Positions 1 to 64,000 of a DNA stretch of 64,000 bases are shown here, piece by piece. A program made the position numbers and the translations under genes. The notes beneath the pieces are model-generated. The model was given only the letters and a program-made list of their open reading frames with translations. It had not been told where the DNA came from and ran no database searches. The stretch spans positions 62,001-126,000 of the forward strand of contig NZ_VFQE01000002.1 in the NCBI RefSeq assembly GCF_006717095.1, given 5' to 3'. Within the stretch, counting starts at the first letter, position 1. The number at the start of each line of letters is the position of its first letter. Origin of the DNA: Blastococcus colisei (GTDB lineage Bacteria; Actinomycetota; Actinomycetes; Mycobacteriales; Geodermatophilaceae).

Positions 1-1516
1 CGACCTCGACGGACCCGTTCCCGCGCACGACCTCGATGGTGACCGTGTCACCCGGGTCGAAGGCGTCGATGGCGACGACGAGCTCCTCCGAGCTGCCGAC
101 CCGCTCGTCCTCGACGGCGATGACGACGTCCTCCTCGCGGATGCCCGCCGACGCGGCGGCGCTGCCCGGCTCGACGTTCAGCACCAGGGCGCCGTCGCGC
201 GTGCCGTCGGTCACCGAGCGCGTGTTCACCCCGAGCGAGGAGTGCACGGCCGAGCCGGTGGAGATCAGCTGCTCGGCGATGTCGCGGACGGTGTCGACCG
301 GGATCGCGAAGCCCAGCCCGATCGAGCCGCCGGCCCCGGTGGAGGCGATGGCGGTGTTGATGCCGATCAGCGCCCCGCTGGCGTCGACCAGCGCGCCGCC
401 GGAGTTACCCGGGTTGATGGGCGCGTCGGTCTGCACGGCGCTGATCACCGCGTTGGTGTCGCTGCCCTCGCCGGCCAGCCGGACGGGTCGCTCGAGCGCG
501 CTGACGATGCCGCTGGTGACGGTCCCGGCCAACCCGAGCGGCGAGCCGATCGCCACGACGGGGTCGCCGACGACGACGTCGTCGGAGCTGCCCAGGGCGG
601 CGGGCACCAGGCCGGGCTTCTCCACCTTGAGGACGGCGAGGTCGCTGGCCGGGTCGCGGCCGACGATGCGGGCCGCCGAGCCGCTGCCGTCGACGAAGAC
701 CGCCCGGATCTCCGCGCCCTCGATGCCCTCGGCGCCGGAGACGACGTGGTTGTTGGTGACGATGTAGCCGTTCGCGCCGTCGATGACGACGCCGGAGCCC
801 GTGGCGCCGGCCTGTCCGACCCGCACCTCGATGGAGACGACCGACGGCATGACCGTCTCCGCGATCTGCGACACCGAACCGGGTTCCCGGGTGATGCCGG
901 GGTCGACCTCGGAGAGCTGGGTGCCGGGCGCGAGCAGCGGCGACTCGTCGTTGGTCTTGGTCAGGTACCAGCCGATGCCGCCGCCCACCGCGCCGACGAG
1001 GAGCACGGCGAGCAGCGCCAGCACGGACAGCCGGACCGACAGGTCGCGCAGCCGCAGCTTCCTGCGGCCCTGCGGGTCGACCACGACGGGACCCGGCTGG
1101 GTCTCCTCGTCGTACACGGCCGGGGCGCCGAGGGCGACCGGGGCGTACGGGTCGCGCCAGGGATCGCTGCGGGCGTCGGACTTCCACCAGGGTCCGGTGG
1201 CGGTGCGGCGGCGGCCGAGTCGTCCACCGGGAGGTTCCTGGAGCCCGCGCTGCCCGGTGCCCTTCGGACCGAAGGCGCGCAGCAGGGCCTCGGCCGGGGG
1301 CGGCGGCACGGGTCGGGGCGGCGGCGTGGGTCGTCCGTCGGCGAAGCCGCCGACGGCGGTGGTCGGCCGGCCGAACGCCGCTTGCTGTCCGGCCGACGGC
1401 TGCGGAGCCGACACCGGCCGGGGAGCGAGCCGGTCGGGGACGTCGGCGAAGGCACCGGTCGCTCCCGGCGGCCGGGCGAAGACGGCGTCCTCGCGTGGAG
1501 CGCTGCTGTCGGCCAC
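1..1516 (-). CDS. htrA: HtrA/DegP-like membrane-anchored serine protease (3' end beyond window)
   Basis: This is an extracytoplasmic quality-control protease anchored in the membrane. Counting from the chosen GTG (1516-1514), residues 1 to about 150 are a Pro/Ala-rich cytosolic tail. One membrane helix follows (LSVLALLAVLLVGAVGG), then a trypsin-like domain with catalytic His257 (TNNHVV), Asp292 (ASDLAVLKV) and Ser372 (NPGNSGGAL). A PDZ domain begins at about 430 and runs off the left edge after roughly 505 residues. The gene lies 38 nt downstream of the anti-sigma gene and reads the same way, as in the mycobacterial sigE-rseA-htrA locus, so sigma-E-linked expression is inferred. The start codon is uncertain: no clear ribosome-binding site is visible. 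Confidence 0.9.
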   Translation of the reverse strand, partial: MADSSAPREDAVFARPPGATGAFADVPDRLAPRPVSAPQPSAGQQAAFGRPTTAVGGFADGRPTPPPRPVPPPPAEALLRAFGPKGTGQRGLQEPPGGRLGRRRTATGPWWKSDARSDPWRDPYAPVALGAPAVYDEETQPGPVVVDPQGRRKLRLRDLSVRLSVLALLAVLLVGAVGGGIGWYLTKTNDESPLLAPGTQLSEVDPGITREPGSVSQIAETVMPSVVSIEVRVGQAGATGSGVVIDGANGYIVTNNHVVSGAEGIEGAEIRAVFVDGSGSAARIVGRDPASDLAVLKVEKPGLVPAALGSSDDVVVGDPVVAIGSPLGLAGTVTSGIVSALERPVRLAGEGSDTNAVISAVQTDAPINPGNSGGALVDASGALIGINTAIASTGAGGSIGLGFAIPVDTVRDIAEQLISTGSAVHSSLGVNTRSVTDGTRDGALVLNVEPGSAAASAGIREEDVVIAVEDERVGSSEELVVAIDAFDPGDTVTIEVVRGNGSVEV

Positions 1517-1554
1517 CGGGCCGGACTCGTCGGACGGGCGGTCGCCGGAGGCGC

Positions 1555-2142
1555 TCAGGGGGTCCCGCCCGGGGCCGTGGTCGTGGCGCTGGTCCCGACC
1601 GTCACCGTGCGCACGATGGGCGGGATGATCTCGGTGTGCTGCTCGGGCGTGGACGGCCCGGCCACGGGACCGCGCGGCTCGGGGCCGGGCGCACCGCTCG
1701 CCGGGAGGGTCAGGGCGAGCGCGGTGACACCGGCGCCCAGACCGATCATCGTGCCGGCGAGCCCCCGGCGGAGCCAGCGCGCATGCCCCGAACGGTGGTC
1801 CACCTTCTCCGGCTGCAGATCGACCGACCAGGCACCGGACGTGCCGCTGACGGTGAGCCCCTCAGGTCCCGCGGTCAGGTTCCCGAGACCGTCGCCACCC
1901 GAACCGGGGACATCGGTGGTGAAGGGGATGGCGCAGAGGCGCGACATCAGGTCACCGGGCACGGCCACGTCCCGCGACCCGTGCAGCGCCTCCTTCGCCT
2001 CGCGCTGCGCCTCGACGGCCAGGCGGCACTGGAGGCACCCGGAGAGGTGGCGGGCCGCGCGGGCGGCCGGGCCGGACGGCAGTTCGCCGTCCGCCAGCGC
2101 GGCGATCGCCTCCTGCGCCAGGTGGCTCACCGGAATGCTCAT
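1555..2142 (-). CDS. rseA: Anti-sigma-E factor with HC2-type zinc finger (RseA-like)
   Basis: This 195-residue protein probably holds the sigma factor encoded just upstream inactive at the membrane. The N-terminal 50 residues form a zinc anti-sigma domain with the H-x3-C-x2-C motif (HLSGCLQC). A single membrane segment ([17 protein letters not shown]) lies near residues 140-160, and the C-terminal part is rich in Pro and Thr and would face outside. The ATG overlaps the sigma-factor stop (ATGA), so the two are translationally coupled. The protease gene follows immediately. Assignment rests on the zinc motif and the sigE-rseA-htrA order; the pair partner is inferred from position. Confidence 0.88.
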
Positions 2143-2714
2143 GCCGGCGCGCCTCCGGTCTCGAGGGCGGAACGGCCCGGGGCGAGGTGGGCCAGCGCCT
2201 GGCGCAGCTGCACGCGACCGCGGTGGATGCGGCTGCGGACGGTGCCGAGCTTGATGCCGAGGGTCGCCGCGATCTCCTCGTAGGTCAGGCCCTCGATGTC
2301 GCAGAGGACGACGGCCACGCGGAACTCCGGCGACAGCGCGTCGAGCGCCGCCTGCACCTGCGGGTCGAGGTGGGTGTCGGCGTAGACCTGCTCGGGACTG
2401 GGCGCGGTGCCGGGCAGGCGCTCGGTGTCCTCGGGCAGCGCGTCGAACCGGATGCGCTGGCGGCGACGCACCATGTCCAGGAAGAGGTTGGTGGTGATGC
2501 GGTGCAGCCAGCCCTCGAAGGTGCCCGGCGAGAAGTCGGCCAGCGAGCGGAAGACCCGGACGAACGTCTCCTGGGTCAGGTCCTCGGCGTCCTGCGGATT
2601 GCCCGAGAGCCGATAGGCCAGCCGGTAGACCCGGGCGGAGTGGTCGCGGACGACCTGCTCCCAGGTGGGGGCCACCCAGACATCTGTCTCGGGGCGGACG
2701 GCGGGCTCGGACAC
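2139..2714 (-). CDS. sigE: ECF RNA polymerase sigma factor SigE
   Basis: This is a group 4 (ECF) sigma factor of about 191 residues. Region 2 is seen as [19 protein letters not shown] followed by [17 protein letters not shown]. Region 4 carries a helix-turn-helix ([20 protein letters not shown]). The N-terminal extension to GTG 2714 has no homology that I recognise, and the short AGGG next to the GTG is a poor ribosome site, so the true start may lie some residues downstream. It heads an operon with the anti-sigma factor and the HtrA-like protease, and an O-methyltransferase is divergent, matching the Rv1220c-Rv1223 order of M. tuberculosis. The role in cell-envelope stress is taken from that family. 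Confidence 0.9.
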
Positions 2715-2933
2715 GCCCTCAGGATCGCAGACCGGGCGGTTCGGCACCTCCCCGGCGTGGGTGGGATCGGCGGTCGCGGGTCGCTTCAGGCGCACATGAT
2801 GATCAACGGACGACGGTGGTGCCGGTGTTCCCGCCCACACCGGCTCGCAGGAAACCCACAGGTCGGGGCCCGACGGCGGGTCCGCCCGACACCCCCGACC
2901 GGGCGCGCGACCCGCGGCCGACGCCCGGACCAC

Positions 2934-2939
2934 TACCCT
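2934..2939 (+). promoter_or_regulatory. Putative -10 box of a leaderless transcript (O-methyltransferase)
   Basis: The hexamer TACCCT ends 6 nt before the GTG at 2946 and no Shine-Dalgarno sequence is visible. This spacing puts the transcription start at or near the start codon, as in leaderless actinobacterial mRNAs. The same layout recurs at several genes in this window. Confidence 0.4.
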
Positions 2940-2945
2940 CGGCCG

Positions 2946-3605
2946 GTGATGAGCGCCGAGCAGCCGCCGCCGGGAGGCGGCCCCGAGGGCGCCGCCTACG
3001 CCGACCGGTTCGCCGTCGAGACCCCCGAGATGGTCGCGGCCCGCGCCCGCACTGGCCACTTGCCGGGTGCCCCGCCGGTCGGCCCCGCGGTCGGTGCGAC
3101 CCTCGCCGTGCTGGCGGCCGGCGTCGAGGCGCGTTCGGTCGTGTCGATCGGCAGCGGCGGCGGGCTCGCCGGGTTGTGGCTGCTCCGCGGGATGCGGAAG
3201 GACGGCGTCCTCACCGCCCTGGACGGCGACCCGGAGCAGCTGCGCGCCGCCCGTCAGGCGTTCGCCGACGCCGGCGTCGCAGCCAGCCGGGCGCGGTTGA
3301 TCTTCGGCACGCCGGCGGAGGTGCTCCCCCGCCTCTCCCCTGGCGCCTACGACATGGTGGTCTGCGACGGACCGCCGCGGGAGTACGCCGAGCACCTGCC
3401 GGCGCTGCTCGATCTGGTTCGCGTCGGCGGCACGCTGACCTGCCACGGCCTCCTGGCAGGTGGCCGGATCGCCGACCGCACCGCCCGGGATCCGCAGATC
3501 GTCGCCGCGCGGGAGATCGCCCGCATGGTCCGCGAGGACGAGACGCTGCTCCCGGCCGTGCTGCCCATCGGCGACGGCCTGCTCGTCGCCAGCAAGCGCG
3601 GCTGA
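2946..3605 (+). CDS. SAM-dependent O-methyltransferase (class I, Rv1220c-like)
   Basis: This 219-residue protein has the Rossmann fold of class I methyltransferases. The SAM-binding glycine motif is [15 protein letters not shown] near residue 65, followed by the acidic end of strand 2 ([11 protein letters not shown]). The motif [13 protein letters not shown] sits where O-methyltransferases of the catechol/caffeoyl-CoA type carry their metal-binding Asp. It is divergent from sigE, a neighbourhood shared with mycobacteria (Rv1220c). The substrate is unknown. The start is GTG 2946 or the adjoining ATG 2949; I prefer GTG because of the -10-like box 6 nt upstream. Confidence 0.82.
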
Positions 3606-3643
3606 CCCGGATTCCGCAGCGGCTTCCGGGGGGCGGCGCCGAA

Positions 3644-3698
3644 CGATGTCCTCCGGCAGGACATTCCGACCGGGAGAATGTCCGCCCGGAGGACATCG
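3644..3698. terminator. Long inverted repeat between convergent genes
   Basis: Arms 3644-3666 and 3676-3698 pair at 21 of 23 positions around a 9-nt loop. It lies between the stop of the methyltransferase (3605) and the stop of the convergent phosphodiesterase-like gene (3720). A bidirectional terminator is the simplest reading. There is no T-run, and the stem is longer than needed, so an operator or other palindromic element is possible. Confidence 0.6.
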
Positions 3699-3719
3699 CT
3701 GACCGGGCGCGGCTGCCGG

Positions 3720-4298
3720 TCAGCGGAACGGCGACTCCGCGACGAGCGCCCAGGGGCCACCGAGGTAGCGCCACAGTCCCAGACCGCGGGCCCGGACGGC
3801 GTACGGCACGAAGTCCGCACTCAGCCGGTCGTACAGCGCCCGGGCGACGGCAGGGTCCACCTTGTTCTGCACCGTCACGTGTGGGGAGTGCCGCTGCTGG
3901 TCCTGGCGCGTGAGCCACGGCCCCCACGTTGCCGCCAGCCGGTCGCGCAGCACCGTCAGTTCCGGGGCGTCGAGCGCGTAGGCCACGCCCCTGCCGAGGA
4001 ACCGCACGCCGGTGACGCGGACGTCGAACGGGCTCCGCTCAGCGGCGGCCCCGATGTCGGCGGACACCTCCTCCAGGCGCTCCCCCGGGAGCGCGTGGAA
4101 GAGCGTGACGTGGGCTGCCAGGTGATTGCGCTCCGGTGGGAAGTGCTCGGTTCGCAGCCAGTCGAAGAACTGCTGGGCGCCGTCGTCCAGCAGCAGCGTC
4201 ACCACGAGCGGCTGGAACGGCCCCGTCGCAGGGGCCCGCCGCGAGCTTGCGAGCGGTGGGGGGCGACGGGGTCCTCTTTCAGACGATCGCGCGGGCAC
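3720..4298 (-). CDS. 2'-5' RNA ligase / cyclic phosphodiesterase family protein
   Basis: The protein shows the two H-x-T motifs of the 2H phosphoesterase fold: HVTLFHAL around residue 63 and HVTVQNKV around residue 140, counting from GTG 4298. Members hydrolyse or form 2'-5' or cyclic phosphodiester bonds in RNA or small nucleotides; the substrate here is unknown. The chosen start overlaps the end of glgC by 20 nt. The first 30 residues are low-complexity, and the conserved fold begins at LVVTLLLDD, so GTG 4205 is an alternative start. Co-transcription with glgC is likely from the overlap. Confidence 0.75.
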
Positions 4299-5499
4299 CC
4301 TTGCCCAGGACGGTCACGCCGCCGTCGCTCACGTGGTAGCGCTCGCGGTCGGTGACCGTGTCCACCCCGATCCGGGCCCAGGGTGGCACGACGACGTTCT
4401 TGTCCAGGATCGTCCGGCGCACGTAGGCGCCCTCGCCGATGTGCACGCCGTCCATGAGCACGCTGTCCTCGACCCGCGCGCCGCGCTCGACCCGGACGCC
4501 GGGCGAGACGACCGAGTTGTGCACCGACCCGCCGCCGATGATGGCGCCGGCGCTGACCATCGACTCCTCCGCGCGGCCGCCGAGGACGAACTTCGCCGGG
4601 GGCAGTTGCGGCGGCAGGGTGTAGATGGGCCAGCGGTCGTTGTAGAGGTTGAACACCGGCGTCACCGACACGAGATCCATGTGCGCGTCGTAGTAGGCGT
4701 CGATCGTCCCGACATCGCGCCAGTAGCCGTGGTCGCGCTCGGTCGCGCCCGGCACGATGTTGGTGGAGAAGTCGTAGACCCACGCCTCTCCCGCGTCGGC
4801 GAGCATGGGCATGATCGAGCCGCCCATGTCGTGGACGGAGTTCTCGTCCTCGGCGTCGGCCCGCAGTGCCTCGAGCAGGGCGTCGGTGGTGAACACGTAG
4901 TTGCCCATGGAGGCGAAGCTCTCCTCGGGCGAGTCCGGCAGGCCGGGCGGGTCGGCGGGCTTCTCCAGGAATCCCCGCACCTTCCCGTCGGAATCGGCAT
5001 CGATGACGCCGAACTCCGTCGCCTCCCGACGCGACACCCGCAACCCGGCGATGGTGACGCCCGCGCCGGTCTGCAGGTGCTGGTCGACCATCTGCCCCGG
5101 GTCCATCCGGTACACGTGGTCGGCACCGAAGACGACGACGATCTCCGGCCGCTCGTCGTAGATCAGGTTCAGGCTCTGGAAGATCGCGTCGGCGCTGCCG
5201 GTGTACCAGCGCGGCCCGAGCCGCTGCTGGGCCGGCACCGGGGTGATGTAGTTGCCGAGCAGCTGCGACATCCGCCAGGTCTGCGTGATGTGCCGGTCCA
5301 GGCTGTGGCTCTTGTACTGGGTGAGGACGGCGATCTGCCGGATCTCGGCGTTCACCAGGTTGGAGAGGACGAAGTCGATCAGGCGGTAGTTGCCGCCGAA
5401 GGGCACGGCCGGCTTCGCGCGGTCCGCCGTCAGGGGCGAGAGCCGCTTGCCCTCGCCGCCCGCGAGGACGATGCCGAGAACCCGTGGACCGCCGCGCAT
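4279..5499 (-). CDS. glgC: Glucose-1-phosphate adenylyltransferase (ADP-glucose pyrophosphorylase)
   Basis: This enzyme makes ADP-glucose from ATP and glucose-1-phosphate, the donor for glycogen and maltose-1-phosphate synthesis. It is 406 residues, the usual length. The nucleotide-binding signature is [11 protein letters not shown] at residues 13-23, with AKPAVPFGG after it. [10 protein letters not shown] is the substrate-site motif, and the C-terminal third has the left-handed beta-helix repeats ([34 protein letters not shown]). The ATG at 5499 follows a TACCTT box by 6 nt with no ribosome site, so a leaderless mRNA is likely. It is divergent from glgM, as in M. tuberculosis Rv1213/Rv1212c. 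Confidence 0.95.
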
Positions 5500-5571
5500 G
5501 GGTGGAAGGTAGCCGCTGAGCTGTGCTTCCGCGCCCTGCCGCCGCCCGAACCGCCCCCTAGGGTGAGCGGC
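5500..5571. promoter_or_regulatory. glgC/glgM divergent promoter region with two leaderless-type -10 boxes
   Basis: The 72-bp gap serves both genes. On the minus strand TACCTT (5511-5506) ends 6 nt before the glgC ATG; on the plus strand TAGGGT (5559-5564) ends 7 nt before the glgM GTG. Neither gene has a Shine-Dalgarno sequence. Two back-to-back leaderless promoters are inferred. Confidence 0.5.
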
Positions 5572-6762
5572 GTGCGCATCGGCATCGTGACCCGGGAGTG
5601 GCCGCCGGACGTCTACGGAGGCGCCGGCGTCCACATCGAGCATCTCGTCGCGGCGCTGCGGTCACTCCCGGGTGGCCCCGACATCGATGTGCACTGCTTC
5701 GGGGAGCCCCGGGGCCCAGGCATGGCGGGATACGGAGCGACGGCGTACGCCGTCCCCCCGGGACTGCGCAACGCCAACGGGGCCCTGCAGGCGGTCGGCG
5801 TCGACGTCGAGATCGCCGCAGCCCTCGGCGGCGCGGACCTCGTGCACAGCCACACCTGGTACGCCAACGGCGCGGGGATGCTGGCCGCACTGGTGCACGG
5901 GATCCCGCACGTGGTCACCGCGCACTCGCTCGAACCCCGCCGGCCGTGGAAGGCCGACCAGCTCGGCGGCGGTTACCGCCTCTCGTCGTGGGTCGAGCGC
6001 AGCGCGTACCTCGCGGCCGACGCGGTGATCGCCGTCAGCCACGGGATGCGGACCGACGTGCTCGACGCCTACCCCGAACTCGACCCCGACCGCGTGCACG
6101 TCGTCGGCAACGGGGTCGACGCCGAGGCCTATCGCCCCGTCCACGCGCCCGACGTCGTCCGTGGGCTCGGGGTGGACCCCGACCGGCCGTACGCGCTGTT
6201 CGTCGGGCGCATCACCCGGCAGAAGGGGGTTCTGCACCTGCTGGCCGCGGCCGAGCAGCTGCCGGCCGGCGTCGGGGTGGTGCTGTGCGCCGGCGCCGCC
6301 GACACCCCCGCCGAGCGGCAGCAGGTGGCCGAGGCGGTCGAGGCCCTGCAGCGGCTCCGGCGGGGCGTGGTCTGGATCGAGGCGATGCTGCCCCGCGACC
6401 AGCTGGTGCCGCTGATCACCGGCGCGACCGTGTTCGTCGTCCCCTCGGTCTACGAGCCGCTCGGCATCGTGAACCTCGAGGCCGCGGCGTGTGGGACGGC
6501 GGTGGTGGCCAGCGCCGTGGGCGGGATCCCCGAGGTCGTCGACGACGGCCGCACGGGCCTCCTGGTGCCCTACGACCCCGCTGACGTCGCGGCCTTCCGG
6601 GACGGGCTCGCCGCGCGGATCACCGAGCTGCTCGCCGACCCGGCGCGGGCGGCGACCATGGGCGCAGCCGGCCGGGAGCGGGTGCTCGCGGAGTTCGGCT
6701 GGCCGGCCATCGCGCAGCAGACCGTCGAGGTGTACTCGACCGTGCTCGCTGCCCGCCCGTAG
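5572..6762 (+). CDS. glgM: GT4 glycosyltransferase, ADP-glucose-dependent maltose-1-phosphate/glycogen synthase
   Basis: This 396-residue GT-B glycosyltransferase has the N-terminal glycine-rich motif [12 protein letters not shown]. The C-terminal donor site is [20 protein letters not shown], which carries the E-x7-E signature of family GT4. Mycobacterial Rv1212c, long called glgA, was shown to be GlgM, joining ADP-glucose to glucose-1-phosphate to give maltose-1-phosphate. The divergent glgC partner here supports the same role, but a plain glycogen-synthase activity cannot be excluded. GTG 5572 was chosen for its spacing to the -10 box; GTG 5563 is in frame. Confidence 0.88.
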
Positions 6763-6769
6763 GAGCCGC

Positions 6770-6982
6770 TGGTACCTTCGGCGCGCCGGCCCGTGCGCCG
6801 GCGACGCAACGGCAGCGAAGTCCGGTGAGATGCCGGCGCTATCCCGTAACTGTGATGGCCGCTCGCGGCCTGAGCCAGATCGCCTGCCCTGCGCCATGCA
6901 ACCGACCCTCGCGGTAAGGGTCGCGCATCGAGCGTCGGGTCAGCTCGTGGGCGACGCTCGCCGCCTCCGCTGGAGGCACTCC
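6770..6982 (+). promoter_or_regulatory. Cobalamin riboswitch with ribosome-site-blocking expression platform
   Basis: The core has the conserved blocks of the cobalamin aptamer: GGTGAGATGCCGG (6824-6836), CCCGTAACTGTGATG (6843-6857) and the B12-box-like AGCCAGATCGCCTGCC (6873-6888). Downstream, a 9-bp stem (6929-6937 with 6952-6960) is followed by GCCTCC-GCT-GGAGGC (6963-6977). The second half of that small hairpin contains the GGAGG ribosome site of the next gene, 6 nt before its GTG. This suggests translational control: bound cobalamin would favour hiding the ribosome site. The downstream B12-type importer genes agree with this. Confidence 0.9.
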
Positions 6983-7939
6983 GTGTTCGGCTCTTCTCAC
7001 TGCGCGACGCGGTCGACGTCGCCCGCCCTCCTGGCCCTACCGGCGGCCCTGGCCCTGGTCCTGACCGGGTGCGGCGACTCGGCCTCCGATGACGAGCAGG
7101 CCGCGCCCTCGTCGTCGGCCGACGGCGCCTTCCCCGTCACCGTGACCGGAGCCGACGGCGAGCTCACCCTCGAGGAGCAGCCCGAGAACATCGTGTCCAT
7201 GTCGCCGTCGTCCACCGAGATGCTCTTCGCCATCGGCGCGGGCGACCAGGTCGAGGCCGTCGACGACAACTCGAACTACCCGGAGGACGCGCCGACCACC
7301 GACCTGTCGGCCTTCACCCCGAACGCCGAGGCCATCGCCGAGTACGCCCCGGACCTGGTGGTCCTGAGCAACGACCAGAACGGCATCGTCGACGCCCTCG
7401 ACGCCCTCTCCATCCCGACGCTGCTCCTCCCGGCCGCCGAGACCCTGGACGACACCTACGAGCAGCTGGAGACGCTCGGCGACGCGACCGGACACGCCGA
7501 GGAGGCCGACGAGGTGATCTCTGATGTGCAGGACCGGATCGCGGCCGCGGTGGAGTCGGTGTCGACCGACGTCGAGGGGATGAGCGTCTACCACGAGCTC
7601 GGGCCGGAGTTGTACTCGGCGACGAGCGACACCTTCATCGGCAGCATCTACAGCATGTTCGGGCTGGAGAACATCGCCGACGGCGCCCCGGACGCGGCCG
7701 GCGGCTACCCGCAGCTGTCGGCGGAGTACATCGCCGGGCAGGCCCCGGAGCTGATCGTCCTCGCCGACACGGTGTGCTGCGAGCAGTCCGCCGAGACCGT
7801 CGCCCAGCGCCCCGCCTTCGGCACCCTGCCGGCCGTCCAGGAGGGCCGGATCCTGGAGGCCGACGACGACATCGCGTCGCGCTGGGGTCCGCGGATCGCG
7901 GACTTCGCGGAGTCCGTGGCCGCCGCCCTGCAGGGCTGA
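6983..7939 (+). CDS. btuF: Cobalamin-type ABC importer substrate-binding lipoprotein (BtuF-like)
   Basis: This 318-residue secreted lipoprotein captures a corrinoid or similar chelate for the importer encoded next. The signal peptide ends in the lipobox LTGC with lipidated Cys30. The mature part has the two-lobed helical-backbone fold typical of BtuF/FhuD proteins (ENIVSMSPSSTEMLFAIGAG near the start, VQEGRILEADDD near the end). GTG 6983 is chosen because GGAGG lies 6 nt upstream inside the riboswitch hairpin. Control by the cobalamin riboswitch makes cobalamin or cobinamide the likely ligand, although the fold alone would also suit siderophores. Confidence 0.88.
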   Translation: MFGSSHCATRSTSPALLALPAALALVLTGCGDSASDDEQAAPSSSADGAFPVTVTGADGELTLEEQPENIVSMSPSSTEMLFAIGAGDQVEAVDDNSNYPEDAPTTDLSAFTPNAEAIAEYAPDLVVLSNDQNGIVDALDALSIPTLLLPAAETLDDTYEQLETLGDATGHAEEADEVISDVQDRIAAAVESVSTDVEGMSVYHELGPELYSATSDTFIGSIYSMFGLENIADGAPDAAGGYPQLSAEYIAGQAPELIVLADTVCCEQSAETVAQRPAFGTLPAVQEGRILEADDDIASRWGPRIADFAESVAAALQG

Positions 7940-7953
7940 GAAAGGGCACACCG

Positions 7954-9042
7954 ATGACGACGACGGCGCGCGGCGGGGCCGCGCGGACGGCCGTGGCCGT
8001 TCCGCGCGCCCGGCGCCGTCCCGGGCTGGCGCTGGGCGGGGCGTTCCTCGCCCTGGTGCTCGCCATGCTCGCGGGGGTGTGGGTGGGCGCGCTGCCCCTC
8101 CCGCCCGGCGCCGTCGTCGTCACGCTGCTCGACCGGCTGCTCTCGCCGCTGGGGATCGGTGTCCCCGGCGCTCTCGAGGGCACGCAGGCCGCGGTCCTCC
8201 TGGAGCTGCGCCTCCCGCGGGTGCTGCTCGCCTCCCTCGTGGGGGCCGGCCTGGCCATCTCCGGCGCGGCGTACCAGGGCGTCTTCCGCAACCCACTGGC
8301 CGACCCCTACCTGCTGGGCGCGGCCGCCGGCGCCGGCCTCGGTGCGACGCTGGTCATCGCCTACTCACCGGTGCAGTCGGTGGGCCCGGTCGGCATCGTG
8401 CCCCTCGCGGCGTTCGCCGGGGCGCTCGTCGGGGTGGGCTGCGCGCTGGTCCTCGGGACGGCGGCCGGCGGCTCGCACAGCCCCACGCTGCTGCTCGCCG
8501 GGATCGCCGTCGCCGCCTTCCTGGCCGCGGCCCAGACCCTGGTCCAGCAGCAGAACACCGAGGACCTGCGCGAGATCTACGGCTGGCTGCTCGGCCAGCT
8601 CGGCAGCTCGCAGTGGTCCGACATCGTGCTCGTCCTGCCCTACCTCGGGGTCGCCGGCCTCGTGCTGCTCCTCTGCGGGCGGGCGCTGGACGTCCTGGCG
8701 GTCGGGGACGACGAGGCGAGCTCGCTCGGCGTCCACCCCGGCCGGCTGCGGCTCGTGGTCATCCTCGCCGCCTCCCTCGTGACCGCCGCCGCGGTGGCCG
8801 TCAGCGGCCTCATCGGGTTCGTCGGGCTGGTCGTGCCGCACATCGTCCGCAAGCTGGTCGGCGGCTCGCACGCCCGCGTGCTGCCGATGTCCCTGCTGGT
8901 CGGCGGCGCGTTCCTGGTCCTCGCCGACCTGGTCGCCCGCGTCGTCCTGGCCCCCGCCGAGCTGCCGATCGGCGTGGTCACCGCCTTCATCGGGGCGCCC
9001 TTCTTCGCCGGCCTGCTCTGGGTCGGAGCGCGACGCCGATGA
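7954..9042 (+). CDS. btuC: Cobalamin-type ABC transporter permease (BtuC/FecCD family)
   Basis: This 362-residue polytopic permease has about ten hydrophobic segments. The family signatures LRLPRVLLASLVGAGLAIS and GAAYQGVFRNPLADPYLLG are followed by the cytoplasmic coupling region GLVVPHIVRKLVGG near residue 300, which contacts the ATPase. It starts 14 nt after the lipoprotein gene, and its stop overlaps the ATPase start (ATGA), so the three form one operon under the upstream riboswitch. It carries substrate delivered by the lipoprotein across the membrane. Confidence 0.9.
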   Translation: MTTTARGGAARTAVAVPRARRRPGLALGGAFLALVLAMLAGVWVGALPLPPGAVVVTLLDRLLSPLGIGVPGALEGTQAAVLLELRLPRVLLASLVGAGLAISGAAYQGVFRNPLADPYLLGAAAGAGLGATLVIAYSPVQSVGPVGIVPLAAFAGALVGVGCALVLGTAAGGSHSPTLLLAGIAVAAFLAAAQTLVQQQNTEDLREIYGWLLGQLGSSQWSDIVLVLPYLGVAGLVLLLCGRALDVLAVGDDEASSLGVHPGRLRLVVILAASLVTAAAVAVSGLIGFVGLVVPHIVRKLVGGSHARVLPMSLLVGGAFLVLADLVARVVLAPAELPIGVVTAFIGAPFFAGLLWVGARRR

Positions 9043-9860
9043 GCCCGCGGATGCCCGGACACCCCGCGCCCCCTGCCGGGGGCGGTGCCCGCGTGGAGGT
9101 CGTCGGCCTCTCCGCGGGCTACGGCCGCACGCGGGTCCTCGACTCGGTGCGCCTGACCGTCGAGCCGGGCGGGTGGCTGGCGGTCATCGGACCCAACGGC
9201 TCGGGGAAGTCCACGCTCCTCCGCTCGGTGCTCGGCTTCCACCCGCACGACGGCCAGGTGCGCATCGACGGCGTCCCCACCACCGGCATGCCACGCCGGG
9301 AACGGGCCCGGTCGATGGCCTACGCCCCGCAGACCCCGGTCCTGCCCGAGGGCGTGACCGCCCGCGACTACGTCACCCTCGGCCGCACCCCGCACCGACC
9401 GCTGCTCGCCGCGCCGCGTGGCGTGGACCGCCAGGTCGTCGCCGACGTCATGGACCGTCTCGGTCTCGCCCCGATGGCCGACCGGCAGCTGACCACCCTC
9501 TCCGGCGGTGAGCAGCAGCGCGCCGTCCTGGCCCGGGCGCTGGCACAGCAGCCGCGGGTGCTGCTGCTCGACGAGCCGACCGCCGCGCTGGACCTGGGAC
9601 ATGCGCAGCAGGTGCTGGACCTCGTCGACCGGCTGCGCCGGCAGGACGGGCTCACCGTGGTGAGCACGCTGCACGACCTGACGTTGGCCGGCCAGTACGC
9701 CGACCGGCTGGCGCTGCTCTCCGACGGCCGCGTCGCCGCGCAAGGAGCCCCCGCCGAGGTCCTCACCGCCCAGGCGCTGAGCACGCACTACGGCGCGCGC
9801 GCCGAGGTGGTCCACGGGCCGTCCGGGCCGGCGGTGCTGCCGGTCCGTTCCGCCGACTGA
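9039..9860 (+). CDS. btuD: Cobalamin-type ABC transporter ATP-binding protein
   Basis: This 273-residue ATPase powers the importer. Walker A is GPNGSGKST near residue 52, the Q-loop lies in YAPQTPVLPEGV, the ABC signature is LSGGEQQRAVLARAL, Walker B is VLLLDEPTAALD, and the H-loop is STLHDL. The length and the C-terminal tail (LTAQALSTHYGARAEVV) are typical of Fe/B12-type ATPases (FecE/BtuD/HmuV). The ATG overlaps the permease stop by 4 nt. No further gene follows in the operon before a 144-bp gap in which I see nothing. Confidence 0.9.
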   Translation: MSPRMPGHPAPPAGGGARVEVVGLSAGYGRTRVLDSVRLTVEPGGWLAVIGPNGSGKSTLLRSVLGFHPHDGQVRIDGVPTTGMPRRERARSMAYAPQTPVLPEGVTARDYVTLGRTPHRPLLAAPRGVDRQVVADVMDRLGLAPMADRQLTTLSGGEQQRAVLARALAQQPRVLLLDEPTAALDLGHAQQVLDLVDRLRRQDGLTVVSTLHDLTLAGQYADRLALLSDGRVAAQGAPAEVLTAQALSTHYGARAEVVHGPSGPAVLPVRSAD

Positions 9861-10004
9861 GCGCAGCGCGCCGGCCGGAAGCGCACCGGATCCCCCGGGG
9901 ACAGTCGCCGCCGTGGGACGAGGACATGGTGATTCCCCCGCACGGCCGCGCGCGACTGGGCCGCACGTCAGGCGGACCGCGGCCCGACGGCCGATCATGG
10001 AGCC

Positions 10005-10736
10005 GTGACCATCGCCGGCCGGTTCGAGGCCGCGCTGGACGACGTGGAGGAACCCGACCTGCGCGGGCCGGAACTGCTGCCGGTCCGGCTGGCGCGCGCG
10101 TGCGCCCGGACGCTCCGGGTCGACGGCGCGGGGATCAGCGTCGTCGACGCGGCACAGCAACGCGTACCGCTGGGTGCGAGCTCCGACGAGGCCGCGATCG
10201 CCGAACGACTCCAGTTCACCGTCGGCGCCGGGCCGTGCATGACCGCCCAGGAGATCCGCCAGCCGGTGTTCGCCGTCGAGGACGACCTGCGGCGGCGGTG
10301 GCCCGTCTTCACCGAGCTGCTGCTCGGCTCCACGCCGTTCCAGGCCGTGGTCGCTTTTCCGCTGCAGCCGGCGCTGGCCGGGGCCGGGGCGATCGACCTG
10401 TACTTCCGGAGATCCGACGACGTCCCCGACCTCGACGTCTTCGAGGCCCTGGCGGTGGGCGAGCTGGTGACCTCGGCACTCAGCGAGGCCGCGGTCTGGT
10501 CGTCATGGTCGCCCGCCGAGGGGCCGAACTGGCTCCAGGGTCCAGCGCCTCGGCGCCGGGCAGCGGTGTGGGAGGCCATGGGCAAGGTGAGCGTGGAACT
10601 GGAGGTCGACACCCCGGCGGCGCTCGACCTGATGCGGGCGTCGGCGTACAGCAGGGGCACGGCGATCGACGACGTCGCCGCCGACCTGCTCGCCGGCGCC
10701 GTCCGGGCGGTCGACCTGGCCCCGGGCGACGGCTGA
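10005..10736 (+). CDS. GAF and ANTAR domain-containing regulator
   Basis: The 243-residue protein has an N-terminal GAF domain (about 15-165; LRVDGAGISVVDAAQQRVPL, then VGAGPCMTAQEIRQPVF). A C-terminal ANTAR helical domain (about 180-240) shows AMGKVSVELEVDTPAALDLM and RGTAIDDVAADLLAG. ANTAR proteins bind RNA hairpins and relieve transcription termination; GAF-ANTAR fusions are abundant in actinobacteria and usually lack a known signal. The GTG start at 10005 has no ribosome site. It stands alone, with the alcohol dehydrogenase convergent after an 83-bp gap rich in short GCGGGCGA repeats (10749-10780). The target RNA is unknown. Confidence 0.82.
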   Translation: MTIAGRFEAALDDVEEPDLRGPELLPVRLARACARTLRVDGAGISVVDAAQQRVPLGASSDEAAIAERLQFTVGAGPCMTAQEIRQPVFAVEDDLRRRWPVFTELLLGSTPFQAVVAFPLQPALAGAGAIDLYFRRSDDVPDLDVFEALAVGELVTSALSEAAVWSSWSPAEGPNWLQGPAPRRRAAVWEAMGKVSVELEVDTPAALDLMRASAYSRGTAIDDVAADLLAGAVRAVDLAPGDG

Positions 10737-10819
10737 CCCCGCCCCCCTGCTCAGCGGGCGAGCGGGCGAGCGGGCGGAGCGCCACTCCCGCGTCGCCAGC
10801 GCCGCCCGCACCCGGGAGG

Positions 10820-12007
10820 TCACAGCTCCGGCTTGAGCTGCACCTTCACGACGCCGTCCTGCTTCTGCTGGAACTTGCTGTACATCTCGGGAGCCTCCGA
10901 CAGCGGCACCCGGTGGGTGGCGAACGTGTCACAACCCAGCGGGTCGTCGTCGCCGAGCAGCGGCATGATGTCGGGGATCCAGCGCTTGACGTTGCACTGC
11001 CCCATCTGGAGCGCGATCTGCTTGTCGAACAGCGTGAGCATCGGGATGGGATCGGCCGCGCCGCCGTACACGCCGGACAGCGAGATGGTGCCGCCGCGAC
11101 GAACGATGTCGATCGCCGAGTACAGCGCGTTGAGCCGGTCCACACCGGCTGCCTTCTGGATCGGGGCGGCAACCGCCGAGGGCAGGAGACCGGCCGCCTT
11201 CTGGACGAACGTCGTCGCGGGGGATCCGTGCGCCTCCATGCCGACTGCCTCGAGCACGGAGTCCGGCCCACGGCCGCTGGTCATGTCCCGGATGGCGTCG
11301 CCGAGGTCCTTCTCGTGCTCGCGCAGGTCGACCACCTCGATCCCGCGCGCGCGTACCCGCTCGAGGCGTTCGGGCACCATGTCCACGCCGATCACCCGAT
11401 AGCCCTTGTGCTGGGCGATCCGGCAGGCGAAGTCGCCGACAGGCCCGAGTCCCAGGACCACGAGGGTGCCGCCCTCCGGCACATTCGCGTACTCGACGCC
11501 CTGCCAGGCGGTGGGCAGGATGTCGGAGAGGTAGGCGAACCGGTCGTCCGACGGTCCCTCCGGCAACCTGATGTGGGTGAACTGGGCCTGCGGCACCCGC
11601 AGGTACTCCGCCTGCCCGCCGGGCACCTGGCCGTAGAGCTTCGAGTAGCCGAAGATCTGTGCGCCCATGCCCGTGTCCCGCATCTGGGTCGTCTCGCACT
11701 GCGTGTAGAGGCCCTGGTTGCACATCCAGCAGTGCCCGCACGAGATCTGGAACGGGATGGCGACCCGGTCGCCGACCTTCAGGTCGCCGCACTCCGAACC
11801 CACCTCCACGACCTGGCCCATCGGCTCGTGACCGAGGACGTCGCCCACGCCCATGAACGGCGCCAGCGGCTCGTAGAGGTGCAGGTCCGAGCCGCAGATG
11901 TTCGTCGTCGTCACGCGGATGACCGCGTCGGTCGGCTCCTGCACGAAGGGGTCGGGCACCTCCTCGACGCGTACGTCGCGCTGTCCGTGCCAGGTCACTG
12001 CCTTCAT
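10820..12007 (-). CDS. Zinc-dependent alcohol/formaldehyde dehydrogenase-like protein
   Basis: This 395-residue medium-chain dehydrogenase has catalytic-zinc ligands at Cys38 (NICGSDLH) and His60/Glu61 (LGHEPMGQ). Structural-zinc cysteines lie at 90, 93, 96 and 104 (CGHCWMCNQGLYTQC), and the NAD(P)-binding glycine motif is LGLGPVGDFACRIA. A roughly 60-residue insert after the Rossmann motif and the overall length place it with the formaldehyde-dehydrogenase-like group rather than simple ethanol dehydrogenases. The substrate is not known. ATG 12007 has GGGAGC upstream. It is divergent from the disrupted spl-like gene and probably monocistronic. Confidence 0.85.
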   Translation of the reverse strand: MKAVTWHGQRDVRVEEVPDPFVQEPTDAVIRVTTTNICGSDLHLYEPLAPFMGVGDVLGHEPMGQVVEVGSECGDLKVGDRVAIPFQISCGHCWMCNQGLYTQCETTQMRDTGMGAQIFGYSKLYGQVPGGQAEYLRVPQAQFTHIRLPEGPSDDRFAYLSDILPTAWQGVEYANVPEGGTLVVLGLGPVGDFACRIAQHKGYRVIGVDMVPERLERVRARGIEVVDLREHEKDLGDAIRDMTSGRGPDSVLEAVGMEAHGSPATTFVQKAAGLLPSAVAAPIQKAAGVDRLNALYSAIDIVRRGGTISLSGVYGGAADPIPMLTLFDKQIALQMGQCNVKRWIPDIMPLLGDDDPLGCDTFATHRVPLSEAPEMYSKFQQKQDGVVKVQLKPEL

Positions 12008-12144
12008 GGGGCTCCCATCATCGTGCGCGCCCTCGCTGAGCACGGCTCCCCGGCGAAGTGCCCGTGGCCGCGGAGCCGAAACGGCTCGTGACCCGGCCGA
12101 GCGGACGGAATGGCCGGCCGGGTCCGGACGCTGCGCCTGTCGTG

Positions 12145-12486
12145 ATGGCCGGCGACGCGCTCACCCTCTTCGACGAGCCCGAGCCGCCGCATGTGCCGGT
12201 CGACGACCGGCTGCTGCGGGTGCGGCAGATCTACGCCGAACCGGCCGCCGCCTCCTCGCCGCGAGGCCGGCAGGTCATCGCCCGCTTCCCGGACGCCGAG
12301 GTCGTCGAGGTCCCCTCGCACTGGCAGATCCCCGAGCTGCACGGCAGCGCCGGCAACGTCGACCGCTGGGTGCGGGTGAAGACCGAGACCCTCGTCCTCG
12401 GGGTGAAGAAGTCGCTCTCCGCCCGGCCCAACGAGCGCTCGGCGAACTGGATCGCGCCGTCGACGGCCAACGGGTGCGCGATGGCC
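12145..12486 (+). pseudogene. Spore photoproduct lyase-like radical SAM gene, 5' fragment
   Basis: These 114 codons give the N-terminal part of an SplB-family protein: VDDRLLRVRQIYAEP, VPSHWQIPEL, VLGVKKSLSARPNERSANW, then IAPSTANGCAMA. The last cysteine is the first of the C-x3-C-x2-C iron-sulfur motif. After codon 114 the homology stops abruptly and 16 unrelated residues precede a stop at 12532-12534. The sequence continues 4 kb away at 16563 with CADCYVPRRKGYANPITVF. The gene was therefore cut inside its iron-sulfur motif by the mobile element at 12487-16560. The start is ATG 12145 (or GTG 12142). Confidence 0.88.
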
Positions 12487-12489
12487 CTT

Positions 12490-12518
12490 ACTTCCCGGAT
12501 GTGCAGGTATCCGTGTCG
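12490..12518 (+). repeat. Left attachment arm of the integrative element (attL, P' side)
   Basis: This reads ACTTCC-N5-GTGCA-N-GTAT-N-CG-N-G from 12490. The same pattern appears on the opposite strand at the right end (16558 down to 16530), giving an imperfect inverted repeat centred on the crossover once the ends are joined. Such half-site symmetry is expected of attP sites of large serine integrases. Confidence 0.65.
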
Positions 12519-12613
12519 CACCCGGTTGACCTAGCCGTCTGAACAAGTCGACCAGCTGACGAGGCAATTCAGTCGGCCCCATTTCTTGCGGCGACAAAAC
12601 CCGGGACCCCATC

Positions 12614-13075
12614 GTGAACCACCGGCCACCGCCGGAACGGCCCGAACAACGGGCACGCCGACGCCGCCGGGTTGCGCGAACACCGACGACCGATTCGACC
12701 CCGACCTGCGCAAGAGGTGAGGACCATGATCGACCTACTGACAGCGGCGACCTAACCCCGGGAGCCGCCGAGATCATCGCCGCCGTGACCCGGCTGGAAG
12801 CGGACGCAGCCCGGCGACTTCGCCTGCTCGCCTTGATCGCCGACAGGACCGTGATCGGACCCGCCGGCGACGGACTGGCCCACCTGCCGGCAGACTTGCT
12901 GGCCGAATTGCGGGAGGAGGTCTACGGATCGATCCGTCCGTCGCAACGGAGCCTAGGCAACTGGCGCGGCCCATCCGAGGCAAGCACAACACAGCAGGGC
13001 CTTCGGTCCCCCACAAGGACCCCGAAGGGGTCGTCGCGCCCGATCCTTAGTCCTGCTCAGGCCAGAGAACCTTGA
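12614..13075 (+). CDS. Doubtful small ORF in the integrative element
   Basis: The only part with convincing protein character is a helical stretch (AAEIIAAVTRLEADAARRL, HLPADLLAELREEVYGSI) around codons 50-110. The first 40 and last 40 codons look like non-coding sequence, and the 3' end runs over a hairpin that probably ends the opposing operon. No ribosome site precedes GTG 12614. If real, it might be a small DNA-binding or excision-type protein, but no family was recognised. Confidence 0.25.
   Translation: MNHRPPPERPEQRARRRRRVARTPTTDSTPTCARGEDHDRPTDSGDLTPGAAEIIAAVTRLEADAARRLRLLALIADRTVIGPAGDGLAHLPADLLAELREEVYGSIRPSQRSLGNWRGPSEASTTQQGLRSPTRTPKGSSRPILSPAQAREP
12998..13031 (-). terminator. 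Hairpin terminator after the RelA/SpoT-small protein operon
   Basis: CCTTCGG-TCC (13000-13009) can pair with GGACCCCGAAGG (13017-13028) with a small bulge and a 7-nt loop. It lies 26 nt beyond the stop of the minus-strand small gene. Confidence 0.5.
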
Positions 13076-13347
13076 CCTCGGATGAATCCTGACTTGATCG
13101 CTCGTTGGGTCAGGTCCTCGGTCGTCATGAAGTAGCGGCCGTGGGTGTTCTTGACTTCGTCAAGCGTCTCCGCCGTCACCACAACGACCTCAAGATCCTT
13201 GTCCGTTCTGGCGCGCTCTTCACGGAACCGCTCCCTGAGCGCCCTCGCACGACTGTCCGGGCCAGAGAACTCCTGCACCGCGAGCGCGCCTGAGCGTCGG
13301 TTGTAGAGGAGTAGGAAGCTCCGGGGCGGGGACGCCATGCCGAACAC
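13057..13347 (-). CDS. Small protein coupled to the RelA/SpoT-domain gene (candidate antitoxin or partner)
   Basis: A 96-residue protein starts at GTG 13347, one base after the stop of the RelA/SpoT-domain gene; ATG 13338 is an alternative. GAAGG lies 8 nt before the GTG. Visible features are an N-terminal strand (RSFLLLYNRRSGALAVQEF), a charged helix (RARALRERFREERARTDKD), a strand (LEVVVVTAETLDEVKNTH) and a C-terminal stretch (GRYFMTTEDLTQRAIKSGF). I recognise no family. Tight coupling to an alarmone synthetase on a mobile element makes an antitoxin, regulator or companion enzyme the leading guesses; none is shown by sequence alone. It ends before a hairpin at 12998-13031. Confidence 0.7.
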   Translation of the reverse strand: MFGMASPPRSFLLLYNRRSGALAVQEFSGPDSRARALRERFREERARTDKDLEVVVVTAETLDEVKNTHGRYFMTTEDLTQRAIKSGFIRGQGSLA

Positions 13348-13348
13348 C

Positions 13349-14245
13349 CTACGCACCTTCGCCTTCGGCCGAGGGCCTCTGAAGGACCTCAGCGACCCTA
13401 AGGAGTTGCCGCTCCAGTTCCTCCTTGGCCTCACGTGCGCGGAGCTCCAGGTCGGCGACCCATGCAAGGACATCGGTTCCTGGCGGTATCCCCGCATCCT
13501 CGAAGTCGACAGCTTCCAGCAGGGGTCCCAGTCGCTCTTGCTCCAAGAGCGGACGAAGGGGGGCCAACTGGTCGTCCAACTTCTCAACCTCGGCGATCAC
13601 CCCGGTCGAGAGCAGCTCGAGCCCCTCCACGATTTCGACGGTCTTGTCCGCATCGTCGTCAGCGTCATGGTCCGGCGGCTCGCCGTATCGAATTTGGCGA
13701 CCGACACTATCCGCCAATCTCTCAAACACGTCAGCCCACAGGCTCTGAAGTCGGGTGCGGAGCTGGATCTCAACTGGAATGCCGGACACGAAGGTGACTA
13801 AGTGGAGGGCCCTGTAACCCGACTGAGGACTCCTGATGCGGTCGATTAGTTTGTCCTCGACGTCGAACGAGCCGCAGAGCCCCCGTGCGAATACTCCCTG
13901 AGTCGTCAGGGTGAAGTCAGCGACGACGCGGACTCCGGCGATGTCGTGTATGTAAGGAAGCCGCAGACCTGGAGTGCGCTGCAGCTTCTGCAGGAGCGTG
14001 TCGATAGACTTCGTTCGGCCCGTTACAGCGAGCCCACCGACAGCCGCTGACCAGTCAGTGTTATCCAGGATTTCTTTAACAAATACTTGGGCCTGGTCGT
14101 AAGCGTCAAGGGTCTCCTCATACAGGTCGAGATCGCCGGACCGTTCCTCGTCACGGGCAAGACGTTCACCCAGCCGCGCTAACTGGCTTCGGCTGGCGGG
14201 CAGCTTGATCCCCGGGTGCTCCACACGACAAACCCTGCCAGGCAT
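13349..14245 (-). CDS. RelA/SpoT-domain alarmone synthetase (small, hydrolase-free; possible toxSAS)
   Basis: The 298-residue protein contains a (p)ppGpp-synthetase-type nucleotidyltransferase domain at about 45-190. Recognisable motifs are RTKSIDTLLQKL (Arg77, Lys79), IHDIAGVRVV (Asp101), SGYRALHLV (Tyr144, His148) and VEIQLRTRLQSLWADVFERL (Glu159, Gln161, Arg163). These match the ATP- and acceptor-site residues of Rel synthetases. There is no HD hydrolase domain and no TGS/ACT regulatory tail; the C-terminal 110 residues are mainly charged helices. Small synthetases of this kind act as housekeeping alarmone synthetases, as toxSAS toxins, or as phage-triggered defence proteins. The mobile location and the coupled small gene favour the latter two. 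The start is uncertain: ATG 14245 lacks a ribosome site. Confidence 0.82.
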   Translation of the reverse strand: MPGRVCRVEHPGIKLPASRSQLARLGERLARDEERSGDLDLYEETLDAYDQAQVFVKEILDNTDWSAAVGGLAVTGRTKSIDTLLQKLQRTPGLRLPYIHDIAGVRVVADFTLTTQGVFARGLCGSFDVEDKLIDRIRSPQSGYRALHLVTFVSGIPVEIQLRTRLQSLWADVFERLADSVGRQIRYGEPPDHDADDDADKTVEIVEGLELLSTGVIAEVEKLDDQLAPLRPLLEQERLGPLLEAVDFEDAGIPPGTDVLAWVADLELRAREAKEELERQLLRVAEVLQRPSAEGEGA

Positions 14246-14382
14246 GACCAAGGGGGGACGCACACGTGTCCGCCAACGGCTCTGCCCACGCCTAACTTGC
14301 TGGCAGTTCCCGTCCTGGCTGCAACCTTCCTGGCTGGCAATTCTAGATCCTTCCCTGCACATTGCTGGTCATCGTCGGCAGG

Positions 14383-14404
14383 GGCCTTCGGCTGGCCGAA
14401 GGCC
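14383..14404 (-). terminator. Perfect inverted repeat after the element's membrane-protein gene
   Basis: GGCCTTCGGC (14383-14392) and GCCGAAGGCC (14395-14404) are perfectly complementary. It lies 58 nt beyond the stop of the minus-strand membrane protein and upstream of the RelA/SpoT gene, so it would isolate the two transcripts. The rest of 14246-14461 holds the synthetase promoter region; a TAGAAT at about 14342-14347 (minus strand) is a possible -10. Confidence 0.5.
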
Positions 14405-14461
14405 GAAAGGAACAAAGTGGGCATCAGGACGTGGCGACCCCCGATGGACCAACAGCGGTCC

Positions 14462-15022
14462 CTAGTACCCGGCATAGAACGGGGTCCAGAAATCGCCGGG
14501 GGTCGTCATCTCCTTCACCGGCCGGGGTTCCTGCTCCGGTGCCTGGTCCTGCGACGGTGCCATGAGGTCCACGATGGCCATAGTCGCGATAGTTGCGATC
14601 CCTAGTGCGTAGGCCGAGCGATGCCCCGTGTACGGCGGTCGCCGTCGCCGCGACTGCGGGCGCGGTATTCGAGACCAGCTGTGCCGGGGCCGAGGAGCGG
14701 CCCGAAGAGCGGCGCTGTACACGAAGGTCGCCTTCGCCGCGTTCCAGATCCCCCAGATCCCGAGAAGGAGCGCACCCGCCACGGTGTTACGCACTACCGC
14801 GGGCCAATCGGCCGGGGTCATGGCCATGGCCCAACCGATCAGCAGCGGTGCCACAATCGCGATCACCCAAGGGTCTGTGAGCTTCTTCTTGAGCCGCGGC
14901 ACGGCGCCGGGCGACTGCTGTCGTTCCTCTAGCTCGACCGTCACGTCATAAGCCTGAGGGAGAAGGACAACGCTTGCGGTGTACCGGGCGGGTAGATATT
15001 CCGAAGTTGTGTTCGGAGTCAT
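14462..15022 (-). CDS. Small membrane protein of the integrative element
   Basis: This is a 186-residue protein of no recognised family. A polar N-terminus (residues 1-50) is followed by three hydrophobic segments: [36 protein letters not shown] and ALGIATIATMAIVDLMA. A basic Arg/Pro-rich loop (RPRHSWSRIPRPQSRRRR) lies before the last one. It sits between the integrase and the RelA/SpoT gene in the same direction, separated by 74 and 216 nt. Membrane proteins often accompany defence or toxin modules on such elements, but nothing in the sequence shows a function. Confidence 0.65.
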   Translation of the reverse strand: MTPNTTSEYLPARYTASVVLLPQAYDVTVELEERQQSPGAVPRLKKKLTDPWVIAIVAPLLIGWAMAMTPADWPAVVRNTVAGALLLGIWGIWNAAKATFVYSAALRAAPRPRHSWSRIPRPQSRRRRPPYTGHRSAYALGIATIATMAIVDLMAPSQDQAPEQEPRPVKEMTTPGDFWTPFYAGY

Positions 15023-15096
15023 ACTTTCGTGCAGGTTCCCGTTTGCCGTGCCGATGGTGGCGGCGGCGCAGTAGGCCCCGTGAAGGGGTGGGGGAC

Positions 15097-16518
15097 CTAT
15101 CGCCTGCGGATGTCCACCGTCGACGGGTCGAAGGACGACGCGCCCCGAGGCGACGGCAGCAGCACGACGGCGCACAGGGCGTCCACGACCTCCCGCTGCA
15201 CCGCCAGGTCGGCGGCCCGGAACGCCGCGGCCGGGTCCGGCGCGGCGGCCATCGTCGCCAGCCGGGAGGATCGGGCGGCGGCGGTGATCTTCCGCTCGAC
15301 GACGGCCAGCTCGGCGGTGCGCCGGGCCTTGACCGCCTTCAGCGTGGCCCCGTCGATCACCTCGTCGTCGTAGTCGCGGACAGCCCGGTCGATCTTGCCC
15401 CGGATCACGTCGGCCTCCTGCCGCAGCTCGGACACCTCGGGGGTGGCACCGGCAAGGAGGCTGGCCACGTCTGGCTGGGCGAGCCGCTCCTCGATCACGT
15501 CGGCCACGTACCGGTCCACCGGCTCGGCCGCCCGGGACAGGTGCCCGTGCTGGCGGCAGATGTAGGTGCGGACGTTGCCCTGCGTCCGGCGGCCGGTCCG
15601 CATGGTCACCGGCTGCCCGTGCTCGTCCACCTCCCCGGCGGCGTCGCATCGGCCGCAGACGAACAGTCCGGACCCCAGCCAGCGCCGGGCGGTGCCGAGT
15701 GTGTTGACTTTCCGCACCGGGTCAGTCAACAGGGCCACGGCCTTCTCATGCTCGGCGTCGGAGACGATGCGCGGCCACTCGCCCCGCACACGGAGCTCGT
15801 CGTCGGCCCCGGCGTGGTACACCCGCCAGCCCGCGTAGCGCGGCGACCGCAGCAGGTAGGCCACACCCTTCCGTGACCAGCGGTTGCCCCGGACGCTGGG
15901 GAGCCCGGCGGCGTTCATCGCCTCGGTGATCCGCACCAGCGACTCGCCCCGGAACAGGCGGTCGAAGGCGTCGCGGACGACCGCCGACTCCTCAGGGTCG
16001 ATCTTCCCGCCCGGCCGGTAGCCGAACGCCCGGCGGGAGGGGCACTCGCCCCGCTCGGCGGCCTGCACCGCCTGGCGGCGCTGCCGCTCGGCCTTCTGCT
16101 CGACCTCCAGACGGGACCACACGGCGGCCTGCCACGCGGCGGCGCGGCCCATCGCCGTGGTGAGGTCGAACATGGCGCGCACCAGCATGACCCGGGCGCC
16201 GGTGCGCTCCACGAGGTCCACCAACTCGACCATCTCGCCGAGCTGCCGGAGCAGGCGGTCCTGGGTCTGTGCGACGACGAGGACCGACCGGCCGCCGGCC
16301 TCGAGTTCGGGCAGCAACTCACCGTTGTAGCCGGGGCGCGGCTTCTTGCTGCTGGCGGAGGTGTCGTTGTCCACGATCACCCGTGCCGCGTCCGGGTTGA
16401 TGCCCTCCCGGACGAGGAGGCGGCGGCAGTCCTCGATCTGGCGGTCGATGCCGTCCGCGTTGTCCTTGCTCTGCCGGGCGTAGATAACCGCCCTGACCTG
16501 CGCGTTCCGTGTCCCCAT
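15097..16518 (-). CDS. int: Large serine recombinase (site-specific integrase)
   Basis: The 473-residue enzyme catalyses integration of the element through a covalent serine-DNA link. The resolvase domain has the nucleophile Ser17 (VIYARQSKDN) and the catalytic DRLLR motif. The recombinase domain follows (RAFGYRPGGKI, RWSRKGVAYLLRSPRYAGW). A zinc-ribbon starts with CGRC and later has YICRQHGHLSR, and a coiled-coil helix (VSELRQEADVIRGKIDRAV) precedes the C-terminus. The start codon is only 42 nt from the right chromosomal junction, as expected for int next to its att site. It looks intact, so the element may still be able to move if a directionality factor is supplied. Confidence 0.93.
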   Translation of the reverse strand: MGTRNAQVRAVIYARQSKDNADGIDRQIEDCRRLLVREGINPDAARVIVDNDTSASSKKPRPGYNGELLPELEAGGRSVLVVAQTQDRLLRQLGEMVELVDLVERTGARVMLVRAMFDLTTAMGRAAAWQAAVWSRLEVEQKAERQRRQAVQAAERGECPSRRAFGYRPGGKIDPEESAVVRDAFDRLFRGESLVRITEAMNAAGLPSVRGNRWSRKGVAYLLRSPRYAGWRVYHAGADDELRVRGEWPRIVSDAEHEKAVALLTDPVRKVNTLGTARRWLGSGLFVCGRCDAAGEVDEHGQPVTMRTGRRTQGNVRTYICRQHGHLSRAAEPVDRYVADVIEERLAQPDVASLLAGATPEVSELRQEADVIRGKIDRAVRDYDDEVIDGATLKAVKARRTAELAVVERKITAAARSSRLATMAAAPDPAAAFRAADLAVQREVVDALCAVVLLPSPRGASSFDPSTVDIRRR

Positions 16519-16529
16519 GCCGACAAGAC

Positions 16530-16558
16530 TACCTCGAATACGTGCACTTATAGGAAGT
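16530..16558 (-). repeat. Right attachment arm of the integrative element (attR, P side)
   Basis: Read on the minus strand from 16558 it gives ACTTCC-N5-GTGCA-N-GTAT-N-CG-N-G, matching the left arm at 12490. It borders the CT at 16559-16560 that is shared with the left junction (12487-12488). The integrase gene starts a few bases inside it. Confidence 0.65.
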
Positions 16559-16562
16559 CTGG

Positions 16563-17000
16563 TGTGCCGACTGCTACGTGCCGCGTCGCAAGGGGTACGC
16601 CAATCCCATCACGGTGTTCACCAACGTCGACGACTTCGTCGCGGCCGGGTACGAGGTGCACCTGAACCTCTCCCCCGTCGTCCTGCGGGACGGGTGGGAG
16701 GCGGACTGGACGGCGCTGCTGCGGCAGCTCGACGACGTGCTCTCCCCCGTTGCCAAGCGGCAGGCCGCCGCGGAGGTCATCCTGCTCACGCACAACCGCG
16801 ACCTGCACGAGGTGAACCTCGGCTGGCATCCCCGGGCCGAGGAGCTGCTCTGGCGCCCGGAGATCCAGCAGCCGAAGCGCAGCGGGAACGGCCAGGAGAA
16901 CGTCCGCTACCGGAACGACGTCAAGCGGGCCGGCGTCGCGCGGCTGCAGTTGCTGATCGCGGCCCACGCGCCGTGGCTCACCGTGCGTTACGCCTTCTGA
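16563..17000 (+). pseudogene. Spore photoproduct lyase-like radical SAM gene, 3' fragment
   Basis: The in-frame sequence resumes with CADCYVPRRKGYANPITVF, which supplies the second and third cysteines of the iron-sulfur motif begun at 12486. It ends with ENVRYRNDVKRAGVARLQLL and WLTVRYAF, the usual C-terminus of this family. The fragment is 145 codons. After TNV it jumps directly to DDFVAAGYEVHLNLSPVVL. From memory of SplB proteins (about 340 residues), 80-100 residues of the central barrel should lie between these two motifs. So this half carries a large internal in-frame deletion in addition to the insertion, and the lyase cannot be functional. Confidence 0.85.
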
Positions 17001-17111
17001 GTCGCCTCGTTGACATGGCGACATGTCGACACTTCGTCGCCGCCCGCTGACGAACCGTATGCGACCCTGTTCCTCCAGCCCAGGCCGACCAGCGGGGGGA
17101 GACCGGCACCC

Positions 17112-18782
17112 ATGCTGAACCCCGCCTTGCCCGCACACGCGCTGCTCGAGGCCCTGCCCGACACGGTCGTCGTCGCCGACGCCGCCGGCCGCATCTCCTA
17201 CATCAACCCGGCGGTCTCCACCCTGCTCGGTCACGATCCGGCGGACCTCCTCGGCCGGCCGTTGACGGTCCTGATGCCCGAGCGCTTCCGCGGCGCCCAC
17301 GGCGCCGGCTTCTCCCGATTCCGGCTCACCGGGCAGGGCGAGCTGGTCGGCGCCACCACCCAGGTCCCCGCCCTGCACGCCAGCGGCCGGGAGATCGCGA
17401 TCGACCTCACCCTCGCCAGGCTCGACCCGGCACCCGGGAGCGGGGCGGACGCGGCGGTGGTGGTCGCGGTCCTCCGCGACGCCGCCACGACGATCCTGCT
17501 GGAGCGGCAGCTGCAGGTCAGCCGGTACCTGACCGCGACGCTCCGCGTCACCGCGGCCCTCACCCAGGCGCCGGACTCCGACGTGGCCTTCCAGCAGCTC
17601 CTGCCGACGCTCTGCACCGAGCTCGACTGGGACGCCGCGGCGCTCTGGGAGCCCGTGAGCGAAGGCGGCCGTCTGGTGCACGCCGGCACCTGGACCGCCC
17701 TCGGCGAGTCCGTCCCCGCCCTGGCCGCCGCCGCGCTGGGGCGCACGTTCGCCCGGGGCGAGGGCCTGCCGGGCCTGGCCTGGCAGGAACGCGCACCCGT
17801 CGTCATCGACGACCTCTGGACCGATCCACGCTTCCTCCGTCCGGACGCCGCCCGGGCCGACATCCTCCGCACCGGCGTGGCGTTCCCCGTCATGAGCGGA
17901 GACACCCTGCTCGCGGTCTGCGAGCTCTTCTCGCACGAGCAGCGGGCGGTCCCGTTCGAGCTCCTGGACGTGCTGGCCCACGCCGGCCGGCAGATCGGCC
18001 AGTTCCTCGCCCGCCTGCGCGCCGAGTCGGAGGTGCGGGGATTGGCCGACACGCTCCAGCGGAGCCTCCTGCCCTCGCACCTGCCCACGATCCCGGGCGT
18101 CCGGCTGGCGGCCCGTTACCGCCCCGGCGGCGGCTCGGGCCTCGTGGGTGGCGACACCTACGACGTCATGCCGCTGCCCGACGGCCGGTGGATGGTGCTG
18201 ATCGCCGACGTGTGCGGCACCGGGGCCGAGGCGGCGGCGGTCACGGCGCTGACCCGGCACACGGCGCGGGCAGCAGCGTCGGCGGGCAGCCCTGGAGAGG
18301 TGCTGGGTGCGGTCAACACCGCTCTGCTGCAGCAGCAGTCCACCGGCCCGCTCCGCTTCGTCACCGCCTGCTGCCTCGTGCTGGAACCCGCAGAGCGGGG
18401 ATACCGGGTGCGGGTCAGCGTCGCCGGCCATCCGCTCCCCCTGCTGCGTTCGCCCGACGGCTCGGTGACCGAGGTCGGTGCGCCCGGCCGGCCGCTCGGC
18501 ATCGATGCCGACGTCGACGTCGACGAGGCGCTCGTCGTCGTGCCGCGCGGGGCGACGCTGGTGCTCTACACCGACGGCGTCACCGAGGCGCGCGACGACT
18601 CCGGAGTCCAGTTCGGCGAGGACGGCCTGATCCGCCTGCTCGAGGGGCTGCCGTCGGGAGACGCCGAGACCACCGTCGACACGGTCGCCGCCGCCGTCGA
18701 ACGGCAGCTGCTCGGGTCCCGGCACGAGGCCGACGACCTCGCCGTCCTCGCACTGGCAGTGCCGTCGGCTCAGCCGGTCTGA
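17112..18782 (+). CDS. PAS-GAF-SpoIIE serine phosphatase (RsbU/RsbP-like)
   Basis: This is a 556-residue sensor phosphatase. A PAS domain (about 10-120; LPDTVVVADAAGRISYINPA, then LGRPLTVLMPERFR) is followed by a GAF domain (about 145-310). A SpoIIE/PP2C-type domain (about 340-550) has the metal-binding GLVGGDTYDVM, LIADVCGTGAEA, VLYTDGVTEARD and EADDLAVLAL. Such proteins dephosphorylate anti-anti-sigma factors and so switch general-stress sigma factors. ATG 17112 is preceded by GGGGGGAGAC. No anti-sigma partner lies nearby. The 3' end overlaps the convergent DUF6766 gene by 13 bp. Confidence 0.88.
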   Translation: MLNPALPAHALLEALPDTVVVADAAGRISYINPAVSTLLGHDPADLLGRPLTVLMPERFRGAHGAGFSRFRLTGQGELVGATTQVPALHASGREIAIDLTLARLDPAPGSGADAAVVVAVLRDAATTILLERQLQVSRYLTATLRVTAALTQAPDSDVAFQQLLPTLCTELDWDAAALWEPVSEGGRLVHAGTWTALGESVPALAAAALGRTFARGEGLPGLAWQERAPVVIDDLWTDPRFLRPDAARADILRTGVAFPVMSGDTLLAVCELFSHEQRAVPFELLDVLAHAGRQIGQFLARLRAESEVRGLADTLQRSLLPSHLPTIPGVRLAARYRPGGGSGLVGGDTYDVMPLPDGRWMVLIADVCGTGAEAAAVTALTRHTARAAASAGSPGEVLGAVNTALLQQQSTGPLRFVTACCLVLEPAERGYRVRVSVAGHPLPLLRSPDGSVTEVGAPGRPLGIDADVDVDEALVVVPRGATLVLYTDGVTEARDDSGVQFGEDGLIRLLEGLPSGDAETTVDTVAAAVERQLLGSRHEADDLAVLALAVPSAQPV

Positions 18783-19453
18783 CCGGTGTCGTGGTGGGCG
18801 GCCCCCACAGGCTTGGACTCCGGCGAACCCCGCTGGCGGAGGTAGACGCTGAAGATGGCCATCGACCCCACGGCGAGCATCTCCGACTGCCAGTTCTGCA
18901 GTGTCCGGTTCCAGAACTCGGCCTGCCCCAGGTAGCCGACCCAGCTCACCGGGTCCTCGCGACCCATCAGCTGCTCGTTGTTGAAGGCCGACCAGCCCGC
19001 CACCGAGGAGGCCGCCCAGGTGAGCAGGAACAGGGTGCCCATGACGACGCCGAGCGAGCGGGAGAAGAGCGCCGTCCGCACCCCACCGGCACGGGCCCAT
19101 GCCGGGGAATCCTTCCGCAGGTGCTTGCCCAGGCTCTGCTGCTCGTCGGACTCCCGGCCGACCTTGTGCGGCTCCTTGGACTCCGCGGAACCCAGCTGGA
19201 CCAGCCAGACGGTCGCGAAGACGTAGAGGAAGAACTGCAGGTACTCCGACTGCCAGTTCTCCATCACGTCGACGGCGAACGACGACGAGGTGACGAACCG
19301 GGCCAGCGAGATCGGTTCCAGCCCCTCCGACAGCCGGTGGTCGTTGACGTCGGCCACGCCGGCGAAGGCCTGGCCGACGAGGCTGGCCAGGAACAGCCCG
19401 CCGAAGGCGAGGCTCAACCCGTTGAGGAACAGGAAGCGGCGCACGCCCGTCAC
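18770..19453 (-). CDS. DUF6766-like membrane protein with internal repeat
   Basis: A 227-residue protein with four hydrophobic segments falls into two related halves. Half one has ENWQSEYLQFFLYVFATVWL then LVQLGSAESKEPHKVG; half two has QNWQSEMLAVGSMAIFSVYL then RQRGSPESKPVG. The repeated NWQSE-x-L and ESK-P-VG blocks suggest an old duplication. It resembles proteins annotated DUF6766; the function is unknown. The GTG start overlaps the stop of the 30-residue peptide gene (GTGA), so it is the last gene of a coupled three-gene operon. Confidence 0.75.
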   Translation of the reverse strand: MTGVRRFLFLNGLSLAFGGLFLASLVGQAFAGVADVNDHRLSEGLEPISLARFVTSSSFAVDVMENWQSEYLQFFLYVFATVWLVQLGSAESKEPHKVGRESDEQQSLGKHLRKDSPAWARAGGVRTALFSRSLGVVMGTLFLLTWAASSVAGWSAFNNEQLMGREDPVSWVGYLGQAEFWNRTLQNWQSEMLAVGSMAIFSVYLRQRGSPESKPVGAAHHDTGQTG

Positions 19454-19542
19454 CGCCCCAGGAGGCCGATGAGGGTGAAGAACGCGATCCCGGCGAGGAT
19501 GACGGCCAGGTAGACCACGTAGACGGCCCGCACGCCCCTCAC
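19450..19542 (-). CDS. 30-residue single-pass membrane peptide
   Basis: A tiny gene encodes VRGVRAVYVVYLAVILAGIA followed by FFTLIGLLGR: a short basic start and one strong membrane helix. Its GTG overlaps the stop of the upstream lipoprotein gene, and its own stop overlaps the GTG of the DUF6766 gene, each by a GTGA junction. Such double coupling and the clean transmembrane sequence argue that it is translated. The function is unknown; it could assist the neighbouring four-helix protein. Confidence 0.65.
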   Translation of the reverse strand: MRGVRAVYVVYLAVILAGIAFFTLIGLLGR

Positions 19543-19925
19543 GACGCCTCCACGTCGCAGTCGTAGGGCAGGTCGGCGCCCTGCGGTGTGCAGGCCGCGG
19601 CGCTGACCCGCCAGCCGTCCGAGGTCCGGGTCAGGAAGAGGGTGTCGTCGGAGAGCTTCACCTGTGCCTCCTCGCCCCAGACCTCGATCGCGGTCACGTC
19701 GCCGGACCCGAGGGGCAACTCGGCGAGCACGTCGTCGCAGGGCCCGTCCTGCTGCACCGCGGCCAGCGTGGTGCTCGCCAGGAGTTCGCAGCGGGTCCCC
19801 GGATCGTCGTCGGCTCGCGCGAAGGTGGTCGCGAGGTCCTCCACCTCGTCGGCGGACAGGTCGCCGCAGCCGGTCAGCACCGCGACCGCCAGGGCCACGG
19901 TTGCAAGTCCGAAGCGAGTGGTCAC
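19539..19925 (-). CDS. Small secreted lipoprotein
   Basis: A 128-residue protein carries a lipoprotein signal peptide (TTRFGLATVALAVAVLTGC, lipobox Cys20). GAGAGGAG lies 6 nt before GTG 19925. The mature part has four further cysteines (TRCELL, GPCDDV, AACTPQ, YDCDVE) that could form two disulfides. It ends with a compact beta-rich region (AQVKLSDDTLFLTRTSDGW). No family recognised. It is first in a coupled operon with a 30-residue membrane peptide and a DUF6766 membrane protein. Confidence 0.75.
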   Translation of the reverse strand: MTTRFGLATVALAVAVLTGCGDLSADEVEDLATTFARADDDPGTRCELLASTTLAAVQQDGPCDDVLAELPLGSGDVTAIEVWGEEAQVKLSDDTLFLTRTSDGWRVSAAACTPQGADLPYDCDVEAS

Positions 19926-20038
19926 CGTTGACTCCTCTCCATCCCGTCGCAATGCGTGGTCGGCCGACTACCCAGCTCGGAGCGACGGACAAACGATCAT
20001 CCCCCGAACGGCGGACCCGTCGCGGCTACCGTGGCGGC

Positions 20039-21541
20039 GTGGCTCGGGTGGCGGTGGTCGGCGCAGGTGTGGGCGGGCTGTCGGCCGCGGCGCGGCTGGC
20101 CGCGGGCGGCCACTCCGTCACCGTGCTCGAGCAGGGGCAGGAAGTGGGCGGAAAGCTCGGCCGGTACGCACGCGACGGCCACGTGTTCGACACCGGCCCG
20201 AGCCTGGTGACCATGCCGCAGGTCTACCGCGACCTGTTCGACTCGACCGGCGGGCCCCTCGAGGAGGCCGTCGACCTCGTCCGCCTGGACCCCGCCGTCG
20301 CCTACCGGTTCGCTGACGGCGTCCGGCTCACCGTGCCCGGCGCCCCGTCGGAGATCCCGCAGGCCCTCACCGATGCCCTCGGCCAGGGGGCCGGTGCGCA
20401 GTGGTCGGCACTGCTGGACCGCGCGGCGGCGATGTGGCGGGCCAGCGAAGAACCCTTCCTCCGCCGACCGCTGCAGGGTGCGGCGACGCTCGCCCGCCTC
20501 GCGCGCAACCCCGCCGACGTCGCGACCATCGCCCCGTGGCAGACGCTGCGTGGGCTGGGGCAGCGGCAGCTGGACGACGCCCGCCTGCGGATGCTGCTGG
20601 ACCGCTACGCCACCTACTCCGGCTCCGACCCCCGGCGGGCTCCCGCGGTGCTGGCCACCGTCCCGTACGCCGAGCAGGCGTTCGGCTCCTGGTACGTCCG
20701 GGGCGGGTTGCACCGGCTGGCGTCGGCGGTCGCCGAGCGGGCCACGAGGAACGGCGCCGTGCTCCGTACCGGAACCCGTGTCCACCGGGTGCTCGTCGAG
20801 GGCGGCCGCGCCGCCGGGGTCGAGCTCGCCGGTGGTGAGCGCCTGCCCGCCGACGTCGTCGTCTCCGGCGTCGACGCCGCCGCGCTTTACGCCGACCTGC
20901 TGCCCCCCGACCGGCGCACCCGCGGGATCCGCCGCGACCTGGCCCGGGTCACGCCGTCGCTCTCCGGCGTGGTCCTCCTGCTCGCGCTGCGGGGCCGGAC
21001 CCCGGGCCTGGCCCACCACACCGTGCTGTTCCCCGAGGACTACGACGCGGAGTTCGACGCCGTGTTCGGCACCGGTCGCTTTCAAGGCGCCCCCCGCCCG
21101 GTGGCCGACCCGACCGTCTACGTGAGCGCCCCGGACGACCCGGACCTGCGGCCGGACGAGGACAGCGAGTCGTGGTTCGTGCTGGTGAACGCGCCGCGGC
21201 ACGACCCCTCCGGCGGCGTCGACTGGGACCAGCCCGGCCTCGCCGCCCGCTACGCCGCGGAGCTCCTCGACGTGCTCGCCCGGCGCGGCCTCGACGTCCG
21301 CGACCGGCTGCGCTGGTGCGAGGTACGGACGCCGGCCGACCTCGCCCGCGAGACCGGCAGCGTGGGCGGGGCCATCTACGGCTCCTCGAGCAACGGCACC
21401 CGGGCGGCCTTCCTGCGTCCGGCGAACGCCTCCCCGGTGCCGGGCCTGTTCCTGGTCGGCGGCTCGTCCCACCCGGGGGGCGGCCTCCCCCTCGTGGCGC
21501 TCTCCGCGGAGATCGTCGCGGATCTCGTCGGTCCGGCCTGA
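20039..21541 (+). CDS. Carotenoid/phytoene desaturase-type FAD oxidoreductase (CrtI family)
   Basis: The 500-residue flavoprotein begins with the dinucleotide-binding motif VAVVGAGVGGLSAAARLA, continues with the CrtI-type EVGGKLGRYARDGHVFDTGP, and ends with the family C-terminus GLFLVGGSSHPGGGLPLVAL. Members introduce or isomerise double bonds in carotenoids (CrtI, CrtN, CrtD, CrtO). The exact step is not deducible. No other carotenoid gene is certain nearby; the convergent methyltransferase 7 nt away could be one. The GTG start lies 6 nt after TACCGT (20027-20032) with no ribosome site, so a leaderless mRNA is likely. Confidence 0.85.
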   Translation: MARVAVVGAGVGGLSAAARLAAGGHSVTVLEQGQEVGGKLGRYARDGHVFDTGPSLVTMPQVYRDLFDSTGGPLEEAVDLVRLDPAVAYRFADGVRLTVPGAPSEIPQALTDALGQGAGAQWSALLDRAAAMWRASEEPFLRRPLQGAATLARLARNPADVATIAPWQTLRGLGQRQLDDARLRMLLDRYATYSGSDPRRAPAVLATVPYAEQAFGSWYVRGGLHRLASAVAERATRNGAVLRTGTRVHRVLVEGGRAAGVELAGGERLPADVVVSGVDAAALYADLLPPDRRTRGIRRDLARVTPSLSGVVLLLALRGRTPGLAHHTVLFPEDYDAEFDAVFGTGRFQGAPRPVADPTVYVSAPDDPDLRPDEDSESWFVLVNAPRHDPSGGVDWDQPGLAARYAAELLDVLARRGLDVRDRLRWCEVRTPADLARETGSVGGAIYGSSSNGTRAAFLRPANASPVPGLFLVGGSSHPGGGLPLVALSAEIVADLVGPA

Positions 21542-21547
21542 CGACCC

Positions 21548-22585
21548 TCAGCCGGGGACGGTAGCCGTGACGGTGACCACCGGAGCGCCCGGCGCGACCG
21601 CACGGGGCGTGTCCGCGCGGAAGCCTGCCTCCGTCAGCTGCCCGACGAGCCCAGCGACGTCGGTGATCGCCATGTGTCCGTCCCCCTGGCAGCGCAGGAG
21701 CAGGTCGAGGTGCCGGCTGAAGAACTGCCGGGTGGCCACGGTCGAGACCAGGAACAGCACTCCTTCAGGGGCCAGCAGGCCGGCGATCTCGCGCAGCAGC
21801 GGAACACGCTCAGCCATCGGCAGGTAGTAGATGACGTTCGCCAGGAGCGCGAAGTCGAACGTGTCGGCGAGCGGGCCGGTCCGGCCACCGGCAGGTTGCC
21901 GCACGTCGGCCTGCAGAACGGTGGCCCGCCCGGTGAGACCGCGCTCGTGCAGCGTCCGCCCGGCCAGTGCGGCGGCACCCTCGTCGAGGTCGACACCGAC
22001 GCCCTGGGCCTCCGGGGCAGCGTCCAGCATGGCCGCGAGCTCCAGCCCGGCCCCGCAGCCGATGTCGAGCACCCGGAGGGGACGGCGCTCCCGGACAGTG
22101 CGCGTGAGCTCGTGCATGACGAGCGGCTCCATGGCGGCCGACAGCCGCGCGATGAGCGGTCCCTGGTCGGCCATGTCCCGGCAACGCGGGCCGCCGCCGA
22201 GCATCGCGGCCGTCTGCCGGTAGGGAGCGGTGTGCAGCCCGGCGAAAGCCTCGTAGCCCGCGCGGACCACGTCGTCGTCGACGAGCGCCCGCCCGCGGGC
22301 AGTGAGGTGCCACGGCCGGTCCTCGCCGCGGCTCAACAGCCCGACCGAGACCGTGACGCGCAGGAAGGCGAGGAGCAGGGCCTCGTCGACGGCGCCGAGC
22401 TCACGGGCGAGCTCTTCGGTGGTCGCGTCGCCGCCGGCCAGGACATCGAGCAGGCCGGTGTGCACCGCGGCCGCGCCCACGTTGACGCGGACCGCGGCCA
22501 GTCCGTCCCGGGTCGCCCGGATCCGCGCCAGCGGGTTGCCCCCCGACGCCACCTTCCACAGGGCTCCGGCGTTGACCATCGACAT
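21548..22585 (-). CDS. SAM-dependent methyltransferase with winged-helix dimerisation domain
   Basis: This 345-residue protein has an N-terminal winged-helix region (about 30-110; DATTEELARELGAVDEALLL), as in O-methyltransferases of the CrtF/COMT type. A class I SAM-binding domain follows with VLDIGCGAGLELAAM and the second-strand acid GVGVDLDEG. The substrate is unknown; a hydroxylated carotenoid is one possibility because the convergent gene is CrtI-like. ATG 22585 is preceded by GGGAGTCC, so the longer in-frame start at 22621 is rejected. The opposite flank is the broken DinB gene. Confidence 0.78.
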   Translation of the reverse strand: MSMVNAGALWKVASGGNPLARIRATRDGLAAVRVNVGAAAVHTGLLDVLAGGDATTEELARELGAVDEALLLAFLRVTVSVGLLSRGEDRPWHLTARGRALVDDDVVRAGYEAFAGLHTAPYRQTAAMLGGGPRCRDMADQGPLIARLSAAMEPLVMHELTRTVRERRPLRVLDIGCGAGLELAAMLDAAPEAQGVGVDLDEGAAALAGRTLHERGLTGRATVLQADVRQPAGGRTGPLADTFDFALLANVIYYLPMAERVPLLREIAGLLAPEGVLFLVSTVATRQFFSRHLDLLLRCQGDGHMAITDVAGLVGQLTEAGFRADTPRAVAPGAPVVTVTATVPG

Positions 22586-22659
22586 GTGCGGACTCCCTGC
22601 AGCGGCCGTTCCTTCCGACACTGTGGCGGCTCGGCTTCGTGGATGCCAGGGTCGGGCGC

Positions 22660-23172
22660 GTGCGCACCGATCCGCCGGACTCCGGCCCCGAACGCGACCT
22701 GCTGGCCGCCTAACTCGACTACCAGCGCGAGACGGTCCTGCTCAAGACCGACGGCCTGACCGCCGAGCAGCTCGTCCGGACGATTTCGTCGTCGTCCCTG
22801 ACCCTGGCCGGGCTGCTCAACCACCTGGCGCTGGTCGAGGACACCTGGTTTCGCGTGCGCTTCGCCGGCCTCCCCGCGCACGAGCTCTGGGCTGGGCACG
22901 ACTGGAATGCCGATCGGGACATGGAGTTCCGCACCGCGCACGACCTCGCTCCCGAAGAGCTCCGGGTCCGGTACGCGGATGCGTGCGCCCGCAGCCGGGT
23001 GGTCGTCGGAGGCGCGGAGAGCATGGATCAGCTGTCCGCCGGGATGTCCCGGCACACCGGCCGGCGCTGGGACCTGCGGTGGGTCCTGCTGCACATGATC
23101 GAGGAGACGGCGCGCCACGCCGGCCACGCCGACCTGCTGCGCGAGGCCATCGACGGGACGACCGGCGAGTAG
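22660..23172 (+). pseudogene. DinB-family protein gene with an in-frame stop
   Basis: From GTG 22660 the frame reads the usual DinB/DUF664 start (RTDPPDSGPERDLLAA), hits TAA at 22711-22713, and goes on as LDYQRETVLLKTDGLTAEQL and LLNHLALVEDTWFRVRFAG. It ends with RWVLLHMIEETARHAGHADL. The stop sits where relatives often have Tyr (a TAC-to-TAA change fits). The metal-type histidines (NHLALVED, HMIEETARHAGH) are present. Either it is a recent nonsense pseudogene, a read error, or translation restarts downstream (GTG 22855), which would remove the first helix. Confidence 0.75.
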
Positions 23173-23191
23173 CCGCGGTGAGGGCGGCCGG

Positions 23192-24730
23192 CTACCGGCC
23201 GCCCTCCACCGATGAGTCCAGGACCGTCTCGACCCGGTCGACCGGTGCCCCTGCCTCCAGCCAGTGCAGGAGGGTGCGCGCGCCGAAACCCGTGCCGCCC
23301 TTGACCACCTCGGCGTCGTCGGAGCCGGCCCGCGCCGGCCCCGCCACGTCCAGGTGCGCCCACGGCAGGTCGCCGGCGAACGGTCGCAGGAACAGTGCGG
23401 CCGTGGTGCCGCCCGGACCGCCGGGGGCGTTGTTGGCGTCGGCCACCGCGCTGTCGAGCAGGTCGGTGTGCTCCTCGAGCAGCGGCATCCGCCACGCGGG
23501 CTCACCCGCCTGCGCCCCCGCCGTGCGCAGCGCGTCCGCGAGCCCGTCGGTCGTGGCGAACAGCCCGGCCGTCTTCACGCCGAGGGCGACCTTCATCGCC
23601 CCGGTCAGCGTCGCGATGTCGACGAGCACCGTCGCACCGAGTTCCAGGCGCGCGTACGCGAGCCCGTCGGCCAGGACCATGCGGCCCTCGGCGTCGGTGT
23701 TGAGCACCTCGGTGGTCCGCCCGCCGACGTGCCGGACGACGTCGGCCGGCCGGTAGGAGGAGCCGGAGACGGCGTTCTCCGCCGCGGGGACCACCGCCGT
23801 CACCGCGATGGGCAGCTCCAGCCGGGCGACGGCGTCGACGACCGCCAGTACAGCGGCACCGCCGGCCATGTCGGTCTTCATCTCGCGCATGCCGGCGTTG
23901 GGCTTGATCGAGAGCCCGCCGGTGTCGAAGGTGATCCCCTTGCCGACCAGGACCGGGTGCGCAGGCGGTGCCTCCGGGTGGCGGTAGCTCGCCACCACGA
24001 CCCGCGGTGGGGACGCCGAGCCGCCCCCGACGGCCAGGACGCCGCCGAACCCGCCCGCGCGCAGCTCCTCCGGGCCGAGGACGTCCACCGTGACGTGCGG
24101 CCGGGACCCGAGCCGGTCGACCGCCTGCGCCGCCAGCCAGGCCGGGTTCTTCTCGTTGCTCGGGGTGTTGACCAGGTCTCGCGCCCAGGCCACCGCGTCC
24201 GCGGAGATCCGGCCGGCCTCTCCCGCGGCGACGACGGCCGGGTCGGTGGCATCGGCGGCGACCACGGTGACCGTCTCCAGCCGTGGGGGGTGCGGTCTGG
24301 ACAGCTTTCGGAACCGGTAGCCGGACAGCAGGGCGGCCTCGACCGCGGCGCGCACCTCGACCGCACCGGCCGGGGCGACGGTGCTGTCCAGGGGCAGGAC
24401 CAGCCGCCGCGCACCGTGCTCGGCCAGCGCCTGCGCGCGGCGGACCGCGGTGGCGACGTAGTTCCGGAGATCGGGGAGGGTGCCCGCCCCGACGCCCACG
24501 GCGACGACGCTGCGCGGCCGCCGCCCCGCGACCGGGATGGAGGTGTGCGTACCGGCCGACCCCTTGTTCCCGGTGTCGGCCAGGGCGCCGGTGAGCAGCT
24601 CGGGGCTGACCGGGGGCGCGGACGCCCCGTCCAGCCAGGGCGGCAGAGCGCCCCCGCTGCCCACCGGCACGGCGAGGACGTCGTCCGGGCCCAGGGTGGG
24701 GATCTCGGACAGGATCTCGACCCGCGGCAA
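23192..24730 (-). CDS. pepA: Leucyl aminopeptidase (M17, cytosol aminopeptidase)
   Basis: This 512-residue two-metal exopeptidase removes N-terminal residues, preferring Leu. The C-terminal catalytic domain has the metal- and substrate-binding motifs VGKGITFDTGGLSIKP and the family signature NTDAEGRMVLADGLAYA, plus MKTDMAGGAAV. The N-terminal domain is less conserved, as usual. The longest frame starts at a TTG (24730); the true start could be elsewhere. It shares direction with the DUF3117 gene 86 nt upstream. It functions in the cytosol in peptide turnover. Confidence 0.92.
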   Translation of the reverse strand: MPRVEILSEIPTLGPDDVLAVPVGSGGALPPWLDGASAPPVSPELLTGALADTGNKGSAGTHTSIPVAGRRPRSVVAVGVGAGTLPDLRNYVATAVRRAQALAEHGARRLVLPLDSTVAPAGAVEVRAAVEAALLSGYRFRKLSRPHPPRLETVTVVAADATDPAVVAAGEAGRISADAVAWARDLVNTPSNEKNPAWLAAQAVDRLGSRPHVTVDVLGPEELRAGGFGGVLAVGGGSASPPRVVVASYRHPEAPPAHPVLVGKGITFDTGGLSIKPNAGMREMKTDMAGGAAVLAVVDAVARLELPIAVTAVVPAAENAVSGSSYRPADVVRHVGGRTTEVLNTDAEGRMVLADGLAYARLELGATVLVDIATLTGAMKVALGVKTAGLFATTDGLADALRTAGAQAGEPAWRMPLLEEHTDLLDSAVADANNAPGGPGGTTAALFLRPFAGDLPWAHLDVAGPARAGSDDAEVVKGGTGFGARTLLHWLEAGAPVDRVETVLDSSVEGGR

Positions 24731-24816
24731 CGGCGCGGCCCCGGACGCCGGCGAGCTGCCGGCGGCCGGGGCCGTGTCGTTCGCGGGGCTGCCCGGGGGC
24801 AGGCTCGCGAACGTGT

Positions 24817-24984
24817 TCAGCTGGTCGCGCCCTTCAGTGCCTCCGAGAGCGCCGCCGCCTCGTCGGGCGACAACTCGACGACCAGGCGACCGCCCCCCTC
24901 GAGCGGTACGCGCATGACCAGGCCGCGCCCCTCCTTGGTCACTTCGAGGGGACCTTCACCCGTGCGCGGCTTCATGGCCGCCAT
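24817..24984 (-). CDS. DUF3117 small conserved actinobacterial protein
   Basis: A 55-residue protein (AAMKPRTGEGPLEVTKEGRG, VMRVPLEGGGRLVVELSPDE, AAALSEALKG) matches the DUF3117 family, which is nearly invariant in actinobacteria (Rv1211 in M. tuberculosis). GGAGG is 5 nt before ATG 24984, which fixes the start. The function is unknown. It lies next to the DNA glycosylase gene as in mycobacteria. Confidence 0.9.
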   Translation of the reverse strand: MAAMKPRTGEGPLEVTKEGRGLVMRVPLEGGGRLVVELSPDEAAALSEALKGATS

Positions 24985-25110
24985 GCGTGCCTCCTTCATC
25001 GGCCCACCACTCCCGCCGGGGCAGAAGTGGTGCGGCGTCCGTCGCTGCTGTGCGCTCTGCGCCAATGATCCCGTATGAGCCGCTTCCGTCCAACATGAGG
25101 TCCCCGCGGG

Positions 25111-25671
25111 TCACTCCGACGCGCCCACCCGGAAGCAGTCGACGACGTGGTCGTCGACCATCCCGGTGGCCTGCATGAGCGCGTAGGCGGTCGTCGGGCC
25201 CACGAAGACGAAGCCTCGACGCTTGAGCTCCTTGGCCATCGCCACCGACTCCGCGCTCGTGGCCGGCACGTCGGCGAGCGTCGCCGGGCGGGCCCGCGGA
25301 CCGGTCGGTACGAAGGACCACAGGAGTGCCGAGAGCCCCTCCGGCAGCTCCTGCGCCGCTCGGGCGTTGCGCACGGAGGCCGCGATCTTCGCCCGGTTGC
25401 GGACGATCGAGGCGTCGGCCATGAGCCGGGCCTCGTCGTCCCCGGTGAACTCCGCGACGGTGGCGATGTCGAACCCCGCGAAGGCGGCACGGAAGGCGGG
25501 CCGCTTGCGCAGGATGGTGATCCAGGAGAGCCCGGACTGGAACGCCTCGAGGCAGAGCCGTTCGAACAGCGCGTCGTCCCCGCGGAGGGGCCTCCCCCAC
25601 TCCTCGTCGTGGTAGGCGACGTACTCCGGTGCGCTGTTGGCCCACGCGCAGCGGGACCGCTCGGCTTCCAC
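25111..25671 (-). CDS. tag: DNA-3-methyladenine glycosylase I
   Basis: This enzyme excises 3-methyladenine from alkylated DNA. Counted from GTG 25671, the four zinc ligands are Cys8 (RCAW), His21 (VAYHDEEWG), His175 and Cys179 (VDDHVVDC), closely matching E. coli Tag. The substrate-site stretch FQSGLSWITILRKRPAFR is present. The GTG at 25671 follows TAGCGT (25684-25679) by 7 nt with no ribosome site, so I prefer it over GTG 25701, and the mRNA would be leaderless. The neighbourhood (DUF3117, LOG, dapE) matches Rv1210 and surroundings. Confidence 0.93.
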   Translation of the reverse strand: MEAERSRCAWANSAPEYVAYHDEEWGRPLRGDDALFERLCLEAFQSGLSWITILRKRPAFRAAFAGFDIATVAEFTGDDEARLMADASIVRNRAKIAASVRNARAAQELPEGLSALLWSFVPTGPRARPATLADVPATSAESVAMAKELKRRGFVFVGPTTAYALMQATGMVDDHVVDCFRVGASE

Positions 25672-25717
25672 GGCGGGGACGCTAACGCGTGCGTCCGACA
25701 CCTCACGGCCGGTCGGG

Positions 25718-26623
25718 TCAGGGAACGGCGGCGTCGACGTCCGACAGCTCCGACGGCCGGGTGCGCACGGGGCTGCGCCGGGTGGCCAGCACGCAGCCGA
25801 CCAGCACCAGCGGCAGCCCGACGGCGATGCCCAGGGTGAAGGGCTCGTCCAGCAACGCCACCCCCAGGAGCACGGCGACGACGGGATTGACGAAGGTGAT
25901 CACCAGGGCGCGCTGCGGGCCCACCTCGCGGATCAGCGCGAAGAACAGCGCCAGAGCCACGGCCGTGCAGAGCACACCGAGCGTCGCCAGTGACACCGCT
26001 GCCTCGGCCGACGCGTCCCCGAGCTGACCGGCCCGCGGCAGGGCGAAGGGCGCGTAGACGACGGCGGTGACGAAGAGCGCGATCGAACTGGCCGCGACGC
26101 CGGGCACGTCGGGCAGCTTGCGGCTGACGATCAGCGGCGCGGTCGCGTAGCCCACGACCACCAGGGCCACGGCCACCAGCGGCAGCAGCTGCGCACCCTC
26201 GACGTCCAGGCCGAGCAGCGCCACGATGCCGACGACCCCGAGGCACATGCCGGCGATGCGGACCGGCGTGAACCGCTCCTCCTCCCCCGCCAGGCGGGCG
26301 GCGAGCGCGGCGACGAACGGCACGCCCGCGACGAGGAGGCCGGTGAGCGAGCTCGACAACGACTGCTCCGCGTAGGACAGCAGCAGCCAGGGTCCGGTCA
26401 TCTCCAGGACGGTGAATCCCAGCAGCGGCTTCCAGTGGCGCAGCGCGGGCCGCAGCTGCCCCCTGGCGATCGTCCAGGGCAGCAGCAGCGCGGCGCCCAC
26501 GACGCAGCGGGCGAACACGACCACGACGGGCGAGACCTCGTCGACGGCCACTTTGATGAGCAGGTACGGGATGCCCCAGATGACCGACATGGCCAGGAAC
26601 AGCGCCCACCCGCGCCGGCTCAC
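25718..26623 (-). CDS. EamA/DMT-superfamily transporter
   Basis: The 301-residue protein has ten hydrophobic helices arranged as two EamA repeats of five. The first begins ALFLAMSVIWGIPYLLIKVA and the second VAVALVVVGYATAPLIV. The repeat-end motif (TFVNPVVAVLLGVALLDEPF) is typical. Such proteins export or exchange small metabolites such as amino acids; the substrate cannot be told. GTG 26623 has GGAGAGG upstream. It is not obviously linked to its neighbours. Confidence 0.85.
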   Translation of the reverse strand: MSRRGWALFLAMSVIWGIPYLLIKVAVDEVSPVVVVFARCVVGAALLLPWTIARGQLRPALRHWKPLLGFTVLEMTGPWLLLSYAEQSLSSSLTGLLVAGVPFVAALAARLAGEEERFTPVRIAGMCLGVVGIVALLGLDVEGAQLLPLVAVALVVVGYATAPLIVSRKLPDVPGVAASSIALFVTAVVYAPFALPRAGQLGDASAEAAVSLATLGVLCTAVALALFFALIREVGPQRALVITFVNPVVAVLLGVALLDEPFTLGIAVGLPLVLVGCVLATRRSPVRTRPSELSDVDAAVP

Positions 26624-26688
26624 GGCCGGGGCCTCTCCGTCGTCACCGGTGCATCCTGACGCACGGCCCCGTGCACACCCGCGAGGTG

Positions 26689-27141
26689 TCAGCCGCGGGC
26701 GGCGACCGCTGCGAAGCGCTTCAGCGAGCGCCGGATCCCGAGCAGGGCGAACGGCCGCACCAGGAACCAGCCCACGACCCCGAGGTAGCCGTAGGGCAGG
26801 TAGAGCCGCTCGGTCCACACGAAGGTCGATCCGTCACCGCGCGGGTGGATCTCGAAGATCCCCGGGCCGCGGATCAGCCGGCCCGTGTGCTGCACCTCGA
26901 CCAGCCGGGGCGGCTCCCACTTGGTGATGATCATGGTGTCGAGGACGCCGATCCGCCGTCCGCCCGGCAGTGGCAACCCGGTGCGGGCGGCCAGCCGGCC
27001 GTGCAGGCCCTGCGCCGGGCCGCCCACGGTCTCGACGTCGGTGGCCAGCATCCACTCCCCCTGGCTCTCCCAGTCGGTGAGAGCCGCCCACACCCGCTCG
27101 GGCGGGGCGTCGATGTCGATGCGTTCGACCAGCTCAGGCAC
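26689..27141 (-). CDS. SRPBCC (polyketide cyclase/START-like) family protein
   Basis: This 150-residue single-domain protein has the helix-grip fold: ERIDIDAPPERVWAALTDWE at the N-terminus and a long C-terminal helix region (LVRPFALLGIRRSLKRFAAV). The middle has HTGRLIRGPGIFEIHPRGDG. Members bind hydrophobic ligands; no catalytic residues can be named. GAGGAG precedes GTG 27141, and the gene overlaps the end of the DivIVA-like gene by 8 nt, so they are coupled in a LOG-DivIVA-SRPBCC operon. Confidence 0.82.
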   Translation of the reverse strand: MPELVERIDIDAPPERVWAALTDWESQGEWMLATDVETVGGPAQGLHGRLAARTGLPLPGGRRIGVLDTMIITKWEPPRLVEVQHTGRLIRGPGIFEIHPRGDGSTFVWTERLYLPYGYLGVVGWFLVRPFALLGIRRSLKRFAAVAARG

Positions 27142-27523
27142 GTGGCGACTCCTCGTCGTCAGGGGTCCGGGCGTCGTCCGACCCCGGGTCCTGCTCCCCC
27201 TTCGGCGCGGGCCGGGGCGCCGGATGCGCCGGCAGCTGCGCACGGAGGGCGCTGATCTCGGCGTCGCGCTCCTCGAGCACCAGCGCGAACTGGTCGATCA
27301 GCCAGTCCACCTCGGTCATGCGGTAGCCGCGCGCAGCGACCGACAGCTGGAGCGCGCGGACGTCGTCCGCGGTGACCGGCCGGTCGCCGGGCAGCGCCAC
27401 CGGCGAGCGGTCCGGCTCCGCCGGCGGCTGGGTCTCCCCGCGGCCCAGGAGCAGCGAGGCACCGAGGAACAGCAGCGCCCCGACGACGAGGACCCCGACG
27501 ACGAAGGCGACGAACGAGAGCAT
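27134..27523 (-). CDS. Membrane-anchored DivIVA-domain protein
   Basis: A 129-residue protein has an N-terminal membrane helix (FVAFVVGVLVVGALLFLGAS). A short DivIVA-like segment follows (TADDVRALQLSVAARGYRM, TEVDWLIDQFALVLEER), then a short coiled coil and an acidic Pro-rich tail. Proteins of this type are common in actinobacteria beside the LOG gene (compare Rv1205-Rv1209). The role may be polar or septal localisation, by family analogy only. The start overlaps the LOG stop (TGATG). Confidence 0.8.
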   Translation of the reverse strand: MLSFVAFVVGVLVVGALLFLGASLLLGRGETQPPAEPDRSPVALPGDRPVTADDVRALQLSVAARGYRMTEVDWLIDQFALVLEERDAEISALRAQLPAHPAPRPAPKGEQDPGSDDARTPDDEESPRA

Positions 27524-28365
27524 CAGGCCTCGAGCGGTCCCTGCTCGACCGGCACGTGCTGCATGCCGCCACCGCCGTCGCCGGTGCGCCGCGCCTGGTC
27601 GGCCGCCTGGATCACCGCCATGACCTCGCCGATGTCGTCGGTGACCGTGATCAGGTCCAGATCGGCGGCGTTGATGGTGCCGGTCCCGGCGAGCGTCGTG
27701 CGGACCCAGTGGATCAGCCCCGACCAGTACTCGGTGCCGAAGAGGATCACCGGGAAGCGGGTGACCTTGCGGGTCTGCACCAGGGTGAGCGCCTCGAAGA
27801 GCTCGTCCAGCGTGCCGAAGCCGCCCGGCAGGATGACGAGGGCCTGGGCGTACTTCACGAACATGGTCTTGCGCACGAAGAAGTAGCGGAACGAGATGCC
27901 CACGTCGACCCACTCGTTGAGCTCCTGCTCGAACGGCAGCTCGATGCCCAGGCCGACCGAGAGACCGCCCGCCTCGCTGGCCCCGCGGTTGGCCGCCTCC
28001 ATCGCCCCCGGACCGCCGCCGGTGATGACGGCGTACCCGGCCTGGGAGAGGGCGGCGCCGATGGCCACGCCCGCGGCGTAGTGCGGGTGGTCGCGCGGGG
28101 TGCGGGCGCTGCCGAAGACGCTCACCGCGCGGGGCAGCTCGGCCAGCAGCCCGAACCCCTCGACGAACTCGCTCTGGATCCGGAGCACGCGCCACGGATC
28201 GGTGTGCACCCAGTCGCTGGGGCCCCGGCGGTCGAGCAGCCGCTGGTCGGTCGTCGTGCCCACCGTCTGCGGGTCCGGCTCGCCTCCGCGCAGCATGATC
28301 GGGCCCCGGTGCCGGGTGGGGCGGGAACTGCGGCCGTCGGGCTGGGAGCTCGGCGGAAGGGTCAT
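27523..28365 (-). CDS. LOG family protein (cytokinin-type nucleoside 5'-monophosphate phosphoribohydrolase)
   Basis: The 280-residue protein has the LOG signature PGGFGTLDE and the preceding [14 protein letters not shown] of the Rossmann-like nucleotide-binding fold. LOG enzymes remove ribose-5'-phosphate from N6-modified adenine nucleotides; the M. tuberculosis homologue Rv1205 does this with cytokinin-type nucleotides. The first 50 residues are an unconserved extension. The start overlaps the dapE stop by 4 nt (ATGA), giving a dapE-LOG-DivIVA-SRPBCC operon. Confidence 0.88.
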
Positions 28366-29495
28366 GTCTGGTTCCTCACGACTGGGCTGCCGGACAGGTA
28401 GGCGGTCAGGGCGTCCTCGGCCGGCTGGAGCCGGTCGACGAGGACGTGTTCGTCCCGGGTGTGCGCGAGCTGCGGATCGCCCGGACCGTAGTTGACGGCC
28501 GGGATGCCGAAGGCGGCGAAGCGGGCGACGTCGGTCCAGCCGAGCTTGGCCCGCGCAGGCCGGCCGACAGCGGCGACGAAGGCGGCGGCGGCCGGCTCGG
28601 AGAGCCCCGGCATCGCGCCACCCGCGTTGTCGGTGACGGTGAACGTGACCCCGGCGGCGATCGCGTCGGCGAAGACCTCGCGCACGTGCGCCTCGGCAGC
28701 GTCCTCGTCCCGGTCGGGGGCGTAGCGGAAGTTGACGGTCAACGACGCCTCGTCGGGAATCACGTTGCCGGCGACGCCTCCGGAGATGCCCACCGCGTTG
28801 AGCCCCTCCCGGTAGGTGAGCCCGTCGATCTCGACCTCGCGCGGCTGGTAGGCGGCCAGCGTCGCCAGGGCCCCGGCCAGTCCGTGGACGGCGTTGACCC
28901 CGAGCCAGCTGCGCGCGCTGTGGGCCCTGCGGCCCGTGGTCTCCAGCCGGGCTCGCAGGGTGCCCTGGCAGCCGCCCTCGATCTCGCCGTCCGTCGGCTC
29001 GAGCAGGATGGCGAGATCGCCGTACAGCCAGCCCCGCCGCTCGCGCGCGACCCGGCCGAGGCCGTTCTTGACCGCCTCGACCTCCTCGTTGTCGTAGAAG
29101 ACGAACGTCAGGTCGTGCGCGGGCTCGCCGCCGGGGACGCCGAACCGGCCGGCCAGCCGCAGCATGACCGCGTCACCGGACTTCATGTCACTGGCGCCAC
29201 ATCCGTACAGCCGCTGCACTCCGTCGACTTGCCGCAGGTCAGACGGCACGTTGTCGGCGATCGGCACGGTGTCGAGGTGCCCCGCGAGCACGACGCGGGA
29301 GGGCCGGTCGAGGTTCGTCCGGGCCAGCACGCTGTCGCCGATCCGCTCGACCTCGAGCCCCCCGAGACCACGAAGGGCTGCCTCGACGGCGTCGGCGAGC
29401 GGCCCCTCGGAGCCGGACACCGAGGGCGCATCCACCAGTGCCCGGGTGAGGGTGAGGACGTCGGCGGACAGGTCGAGCTGCGGGAGGTCCGTCAC
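28362..29495 (-). CDS. dapE: Succinyl-diaminopimelate desuccinylase
   Basis: This 377-residue zinc enzyme converts N-succinyl-LL-DAP to LL-DAP in lysine and peptidoglycan-precursor synthesis. Metal and catalytic motifs of the M20 family are [20 protein letters not shown] and FYDNEEVEA; the dimerisation domain has [11 protein letters not shown]. It is divergent from dapD, the enzyme two steps earlier, exactly as in mycobacteria. GTG 29495 follows TAGGCT (29509-29504) by 8 nt without a ribosome site, so its mRNA is probably leaderless. Confidence 0.94.
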
Positions 29496-29578
29496 GACTG
29501 CCGAGCCTAGGGGGCGACAGCGGCCCGGCCCGCCCCGGCACGGACGGCGCTCGGTGGTCCCTCGGTAGCTTGGTCCCC
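29496..29578. promoter_or_regulatory. dapE/dapD divergent promoter region with two leaderless-type -10 boxes
   Basis: In 83 bp the minus strand has TAGGCT 8 nt before the dapE GTG, and the plus strand has TAGCTT (29566-29571) 7 nt before the dapD GTG. No Shine-Dalgarno sequence is present for either gene. Confidence 0.5.
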
Positions 29579-30547
29579 GTGACTGCCCCTGTCTCCGCCG
29601 TAGCCGCCGGTCTGGCCACCGTCACCCCCTCCGGGACGGTGCTGGACACCTGGTACCCCGAGCCCCGGCTCGGTGCCCCCGAGGACGCGAAGCCGGGCAC
29701 CACCCGGCTCGGCGCGCTGGAGCTCTCCGGCGAACTCGGGCCCGACTACGGCGGCCTCGTGCGCCGCGACGAGGCGCGCGGGGTGGAGATCATCGCCGTC
29801 CGCACGGTGATCCCCGACCTGTCGGAGCCGCCGGTCGACACGCACGACGTCTGGCTGCGGCTGCACCTGCTCTCCCACCGGCTGATCCGGCCGCACGGCG
29901 CCGACATGACCGGCGTCTTCGGGCTGCTGACCAACGTGGCCTGGACCAGCGCCGGGCCGGTCGAGGCGGCCGGGTTCAACGCCCACCGGCTGCGTGCGGC
30001 CGTCGGGCACGTGACGGTGTACGGCGTCGACAAGTTCCCGCGGATGCTCGACTACGTCATCCCCTCGGGCGTCCGGGTCGCCGACGGCGACCGCGTGCGC
30101 CTCGGCGCGCACCTGGCCGAAGGCACGACCGTCATGCACGAGGGCTTCGTCAACTTCAACGCCGGGACGCTCGGCCCCTCGATGGTGGAGGGGCGGATCA
30201 GCGCCGGCGTGGTCGTCGGAGCCGACAGCGACATCGGCGGCGGCGCCTCGATCATGGGGACGCTGTCCGGCGGCGGCACGGAGACCATCACGATCGGCAC
30301 CGGCTGCCTGCTCGGCGCCAACGCGGGCATCGGCATCTCCCTCGGCAACGGCTGCGTCGTCGAGGCCGGCTGCTACGTCACCGGCGGCTCGCGCGTCACG
30401 CTGCCCGACGGCTCGGTGGTCAAGGCGCGGGACCTCTCGGGCCGCGACGGCCTGCTGTTCCGCCGCAACAGCGTCAGCGGCGCGCTCGAGGCGCTTCCTC
30501 GCGACGGCAACTGGGGCGCCCTGAACGCCGAGCTCCACGCGAACTGA
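29579..30547 (+). CDS. dapD: Tetrahydrodipicolinate N-succinyltransferase
   Basis: The 322-residue protein is the actinobacterial type of DapD. It succinylates tetrahydrodipicolinate using succinyl-CoA on the way to DAP and lysine. The N-terminal domain is followed by a left-handed beta-helix with hexapeptide-type repeats ([56 protein letters not shown]). The catalytic-region sequence [15 protein letters not shown] is present. The divergent partner is dapE. A 64-nt palindromic repeat element follows the stop. Confidence 0.94.
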
Positions 30548-30566
30548 TCCAACCCACCGACCCGTA

Positions 30567-30630
30567 CAGGCATAGGAAGCTATACATGCGTTCTGGGCCG
30601 GCGAGACGTAGGTAAAGCCTCCTATGCCTG
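30567..30630. repeat. 64-nt palindromic repeat, copy 1 (between convergent genes)
   Basis: Two 25-nt arms (30567-30591, 30606-30630) pair at 21 of 25 positions around a 14-nt loop. The outer arm reads CAGGCATAGGA and its complement. A second copy of the same length, arm and loop sizes lies at 50190-50253. It separates the convergent ends of dapD and the hydrolase gene, so a bidirectional terminator role is plausible. It is distinctly AT-rich for this genome. Confidence 0.8.
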
Positions 30631-30636
30631 GGCGAC

Positions 30637-31743
30637 TCAGGTGAGGTTGGCGGGGGCCTCGGCTGGGACGTCGAGGTGCTCCAGCAGCGCGACGGCGAAC
30701 TCCTGCGGCCGTTCGACGTGCGGCGAGTGGCCCACATCGGGGAGGACGACCTCGCGGTAGGCACCCCCGGTGGCGGCGTAGCGGTCGAGCACCGCACGGG
30801 TCTGGGTGACCATCGGCTGGGGCGGGCAGGCTTCCGCGCCGGGCCAGCCCGGCACGGCCCCCACCGAACCGAGGAACGCCAGGTCGAACACCGAGGTGTC
30901 GGAGACGATCTGGTCGAGGCCCCCGCGGATCCACAGCACCGGCGGCTTGGTCGGCAGATCGACGATCCCCGACACGTCGAAGACCGTCGGGGCCATCGTG
31001 TTCAGCACGCCGCACGTCCCCGGGGCGACGCCCGGCCAGGCGTCGGAGGTGGCGGACTCCCCCGGGTAGTGGTCGACCCCGGTGCGGGTGCTCAGCATCG
31101 ACGCCACGAAGACGTCTTCCGGCCACGGGTCCAAGGGGAGCGAGCCGGGCGCGACGTAGAAGGCCCGCAGGATCGACCGCGGGCTGGTCGGGCTGTCCGC
31201 CGTGGTGTCGCCGGCGGCCAGGGCCGCCACGAAGTCCGGATTGGCCGCCCCGGCCCCCGAACCGGTCCCGTCCTGGTGGAGACGAGCGCCGTCGGGTCCC
31301 GCCGTCCCGCCGAACCCGTACGGCGAGATCGGCGCGACCAGCGCCACCGACGCCACCCGCTCCGGGGCGTCGAGCAGGTACTGCAGCACGACGCCGGCGC
31401 CCATGCTCCAGCCCACGAGGTGGACGCGGTCCAGTTGCAGCGTTCCGATCAGCGCCGCGAGGTCGTCCGCCCAGTCGCGGACACCGCGCGTCGCGTCGAT
31501 CGGCAACGGGTCGGTGTCGCCGTAGCCACGGAGGTCGACGGCGAGGGCGCGGTGCCGGCCGGTCCGGGCCACGTCGAGCAGGGCCTGCTGCCAGAACAGT
31601 GCGGAGCTCGCGTTGCCGTGCACGAAGACCACGGCCTCACCCGGCCCGGCGGGGTCGACGCCGTCGAGATGCAGCACCGACTGGGTGAGCCGGTGGGTCG
31701 GCACCCGGCCGGCAGCGATGCCGGGCAGCGCGACGTCGGCCAT
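30637..31743 (-). CDS. Alpha/beta hydrolase
   Basis: The 368-residue protein has the fold's early strand motif AVVFVHGNASSALFW with the oxyanion HGN, the nucleophile elbow GWSMGAG (Ser), and a late catalytic His in VVLPDVGHSPHVERP. A long insert between them forms a cap domain (about 150-270). Lipase, esterase or hydrolytic dehalogenase roles are possible; no substrate is indicated. GGAAGG precedes ATG 31743. It ends beside the palindromic repeat. Confidence 0.85.
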   Translation of the reverse strand: MADVALPGIAAGRVPTHRLTQSVLHLDGVDPAGPGEAVVFVHGNASSALFWQQALLDVARTGRHRALAVDLRGYGDTDPLPIDATRGVRDWADDLAALIGTLQLDRVHLVGWSMGAGVVLQYLLDAPERVASVALVAPISPYGFGGTAGPDGARLHQDGTGSGAGAANPDFVAALAAGDTTADSPTSPRSILRAFYVAPGSLPLDPWPEDVFVASMLSTRTGVDHYPGESATSDAWPGVAPGTCGVLNTMAPTVFDVSGIVDLPTKPPVLWIRGGLDQIVSDTSVFDLAFLGSVGAVPGWPGAEACPPQPMVTQTRAVLDRYAATGGAYREVVLPDVGHSPHVERPQEFAVALLEHLDVPAEAPANLT

Positions 31744-31873
31744 GGTGGTCCTTCCGGGCGGGGACGGGCCGCCCAGGCTAGCGAGGTCGGAGAGCGGTGG
31801 GACGGCGTGCGCCGCGCCGACGGGTCGTCGGGCACCGCGGCGACGTCGCACCGCCCACCTACAGTCGAGGGCG

Positions 31874-32560
31874 ATGGCCACCGCTCCCCCTCGCACCGTG
31901 CTGGTCCGGGTCGCCAGCAGTGCCCCGCGCCGCGCGACCACCGGAGCACGACGCACCCGCCCCAACCGCCGACCTGCACCGAAGAGGAGCGCGCCCCGAC
32001 GGCGGCGGCCTGCACAGCGGAAGCGCCCCATTCGCGCCACCGCCGGACGGTGGTGGCCCGCCCTGCTCGTGGCCGTCGCGGTGCTGGTCGGGGTGGCGTG
32101 GAATCACCAGGAGGGCGCGCCGTCGGAGGCCTGCGCGTTGCCCGCGTCCGGAGTCGCCGTGACCGCCGAGCAGATCGACAACGCGCGGATCATCGCGCAG
32201 GTGGGGCGCGACCGGGGGCTGCCCGACCGGGCCGTCGTCATCGCGCTGGCCACCGCCCAGCAGGAGTCCAGCCTGCGCAATCTCGACTACGGCGACCGCG
32301 ACTCACTCGGCCTCTTCCAGCAGCGGCCCTCGCAGGGCTGGGGCACCGAGGCGCAGGTGCAGGACCCCGTCTACGCCGCCGGGAAGTTCTACGACGGACT
32401 CGTGCAGGTTCCGGCCTGGGAGACCGGCCGGCTCACCGATGTCGCCCAGGCCGTGCAGAGATCAGGACACCCCGAGCTCTACCAGCAGCACGAGGCGATG
32501 GCGGTGGAGCTCACGGCTGCCCTGGGACCGGACGGGCAGGGCACCCCGGCCTGCGGTTAG
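31874..32560 (+). CDS. Membrane-anchored lysozyme/transglycosylase-like protein
   Basis: A 228-residue protein has a very basic Arg/Pro-rich cytosolic tail (about 1-55), one membrane helix (WWPALLVAVAVLVGVAW) and an extracytoplasmic domain. The stretch VIALATAQQESSLRNLDYGD, followed by SLGLFQQRPSQGWG, resembles the SLT/lysozyme fold, where the Glu of QQESSL would be catalytic. Peptidoglycan cleavage is inferred from that motif only; many homologues are annotated hypothetical. ATG 31874 lies 8 nt after TACAGT (31860-31865), another leaderless candidate. Confidence 0.7.
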   Translation: MATAPPRTVLVRVASSAPRRATTGARRTRPNRRPAPKRSAPRRRRPAQRKRPIRATAGRWWPALLVAVAVLVGVAWNHQEGAPSEACALPASGVAVTAEQIDNARIIAQVGRDRGLPDRAVVIALATAQQESSLRNLDYGDRDSLGLFQQRPSQGWGTEAQVQDPVYAAGKFYDGLVQVPAWETGRLTDVAQAVQRSGHPELYQQHEAMAVELTAALGPDGQGTPACG

Positions 32561-32625
32561 CGGCGCCGTCCCTCTGCGGAGGGAACTCGCTCAACGATCG
32601 ACCGGCACGGGCCGACGACGTCCTC

Positions 32626-33135
32626 ATGACGATCGCGCCGAACACTCCTGCCCTCGCGGCTGCGCCCGCCGCCGAGGCCGTGGTCGCCGACGTGACGACC
32701 CTGCTGCCCTCGCGGGCAGCCGTCCTCGACCGCATCGCCGAGCACCTGGCCACGCCCGCGGCCGCACCGGCCGCGCTGATGGTCATCGGCCTGCTCCGTC
32801 GCGACGACGGCTGGCCGACCGCCCAGAGCACCCTGTCCGCGGTCACGATGCTGCTGGCCGGCTCGCTGCGCGGCGACGACTGGCTGGGCAAGTCCGGCCC
32901 CGGGGAGTTCGTGGTGCTCCTGGCGGGCCCGGCAACCGCAGCGGGGACTGCCGCCACCCGTCTCGTGGGCACCATCCCGGCGCTGGGCATCCCCGACCTC
33001 ACCGCCGCTGCCGGGATCGCCGCCCTCACCGGTGACGCCGACGCCGCGGAGGTGCTGCGCCGTGGACTCGTGAGCCTGACGGCCGCCCGACGGGCCGGCG
33101 CCGGCACGGTCATCCAGCACCGGAAGCCCTACTGA
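32626..33135 (+). CDS. Degenerate GGDEF-like domain protein
   Basis: A 169-residue protein spans one domain. The order of elements (LLPSRAAVLDRIAEHLA, ALMVIGLLR, DDWLGKSGPGEFVVLLAG, TAAAGIAAL) follows a diguanylate cyclase domain, but the active-site motif GGDEF is replaced by SGPGEF and the metal-binding Asp of strand one is missing. Catalysis is not expected; a binding or regulatory role is possible. Assignment is from pattern only. No operon partner is evident; it is 66 nt after the transglycosylase-like gene. Confidence 0.6.
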   Translation: MTIAPNTPALAAAPAAEAVVADVTTLLPSRAAVLDRIAEHLATPAAAPAALMVIGLLRRDDGWPTAQSTLSAVTMLLAGSLRGDDWLGKSGPGEFVVLLAGPATAAGTAATRLVGTIPALGIPDLTAAAGIAALTGDADAAEVLRRGLVSLTAARRAGAGTVIQHRKPY

Positions 33136-33148
33136 GGCACCGTCCGGC

Positions 33149-34264
33149 TCAGGCCCCGAGTCGCTCCGCGGCCGCGGCGATCCGCTCGTCGGTGGCCGTC
33201 AGCGCCATCCGCACGTGCCGGGCCCCTGCCGGGCCGTAGAAGCTGCCCGGTGCCGCCACGATGCCGAGGCCGGCGAGCCAGTCGATGGTCGTCCAGCAGT
33301 CCTCGTCGCGGGTGGCCCACAGGTAGAGCCCCGCCTCGGAGTGGTCGATGCGCAGGCCCGCCGCGCGGACGGCGGCGGCCAGCGTCTCCCGGCGGGCCCG
33401 GTACCGCTCGCGCTGGGCATCCACGTGCGCGTCGTCGTCGAGGGCGGCCGCCATGGCTGCCTGCACCGGGCCGGGAACCAGCAACCCCAGGTGCCTCCGG
33501 ACCTCCCAGACCGGGCGGACCAGTGCGGGGTCACCGGACAGCAGACCGGCGCGGTAGCCGGCCGCGGTGGACTGCTTCGACAGCGAGTGCACGGCGAGCA
33601 GTCCGGTGTGGTCCTCCCCCGCGATCGCCGGGTGCAGCACGGAGCGGGGCTCGACGTCCCAGCCCAGCGTCACGTAGCACTCGTCGGCGACGACCGGGAT
33701 GCCGTGCGCCCGGCCCCAGGCGACCCACTCGCGCAGCCGGTCGTCGCCCAGGACGCGGCCGTGCGGGTTGCCGGGTGAGTTCAGCCAGACCAGCACGACC
33801 CCGGCGGCGTCCGGCGGCGGCACGTCGGTGCGGCGGACGGCCAGCCCCGCCAGTACCGCCCCGACCTCGTAGGTCGGATACGCGACCTCCGGGACGATCA
33901 CCGTGCCGCTGCGCAGACCCAGCAGGGTCGGCAGCAGGGCGACGAGTTCCTTGGAGCCGACCGTGGGGACGAGCGAGGGCTCGGCACCCAGCGGATCGGC
34001 CACGACCACCCCGAGCCGGCGCCGCAGCCACGCCGCAGCCGCCGTGCGCAGCGCCGTCGTCCCCAGCGCCGTCGGGTAGCCGGGGGCATTACCGGCAGCG
34101 GCCAGCGCCTCGGTGAGGACGGCGGGGGTGTCGTCGACCGGCGTGCCGATCGACAGGTCGACCACCCCGCCGGGGTGCTGCGCCGCGCGGGCGCGTGCAC
34201 CGGTCAGGGCATCCCAGGGGAAGTCCGGCAGCGAGGGCGCCGAACCCGCAGCCGTGGTCGTCAG
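33149..34264 (-). CDS. dapC: N-succinyldiaminopimelate aminotransferase (DapC), apparent CTG start
   Basis: The PLP-dependent class I aminotransferase (371 residues from CTG 34264) acts between DapD and DapE in the DAP pathway. The Schiff-base lysine is in VHSLSKQSTAAGYR, and NSPGNPHGRVLG and ADECYVTLG are cofactor motifs. The frame upstream of the first standard start (GTG 34165) still encodes the conserved N-terminus (TAAGSAPSLPDFPWDALTGA). It opens with a CTG overlapping the ferredoxin stop as CTGA, with GAAGG 4 nt upstream. A CTG start coupled to fdxC translation is the best reading; otherwise the protein is short by 33 residues. Mycobacteria have the same fdxC-aminotransferase order. Confidence 0.85.
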   Translation of the reverse strand: MTTTAAGSAPSLPDFPWDALTGARARAAQHPGGVVDLSIGTPVDDTPAVLTEALAAAGNAPGYPTALGTTALRTAAAAWLRRRLGVVVADPLGAEPSLVPTVGSKELVALLPTLLGLRSGTVIVPEVAYPTYEVGAVLAGLAVRRTDVPPPDAAGVVLVWLNSPGNPHGRVLGDDRLREWVAWGRAHGIPVVADECYVTLGWDVEPRSVLHPAIAGEDHTGLLAVHSLSKQSTAAGYRAGLLSGDPALVRPVWEVRRHLGLLVPGPVQAAMAAALDDDAHVDAQRERYRARRETLAAAVRAAGLRIDHSEAGLYLWATRDEDCWTTIDWLAGLGIVAAPGSFYGPAGARHVRMALTATDERIAAAAERLGA

Positions 34265-34587
34265 TGACCTTCACCCTGCGGCGGGAGGGCCGCCACCAGC
34301 GGGTGGTCCTTGTTGATCTTCCCGGTCTTGGCCGCGCCGCCCGGGCTGCCCAGGTCGGAGAAGAACTCCACGTTGGCGTTGTAGAAGTCCTTCCACTTGT
34401 CCGGGACGTCGTCCTCGTAGTAGATGGCCTCCACCGGGCACACCGGCTCGCACGCACCGCAGTCGACGCACTCGTCGGGGTGGATGTAGAGCATCCGCTC
34501 GCCCTCGTAGATGCAGTCCACCGGACACTCGTCGATGCACGCCTTGTCGAGGACGTCGACGCAGTCCTGGGTGATGACGTAGGTCAC
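34261..34587 (-). CDS. fdxC: 7Fe ferredoxin (FdxC type)
   Basis: This 108-residue electron carrier has the cysteines for one 3Fe-4S and one 4Fe-4S cluster: CVDVLDKACIDECPVDCIYE, then CVDCGACEPVCPVEAIY. The acidic middle and the C-terminal tail (DKWKDFYNANVEFFSDLG) are typical of actinobacterial FdxA/FdxC. GGGAGGG lies before the GTG start. The stop overlaps the start of dapC. Redox partners are not shown here. Confidence 0.93.
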   Translation of the reverse strand: MTYVITQDCVDVLDKACIDECPVDCIYEGERMLYIHPDECVDCGACEPVCPVEAIYYEDDVPDKWKDFYNANVEFFSDLGSPGGAAKTGKINKDHPLVAALPPQGEGH

Positions 34588-34738
34588 GGTGGTTCCCTCC
34601 CGGGGGACGCGGAGCAGTAACCGCTGGCCGGAGCCAGGGGGCGATCATGCCCGCCCAGTATGACGCGCCCCCGGGGGCCCGGGCGCGACGGGTGCCCGGA
34701 CGGCGAAACCCGGCTCCCCCCGAAGAGGGTGGTGGGAG

Positions 34739-37633
34739 GTGGCGGCTCAAGCATCGACAGCGATTGCCGATCTTGATCCCGTGTCAGAGGAGTGGACGCA
34801 CCACGGGACGACGCTGCGGCCCCCGCCGCCGGCGTCGCCGTACGACGCCCAGGCGGCGCTGGAGAACCAGCTCGCCCGTCTGCGCGCATCCGCCGGCGCC
34901 ACCCGGGTCTCGGTCTGGGTGCACGAGGCGTCGACCGCCATGGCCGTCCCCTTCCGGGTGTCGATGGCCGACCCGCGCGAGGCGCCCGAGGCCAGCCCGC
35001 GTACTGCCCTCTCCCTCAGCCGCTCGCCGTTCCTCGCCGCCGTGATCCGCAGTCGGCGGCCGCTCGTCGCCAAGGCCGACGGACACCGCGCCTCGGACAA
35101 GGAACTGGCCGAGCGCGGCATCAGGTCCGCCCACGGGGAGCCGCTGCTCGTCGACGGCGAGGTCGTCGGCGTCCTCACCGTCGAGCCCGCCGCCGCAGCG
35201 GCTCCCCACCTGCTCCGGCAGGTGGCCCCCAAGCTCGCCCTCGCTCTCGCCGAGACGTGGACCCGGCGGTCGGAGAAGCGCCGCACCGCGCAGGCCGAGG
35301 TCCTGCTCGGACTCATCGAGTCCGCATCGAAGGCCCAGTCGATGGACCACCTGCTCGGGTCGGCGTGCCGCCAGCTCGCCGAGCTCGGCGAGGTGGAGCG
35401 AGCCTGCATCTTCCTGCTGGAGGACGGCCGCCTCGTGCCGCGGATGGCCGCCTACGCCGACGGGCGCCGCGACCTCGCCACCTGGGAGCAGTTCCGCAAC
35501 GCGCCCGTCGGCCTGCAGCTGGCCGAGACGGTGCTGCGCACCGGCGAGCCGATGACTGCCGACAAGGACTCCGGACTGCTGTCGGGCTGGTGGGTCGACT
35601 CGTTCCACATCGCCTCCGGGATGGCGGTGCCCATCGGGCGCAGTCCCGACCTGGCCGGTGTCCTCACCCTCGACAGCACCGTCGTCCGCCCGTTCTCGGA
35701 GAACGTCCGCCGGCTCGCCGCCGCCGCAGGCGCCCACCTCGGCGGTGTCATCGAGCAGGCCCGGACCAGCCAGGCACGGGCGGCCTCCCTGGCCACCGCG
35801 CGGGTCGTCCGGCAGATGCTGGTGGACGGCGCCGGAGCGACCGGGGTGGCCGAGGCCGCGGAGGTGCTCTCCCGCGCCGTCCAGTGCCTGGCCGGCACCG
35901 ACCGCAGCGCCGCCTACCTCGTCGACGACGACGGCAGGATCGGCGAGGTGCGCCACGTCGACTGGGCCGACGCGCACAAGGAAGTCATCCAGACGCAGCT
36001 GATCGGCCGCCCGGCCGGCGACGTCGCCCTGTGGCGGCTCACCGCGGAGCAGAAACTGCCCGTCTTCGTCGAGGACACCATGAGCAGCGACCTGCTCGAC
36101 CCTCGGCTGGCGAAGGCCCTCGACCTCGCGTCCTACGTCTCGGTGCCGCTGTTCTCCGGCGACCGGCTGCTCGGTCTCGTCGTGACCGGCTCGACCTCCG
36201 AGGCGCGTGCGTGGTCGCCCGACGTCCGGGAGGCCGTGCGCCAGGTGACCCTCGAGGGCTCGCTGGTCGTCGAGAACGCCGCACTGCGCGCGGTCGAGAA
36301 GCTGCGCCTCCAGCAGCTGGCGACCGAGGCGCACCACGACCCGCTGACCGGACTGGCCAACCGCCGCAGGTTCATCGAAGAGCTCGAGGCCACCGTCTAC
36401 CGCGCCGGAGACGCCGACTGCGCGGTGCTGATGATCGACCTCGACCGCTTCAAGGAGATCAACGACAGCTTCGGGCACAGCGTCGGCGACGACCTGCTCT
36501 GCCTCGTCGGTCCCCGCCTGGAGCGGGCGCTGCAGCCCGGCGACCTGCTGGCGCGCATGGGTGGCGACGAGTTCGCCGTCCTGCTGCCCGGTGCCGACGC
36601 CTCCCGCGCGAACGACGTCGCCGGGCACCTCGGCGCGGCACTGCGCGACGCCTTCGTGCTCGACGGCATGCCGCTGCACGTCGATGCCAGCATCGGCATC
36701 GCGCTGTGCCCCGACCACGGCCGGGACCGCTCCCTGCTGCTGGCCCGCGCCGACACCGCCATGTACGTCGCCAAGCGCGGCCGGCGCGGCTTCGAGGTCT
36801 GGGCGCCCGACGGCACGCCGGACTCGCGTGACCGGCTGGAGACGCTGGAGCAACTGCGCAGCGCCCTGGACGGCGACGAGCTCGACGTGCACTACCAGCC
36901 GAAGCTGGACCTGCGGACCGGCGGCGTCATCGGGGTGGAATCCCTCGTCCGCTGGAACCACGCCGAGCGCGGGCTGCTCTACCCCGACGTCTTCCTGCCC
37001 CTCGCCGAGCAGGCCGGACTGATGCGCCGGTTGGCGCTGCGGGTCCTGGAGCGGTCGCTGCGCGACCTGCAGGGGTGGCGCGCCGGCGGACTCGACCTGT
37101 CGATGGCCGTCAACCTGTCGGTCTCCAACCTCCAGGACGTCGCCCTGCCCGAGCAGGTGGAGATGCTGCTCGACGCCTTCCACGTGCCGGCCCCCTCGCT
37201 CATCCTGGAGATCACCGAGGACGTCCTCATGGCCGACGCCGCCCGCAGCCAGCAGGTGATGGCCGGGCTCCGCCAGCTCGGGGTCCGGCTCTCCGTCGAC
37301 GACTACGGCACCGGGTACTCGTCGTTGTCCTACCTCCGGGCCCTCCCCGTGGACGAGCTCAAGCTCGACCGGAGCTTCGCCAGCAACCTGACGTCGGACG
37401 AGCGGGCGGCCGCCATCGTGCGCAGCACGCTGCAGCTCAGCCTGGACCTCGGGATGAGCATGGTCGTGGAGGGCGTCGAGGATGCCGCCACGCTCGCCGC
37501 GCTGCGCGCCTGGGGCTGCGACTACGCGCAGGGCTACCACATCGCGCGGCCGATGCCCGCCGAGCGGTTCCTCAGCTGGCTGGCCGACCAGCCGGCGTTC
37601 GTCCCGCGCGGCGGGATTCCCCAGCGGTCCTAG
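34739..37633 (+). CDS. GAF-GAF-GGDEF-EAL c-di-GMP signalling protein
   Basis: The 964-residue cytosolic protein has two or three GAF-type regions (about 35-180, 200-345, 360-525). A diguanylate cyclase domain follows (about 540-700; HHDPLTGLANRRRFIEELEA, ARMGGDEFAVLLPG), and then a phosphodiesterase domain (about 715-955; VHYQPKLDLRTGGV, DDYGTGYSSLSYLR). The cyclase motif GGDEF is intact. The EAL motif reads ESL (GVESLVRW), a conservative change seen in some active enzymes. Either activity could dominate. The gene stands alone. The start is GTG 34739, but in-frame GTG codons downstream are possible. Confidence 0.9.
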   Translation: MAAQASTAIADLDPVSEEWTHHGTTLRPPPPASPYDAQAALENQLARLRASAGATRVSVWVHEASTAMAVPFRVSMADPREAPEASPRTALSLSRSPFLAAVIRSRRPLVAKADGHRASDKELAERGIRSAHGEPLLVDGEVVGVLTVEPAAAAAPHLLRQVAPKLALALAETWTRRSEKRRTAQAEVLLGLIESASKAQSMDHLLGSACRQLAELGEVERACIFLLEDGRLVPRMAAYADGRRDLATWEQFRNAPVGLQLAETVLRTGEPMTADKDSGLLSGWWVDSFHIASGMAVPIGRSPDLAGVLTLDSTVVRPFSENVRRLAAAAGAHLGGVIEQARTSQARAASLATARVVRQMLVDGAGATGVAEAAEVLSRAVQCLAGTDRSAAYLVDDDGRIGEVRHVDWADAHKEVIQTQLIGRPAGDVALWRLTAEQKLPVFVEDTMSSDLLDPRLAKALDLASYVSVPLFSGDRLLGLVVTGSTSEARAWSPDVREAVRQVTLEGSLVVENAALRAVEKLRLQQLATEAHHDPLTGLANRRRFIEELEATVYRAGDADCAVLMIDLDRFKEINDSFGHSVGDDLLCLVGPRLERALQPGDLLARMGGDEFAVLLPGADASRANDVAGHLGAALRDAFVLDGMPLHVDASIGIALCPDHGRDRSLLLARADTAMYVAKRGRRGFEVWAPDGTPDSRDRLETLEQLRSALDGDELDVHYQPKLDLRTGGVIGVESLVRWNHAERGLLYPDVFLPLAEQAGLMRRLALRVLERSLRDLQGWRAGGLDLSMAVNLSVSNLQDVALPEQVEMLLDAFHVPAPSLILEITEDVLMADAARSQQVMAGLRQLGVRLSVDDYGTGYSSLSYLRALPVDELKLDRSFASNLTSDERAAAIVRSTLQLSLDLGMSMVVEGVEDAATLAALRAWGCDYAQGYHIARPMPAERFLSWLADQPAFVPRGGIPQRS

Positions 37634-38079
37634 GCAGCAGGACTCCTTGCCGGGTCGGGAGCCGGTACGGCCTGCGGGTCCACGGGCGGGCGGCGGGGCC
37701 CGCCGAGGACCCGGCCGACGGAGAACGCGGCTGCGAGGACGCCGAGCATCAGGAACGCCAGGTTGACGACCCCGGTGGCCCCGCCCCCGGTCATGACCAG
37801 GTCGCCCTCCGGGCGGCGGGTCATCGCGCCGATGGCCACCACCAGCCAGACGACCGCGGGGAGCACCGCGACCAGCCGGCTCCCGGAGAGGCGCAGGGCC
37901 GCTGCGGGGAGCATCAGGTTCCCGACGACCGCGGCGACGACGGACAGCGGGACCACCAGCCCCCCCACGCGCAGGGGCAGCCAGAAGACCTCGACCAGGG
38001 CCAGCCAGCCGGCGACGACGACAGCGGCCAGGCCCCAGCCGACCCGTCCACCGCCCGCCCTCATCGGCAGCGGCCTCAT
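37630..38079 (-). CDS. Four-helix membrane protein coupled to mshB
   Basis: A 149-residue protein has four hydrophobic helices ([77 protein letters not shown]) and a Pro-rich C-terminus. The start overlaps the mshB stop by 4 nt. A membrane protein in this position is conserved in mycobacteria (Rv1171 after Rv1170), but its function is unknown. Confidence 0.75.
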
Positions 38080-38972
38080 CCGGACAGACCCGCGAAGAGG
38101 TCGTCCTCCCAGCCCTCGGGACCCGGTCCGGCCGGCCCGCGCTCGCCCTGGACGAGCCGGTAGTACTCGACGCCGAGCACCTCCTGGCCGAGGTTGTTGG
38201 AGAGGGCGAAGAAGGGGCCGTCGACCAGGATCTGCGTGGGGTGCGCTCGCATGGCGGCGTCCTTCCGTCCCCCGAACGCCCGGCCGTCCACGGCCGCGGT
38301 CACGTCCTCGTCCGGCACGGCGAAGGGGATGTCGTCGGCGCTGGTGACGCCCTCGAAGAACGAGTCGTCACCCGCGGCAGCCATCGCGTCGATGCCCTGC
38401 TGGAGGACCGACCGGGGCACGCAGCACCAGTAGACCTTCGCCACCGACCAGGGTTCGCCGAGGTCGGGCCGGTACGCGGGGTCGGCCGCGGCAGCGACTG
38501 CCCCCATCGCGACCCGGTGGGCCTGGATGTGGTCGGGGTGCCCGTAGCCGCCGTTCTCGTCGTAGGTGACCACCACCTGCGGCCGGACGTCCCGTACCAC
38601 CGCGACGGCGTGCGCGACCGCCTCGCCCGGATCGGCGTTCCAGAACGCACGGGCGTGGGTGTTGGCCGGCACACCCATCATCCCGGAGTCGCGGTACCGG
38701 CCCGGGCCGCCGAGGAAGCGGATGTCGCTGACCCCGAGGGCGTCCATCGCCCCGCGCAGCTCCCAGATCCGGTAGCCGCCCAGCTGGTCGGTCTGGTCGG
38801 CCGCCAGCTGGGCGAGCTCCGGCACGAGGATCTCGCCCTCCTCACCCAGCGTGCAGGTGAGCAGGGTGACCTGAGCCCCCTCGGCGACGTACCGCGCCAT
38901 CGTGGCGCCGTTGTTGATCGTCTCGTCGTCGGGGTGGGCGTGGACCAGCAGCAGTCGCCGGGAAGGGATCAC
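38076..38972 (-). CDS. mshB: Mycothiol biosynthesis deacetylase MshB
   Basis: This 298-residue zinc enzyme removes the acetyl group from GlcNAc-inositol in mycothiol synthesis, the low-molecular-weight thiol of actinobacteria. The zinc/catalytic motif HAHPDDE gives His13 and Asp16, and the third ligand is in [11 protein letters not shown], as in the M. tuberculosis enzyme. The relative Mca (mycothiol-S-conjugate amidase) shares these motifs, but the length and the coupled Rv1171-like gene favour MshB. Confidence 0.92.
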
Positions 38973-39019
38973 AGCTCCATCATCGCGGTCGTCCGGACCG
39001 CGCCGTCAGGTGCAGTCCC

Positions 39020-40153
39020 TCACTCCGCGGGCACCACATGGCGGGCCTCGGCGAAGTGGCAGGCGGCCGGGTGGCCCTGGCCACGGTCGACGAGCGCCGG
39101 GGGCTCGACGGCGCAGATGTCCTGCGCCTTCCAGCACCGGGTGCGGAAACGGCATCCCGAGGGCGGGTTGGCCGGGCTCGGCACGTCCCCCTCCAGCAGG
39201 ATGCGTTCCTTCTGCCCCCGCAGGTGCGGCTCGTGCAGGGGCACCGACGACAGCAGCGCCTGGGTGTAGGGATGCGACGGAGAGCCGTAGACGTCGGCGT
39301 CCGTGCCCTCCTCGACGATGCTGCCGAGGTACATGACGGCGACGCGGTCGGAGATGTGGCGCACCACCGACAAGTCGTGGGCGATGAAGAGGTAGGAGAG
39401 CCCGAAGTCGGCCTGCAGGTCCTCGAGCAGGTTGACGACCTGCGCCTGGACCGACACGTCCAGTGCCGACACCGGCTCGTCGCAGACGATGACCTCGGGT
39501 TGCAGCGCCAGGGCACGCGCGATGCCGATGCGCTGTCGCTGACCTCCGGAGAACTGGTGCGGGTAGCGGTTGACGAAGTCGGGGTTGAGGCCGACGCGGT
39601 CGAGCAGCTCCTGGGTGCGCTTCAGCCGGCCCTTCTTCGGCGCGATGTCGCTGTGCACGGACCAGCCCTCGGCGACGATGTCGCCTGCGGTCATCCGCGG
39701 GTTCAGGGACGCGTACGGGTCCTGGAAGATGATCTGGACCTCGCGGCGGTACTGCTTGAGTTCCCGTCGACCCATGCGTGCGACGTCCCGGCCCTTGTAG
39801 AGGATCTGCCCGTCGCTGGGCTTCTCCAGGGCGACGAGCAGCTTCGCCACCGTCGACTTGCCGCAGCCGGACTCGCCGACCAGGCCCAGCGTCTCCCCGC
39901 GTCCGAGGGTCAGGGTGACGCCGTCGACGGCGCGGACGTGCCCGATCGTCTTCTTGAAGACGATTCCCTGGCTGAGGGGGAAGTGCTTCTGGAGGTCGCG
40001 GAGCTGCAGCAAGGGCTCGGACGCCGTCGTGCCGCCGTGCTCGGATCCGCCGACGCCGGTGCGCGCCGCCCGGGTGGCGCGAGCCACCTCGTCGTCCCGG
40101 TCAGACCGCGTCCTCCGGTCCGACTCCGCGCCCCGGTCCGCTCCTCGCTCCAT
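39020..40153 (-). CDS. oppF: Oligopeptide/dipeptide ABC transporter ATP-binding protein (OppF/DppF)
   Basis: The 377-residue ATPase (from ATG 40153) has Walker [10 protein letters not shown], the signature [17 protein letters not shown], Walker [20 protein letters not shown] and the C-terminal oligopeptide-family cysteines ([15 protein letters not shown]). It works with oppD. The frame stays open to GTG 40264, but the extra codons correspond to short AGCGAGCG-type repeats at 40165-40240, so I use the later start. A low-complexity linker (residues 1-40) precedes the ABC domain. It is the last gene of the operon. Confidence 0.9.
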
Positions 40154-40259
40154 GCCCAACGCCCCCTCCGCGGTCGCTCCGCTCCTCGCTCGCTGGCGCT
40201 CGCTGCGATGCTCACTCCCTGTCGGTGCCGGCCTCCCTGCGATGCTCCCGGAGCTGTCG

Positions 40260-41312
40260 TCAGACACCGAGCACCTCCTCGCTGTAGTGGCACGCGGCCT
40301 CGCGCCCGGGGACGACCAGGCGCAGCGGCGGGACGTCGATCGCGCAGTCGCGACCGGGAGGCGCCTCGGCACCGATCCGGCGGCGGGGACAGCGCGGGTG
40401 GAACGGGCAGCCGGACGGGATGCGGGCCAGGTTCGGCGGCTGCCCGGCGATCGGTACGAGCCGGCCTCCCTTCGCCTCCAGCTGGGGGATCGACGTCATG
40501 AGCCCGTCGGTGTAGGGCATCGCCGGGTCGCCGAAGACGTCGTCGACGGTGCCCCGCTCGACGATGCGCCCGGCGTACATGACGGCAACGTTGTCGGCGA
40601 CCTCGTTGACCACGCCCAGGTCGTGCGTGATCAGGATCAGACCCATCCCGGTGTCGCGCTGCAGGTCCTTGAGCAGGTCCATCACCTGCGCCTGCACCGT
40701 GACGTCGAGCGCGGTGGTGGGCTCGTCGGCGATGAGGATCTTCGGGTCCAGGGCGATCGCCATCGCGATCATCACGCGCTGCCGCATGCCTCCGGAGAAC
40801 TGGTGGGGGTAGTCGTTCACCCGCTGGGCCGCGCCGGGGATGCGCACGCGGTCCATCAGCTCGACGGCCTGCTGCTTGGCTTCCTTCTTGGACAGGCCCC
40901 GGTGCGCGCGGAACATCTCGCCGATCTGGAAGCCGACGCTGTACACGGGGTTCAGCGCCGACAGCGCGTCCTGGAAGATCATGGAGATGCCGGGGCCACG
41001 GACCTGCCGCTGCTCCTCGGGCTCCAGGGTGAGCAGCTCGCGGCCGTCGAACAGGACCTTGCCGCCGGTGATGTGGGCGGGCGGAGTGTCGAGGATGCCC
41101 ATGATCGCCTGGGCGGAGACCGACTTGCCCGAACCCGACTCGCCGAGGATTGCGAGCGTCTCCCGCTCCGCCAGGGTATAGCTGATCCCGTTGACGGCGT
41201 TGACCACGCCGGAGCCGGTCCGGAACTCCACGTGCAGATCCTCGACGGCGAGCAACGGCGACCCGACGGCGCTGCCCCGTGGCGCCGTCTCCGGGGTGGG
41301 AAGGATGCTCAT
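40260..41312 (-). CDS. oppD: Oligopeptide/dipeptide ABC transporter ATP-binding protein (OppD/DppD)
   Basis: This 350-residue ATPase has Walker [10 protein letters not shown], the signature [17 protein letters not shown], Walker [20 protein letters not shown], and the C-terminal cysteine cluster [11 protein letters not shown] that is typical of OppD/DppD. It pairs with OppF to drive peptide import. The ATG overlaps the oppC stop (ATGA), so it is coupled. A 106-bp gap of short GC repeats separates it from the oppF ATG. Confidence 0.92.
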
Positions 41313-42283
41313 GAACGCTGCCTCGGGTCGAGGGCGTCGCGCAGAGCGTCGCCCATGAGGATGAAGGCCATCACCGTCAGGGTCAGGACGGCGCTCGGGA
41401 ACAGCACGATGTGCGGCGCCGTACGCAGCAGGTTCTGACCCTCGTTGATCTGCAGACCCCAGGAGATCGCCGGCCGCTGCAGGCCCACGCCGAGGAAGGT
41501 CAGCGTCGCCTCGGCCGCGATCAGGATGCCGACGGTGATCGTCGCGTAGACCAGTACCGGGGCCACCGCATTGGGCAGGATGTGCCGCACCAGGATGCGG
41601 GCGTCCCCGGTACCCATCGCCCGGGCCGCGGCAACGTAGTCGGAACTCTTCACCGAGATGACCTGCGAGCGAACCAGTCGCATGGCGGTCATCCAGCCGA
41701 AGGCCGCGAGCGCGATGGCCACCGCCCCCGCCCCACGGTCGCTGATGACCGGGATGTCCGTGGACGGCCCCACCCGCAGCAGCACGAGCGCCCCGAGGAT
41801 CAGCGGCATCGCATAGAAGACGTCGGCGAGCCGCGAGAGCACGCTGTCGGTGAAACCGCCGTAGAACCCGGCGATCGCCCCGACGACCACGCCCAGCAGC
41901 AGGATGAACAGCACTGCCAGGACGCCGATGATCAGCGAGTTGCGCGCCCCGTACACCACCTGGGCGAGGTAGTCGCAACCCTGCTGGTCGAAGCCGAACC
42001 AGTGCTCCGCCGACGGCGGGTTCGACGAGTTGGCCAGGTCGCAGTTGCGCGGGCTCGCGCCACGGGCGAACAGTTGCGGGAACACGGCCATCAGGATGAA
42101 CACCACGCCGAGAAGCGCCCCCAGCCAGAAGAGCACGCTCCTCCGGAGGGCCTTCCACGCATCGCCCCACAGGCTGCCCTGCGTTCCGATGGTCGTCTCG
42201 ACCTCGGTCGGCTCCGCGACGTCGGTGACCCGGCCGGCACCGACCTCGTCGTGGCCCACGTCGCTCAGCTGGCGGTCAGTCAT
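41309..42283 (-). CDS. oppC: Oligopeptide/dipeptide ABC transporter permease (OppC/DppC)
   Basis: The 324-residue permease has a cytosolic N-terminal tail of about 45 residues, a first helix (VLFWLGALLGVVFILMAVF), a periplasmic-type loop with two Cys (RNCDLANSS, QQGCDYL) and five further helices. The inner-membrane ABC permease signature is in AARAMGTGDARILVRHILPN. It forms the channel with OppB. The start overlaps the oppB stop by 8 nt. Confidence 0.92.
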   Translation of the reverse strand: MTDRQLSDVGHDEVGAGRVTDVAEPTEVETTIGTQGSLWGDAWKALRRSVLFWLGALLGVVFILMAVFPQLFARGASPRNCDLANSSNPPSAEHWFGFDQQGCDYLAQVVYGARNSLIIGVLAVLFILLLGVVVGAIAGFYGGFTDSVLSRLADVFYAMPLILGALVLLRVGPSTDIPVISDRGAGAVAIALAAFGWMTAMRLVRSQVISVKSSDYVAAARAMGTGDARILVRHILPNAVAPVLVYATITVGILIAAEATLTFLGVGLQRPAISWGLQINEGQNLLRTAPHIVLFPSAVLTLTVMAFILMGDALRDALDPRQRS

Positions 42284-43199
42284 AGCGGATCCTCGGGTCG
42301 AGGACGGCGTACAGCACGTCGACGACCAGGTTGAAGAAGATGAAGAAGAAGACCAGGAGCGTGACGATGCCGACGACGACCGCCCCCTCCTGCCGCTGGA
42401 TCGACTCGAACACGGCGCGGCCGATGCCCGGGATGTTGAACACCGTCTCGGTCACGATGGCCCCGCCCATCAGGGTGCCGATGTCGGCCCCGATGAAGGT
42501 GACCACCGGGATGAGGCTGTTGCGCAGCGTGTGGCGGACCACCACCGTGCTGGGCTTGAGACCCTTGGCGCGCGCGGTCCGCACGTAATCGGCACGGAGA
42601 TTCTCGGCCATGCTCGTCCGGGTCAGTCGCGCCACGTACGCCACCGAGCCGGCGGCCAGCACCAGGCCGGGCAGCAGGTAGCTGTACCAACCCTCGCGGA
42701 CGCCGGCGATCGGGAACAGCTCCAACTTCAGGCCGAGCACGAACTGGGCGAGGAAGGCGAGCACCAGGATCGGCACCGAGACGACGATGGTCGTCGACAC
42801 CAGCACCAGGTTGTCGAAGAAGCTGTTCCGCCGGATGCCGGCCAGGACGCCGGCCACGATGCCGATCACGATCTCGAACAGGATCGCGACCAGGGCGAGC
42901 TTCGCGGTCACCGGCAGCCGATCGAGGATGGTGTCGAGGACGGGCCGGCCCGCGAAGTCGGTGCCGAAGTCGCCCTGGAACAGGTCGCCCACGTACTTCA
43001 CGTACTGCAGCCACAGCGGGTCGTTGAGGTTGAACTCCGCGCGCAGCTGCGCGGCCACGGCGGGCGCGAGCGGCCGGTCGCCCGCGAGGGCGGCGATCGG
43101 GTCGCCCGGTAGCGCGAACACCATCGCGAAGATCAAGAACGATGCGCCCAGCATGACCGGGATCGTGAGCAAGAGGCGGCGCGCCACGTAGCGGCCCAT
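42276..43199 (-). CDS. oppB: Oligopeptide/dipeptide ABC transporter permease (OppB/DppB)
   Basis: This 307-residue permease has six helices. It starts with the conserved YVARRLLLTIPVMLGASFLI and FALPGDPIAALAG, and carries the EAA-type loop RTARAKGLKPSTVVVRHTLR. It forms the translocation pore with OppC. It lies 157 nt after oppA; the hairpin in that gap may reduce read-through so that the binding protein is made in excess. Confidence 0.93.
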   Translation of the reverse strand: MGRYVARRLLLTIPVMLGASFLIFAMVFALPGDPIAALAGDRPLAPAVAAQLRAEFNLNDPLWLQYVKYVGDLFQGDFGTDFAGRPVLDTILDRLPVTAKLALVAILFEIVIGIVAGVLAGIRRNSFFDNLVLVSTTIVVSVPILVLAFLAQFVLGLKLELFPIAGVREGWYSYLLPGLVLAAGSVAYVARLTRTSMAENLRADYVRTARAKGLKPSTVVVRHTLRNSLIPVVTFIGADIGTLMGGAIVTETVFNIPGIGRAVFESIQRQEGAVVVGIVTLLVFFFIFFNLVVDVLYAVLDPRIRYD

Positions 43200-43281
43200 G
43201 TCCCCCCTCAGTTCGTCGGGTCGGCGTGACCGGACGGTCCCGCGACACCGTGTCTCATGCTGTCAGTGCCACACATGGGGC

Positions 43282-43326
43282 GCCGCCGGAGGTGGCTGTC
43301 GCGGGGACAGCACCCCCGGCGGCGGC
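43282..43326 (-). terminator. Stem-loop between oppA and oppB
   Basis: GCCGCCGG-A-GGTG-G-CTGTC (from 43282) pairs with the GC-rich sequence ending at 43326 around a short loop, with one bulge. It lies after the oppA stop (43357) and before the oppB start. This fits a partial terminator or mRNA-stabilising hairpin that lets oppA be expressed above the permeases. Confidence 0.5.
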
Positions 43327-43356
43327 AGGTGGTGCGATTCGTGCGGTGGGGAACCG

Positions 43357-45009
43357 TCAGTTGACGGTGACCTCGGCGGTGCGGATGTGGCCGAACACGT
43401 CGATCACGACGTCCGAGACGGTGTCGGCGTGCACGGCCTGCTCGACGTCGAAGAACATCGGGATGCTCGGCATGTCCTCACTGAGGATGTCCTCGGCCTG
43501 GTTGTAGAACTCGATGGCCTCCTCGTTGCTCTCGGCCGAGTTCCCCTGCTGGACGAGCGCGTCGAACTCCTGATTCGTGTAGAAGACCCGGTTCGAGCCG
43601 TTCGGCGGGATAGCAGCCTGGCTGTAGAGCGGCTCCAGGTAGTTCTGCGGGCTCGGGTAGTCCATCGACCAGCCCAACCGGAACGGGCCGGTCGCGCCCT
43701 GCTCGGCCAGGAGCGGCAGGTACTGGGCGAAGTCGAGGTCGCCGCGGAGGACGTAGTCGACACCCAGGTTGTCCCGGATCTGGTTGCCCGCCGCCTGGAC
43801 CCAGGCGTCGTGGCCGGCGCCCGAGTTGAACCACAGCTCGATCGGTTGGGTGCGGTCGAACCCTGCCTCGTCGAGCAGCGCGTTGGCCGCCTCGGGGTCG
43901 AGGACGCAGTACTCGCAGGCCCCCTCGCGGTACCCGTCGACGATCGGCGCGACGAAGGCGTCCGCCGCCTGCTTCGTGCCCTGGAAGATGGCCTCCGAGA
44001 TGGCGTCCCGGTCGATGGCCATGGAGAAGGCCTGCCGCACGCGCGGGTCGGAGAAGCGCTCGTCGTACAGGGGGTAGCCCAGGTACTGGAAGCCCGACGA
44101 CGGCGCCTCCAGGTAGGCGTCACCGAACACGTCCTGCGCCGAGGCGATGGCGTCCGGCGGCAGGTCCGGGGCGACGTCCAGGTTCCCGCCCTGCACGTCG
44201 AGGTAGGCGGTGTCGACATCGCTGTAGACCCGGAATTCGACCGTCTCGGCCTGTGCCGGATTCGGACCGGCGTAGTCCTCGTAGCGGGACAGGGTGATGC
44301 CCTGGCCCGGCTCGAACTCGCCGTCGGCCTTGAACGGGCCGGTCCCGATCGGCAGGCGACCGTAGGCCTCCGGGTCGCCGAAGAATCCCTCCGGCAGCGG
44401 GTGGAAGGCGTTGTATCCCACGGTGACGGGGAACTGGGCGAACGGCGCGGACAGCGTGACCTCGAAGGTCTGGTCGTCGACGACCTCGAGCCCGCTCATC
44501 TCCGTGGCGATCGCCGGGGAGACGACGTTGCCGGCGTCGTCGGTCTCGGCCTGCAGGTCGCCGTACCCCTCGATGTTCGAGAAGAAGTACGAGGCACCCT
44601 GGGCGTTCTCGCTGTAGGCCGCCCAGTTCCACGCGTCGACGAACGAGTTGGCGGTCACCGGCGTGCCGTCGTGGAAGGTCCACCCGTCGTTCAGCGTGAT
44701 CGTCCAGGTCTGGCTGTCCTCCGACTCGATGGACTCCGCGATACCGGTGTACTCGACGGAGCCGTCGGCGGCGTACTGGATCAGGCCGGTCCACAGGGCC
44801 TCGAGCACCTGCGCGCCTTCGCTCTCCGAGGTGTTGCTCGGGACGAGCGGGTTCTCCGGGTCGCTGTAGAGCGCGACGCTGTAGCTGCCGCCGGTGGCGG
44901 CACCTTCAGCCTCGCCGCTGTCGGCGTCGTCGCCACCACAGGCGGACAGCACCAGCGCGGCGGCGATGGCCGTCGCGACGAGCGAACTGTTGCGCTTGCT
45001 CAACTTCAC
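43357..45009 (-). CDS. oppA: Oligopeptide/dipeptide ABC transporter substrate-binding lipoprotein (OppA/DppA)
   Basis: The 550-residue SBP family 5 protein has a lipoprotein signal peptide (SLVATAIAAALVLSACGG). The mature part is acidic, with the family pattern WTGLIQYAADGSVEYTGIAE, then WTITLNDGWTFHDGTPVTA and VRQAFSMAIDRDAISEAIF. It captures peptides or related solutes for OppBCDF. GTG 45009 is chosen because GGGAGG lies 8 nt upstream; a TTG at 45015 is too close to it. It is the first gene of the operon. Confidence 0.93.
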   Translation of the reverse strand: MKLSKRNSSLVATAIAAALVLSACGGDDADSGEAEGAATGGSYSVALYSDPENPLVPSNTSESEGAQVLEALWTGLIQYAADGSVEYTGIAESIESEDSQTWTITLNDGWTFHDGTPVTANSFVDAWNWAAYSENAQGASYFFSNIEGYGDLQAETDDAGNVVSPAIATEMSGLEVVDDQTFEVTLSAPFAQFPVTVGYNAFHPLPEGFFGDPEAYGRLPIGTGPFKADGEFEPGQGITLSRYEDYAGPNPAQAETVEFRVYSDVDTAYLDVQGGNLDVAPDLPPDAIASAQDVFGDAYLEAPSSGFQYLGYPLYDERFSDPRVRQAFSMAIDRDAISEAIFQGTKQAADAFVAPIVDGYREGACEYCVLDPEAANALLDEAGFDRTQPIELWFNSGAGHDAWVQAAGNQIRDNLGVDYVLRGDLDFAQYLPLLAEQGATGPFRLGWSMDYPSPQNYLEPLYSQAAIPPNGSNRVFYTNQEFDALVQQGNSAESNEEAIEFYNQAEDILSEDMPSIPMFFDVEQAVHADTVSDVVIDVFGHIRTAEVTVN

Positions 45010-45384
45010 GTGCAAGGCCTCCCTCAGCCCGCGTGCGCGGGGGGAACGGACAGGTCGGTCCGCGGCCAGCAGTTGGGCCGTCGGACGACTGATTGGTCAC
45101 GAGCGAAACGCACCCGGGCGGTACAGACCTCCCCAGTACGACGGATGGACCCTAGGCACGCCCCGAAGAGGGTGTCCACGGACGTCATCGAGTTGTGACC
45201 TGGACTCGCGATCTGCGCCCCAACCGTAACTTCGACACCTCTTCCGCCCGTCAGCAGGCGTGCCTTTCCTCTCATCGGGCCCCTCGGCCGGACAGCTTGC
45301 GGTGGATGGACACTGCGGGTTCAGGGCTCGACGGCCCGGGTACCGCCCGGACAGGCACCACCGCCGACCAGAGGAGTGCAGACC
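45010..45384. other. 375-bp divergent intergenic region (oppA / csbD)
   Basis: No gene is seen. It holds the oppA ribosome site (GGGAGG, minus strand) and, on the plus strand near its right end, the possible stress promoter at 45317-45343 and the GAGGAG ribosome site of csbD. The part 45090-45260 is less GC-rich than average and probably carries the opp promoter, but no clear hexamers were found. Confidence 0.5.
45317..45343 (+). promoter_or_regulatory. Possible general-stress (sigma-B/F type) promoter of csbD
   Basis: GGGTTC (45317-45322), a 15-nt spacer and GGGTAC (45338-45343) fit the GGNTT-N14-16-GGGTAY pattern recognised by sigma-B/SigF-like factors. The ATG of csbD is 41 nt downstream. 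CsbD proteins are classic members of such regulons. Confidence 0.45.
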
Positions 45385-45558
45385 ATGAGCGGCACGGACA
45401 AGCTGACGAACAAGATCGAAGAGCTCTCGGGCAAGGGCAAGCAGACCGTCGGTGACGCCACCGACAACCGCGACCTCCAGGCCGAGGGCCAGAAGGAGGA
45501 GTCGAAGGGCAACCTCAAGCAGGGCGTCGAGAACATCAAGGACGCCTTCAAGAAGTAG
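45385..45558 (+). CDS. csbD: CsbD-like stress-response protein
   Basis: A 57-residue, very hydrophilic protein (KLTNKIEELSGKGKQTVGDA, NRDLQAEGQKEESKGNLKQG) has the CsbD four-helix pattern with repeated K-G-K and Q-x-G-x-x motifs. Expression under general stress is typical for the family; the molecular role is unknown. GAGGAG lies 9 nt before ATG 45385, and a sigma-B-like promoter and a strong terminator frame the gene. Confidence 0.9.
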   Translation: MSGTDKLTNKIEELSGKGKQTVGDATDNRDLQAEGQKEESKGNLKQGVENIKDAFKK

Positions 45559-45617
45559 CGGAAGGGGCCCCTTCCCTCCCACCCCCGCACGCACGGCGCG
45601 GGCTCGGGAGAGGTCTG

Positions 45618-45669
45618 AGACGACGGACGCTGCGCTCCCCCGAGCCGCGGCGTCCGTCGTCTTTCTGTC
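45618..45669. terminator. Rho-independent terminator after csbD (bidirectional)
   Basis: AGACGACGGACGC (45618-45630) and GCGTCCGTCGTCT (45650-45662) pair perfectly and are followed by TTTCTGT on the plus strand. A second palindrome GGAAGGGGCCCCTTCC (45560-45575) lies directly after the csbD stop. The pair separates csbD from the convergent NUDIX gene. Confidence 0.8.
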
Positions 45670-45687
45670 CGGCGCCGGTGCGGACGA

Positions 45688-46437
45688 TCAGTGGCGTCGG
45701 AGTGAGGCCCGGACGGCGGGCAGGAGGGGACGGTCGGCAGGTATCCAGTCCAGGGCTTCCAGTTCGTCCTCCTGGACCCAGCGGAGCGCGGCGTGCTCAT
45801 GGGCCACCGGGGTCCCCTCCGTCAGCCGCGCTTCCCAGACCCGCAACGTCGAGCTGCCGGGAGCACCGCCGCCCACCACCCCGTCGAGCAGCACCTCGCC
45901 GAGGAACGCCCGGGGCACGATCGCGACGCCGAGCTCCTCCCCGATCTCGCGCACCAGCGCCGACAGGTCGGATTCCCCCGGCTCGACCTTGCCTCCCGGG
46001 AACTCCCAGAGCGCGTCGTAGGGACCGCCCGACCGCTGGGCGACCAGGACTCGGCCGTCGTCGACGATGGCCGCGCCGACCACCTGCAGCACGTCGAGGG
46101 CGCGGCGGGCGGCCGCCGCGGCGTAGGCGTCCAGGTGGGACTGCATCGCGCGGACGATCCGCCGGCGCAGCACATGGCCGAGGAGGGTGCCCAGGACGCC
46201 GGTGTCCCATGCCAGCTGCTCCTCGACGAGCGTCCCCGCACCGGTGGCCGAGAAGCGGCGGGAGTGCGTGAGCCAGCGCCGGCCCGGTGCGGGTGCCGCG
46301 GCGTAGACGTCCCGCCAGGGCCGCTGGGACACGACCTCGTCCAGCGGAGTCCCCCACGGGCGGCCGAGCGCCCTCGCCACGTCGAAGGCGACGGTGAGGG
46401 GCGCCTCCACCAAGGTGGTGAATCGCAGCTGGAACAC
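45688..46437 (-). CDS. SRPBCC-like/NUDIX hydrolase fusion
   Basis: The C-terminal half (about 115-249) is a MutT-like NUDIX domain. Its box GKVEPGESDLSALVREIGEE followed by LGV is complete, and VVGAAIVDDGRVLVAQRSGG and LWEFPGGK are typical of 8-oxo-dGTP pyrophosphatases. The N-terminal half (about 1-110; FTTLVEAPLTVAFDVARALG, then RRWLTHSRRFSATGAGTLV) resembles an SRPBCC ligand-binding domain. This fusion is unusual. Nucleotide-pool cleaning is likely for the NUDIX part; the N-terminal domain may bring a ligand or regulatory input. An ATG at 46437 is used; the Rrf2 gene is divergent. Confidence 0.75.
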   Translation of the reverse strand: MFQLRFTTLVEAPLTVAFDVARALGRPWGTPLDEVVSQRPWRDVYAAAPAPGRRWLTHSRRFSATGAGTLVEEQLAWDTGVLGTLLGHVLRRRIVRAMQSHLDAYAAAAARRALDVLQVVGAAIVDDGRVLVAQRSGGPYDALWEFPGGKVEPGESDLSALVREIGEELGVAIVPRAFLGEVLLDGVVGGGAPGSSTLRVWEARLTEGTPVAHEHAALRWVQEDELEALDWIPADRPLLPAVRASLRRH

Positions 46438-46517
46438 GGATCCACCCTTCCAGAGCAGGCAGGATGGGCCCGCAGGACCCGGCAGAGGGGACCCGCAGGA
46501 CCCGGCGGAGGAGAAGA

Positions 46518-46991
46518 GTGCGCATCACCGCCCGCGTGGACTACGCCGTCCGCGCAGCCCTCGAGCTGGCCGCGGTGGCGCCCGAGGCCCTGACCGCCGA
46601 GCGCATCGCGACGGCGCAGGGCATCCCGGCCCGCTTCCTGCAGACGATCCTCGGCGACCTCCAGCACGCGCGCCTGGTCACCAGCCAGCGCGGTCGCGAG
46701 GGCGGCTACCGGCTCGCCCTCCCGCCGTCGGAGATCTCCATCGCCCGCATCATGCGGGTGGAGCAGGGCTTCCTCGCCGAGGTGCACGGCAAGCGCCCGG
46801 AAGACGTCGTGTACCCGGGTGCCGCCGGTGCGCTGGCGTCGGTCTGGGTGGCCGCCCGCGAGGGCTACCGGCGGGTGCTGGAAGGCGTGACGCTGGCCGA
46901 CGTGATCTCCGGCGAGCTCCCCGCCCACGCCGCCGAGCTGATCGCGCTCGAGAACGCCTGGCGCTCCTTCGGCGACGACCCCGGCACGTGA
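46518..46991 (+). CDS. Rrf2-family transcriptional regulator
   Basis: This 157-residue winged-helix regulator (ITARVDYAVRAALELAAVAP, then IPARFLQTILGDLQHARLV and SQRGREGGYRLALPP) lacks the three-cysteine cluster of IscR/NsrR, so it probably does not bind an iron-sulfur cluster. It resembles cysteine-metabolism Rrf2 regulators (CymR-like). GGAGGAG precedes GTG 46518. It lies directly upstream of the sulfite-reductase leader and operon, so control of sulfur assimilation is inferred. Confidence 0.82.
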   Translation: MRITARVDYAVRAALELAAVAPEALTAERIATAQGIPARFLQTILGDLQHARLVTSQRGREGGYRLALPPSEISIARIMRVEQGFLAEVHGKRPEDVVYPGAAGALASVWVAAREGYRRVLEGVTLADVISGELPAHAAELIALENAWRSFGDDPGT

Positions 46992-47053
46992 CCGGGTCCG
47001 GCGTATCCCGGCTCACACCACTCTTCCGGTCGGCTTGTGCGACCATGGACGGC

Positions 47054-47140
47054 ATGACCGACCGCGGCAGCCTCCTCGTCGCGCGTCTGCACATCGACCT
47101 GGCGCTCGTCTCCAGCGCCGTCTGTCGCGCTCAGCGCTGA
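47054..47140 (+). CDS. Cysteine-type leader peptide of the sulfate assimilation operon
   Basis: A 28-codon ORF encodes TDRGSLLVARLHIDLALVSS then AVCRAQR, ending just after a Cys-Arg. It matches the pattern of actinobacterial leader peptides upstream of sulfite-reductase genes (Arg-x-His-Val/Ile-Asp-Leu near the middle and a Cys close to the stop). Such ORFs are known to sense cysteine supply through translation in mycobacteria. It begins 104 nt before the end of the spacer leading to sir. An in-frame ATG at 47045 is an alternative start. Confidence 0.7.
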   Translation: MTDRGSLLVARLHIDLALVSSAVCRAQR

Positions 47141-47243
47141 GCTCGGTCCACCTCGCGCGGCCACGGCTGCGCCTCCGATCATCGGCGCTCCTCCCTGACC
47201 GGCCGGGCGCCGCGGGGATGGCGAGCGCAGGAAGAAGTACGTC

Positions 47244-48917
47244 GTGACCACCCCCACCCGCGTCAGCAGCCGTCCCCAGCGTGGGGAAGGCCAGTGGGCC
47301 CTCGGCTATCGCGAGCCGCTCAACCCCAACGAGCGGATGAAGAAGGACTCCGACGGCCTCGAGGTGCGGCAGCGCATCCTCGACATCTACTCGAAGACGG
47401 GCTTCGACGGCATCGACCCCGGTGACCTGCGTGGCCGGATGCGCTGGATGGGCCTCTACACCCAGCGCGCCCAGGGCATCCCGGGCGGCAAGACCGCCGT
47501 CCTGGAGCCGGAGGAGCTCGAGGACTCCTACTTCATGATGCGCGCCCGCATCGACGGCGGGCAGCTCACCAGCGACGCCCTTCGGGTCCTCGGCGGCATC
47601 AGCACCGAGTTCGGCCGGGACGTCGCCGACGTCACCGACCGGCAGAACGTGCAGTACCACTGGATCCGCATCGAGGACGTGCCCGAGATCTGGCGGCGGC
47701 TCGAGTCGGTCGGCCTGAGCACGATGGAGGCCTGCGGGGACGTGCCGCGCGTGATGCTCGGTTGCCCGCTGGCGGGGATCCTCGAGGACGAGGTGCTCGA
47801 TGCCACCGACGTCATCGCCGAGACCGTCGCGAAGTACGTGGGCAGCCCCGAGTTCAGCAACCTGCCCCGCAAGTGGAAGACGTCGATGTCCGGCTGCGTC
47901 GACCACTGCACCGAGCCGGAGATCGACGACGTCTCCTTCGTGGGCGTCGTGAACGAGGCGGGCGAGGCCGGTTACGACCTGTGGGTCGGCGGCGGGCTGT
48001 CGACCAACCCGATGTTCGCCCAGCGGATCGGCGTCTTCGTCCGGCCCGACCAGGTGACCGACGTCTGGGCTGCTTGCACCGCCGTCTTCCGCGACTACGG
48101 CTACCGCCGGCAGCGCAACCGCGCCCGGATCAAGTTCCTCATGGCCGACTGGGGCCCGGAGAAGTTCCGGCAGGTGCTGCAGGACGAGTACCTGGAGGAG
48201 CAGCTCCCCGACGGCCCGGCCCCCGCCCCGGCGAAGCACGACCAGCGCGACCACGTCGGCGTCAGCAAGCAGAAGGACGGTCGCAACGCCGTCGGCTTCG
48301 CGCTGCGCACCGGCCGGATCAGCGGCTCGCTGCTCACCACGATCGCGAACCTGGCCGACCAGTACGGGCAGGGCCGGATCCGCACCACGACGCAGCAGAA
48401 GCTGGTCATCCTCGACGTCCCCGACGAGCGGGTCGAGGACCTCGTCGCGGCGCTGGCCGAGCACGACCTGCAGGTGCGGCCCAGCGCCTTCCGCCGCGGC
48501 ACCATGGCGTGCACGGGCCTGGAGTTCTGCAAGCTGGCGATCGTCGAGACCAAGCAGCACGCGCAGGACCTCTACGCCGAACTCGAGAAGCGACTGCCCG
48601 ACTTCGACGAGCCGATCGGCATCAACGTCAACGGCTGCCCGAACAGCTGCGCCCGGTTCCAGACCGCCGACATCGGGTTCAAGGGCTCGATGGTCCGCGA
48701 CGCGAACGGCGAGATGGTCGAGGGCTTCCAGGTACACCTGGGCGGGCACCTCGGCGTCGAGGCCACCTTCGGACGCAAGTTCCGCGGCCACAAGGTGACC
48801 AAGGCCGAGACCGCCGACTACTGCGAGCGCGTGCTGCTCGGCTTCCAGGAGCGCCGGACGCCAGGCGAGTCCTTCGCCGCGTACGTCGCGCGCGCCGAGG
48901 AGGCCTGGTTGCTGTGA
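47244..48917 (+). CDS. sir: Assimilatory sulfite reductase (ferredoxin)
   Basis: The 557-residue siroheme/4Fe-4S enzyme reduces sulfite to sulfide. The cluster and siroheme cysteines are in ACTGLEFCKLAI (C-x5-C) and NGCPNSCARFQ (C-x3-C). The two half-domains start at WALGYREPLNPNERMKKDSD and NAVGFALRTGRISGSLLTT. Length and motifs match the actinobacterial NirA/SirA (Rv2391) type that is misnamed nitrite reductase in some genomes. It is the first structural gene of the sulfate operon, behind the leader peptide. GTG 47244 follows GGAAGAAG. Confidence 0.93.
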   Translation: MTTPTRVSSRPQRGEGQWALGYREPLNPNERMKKDSDGLEVRQRILDIYSKTGFDGIDPGDLRGRMRWMGLYTQRAQGIPGGKTAVLEPEELEDSYFMMRARIDGGQLTSDALRVLGGISTEFGRDVADVTDRQNVQYHWIRIEDVPEIWRRLESVGLSTMEACGDVPRVMLGCPLAGILEDEVLDATDVIAETVAKYVGSPEFSNLPRKWKTSMSGCVDHCTEPEIDDVSFVGVVNEAGEAGYDLWVGGGLSTNPMFAQRIGVFVRPDQVTDVWAACTAVFRDYGYRRQRNRARIKFLMADWGPEKFRQVLQDEYLEEQLPDGPAPAPAKHDQRDHVGVSKQKDGRNAVGFALRTGRISGSLLTTIANLADQYGQGRIRTTTQQKLVILDVPDERVEDLVAALAEHDLQVRPSAFRRGTMACTGLEFCKLAIVETKQHAQDLYAELEKRLPDFDEPIGINVNGCPNSCARFQTADIGFKGSMVRDANGEMVEGFQVHLGGHLGVEATFGRKFRGHKVTKAETADYCERVLLGFQERRTPGESFAAYVARAEEAWLL

Positions 48918-48927
48918 CGAGGCACCT

Positions 48928-49098
48928 GTGACCGAGGAGTCGGGCGGTGGAAGGTCCCGGCAACTGCCGGTGTTCCACTGCCCGTACTGCGGGGACGAGG
49001 AGCTGACCCCCTACGGGGACGGCTCCGACGGGTGGCGCTGCGGCGCCTGCCTGCGGGCCTTCACGGTCCGCCTGATCGCGACGGGAGTGAACGAGTGA
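48928..49098 (+). CDS. Small zinc-ribbon-like protein between sir and cysH
   Basis: A 56-residue protein has two C-x2-C knuckles: FHCPYCGDEELTPYGDG and GWRCGACLRAFTVR. Zinc binding is likely. Its GTG start is 10 nt after the sir stop and its own stop overlaps the cysH GTG (GTGA). Small proteins in this position are common in actinobacterial sulfur operons. The role is unknown; a metal- or thiol-related helper is possible. Confidence 0.75.
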   Translation: MTEESGGGRSRQLPVFHCPYCGDEELTPYGDGSDGWRCGACLRAFTVRLIATGVNE

Positions 49099-49805
49099 CG
49101 ATCGCCATCCGGCCGACGCCGGAACTGGCTGCCGCGGCCGATGCGCAGTTCGAGGGCATCGCCGACCCGGTCGAGCAGGCGCTCGCCGTCCTGCGCTGGG
49201 CCGGGGAGACGTTCGGCGCGGAGTTCGCCGTCACGTCGTCCATGGCCGACGGTCTGCTCGCCCACCTGGCCAGCCGCGTCGTCCCCGGGGTCAACGTCGT
49301 CTTCCTCGACACCGGCTACCACTTCGCCGAGACGATCGGCACCCGGGACTGGATCACCGGCGTCCTCCCCATCACGCTGGTGAACGTGACCCCGCCGCAG
49401 ACCGTCGCCGAGCAGGACCTCTCGTTCGGCCCGAAGCTGTACGAGCGGGACCCGGACCTGTGCTGCGAGCTGCGCAAGGTGAAGCCCCTGGCCCAGGCGC
49501 TGGCCGGTTTCGTGGCCTGGGGCTCGGGGATCCGCCGCGACGAGTCGCCGACCCGTGCGGGCACCAGGCTGGTCGACTGGGACGCCAAGCGCGGCATGGT
49601 GAAGATCAACCCGATGGCGGCCTGGACGCAGGACGTCGTCGACGCCTACGTCGCCGAGCACCAGGTGCCGGTGAATCCGCTGTTCGAGCTGGGCTACGGC
49701 TCGATCGGCTGCGCGCCCTGCACCCGTCCGGTCGCACCGGGCGAGGATTCGCGGGCCGGGCGCTGGGCCGGGCGTGGCAAGACCGAGTGCGGCCTCCACA
49801 CCTGA
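49095..49805 (+). CDS. cysH: Adenylyl-sulfate (APS) reductase
   Basis: This 236-residue enzyme reduces APS to sulfite with thioredoxin as donor. The 4Fe-4S cysteines of the APS-type are present as CCELRK and GCAPCTRP, and the catalytic Cys lies in the C-terminal ECGLH. SSMADGLL is the ATP-pyrophosphatase-like loop, and FLDTGYHFAET is conserved. The paired cysteines separate it from PAPS reductases. It follows sir and the zinc-ribbon gene in one operon; sulfate adenylyltransferase genes are not in this window. Confidence 0.93.
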   Translation: MTIAIRPTPELAAAADAQFEGIADPVEQALAVLRWAGETFGAEFAVTSSMADGLLAHLASRVVPGVNVVFLDTGYHFAETIGTRDWITGVLPITLVNVTPPQTVAEQDLSFGPKLYERDPDLCCELRKVKPLAQALAGFVAWGSGIRRDESPTRAGTRLVDWDAKRGMVKINPMAAWTQDVVDAYVAEHQVPVNPLFELGYGSIGCAPCTRPVAPGEDSRAGRWAGRGKTECGLHT

Positions 49806-49890
49806 TGAAGGACCTCGTCCCACTCCACGGCACGCTTCGCGCGCCGCGGGCCCCTGGGACGAGGCCGTTCCAGCACGGCACCATGGGGCG

Positions 49891-50184
49891 ATGCCCCGAC
49901 CGCCGCGCCTCTCCCCCGACGAACTGTCCGCCGCCCTGCGCGGCCTGCCCCTGTGGTCCGGCGATGCGGACGGTCTGCGCCGCAGCGTCGAGCTGCCCAG
50001 CTTCCGGGACGCGGTCGCAGCGATCGTGTCGATCGCCGACGTCGCCGAGGAGATGGACCACCACCCGGACGTCGACCTGCGCTGGCGCACCCTCCACCTG
50101 ACGCTGGTCAGCCACTCCGCCGGCGGGGTCAGCGACCTGGACGTGGAGCTCGCCCGGCGGATCGACCGACTGCTGCCCGCCTGA
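49891..50184 (+). CDS. Pterin-4a-carbinolamine dehydratase
   Basis: A 97-residue protein has the PCD motif EMDHHPDVDLRWRTLHLTL with the catalytic histidines, and ends HSAGGVSDLDVELARRIDRL. It dehydrates 4a-hydroxytetrahydropterins; in bacteria without aromatic hydroxylases it often has a role in pterin/molybdopterin chemistry. ATG 49891 is chosen by homology length. It may be independent of the sulfur operon (86-nt gap). The palindromic repeat follows its stop. Confidence 0.88.
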   Translation: MPRPPRLSPDELSAALRGLPLWSGDADGLRRSVELPSFRDAVAAIVSIADVAEEMDHHPDVDLRWRTLHLTLVSHSAGGVSDLDVELARRIDRLLPA

Positions 50185-50189
50185 GCAGC

Positions 50190-50253
50190 GAGGCATAGGA
50201 ACCTATACGTGCGGCTGCGGGCCCGAAAACGTATGTAAAGGTTCCTATGCCTG
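50190..50253. repeat. 64-nt palindromic repeat, copy 2 (between convergent genes)
   Basis: Arms 50190-50214 and 50229-50253 pair at 20 of 25 positions with a 14-nt loop, the same size as copy 1 at 30567. The right arms of the two copies match at 22 of 25 bases and the left arms at 21 of 25. Position 13 shows a G-C to C-G swap between copies, a compensatory change. It again lies between convergent stops (50184 and 50256). Confidence 0.8.
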
Positions 50254-50255
50254 CG

Positions 50256-50660
50256 TCAGCCCTCGACGGGCAGGACCAGCAGGCGCAGCAGCCGGTCGGC
50301 GTCGGCGTCGGGGTCCTCGGTCAGCCCGGTGTGGACGGGCCCCGGCTGGATGACGGTGCTGCGCGGCGCGGTCAGCCAGCGGAACCGCGACCCGAGCGCC
50401 TCGCGCCCGGCGGCACCGGCGCCCGGCGCAGCGGCGCACACGTCGGTGGCCGCCTGGAGCGCCCGGCCGATGGCCGTAGCGTCGGCCGTGGGGTCCAGCG
50501 CGTGCAGGCGGGCCTCGTCGAGGTGTACCCGGGCGCCCAGGTAGTCCCGCTGGCGGCAGTAGACGAGGACGCCGGCGTTGAACGCCTCACCTCGCTCGAT
50601 CCGGGGGACGACGCGCAGCACGGCGTACTCGAAGGTGTCCCTCGTCCGGAGCCCGTTCAT
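50256..50660 (-). CDS. DUF3037 protein, partner of the HipA-like kinase
   Basis: The 134-residue protein (FEYAVLRVVPRIERGEAFNA, GVLVYCRQRDYLGARVHLDE) fits DUF3037. The C-terminal half ends PGPVHTGLTEDPDADADRLL. Its ATG overlaps the stop of the HipA-like gene (ATGA). The pair is widespread in actinobacteria, suggesting one functional unit, but neither substrate nor activity is known to me. Confidence 0.82.
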   Translation of the reverse strand: MNGLRTRDTFEYAVLRVVPRIERGEAFNAGVLVYCRQRDYLGARVHLDEARLHALDPTADATAIGRALQAATDVCAAAPGAGAAGREALGSRFRWLTAPRSTVIQPGPVHTGLTEDPDADADRLLRLLVLPVEG

Positions 50661-51499
50661 CGCTGGGTCACCCCCTCCGGCGGCGGCGGTCCCAGCCACG
50701 CGGGCCGGTTCTCCCCACGCGGCGCACGCCGGCGACCGCCACCACCCGCGTCGGCGGCGGCGACGAGCGCGGGCAGCCACGCGTCGCGGGCGGCGAGGCG
50801 GGCCAGGAGCTGATCCACGTACCGGGTGCGCAGGACGCCGGGCTCGTCCTCCAGCCAGTCATCGGGCACCTGGGCGAGGACGTTCTCCAGCAGCGGCCTG
50901 GTCACCCGGCCGGCCAGTGCCGCATCGGCGGCCGGCACCCGGGGCTCGCACTCCAGCAGCGCGTGCGCGGAGGCGTCGTAGGGGCGGCTGACGGCCGCCT
51001 CGGCTCCCGGCCAGTGGTGGTGGAACGTCAGGGCGGCGCCGTGGTCGATCAGCTCCAGCCGGCCGTGCCAGAACAGCATGTTGGGGTTCCGCCAGGACCG
51101 GTCGACGTTGCCGATCAGCGCGTCGAACCACAGCACCCGCCCGGCGAGTTCCGGGTCGACTCCGTCGGCTCCGGCCTCGAAGTCCAGCGCGCCGGGCAGG
51201 TAGTCCAGTCCCAGGTTGCGTCCGGCCGAGCGCTGCAGCAGTTCCTGCACCTCGACGTCGGGCTCCCCCACGGCCAGCTCGGGGACGACGTCGACGGTGA
51301 CCAGCGCGGGTACGGGGAGATCCAACGCCCGGGCGAGCTCGGCGCAGACCACCTCCGCGACGAGGACCTTCACGCCCTGGCCGGCGGCCCGCCACTTGAC
51401 CACGTAGGTGCCGAGGTCGTCGGCCTCCATGAGCCCCGGCAGCGAGCCACCCTCGCGCAGCGGGGTGACGTAGCGGGTGGCGGTGACGGCGGGCAGCAC
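50657..51499 (-). CDS. HipA-like kinase family protein
   Basis: The 280-residue protein resembles a compact HipA-type kinase. It has a nucleotide-lobe start (YVTPLREGGSLPGLMEADDL, TYVVKWRAAG), a catalytic loop NVDRSWRNPNMLFW and the metal-binding ELIDHGAALTF. It lacks the N-terminal domain of full-length HipA, and no HipB antitoxin gene is adjacent; the coupled gene is DUF3037. GTG 51499 follows TAGGTT (51514-51509) by 9 nt, another leaderless candidate. It may be a protein or small-molecule kinase. Confidence 0.8.
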   Translation of the reverse strand: MLPAVTATRYVTPLREGGSLPGLMEADDLGTYVVKWRAAGQGVKVLVAEVVCAELARALDLPVPALVTVDVVPELAVGEPDVEVQELLQRSAGRNLGLDYLPGALDFEAGADGVDPELAGRVLWFDALIGNVDRSWRNPNMLFWHGRLELIDHGAALTFHHHWPGAEAAVSRPYDASAHALLECEPRVPAADAALAGRVTRPLLENVLAQVPDDWLEDEPGVLRTRYVDQLLARLAARDAWLPALVAAADAGGGGRRRAPRGENRPAWLGPPPPEGVTQR

Positions 51500-51644
51500 A
51501 GTGCCGACAACCTAACCGGTTGCCCACCCCGGACCCCCGTCCCCCGCCTCGTCGTGGACACCGGACCCATCCGGGGGATCTCGCGCCCGGGTGGCTCAAG
51601 CAGTCGCCACCGCGGTCCGATCAGGAAGAGAGGACAGCCGGGGG

Positions 51645-53240
51645 GTGAGGGTCGTGCAGCGAGAGCGGACGGACGGCGTCGCCGCCCTGCGCGTGCGCGT
51701 GCTGCGCGAGGCCGCCGTCGTCCTCGCACTGACCGTGTCCTTCGGCGTGGCGAGCGTCGTCTGGGACCTGCCGCAGCTGCTGACGGGGCCCTTGGACGAC
51801 GCCGTCCTGATCCTGGCGTTCTCCCACCTGCTGATGATGGTCTTCGGCAAGCGGCGATCGGACGAGCTCAAGGCCGAGGCGGACTCCCGGCGGCTCGCCG
51901 AGGAGGAGCTGCGTCACCGCGCCCGGCACGACGCCCTGACCGGGCTGCTCAACAGGTCGGCGCTCGTCGAGGAGATCGACGCCGCGGTGGCCGCGGACGC
52001 GGAGGTCGCGGTCGTCCTCGTCGACCTCGACCGCTTCACGGAGGTCAACGGCACGCTCGGCCACCACGTCGGTGACGCGTTGCTGATGGCGGTCTCCGAC
52101 CGCCTCTCCGACGGGTTCGGCAGCGACGCGGTCCTGGCGCGCCTCGGTGGCGACGAGTTCGCCGTCCTGCTGTCCGGCGCCGGGACACCGGAGGCTGAAC
52201 TGGCGGCCGAACGCGCGCTGCAGTCCGTCCGGCGCCCCTTCCCCGTCGCGGGCCTCTCGCTGGAGATCGACGGCAGCTGCGGGGTGGCCGTCGGCGGCAG
52301 TACCGCCGCCGACCTGCTGCGGCACGCCGACATCGCCAAGCACGCCGCGAAGGCCGATCGCCTCGGGTTCGTCGTCTACCGCCCGGAGCTGGACGCGGGC
52401 GCTCCGGAGAAGCTCGCGCTCTTCGGAGACCTGCGACGGGCGATCCGGGACGGCGACCTGCTCGTGCACTACCAGCCCAAGGTCCGCGTCGAGGACGGCC
52501 GGGTGGTGGGCGTGGAGGCGCTGGTCCGCTGGGACCACCCCGACCGCGGCATGGTGCCCCCCGCGCTGTTCGTCCCGGTCGCCGAGCAGACCGGGCTGAT
52601 CCGCCCGCTGACCGACGCCGTGCTGGACCGCGCCCTCGCTGACTGCGCGACGTGGCGCCGGCAGGGTCTGGACCTCACCGTCGCGGTCAACCTCTCGGCC
52701 CGGAGCCTGCTCGATCTCTCCCTCCCCGAGCGGGTGGCCGCGTCGCTGCGGACCCACGCGCTGCCCAGTTCGTGCCTCGAACTCGAGATCACCGAGAGCG
52801 CGGCCATGAAGGATCCGGGGCGCGCCCTCGAGATCCTGCACCGTCTGCGCGCTCTCGGCGTGCACCTGTCGGTCGACGACTACGGCACTGGGCACGCGTC
52901 CCTCGCCTACCTGACCCGCCTGCCGGTGGGCACGCTGAAGATCGACAGGTCCTTCGTGCAGACGATGGAACTGGACTCCAGCGACCGGGTCATCGTGCGC
53001 AGCACCATCGACCTGGCCCACGGCCTCGGGCTGCGGGTGGTAGCCGAGGGCGTGGAGACCCGCGCCACCTGGGCGGAGCTGGCTCAGCTCGGTTGCGACG
53101 AGGCGCAGGGCTTCTGGCTGGCGCGTCCCGGCCCCGGCGAGACGATCCCGGCCGGCGTGACCGAGCTCGAGCGGCGGTTGGCGTCCTCGGGGATCCCACC
53201 GGGCGGCCGCACCCGTGCCGCCCGCAGACTGATCCGGTGA
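51645..53240 (+). CDS. Membrane GGDEF-EAL c-di-GMP protein
   Basis: A 531-residue protein has two N-terminal membrane helices (VLREAAVVLALTVSFGVASV, LDDAVLILAFSHLLMMVF). A cyclase domain follows (RHDALTGLLNRSALVEEIDA, ARLGGDEFAVLL), then a phosphodiesterase domain (VHYQPKVRVEDGRV, GVEALVRWDHPDRG, DDYGTGHASLAYLT, EGVETRATW). Both active motifs are intact. The GTG 51645 start is preceded by GAGAGGA. It may balance synthesis and breakdown of c-di-GMP; no sensor domain is visible beyond the short membrane part. Confidence 0.88.
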   Translation: MRVVQRERTDGVAALRVRVLREAAVVLALTVSFGVASVVWDLPQLLTGPLDDAVLILAFSHLLMMVFGKRRSDELKAEADSRRLAEEELRHRARHDALTGLLNRSALVEEIDAAVAADAEVAVVLVDLDRFTEVNGTLGHHVGDALLMAVSDRLSDGFGSDAVLARLGGDEFAVLLSGAGTPEAELAAERALQSVRRPFPVAGLSLEIDGSCGVAVGGSTAADLLRHADIAKHAAKADRLGFVVYRPELDAGAPEKLALFGDLRRAIRDGDLLVHYQPKVRVEDGRVVGVEALVRWDHPDRGMVPPALFVPVAEQTGLIRPLTDAVLDRALADCATWRRQGLDLTVAVNLSARSLLDLSLPERVAASLRTHALPSSCLELEITESAAMKDPGRALEILHRLRALGVHLSVDDYGTGHASLAYLTRLPVGTLKIDRSFVQTMELDSSDRVIVRSTIDLAHGLGLRVVAEGVETRATWAELAQLGCDEAQGFWLARPGPGETIPAGVTELERRLASSGIPPGGRTRAARRLIR

Positions 53241-53268
53241 TCACCGCTCGCGTGCGCCCGGCCCCCTG

Positions 53269-53814
53269 ATGGCACTGCTGGTGGCCGCCGACCCGGCCCG
53301 GCTGCTCGCCGCCCCGCTCACCTACGACGCCGTCGGCACCGCGTGCACGGGACGGGTGCCCGCGGGCTTCCGGGGCGCCCGGCACAGCGCCGTCGTCGGC
53401 TCGGGCCGGGCGGACTTCGAGCGGGCCGTGGCCGCGGTCTTCGACTGGCGGGCGCAGCGCGGCGCCGGACTGCGGGTGCGCGCCACCGGCCCGAGCAGAG
53501 CACCGGGCACGGTCGTCGTCCTCACCGCGGGCCTCCCCCGGCTCGGCTACGACATCCCCTGCCGGGTGGTGTGGGCGCGGACCGAGGGTGACGAGCGCGG
53601 CTTCGCCTACGGCACCCTGCCCGGCCATCCGGAGAGCGGCGAGGAGTGCTTCCTGGTCCGGCTGACACCGGCCGGGGACGTCGTCTACGAGATCCGGGTG
53701 TTCTTCCGGTTGGCCTCGCCCCTGGCCAGGTTGGGAGGCCCGGTCAGCCTGCTCGCCCAGCGCCTGGCCACCCACCGGTACGTGACGGCGATCCGGCGGG
53801 CCGTCCGCGGCTGA
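53269..53814 (+). CDS. DUF1990 family protein
   Basis: The 181-residue protein matches DUF1990: PLTYDAVGTACTGRVPAGFR, FERAVAAVFDWRAQRGAGLR, and late GHPESGEECFLVRL and YEIRVFFRLASPLARLGGP. The family is close to the SRPBCC fold and has no established function. It begins 28 nt after the c-di-GMP gene and may be co-transcribed. Confidence 0.85.
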   Translation: MALLVAADPARLLAAPLTYDAVGTACTGRVPAGFRGARHSAVVGSGRADFERAVAAVFDWRAQRGAGLRVRATGPSRAPGTVVVLTAGLPRLGYDIPCRVVWARTEGDERGFAYGTLPGHPESGEECFLVRLTPAGDVVYEIRVFFRLASPLARLGGPVSLLAQRLATHRYVTAIRRAVRG

Positions 53815-53982
53815 CCCTGCCCCGTCCGCGACACGGTGCACCTCCGCCGTTCCGCTGGGTGGCAACGCGCCGGATGCAGCCGGGCGCCTCCGTCCGCCGC
53901 GTCGGCGGCGGCCCGTCGAAGGACGCACCTCACGAAGGTGTGCCGTCGAGGGAGCCGTCGGCACGCATCTTCGGAGGGACCC

Positions 53983-54801
53983 GTGGCAGAGAGGCCTGCA
54001 GACCGGGGCACCCGGCGCGCGCGACGCGGCGAGTCCGTCACTGCCCAGTGGCTGGCCCTGCCGGGGTGGCGGAAGCCGCTGGACACACTGCTCGCCCTGA
54101 TCGTGACGGCGGCGGCAGCGTGGCTCGCCCTGATGGTCGTTCCCGCCGCGATGAACTCGGGCGCGGCCTCCGGCGTCGAGGCGGCCCGCGGCCACGGACC
54201 GGTGCACGATGCCGCCGGGCCGAGCCACCGGGCGACGACGGACCTGGGCGAGTGGATCGCCGGTCCGGTCGTCACCGGATCCGGTTCCCCGGCGCCTGGG
54301 ACGACGCCGGCGCCTGCGGCGAGCGCCCCGACGCCCACCAGCGTCATCCGCCAGGCGGAGGCGAGCGCTCCGTCGCGGGCGGCGGCCGCACGCGCGACAC
54401 CGGCACGGACGTCCCCGAGGACGACCGCCCCCTCACCGGCCCAGGCTGCTGCGGCTCCGACGACGACGTCGGCGCCGGCCGTCACCGAGGCGCCGGGCAC
54501 GACCGCGGCACCCACCAGCGAGCCGACCACCACCGCATCGGCGACGACCAGCGCGGCGCCCACCAGCAGCGCGGCGCCCACCGGCAGCGCGGCGCCCACC
54601 AGCAGCGCGGCGCCCACCAGCAGCGCGGCGCCCACCAGCAGCGCGGCGCCCACCAGCAGCGCGGCGCCCACCAGCAGCGCGGCGCCCACCAGCAGCACGA
54701 CCCCGACGACCAGCGCGACACCGACGACCAGCGCGACACCGACGACCAGTGCGACACCGACGGCCAGCGAATCGACCGCCACGGATACGACGGTGCCGTG
54801 A
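53983..54801 (+). CDS. Single-pass protein with Ala/Pro/Thr/Ser tandem-repeat region
   Basis: A 272-residue protein has a basic N-terminus, one membrane helix (LLALIVTAAAAWLALMVVPA) and a long extracytoplasmic Ala/Pro/Thr/Ser-rich region. Its distal part is built of hexapeptides AAPTSS (eight copies) and ATPTTS-type units (four). This looks like a cell-wall-spanning or O-mannosylated stalk, but no anchoring or catalytic domain is present. GGAGGG precedes GTG 53983. The repeats may vary in number between strains. Confidence 0.7.
   Translation: MAERPADRGTRRARRGESVTAQWLALPGWRKPLDTLLALIVTAAAAWLALMVVPAAMNSGAASGVEAARGHGPVHDAAGPSHRATTDLGEWIAGPVVTGSGSPAPGTTPAPAASAPTPTSVIRQAEASAPSRAAAARATPARTSPRTTAPSPAQAAAAPTTTSAPAVTEAPGTTAAPTSEPTTTASATTSAAPTSSAAPTGSAAPTSSAAPTSSAAPTSSAAPTSSAAPTSSAAPTSSTTPTTSATPTTSATPTTSATPTASESTATDTTVP
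54553..54768 (+). repeat. 18-bp tandem repeat, twelve units
   Basis: Eight units of GCGGCGCCCACCAGCAGC (54553-54696; the second has one change) are followed by four diverged units of the type GCGACACCGACGACCAGC (54697-54768). All keep the reading frame of the surrounding gene. The array is uninterrupted, so it is not a CRISPR. Confidence 0.95.
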
Positions 54802-54814
54802 CCGCCGCCTCCCC

Positions 54815-55639
54815 TCAGTCGTCGGCGCCTGCCGCCCGGCGCTCCTGCTCGATCAGCTCCTTGCTCCGCACCAGACGAGTCATGGTGACGACGAGCAGGC
54901 CACCGGCCATGTTGAACAGGACCGTGTACCAGAACCACGCCAGCCAGTCCCCGTAGCCGAACGGGGCACCGGCGTGCAGCGCGCCGAAGATCAGCAGCGA
55001 GTCCAGGATCGAGTGGAACAGCTGAAGTCCGGCCAGGAGGAAGCCGCCGATGACGGAGGCGATGATCTTCCCGCCCTCCGAGTGCGCGCCGTGCTGCATG
55101 CGGGTCATCAACGTGATGACGGCGCCCCCCAGGAAGGCCAGACAGACCGACTGCAGGTCCAGCGGTGCCTCGACGAAGTGCACCGCGGACTCGACGGCGG
55201 TGCTCGTCAGGTCGGGGAACCCCTGCACGACCAGCCACATGACCAGCCAGCCGCCGATCAGGTTCGCCACCAGCGTCCCGGCCCACAACTTGGCCAGTTG
55301 TGCCGTGTCCGCCCGGCCGGCGAACACCGCGGTGACCGGAACGAGGAACCCCTCGGTGAACAGCTCGCTGCGGCCGAGCATCAGGGCGATGAAACCGATG
55401 CTGAAGGCCAGCCCCGCCAGCAGTTCGCTGCCCGTCGCGGCGAGGACCGCCAGCAGAGCCAGCACGCCGACGGCTACCTCCAGCCCGCCCGCCAGTCCGG
55501 TGGCCAGCACTTCGTGCCACCGGCGGTGCAGGCGCTGCGCGCCCTCGCTGACGATCTTCTCGAACGCCTCGGCGATCTCGTCCTCCGCAGGCGCGTCGGT
55601 CTCGCCCAGCTCGGCACGCTTCCGGTCCTGCTCGTCCAC
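54815..55639 (-). CDS. Formate/nitrite transporter (FNT) family channel
   Basis: This 274-residue protein has a charged N-terminal 45 residues and six hydrophobic helices. The FNT motif LGRSELFTEGFLVPVTAVFA and the region WAGTLVANLIGGWLVMWLVV are of the YfdC subtype. FNT pentamers conduct small monovalent anions such as formate, nitrite or lactate; the YfdC group has no settled substrate. The gene is convergent with the repeat protein (14-nt gap). Confidence 0.85.
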   Translation of the reverse strand: MDEQDRKRAELGETDAPAEDEIAEAFEKIVSEGAQRLHRRWHEVLATGLAGGLEVAVGVLALLAVLAATGSELLAGLAFSIGFIALMLGRSELFTEGFLVPVTAVFAGRADTAQLAKLWAGTLVANLIGGWLVMWLVVQGFPDLTSTAVESAVHFVEAPLDLQSVCLAFLGGAVITLMTRMQHGAHSEGGKIIASVIGGFLLAGLQLFHSILDSLLIFGALHAGAPFGYGDWLAWFWYTVLFNMAGGLLVVTMTRLVRSKELIEQERRAAGADD

Positions 55640-55945
55640 TGCTCCTCCTCACCCATCGGACGCCGGGGCCGGAGGAAAGCGCCGATCGTCGCGCCCCGCC
55701 TACCCCCGGCCGGCTGGTTCCATCCACCGCAGCCGACCCGACGTCGCGCGGCATCGCCCCGGAGCACCCGGCGTGCTCGCCGGGAGGAAGGCCGACGCCG
55801 AGCTGGCCGCGGCGACGGTCGCCGCGCTCGGCATGTGCCGCGCCTGGGACCGCGCCCCCGGTGGGCGCCTCGATGGTGCCGCCGACGGTCTGATCGGTCG
55901 GCAAGGCTCGGAGCCGGGCCGCATCGCGGCCCCGGCCCCGGTTGC
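55640..55945. other. 306-bp region without a recognised gene
   Basis: This stretch, upstream of the FNT gene and beyond the stop of the proline-rich membrane protein, is very GC-rich. The short frames on both strands look like shadows. It should contain the promoter of the FNT gene, but I see no clear hexamers, hairpins or repeats. Confidence 0.4.
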
Positions 55946-56563
55946 TCAGCGGCCCGGGGGCCGGTGGTACGAGCCGGGCCCCGACGCGGCCGGCGGGTAG
56001 GGACCGGGCCCCGGCGGCGGAGGCGTGTAGGACCTCGGCGGTGGTGGCGCCCCGTGGGAGCCCGGTGGCGGCGGCGCGTAGTAGCCGGCGTGCGGCGCAG
56101 GGGTCGGCTGGTCGTCGACGAACGGGATCGTGACGCTGTACTGCTGGTAGAGCTTCGCCCCGTCCTCCACCGTCAGGTGACCGAACCGGAGCAGGCTCGC
56201 CAGGCCCTCCAGCTCGGCGTTCGCGGCCTCGGCACTGGCCAGCCGTGCGACGTCCTCCTGGGACTTGCCGATGTTCGTCAGGACGGCGGCGGCGACCGAG
56301 ACCAGCAGGGCGAGCAGGCACAGCACCTGCCAGACGGTCGCGTCGCTGGCCAGCCCGAGGACGTCCTGGACGGACTCGGCGAACGGCTGGCCGCCGAAAG
56401 CCGGCCCGGCCGTGAAGACGGCGGCCAGCGAGGTCAGCACGACCGTGACGGTGGCGCGCCGGCGGGTGCGCGGCCGGTGGTAGCGGAGGAACGCCTGCAC
56501 CGACGCCCGGCGCGCGTCGATCCGCCACAGGAGGTCTCGACGGAGATCGCTGTCATCGGCCAT
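55946..56563 (-). CDS. Two-helix membrane protein with proline-rich tail
   Basis: A 205-residue protein has two hydrophobic segments (VTVVLTSLAAVFTAG, WQVLCLLALLVSVAAAVLTN) flanking a loop. A soluble helical region follows (DVARLASAEAANAELEGLAS, FGHLTVEDGAKLYQQYSVTI), then a C-terminal tail of PPPPG-type repeats, probably disordered. It resembles SLATT-like membrane effectors only in helix layout; no family is certain. No coupled neighbour is present. Confidence 0.6.
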   Translation of the reverse strand: MADDSDLRRDLLWRIDARRASVQAFLRYHRPRTRRRATVTVVLTSLAAVFTAGPAFGGQPFAESVQDVLGLASDATVWQVLCLLALLVSVAAAVLTNIGKSQEDVARLASAEAANAELEGLASLLRFGHLTVEDGAKLYQQYSVTIPFVDDQPTPAPHAGYYAPPPPGSHGAPPPPRSYTPPPPGPGPYPPAASGPGSYHRPPGR

Positions 56564-56669
56564 GAGCCGTCTCCCACCCGCGGGTTGCGCCTGCCCGGAA
56601 GCGTAGCGGCGACAGCGACCGCCGAGGTGACTTCGCGGCGCGCGATGCCGACCCCGCCGGGTGACCGTC

Positions 56670-57401
56670 TCAGGCGGGTGTCCCGCTGGGGCCGAAGCGC
56701 TCCACCCGGACGTCGGCGGCGGGGTATCCCATCCCGACGAGCAGCTGGCTCGCCGCCTCCGCGAACGACGAGGAGCCGCAGACGTAGGCCGTCTGCCCGG
56801 GCTCCCACAACGGCACGAGGTCGGGAGCCGTCAGCCGCCCGGCCGTGCGGATGCCGCGCGCCTCGCGGGTGAGCACGACCAGCGCGCCGGCGTCCACGAG
56901 TTCCTCGGCGTAGGGCAGCTCGGCGAGGGTGCGGCTGGAGACCGCCACCCGCAGCAGGTCCAGCCGGCCCAGATCGCGGGCGTGCCGGATCATCGCGATG
57001 AACGGGACGACGCCGAAGCCGCCTGCGACCAGCAGCGCCGGCGTCTCGCCGTCCCAGACGAACCAGCCGCCGATCGGCCCGCGGACCTCCAGCTCGTCAC
57101 CGGGCTCCACGACGTCGGCGAGGTAGGTGGACACCTCGCCGTCGTCCAGCCGCTCGACGAACAGCTCGACCAGCGGGTCGCCGGGGGCCGACGCCACCGA
57201 GTACGACCGCTGGGCGGTGTACCCGTCCTCGGCGGTCAGCCGGACGACGTAGTGCTGCCCGGGCATGTGGTCGATCCGGTCCGCGACGTCGAGGCGCAGC
57301 TCGACCGAACGCCGGAGAGGTCGGCGCACACCCGCGACCGTCGCCGTCCGCCAGCCTCCCCTGGGCGCGTCGGGGCCGGGTGATCCCAGCTCCTCAGTCA
57401 C
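56670..57401 (-). CDS. Ferredoxin-NADP reductase-type flavoprotein
   Basis: The 243-residue oxidoreductase has a flavin-binding barrel (QRSYSVASAPGD), the NAD(P)-binding domain motif LLVAGGFGVVPFIAMIRHA, and the terminal VCGSSSFAEAASQLL. No ferredoxin domain is attached. Its GTG overlaps the end of the molybdopterin gene by 8 nt. The two probably form a pair in which this protein passes electrons to or from the molybdenum subunit, an arrangement common in actinobacteria. Confidence 0.85.
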   Translation of the reverse strand: MTEELGSPGPDAPRGGWRTATVAGVRRPLRRSVELRLDVADRIDHMPGQHYVVRLTAEDGYTAQRSYSVASAPGDPLVELFVERLDDGEVSTYLADVVEPGDELEVRGPIGGWFVWDGETPALLVAGGFGVVPFIAMIRHARDLGRLDLLRVAVSSRTLAELPYAEELVDAGALVVLTREARGIRTAGRLTAPDLVPLWEPGQTAYVCGSSSFAEAASQLLVGMGYPAADVRVERFGPSGTPA

Positions 57402-57996
57402 CCTGGTACCGCTGCTGCCGCCACGGGTCCCCGAGGTCGTGGTAGCCGTTCTGCTCCCAGAACCCCTGCTGGTCGCGCGCCAGGAGGGTCAGCTTGCTGA
57501 TCCACTTGGCGCTCTTCCAGAAATACAGGTGCGGCACCAGCAGCCGGACCGGGCCGCCGTGCTCGATCGGCAACGGCTTGCCGTCGAACTCCCAGACCAC
57601 CCAGGCCTGGCCGCCGGTCACGTGCTCCAGGGGCAGGTTGGTCGTGTAGCCGGTCTTTGACGTCGCCATGACGAAGTGCGCGTCAGCGGTGGGCCGGGCG
57701 GCTTCCAGCAGGGTGTCGACGCTGACGCCGGCGAAGGAGGTGTCGAACTTCGACCAGGTGGTGACGCAGTGGATGTCGCCGCGGTACTCCGACGGCGGCA
57801 ACCGGTGCGCCTCGTCCCAGGTCCAGGTGGTCGGCGACTCGACCCTCCCGTCGACGGTGATGCTCCACGTCTCGGGGGCGATGCGCGGCGTGGGCTCGGC
57901 GGTCAGCACCGGCCAGTCGCTGCCCACGTCGTACTGGCCGGGTGGCAGCCGGGGGTCGCGTTGGCGGCGGCCGAGGAATCCTCTGGTCGGTCCGGG
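57394..57996 (-). CDS. Sulfite oxidase-like molybdopterin-dependent oxidoreductase
   Basis: The 200-residue protein has the sulfite-oxidase-fold molybdenum domain: PETWSITVDGRVESPTTW, YRGDIHCVTTWSKFD with the molybdenum-ligand Cys, and PLPIEHGGPVRLLVPHLYF. It is shorter than MsrP, lacks a Tat signal and is presumably cytosolic. GGGGAGGA lies about 8 nt before GTG 57996, so I prefer this start to the longer frame (58032). The substrate is unknown. It is coupled to the flavin reductase gene. Confidence 0.85.
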   Translation of the reverse strand, partial: PGPTRGFLGRRQRDPRLPPGQYDVGSDWPVLTAEPTPRIAPETWSITVDGRVESPTTWTWDEAHRLPPSEYRGDIHCVTTWSKFDTSFAGVSVDTLLEAARPTADAHFVMATSKTGYTTNLPLEHVTGGQAWVVWEFDGKPLPIEHGGPVRLLVPHLYFWKSAKWISKLTLLARDQQGFWEQNGYHDLGDPWRQQRYQGD

Positions 57997-58143
57997 CACG
58001 GCGTCGTCCTCCCCATCCGAGGGACGCGGCAACCCACACCCCCGCCCGCGCAGCGCCTGACCCTAGACCTGAGCTGCGGTGAGGGCACCCTTACATGATC
58101 CGAGTCACCACGTGTTTACCTGGCCGCAAACTCGGCAGGGACC

Positions 58144-58149
58144 TAGCTT
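58144..58149 (+). promoter_or_regulatory. Putative -10 box of a leaderless sdh transcript
   Basis: TAGCTT ends 6 nt before the sdhC GTG (58156) and no ribosome site is present. The same hexamer precedes dapD. A clear -35 was not found. Confidence 0.4.
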
Positions 58150-58155
58150 GTTCCT

Positions 58156-58857
58156 GTGGTGACAGTGACGCACGCGGGACGACGGACGCCGAAGGTCGCG
58201 AAGACCAACTCCGTCTTCAAGAAGGCCGTGATGGCGGTCAGCGGCATCATCATGGTGCTGTACCTGATCGCGCACGTGGTCGGGAACCTGAAGGCCTTCT
58301 CCGGGGCGGAGGCCTTCAACTCCTACTCCGGGTGGATCCGCACTGTCGGCAATCCGGCGTTGCCGGGCGCCACGGCGCTGTGGGCCATCCGGATCGTGCT
58401 TCTCGTCGCGGTCGTCGCGCACATCTGGGCGGCCGTCTCGCTGTGGCGGCAGGCCAAGCGGGCGCGCCCCGACGGCTACGTCACGAAGAAGTCGGTGGCC
58501 CAGAGCTACGCCTCACGAACCATGCGCTGGGGCGGCGTGATCGTGCTGGCCTTCATCATCTACCACATCCTCGACCTCACCACCGGCACGGTGAACGCGG
58601 AGGGCTTCGACAGCACGCCCTACGACCGGCTCGTCGCGAGCTTCTCCAACCCCTTCGTCACGGCCTTCTACGCGATCTCGGTGATCCTGCTGGGCATGCA
58701 CCTGCGGCACGGCATCTGGAGCGCCACCCAGACCCTGGGGCAGAGCAACCGCCGCCGCGAGAAGACGGTCAGCCTGTTCGCCCTCGCGTTCTCGGTCGTC
58801 CTGACCCTCGGCTTCCTGCTGGTGCCGTTCTCCGTCCTCTTCGGGCTCATCGACTAA
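58156..58857 (+). CDS. sdhC: Succinate dehydrogenase cytochrome b subunit (b558 family)
   Basis: This 233-residue membrane anchor has five helices. Conserved haem-ligating histidines lie in LYLIAHVVGNL, VVAHIWAAVSLW, FIIYHILDLTTG and LLGMHLRHGIWSATQTLG, as in the di-haem b558 type with quinones. It anchors SdhA and SdhB and passes electrons to menaquinone. It heads the sdhCAB operon, 12 nt before sdhA. The GTG start has a leaderless-type -10 in front. Confidence 0.92.
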   Translation: MVTVTHAGRRTPKVAKTNSVFKKAVMAVSGIIMVLYLIAHVVGNLKAFSGAEAFNSYSGWIRTVGNPALPGATALWAIRIVLLVAVVAHIWAAVSLWRQAKRARPDGYVTKKSVAQSYASRTMRWGGVIVLAFIIYHILDLTTGTVNAEGFDSTPYDRLVASFSNPFVTAFYAISVILLGMHLRHGIWSATQTLGQSNRRREKTVSLFALAFSVVLTLGFLLVPFSVLFGLID

Positions 58858-58869
58858 GGAGCTCCAGCG

Positions 58870-60812
<1,943 letters not shown>

Positions 60813-60816
<4 letters not shown>

Positions 60817-61634
60817 CGGCCACACGTGAGGGCACCATGCAGTCCAGCGTCGGGAACCCCGCGGCCGGAAAGCGCGGCATGAACCTGACCCTGCGCATCT
60901 GGCGCCAGAAGGACCCGGCGGTCAAGGGCAAGATGGTGACCTACAAGGTCACCGACATCTCGCCCGACATGTCCTTCCTCGAGATGCTCGACGTGCTCAA
61001 CGAGCAGCTGATCATGCAGGGCGACGACCCGGTCGCCTTCGACCACGACTGCCGCGAGGGCATCTGCGGCATGTGCGGCGTGATGATCAACGGCGAGGCG
61101 CACGGCCCGCAGCAGACGACCACGTGCCAGCTGCACATGCGCTCGTTCAAGGACGGCGACACGATCGACGTCGAGCCGTGGCGGGCCAGCGCCTTCCCGG
61201 TGATCAAGGACCTCGCCGTCGACCGGCGGGCGTTCGACCGGATCATCCAGGCCGGTGGTTACATCTCCGTGCCGACCGGGACCGCGCCGGACGCCCACGC
61301 CACACCGGTGCCGAAGAACGACTCCGACGCCGCGTTCGACGCCGCGACCTGCATCGGCTGCGGCGCCTGCGTGGCGGCCTGTCCCAATGCGTCGTCGATG
61401 CTGTTCACCGCCGCGAAGGTCACCCACCTCGGGCTGCTGCCGCAAGGCCAGCCCGAGCGCGACGACCGGGTGGTCAACATGGTCGCCCAGCAGGACCGGG
61501 AGGGCTTCGGCGGCTGCACCAACATCGGTGAGTGCTCAGCCGCCTGCCCCAAGGGCATCTCCATGGAGACGATCTCCCGGCTCAACCACGACCTGCTCGG
61601 CGCGCTGCGCGCGGGGGCCCGGCCCAAGAGCTGA
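60813..61634 (+). CDS. sdhB: Succinate dehydrogenase/fumarate reductase iron-sulfur subunit
   Basis: This 273-residue subunit carries three clusters. The 2Fe-2S cysteines are in [10 protein letters not shown] and the later TTTCQLH; the 4Fe-4S and 3Fe-4S cysteines are in [16 protein letters not shown] and [16 protein letters not shown]. It links SdhA to the cytochrome b. GTG 60813 overlaps the sdhA stop; ATG 60837 is an alternative start. A strong hairpin terminator follows the stop. Confidence 0.95.
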
Positions 61635-61653
61635 CGCACGACCGACCGCCGGA

Positions 61654-61688
61654 ACGGGCGGGGATCCCTTCGGGGAATCCCCGCCCGT
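61654..61688 (+). terminator. sdhCAB operon terminator
   Basis: ACGGGCGGGGATCCC (61654-61668) pairs with GGGAATCCCCGCCCGT (61673-61688) around a TTCG loop, with one bulged A. It lies 20 nt after the sdhB stop. Confidence 0.85.
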
Positions 61689-61812
61689 CGTCGCTTCTGC
61701 GCCCGGCCGCTGTCCCACCGCCCCGGGGCAGCCCACGGGATGTCCGGGGCCGCGACTCCCCCGCCGTCGACCCGGCCTCCCGCCGTTGAGTTCGGTATGT
61801 GAACCTAGAGCC

Positions 61813-62352
61813 ATGACGGCTGAACTGACGACCGAGTCCACCCCGGAGTCGTGGGGCACCCCCCGCTCGCGGACGGTGGAGTGGCACGACCCGATGATCA
61901 CCGCAGCCGGTGCCTTGCAGAGGACGGGTCTGGAGACCATGCAGGCCATCCGGGACGGTGTCCTGCCGCCTCCCCCGATCGCCATGCTGATGCAGATGGG
62001 CATCACCGGGCTCGAGGAGGGGCGGGTCGAGTTCACCTGCGAGGTCGACGAGTCGGTCTACAACCCCATCGGCGTCGTCCACGGCGGGCTGGTCTGCACC
62101 CTGCTCGACACCGTCGCCGGCTGCGCGGTGCATACGACGCTTGCCGCCGGGGTCGGCTACACCTCGATCGAGCTGAAGGTGAACTACCTGCGGGCCGTGC
62201 ACGCGACGAGCGGGCCGCTCACCGCGATCGGCCGGGTGGTCAAGCCGGGACGGCGGGTGGCGTTCGCCGACGGCGAGGTGCTCGACGCCGCGGGCCGGAC
62301 GGTGGCGACGGCGTCCAGTTCGCTGTTGGTGTTCGCGATCCCTGCAGCCTGA
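61813..62352 (+). CDS. PaaI-family thioesterase (hotdog fold)
   Basis: The 179-residue protein has the hotdog acyl-CoA thioesterase core with VVHGGLVCTLLDTVAGCAVH, and LKVNYLRAVHATSGPLTAIG in the second strand-rich half. Catalytic residues are probably around the HGG loop and the following Asp. The substrate acyl-CoA is unknown. It has an extra 40-residue N-terminal region. The ATG at 61813 has no clear ribosome site; it is separated from sdh by the terminator. Confidence 0.85.
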   Translation: MTAELTTESTPESWGTPRSRTVEWHDPMITAAGALQRTGLETMQAIRDGVLPPPPIAMLMQMGITGLEEGRVEFTCEVDESVYNPIGVVHGGLVCTLLDTVAGCAVHTTLAAGVGYTSIELKVNYLRAVHATSGPLTAIGRVVKPGRRVAFADGEVLDAAGRTVATASSSLLVFAIPAA

Positions 62353-62367
62353 GAGGCGGGCGGCAGG

Positions 62368-64000
62368 TCAGGCGAGCGAGCGCACGGTGGCCGGCGGACG
62401 GTTCTGCAGCCACGACCACAGCTGCTCCGCCGGCAGCGGGCGGCTGAGGTGGTAGCCCTGGACGACGTCGCAGCCGAGGCCGGCCAGCGCGTCCACCGTG
62501 GCCTGGGCCTCCGCGCCCTCGGCGACCAGGGTGAGGTCGAGGGCGTGGGCCAGCTGCAGCGTCGAGGTGACGATCGACGCGGCGCGGGAGCTCCCGGTCA
62601 TGGCCGCGACGAACACGCGGTCCAGCTTCAGCTCGGTGACCGGCAGCGCCGCCAGGTAGGCCAGGCTGGAGTAGCCGGTGCCGTAGTCGTCGATGGAGAC
62701 ACCGACGCCTGCCTCGCGCAGGCGGGACAGCACGCGGACGGCGCGCTCCCGGTCCTCCACGAGGATGCTCTCGGTGACCTCCAGGACGAGCGCGGCAGCG
62801 GGCACGCGATGCCGGCGCAGGGCCTCGGCCACCTCGTCGGGAAAGTCCTCGTCGACGAGGTTGGACGGACTGACGTTCACCGAGACGGTCAGGAGGCAGC
62901 CCTCGTCGGCCCATGCGCGGCACTGGGCGAGCGCCATGTCGACCACCGCGGAGGTGAGCCGGCTCATCAGCCCGGCCGACTCCGCCAGGTCGATGAACGC
63001 GTCGGGGAAGATCAACCCGCGCGTGGGGTGCTGCCAGCGCACCAGGGCCTCGACACCCTCCACCTCACCCGTGGCCAGGGCGAGTTTCGGCTGGTAGTGG
63101 AGCACGAGCTGGCCGCCGGTGATGCCGGTGCGCAGCTGCTCGACCGCCTCCAGGCGGTGGCGTCCGTGCCCGTCACGGGCGTCGTCGTAGGCCGCCACTC
63201 CGCCGGACGAGCCGCTGCGGCCGGCCTTCGCCGAGTACATCGCCAGGTCGGCGAGCTGGAGCAGCTCCTCGGCGGTGACCGAGTGCTCGGGCCCGATCGC
63301 CACGCCGACACTCGCGTCGATGGTCAGGCTCGTGCCGCCGACCCGGAACGGCTGCTGCAGCTGCGCGCGCAGGCGTGCTGCCAGCGTGACGGCGTCCGCG
63401 CCGACCAGGTCCGCGGCCAGCACGACGAACTCGTCGCCGCCGAGGCGGGCGAGGAAATCCTCGGCGCGCAACTCGCGGGTCAGCCGGGGCCCGACCTGCC
63501 GGAGCAGCGCGTCACCCACCGCGTGGCCGAGGGAGTCGTTGATCTCCTTGAACCGGTCGAGATCGAGGACGAGGACGGCGACGCCCGCGCCGGTGGCGAG
63601 CCGGTCGTCGGCGGCCTCCAGCGCCTCGAACACCGATCGCCGGTTCGGCAGCCCGGTCAGCTCGTCGGTCCGGGCCTGGCGCCGGCTGTCGGCCAGGGCG
63701 CGGACATCCCGGAAGGCCAGCGCGGTCCGGGCCAGCGCCGCGAGCACGGCTGCCACCGCGAGCCCGCCGGCCAGGACGCTGCCACTCTCGACGTAGCCGT
63801 GGAAGAGCATGGCCAGCGCCGCCAGCGTGCACAGAGCCGGCAGCACCAGGGCGCCCGTCCCCGTCAGGCGCTGAGCCCGCCCCCGCCGCGGCCGCTGGCA
63901 CGCGGCCATCCCGAAGCAGAAGAAGGCCGCACCCCAGCCGAGGTCCAACGGTCCACCGTCGGCGTACGTCGACTGCAGCACCTGGATCGCATACACCGCG
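62368..64000 (-). CDS. Membrane GGDEF-EAL c-di-GMP protein (5' end beyond window)
   Basis: The visible 543 codons include three hydrophobic segments, WGAAFFCFGMAACQ, LVLPALCTLAALAMLF and VLAGGLAVAAVLAALA, probably the end of a longer membrane sensor region. A cyclase domain follows (TDELTGLPNRRSVFEALEAA, LARLGGDEFVVLA), then a phosphodiesterase domain (LHYQPKLALATGEVEGV, EALVRWQHPTRGLI, DDYGTGYSSLAYLA). Both motifs look active. The frame is open past the right edge, so the GTG at 63996 is probably internal. It is the third full GGDEF-EAL protein in the window. Confidence 0.9.
   Translation of the reverse strand, partial: AVYAIQVLQSTYADGGPLDLGWGAAFFCFGMAACQRPRRGRAQRLTGTGALVLPALCTLAALAMLFHGYVESGSVLAGGLAVAAVLAALARTALAFRDVRALADSRRQARTDELTGLPNRRSVFEALEAADDRLATGAGVAVLVLDLDRFKEINDSLGHAVGDALLRQVGPRLTRELRAEDFLARLGGDEFVVLAADLVGADAVTLAARLRAQLQQPFRVGGTSLTIDASVGVAIGPEHSVTAEELLQLADLAMYSAKAGRSGSSGGVAAYDDARDGHGRHRLEAVEQLRTGITGGQLVLHYQPKLALATGEVEGVEALVRWQHPTRGLIFPDAFIDLAESAGLMSRLTSAVVDMALAQCRAWADEGCLLTVSVNVSPSNLVDEDFPDEVAEALRRHRVPAAALVLEVTESILVEDRERAVRVLSRLREAGVGVSIDDYGTGYSSLAYLAALPVTELKLDRVFVAAMTGSSRAASIVTSTLQLAHALDLTLVAEGAEAQATVDALAGLGCDVVQGYHLSRPLPAEQLWSWLQNRPPATVRSLA

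Follow-up and report, generated by a model that had tools for sequence, protein, structure and literature searches.

What do a RelA/SpoT-type synthetase and the small protein encoded directly behind it do on an integrated element of Blastococcus colisei? The preliminary description of the window (the whole stretch of 64,000 nucleotides analyzed here) had proposed a toxSAS or CapRel-like pair, a reading that sequence, synteny, phylogeny, and predicted fold now support. It had also ranked the pair as the window's strongest candidate for a system not yet described; this idea had to be given up, because the pair is homologous to PhRel:ATphRel, published as a prophage defense and as a tRNA-pyrophosphorylating toxSAS and listed in DefenseFinder as gp29-gp30 (PMC10482375). 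The pair is very probably a bipartite toxSAS operon of the PhRel:ATphRel type, with a tRNA-modifying toxin, an antitoxin acting in trans, and abortive infection triggered by phage. This assignment draws on the homology of both proteins to the known pair, the conserved gene order, a complete set of catalytic residues, the two predicted folds, and the setting on a mobile element. The features discussed below are collected in Table 1.

Table 1 Features of the predicted toxin-antitoxin pair, the element that carries it, and the interrupted host gene (window coordinates)
Feature	Position	Strand	Content or evidence
5' part of interrupted spore photoproduct lyase gene	12058..12486	plus	Cut after ..CAMA
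Integrated element carrying the pair, about 4.08 kb	12486..16562		Same-genus homology to the uninterrupted gene breaks off there
Predicted antitoxin, ATphRel-type pseudo-zinc-finger protein	13057..13347	minus	Motif H69-G-R-Y72-F73
Predicted toxin, PhRel-type toxSAS	13349..14245	minus	RelA/SpoT synthetase domain and C-terminal helical hairpin
Predicted protein of no matched family, between integrase and toxin	14462..15022	minus	Hydrophobic stretches (by eye); not counted in the pair
Large serine integrase of the element	15097..16518	minus	PF00239 (6.4e-19), PF07508 (5e-17), phrog_95 integrase (2.4e-72)
3' part of interrupted spore photoproduct lyase gene	16563..17000	plus	About 330 bp missing near 16630

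The synthetase has 298 residues and ends in TAG; one base later, at its 3' side, a GTG-started frame of 96 codons begins, an arrangement that the preliminary description had given correctly. With a stop codon between the frames, toxin and antitoxin are separate polypeptides and not a fused CapRel. By eye, a GTG at 14224 (291 residues, with AGGG ahead at plausible spacing) and an ATG at 13338 (93 residues, with AGGG overlapping the toxin stop) appear no less likely than the starts used in Table 1. A Pfam scan of the frame at 12614-13075 gave no match, and an Rfam search of positions 12400-16700 matched no RNA family.

The only Pfam match in the synthetase is RelA_SpoT (PF04607; residues 76-172, 3.7e-11, over the curated cut-off), and neither Pfam nor NCBIfam scans detected a hydrolase or regulatory domain. 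Arg77, Lys79, Asp101, Tyr144, and Glu159 are invariant in a 22-row alignment of homologs. Both results agree with the original reading of a synthetase that keeps its key residues and carries no hydrolase or regulatory domain. The protein also matches phrog_4773 (1.8e-23) and PDC-S33, a fused family of PADLOC (1.8e-18, positions 6-192 of 349). Its nearest phage relatives are proteins of Mycobacterium phage WST1 (36.5% identity over 74%) and Phrann gp29 (34.8% over 72%), and a toxin profile of relatives scores it at 172.0 bits (best shuffle, 7.7).

The C-terminal 110 residues of the synthetase, earlier called unfamiliar, proved to have a counterpart in CapRel. In an AF2 model (pLDDT 90.4), residues 199-289 form a predicted helical hairpin; among its matches, CapRel extends over the model as far as the C terminus, the alignment reaching CapRel residue 275, and the CapRel equivalent of the tail is the stretch preceding the antitoxin domain. 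Toxin residues R77, R106, E159, and Q161 are roughly placed, by spacing, as R64, R95, E145, and Q147 of FaRel2 (PMC11782079), with the E-x-Q spacing exact.

The small protein, which has no Pfam match, was thought to belong to no known family. This is ruled out by matches to phrog_22117 (5.9e-15), to the C terminus of PDC-S33 (2.4e-6, positions 264-336 of 349), and to Phrann gp30, so that both ends of PDC-S33 are matched by the window pair. Used alone as the query, gp30 recovered the small protein at 35.0 bits (best of 5000 shuffles, 9.5), and a profile of four relatives from which the window protein had been left out scored it at 58.7 bits (best shuffle, 10.7). Plain tblastn with the small protein at E 0.01 missed gp30, and a five-row antitoxin profile found no toxSAS chain among PDB sequences; gp30 was connected only through phmmer/HMM comparison, and the solved antitoxins only through folds. 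Searched against CapRel-SJ46 alone, the antitoxin profile gave a weak score (10.5 bits, E 0.053), yet CapRel-SJ46 ranked first of 2001. The AF2 model (pLDDT 87.0) has the pZFD fold; its best five solved-fold matches are three ATfaRel2 and two CapRel structures, with modest Z, and its CapRel alignment begins at CapRel residue 278. We therefore assign the small protein as a predicted pseudo-zinc-finger antitoxin, and by these models the operon resembles a CapRel divided over two genes. Together, these comparisons place both the "unknown" small gene and the synthetase tail in a described defense family.

The identity of the partner also bears on what the enzyme makes. A synthetase producing the toxic alarmone (pp)pApp, as FaRel and Tas1 do, and leaving tRNA unmodified, is highly improbable here. 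Antitoxins of the pZFD type with the second Tyr kept, as in the window, are reported to go with donor-site blocking in toxSASs that target tRNA, and Tis1-like domains to neutralize the enzymes that make (pp)pApp (PMC11782079). In comparisons with PDC-S33, by fold, and with gp30, the protein adjoining the window synthetase matches pZFD-type antitoxins. CapRel is also the better fit over the full length of the toxin model.

Phylogeny agrees with this assignment. In a 41-row tree, the window toxin groups with Phrann PhRel and apart from CapRel-SJ46 (support 97/87), and a 60-row quick tree concurs (SH-aLRT 98); in both, it lies outside the fused CapRel clade. Its position within the PhRel side has weak support. 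The nearest rows are proteins of Geodermatophilaceae and others of the same class, at most 44-46% identical over aligned columns, with a best local identity of up to 50% over 215 residues (L078). L081, a split pair from the same family, groups with CapRel-SJ46 (99/87); CapRel is described as usually unfused in Actinobacteria and PhRel as mostly unfused (PMC9712102).

The two proteins of Phrann gp29:gp30, the pair named PhRel:ATphRel, are reported to be relatives of the two halves at either end of fused CapRel (PMC9712102). The window pair shares with it the two-gene order of toxin first and antitoxin directly behind, 32-35% (toxin) and 34% (antitoxin) identity, the catalytic residues, an antitoxin HxRYF motif, and a similar tail length; in both WST1 and Phrann, a 72-codon gene (stop included) follows the synthetase. 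The window pair differs in residing in a small integrase element rather than a prophage, in forming its own sub-branch with Geodermatophilaceae relatives, and in the length of its antitoxin (96 or 93 residues versus 71 in gp30). From CapRel of Salmonella phage SJ46, a fused toxSAS, it differs in being split and in carrying HGRYF where CapRel-SJ46 has YPNYF. PhRel2 of phage Lily shares the toxSAS toxin core but is far removed on the tree (branch 7.5), and its antitoxin has a DUF4065/Panacea domain.

We next consider how consistently the two genes occur together. Scanning genomes with the synthetase profile as seed yielded 28 loci, to which 5 phage or plasmid loci, 3 further loci of the same family (two of them of the same genus), and 7 of the same class were added, for 43 distinct closer loci after removal of duplicates (L036 = L078, L037 = L079, and L080 = L007, the last judged partly by identical proteins). 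An antitoxin-profile match lies on the toxin's strand in all 43, the weakest being L029 (2.3e-3), and overlaps or trails the toxin 3' end in 42; in the exception, L016, toxin core and antitoxin share a single frame. Broken or partial toxin frames occur in L016, L022, L023, and L034, and a short one in L030. The preliminary description had considered that synthetase homologs might regularly occur without the small gene; this does not hold for the closer relatives but holds in part for 32 looser relatives on viral contigs, 10 of which showed no antitoxin of this kind and 1 a nonadjacent match. In the other 21, the antitoxin is retained 3' of the toxin, 6 as split pairs (one being Phrann itself) and 15 as fusions.

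These data speak to whether the synthetase could be a conventional (p)ppGpp-making enzyme of the RelQ/RelP/YjbM type serving the stringent response with a small regulator. This is extremely improbable: NCBIfam gave RelA/SpoT-type hits only, all below threshold, with 24.8 bits for the YjbM model, whose cut-off is 320, and the antitoxin-type partner in all 43 closer relatives, the coverage by CapRel to the model's end, and the grouping with Phrann PhRel all argue against it.

The toxin was found at E 1e-20 or better in 8 of 394 same-class genomes and the antitoxin in 5 of 112 family genomes, the window's own counted in each; the system is thus rare and patchy. The window and its relatives add Geodermatophilaceae members to the gp29-gp30 family, in one case carried by a very small integrase element. 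A DefenseFinder survey is reported to have found gp29-gp30 in Actinobacteria only (PMC10482375); homologous pairs in Chloroflexota genome bins are a further addition. PhRel-like pairs were seen in bins of Chloroflexota and in an Acidobacteriaceae bin (L029, L031, L032, L033, and L017); the Acidobacteriaceae protein clusters with one from Gordonia, which may reflect recent transfer or a binning error.

In relatives, a YxxY motif is reported to block the ATP site (PMC9712102, PMC11782079). At the aligned place, the window antitoxin has H69-G-R-Y72-F73, in which only the second Tyr is kept. The His is present in 44 of 44 split rows (window included), while 16 fused rows carry Tyr (14) or Phe (2) in the forms YxxY[FY] or FxxYF; the motif H, Y, and F are invariant in a 27-row alignment. 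The count of split and fused rows left out L010 (a near copy of L009), L080 (= L007), L093 (= Phrann), the broken or partial L016, L022, L023, and L034, Lily PhRel2 (another kind of antitoxin), L102 (antitoxin match not adjacent), and the 10 viral loci lacking an antitoxin match; L010, L016, L022, L023, L034, and L080 also bear the His. Because split versus fused amounts to one change on the tree, where an independent-pairs test has no power, the H/Y contrast gives no support for a functional link with splitting; ATfaRel2, itself a split antitoxin, carries YxxY.

The terms "HXXY" and "histidine" are absent from the main text of two toxSAS papers, where alignments are in figures, and the contrast of HxxYF in split with YxxY[FY]/FxxYF in fused antitoxins may be a new detail. 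It offers a simple mutational test of ATP-site plugging in split versus fused toxSAS antitoxins. An unlikely but broader idea is that split antitoxins of the PhRel/CapRel group plug in trans with a histidine HxxYF where fused ones use YPNYF, that H versus Y/F marks trans and cis switch designs with different release triggers, and that in the window this switch is carried by a minimal integrase element belonging to a group that exchanges defense and phage cargo at one spore photoproduct lyase site.

The location of the pair on a mobile element, as first proposed, is borne out by the serine integrase and by a target gene that is uninterrupted in 7 of the 15 other same-genus genomes searched, the 7 in which the site was followed. 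Homology to the intact gene breaks at 12485/12486 and restarts at 16562/16563, as placed by BLAST pieces in six of the seven genomes and by reading the segment in L044. The intact homolog (L045:1537-2655) is a spore photoproduct lyase (TIGR03886, 4.2e-190), and the interrupted copy is the only one found in the genome. The lyase matches Radical_SAM weakly, and the insertion point lies inside what we take to be its radical-SAM cysteine motif. By eye, the two junctions gave no unambiguous 2-base att core. The protein encoded at 14462-15022 found no support as a third component: its first 182 residues matched no PHROG, Pfam, or NCBIfam family, and tblastn found it in none of 8 loci tested, 5 of which have a PhRel-like pair.

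In another genus (G034, locus L076), an integrase 85% identical lies at the same right-hand junction and is followed by replication-initiation (6.3e-5), HNH (4.5e-12), and weakly capsid-like (0.0013) genes; neither window protein was matched within the 18 kb fetched, which cover one end of that element. In G040 (L077), a related integrase (52%) adjoins the left part of the lyase gene at the same base, with genes for a terminase small subunit and a major head protein close by. Related integrases at the lyase site with differing genes thus indicate repeated use of the site by phage-like elements whose cargo varies. The L076 and L077 integrases suggest a family of satellite- or prophage-like elements that exchange cargo. 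The third-position G+C content (GC3) is 0.69 in the synthetase (longest frame) and 0.95 in the integrase, so the synthetase probably joined the element later; together with a dip in G+C to 0.60 at the synthetase, this fits a separate acquisition.

The state of the locus raises the further alternative that element and pair are a stranded, decayed remnant no longer made, which we regard as very unlikely. The host gene flanking the element is disrupted and lacks about 330 bp, and scans of the element detected neither a sigma-70-like promoter nor an intrinsic terminator; however, both pair genes and the integrase are open, the conserved residues of toxin and antitoxin are intact, and the promoter scan used one consensus, for which shuffles averaged 0.2 hits.

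By analogy with relatives, the PhRel:ATphRel-type operon would most likely encode a toxin that modifies tRNA and is restrained in trans by its antitoxin, and the toxicity, neutralization, tRNA target, donor-site blocking, phage trigger, and defense proposed here are all modeled on those systems. The toxin would most likely be an ATP-dependent pyrophosphokinase acting on the 3'-CCA end of uncharged tRNA, a modification that would stop translation. The small protein would bind the toxin in trans, its short helical H69-G-R-Y72 motif inserting between Arg77 and Arg106 in the ATP (donor) site and keeping the enzyme inactive. A phage product would presumably free the toxin, and the resulting abortive infection would protect the population and the element.

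The same toxin-antitoxin chemistry could instead mainly keep the element in the chromosome as an addiction system with no phage defense. We consider this possible but rather doubtful: although the 4.08-kb element has little nameable beyond its integrase, one unknown protein, and the pair, relatives are located on plasmids and within phages, and the GC3 of the synthetase marks it as a probable later addition, the nearest tested relative, Phrann gp29:gp30, is reported to protect against several phages (PMC9262239), and fused CapRel is described as a phage sensor (PMC9712102). Use of the pair against phages is the probable function.

Mobile genes beside the relatives were not supported as a general rule, with tblastn using seven mobility or phage queries matching 2 of 38 relative loci in an insensitive search that included several short loci. 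In L016 (4086-5195), toxin core and antitoxin, the latter with HSRYF, lie in a single frame with no stop between them, and a stop falls in the toxin N-terminal part. On a Pseudarthrobacter plasmid (L003:1368-3956), genes for TIR-domain, caspase-family, and recombinase proteins lie immediately upstream of a PhRel-like gene, behind which the antitoxin frame lacks annotation.
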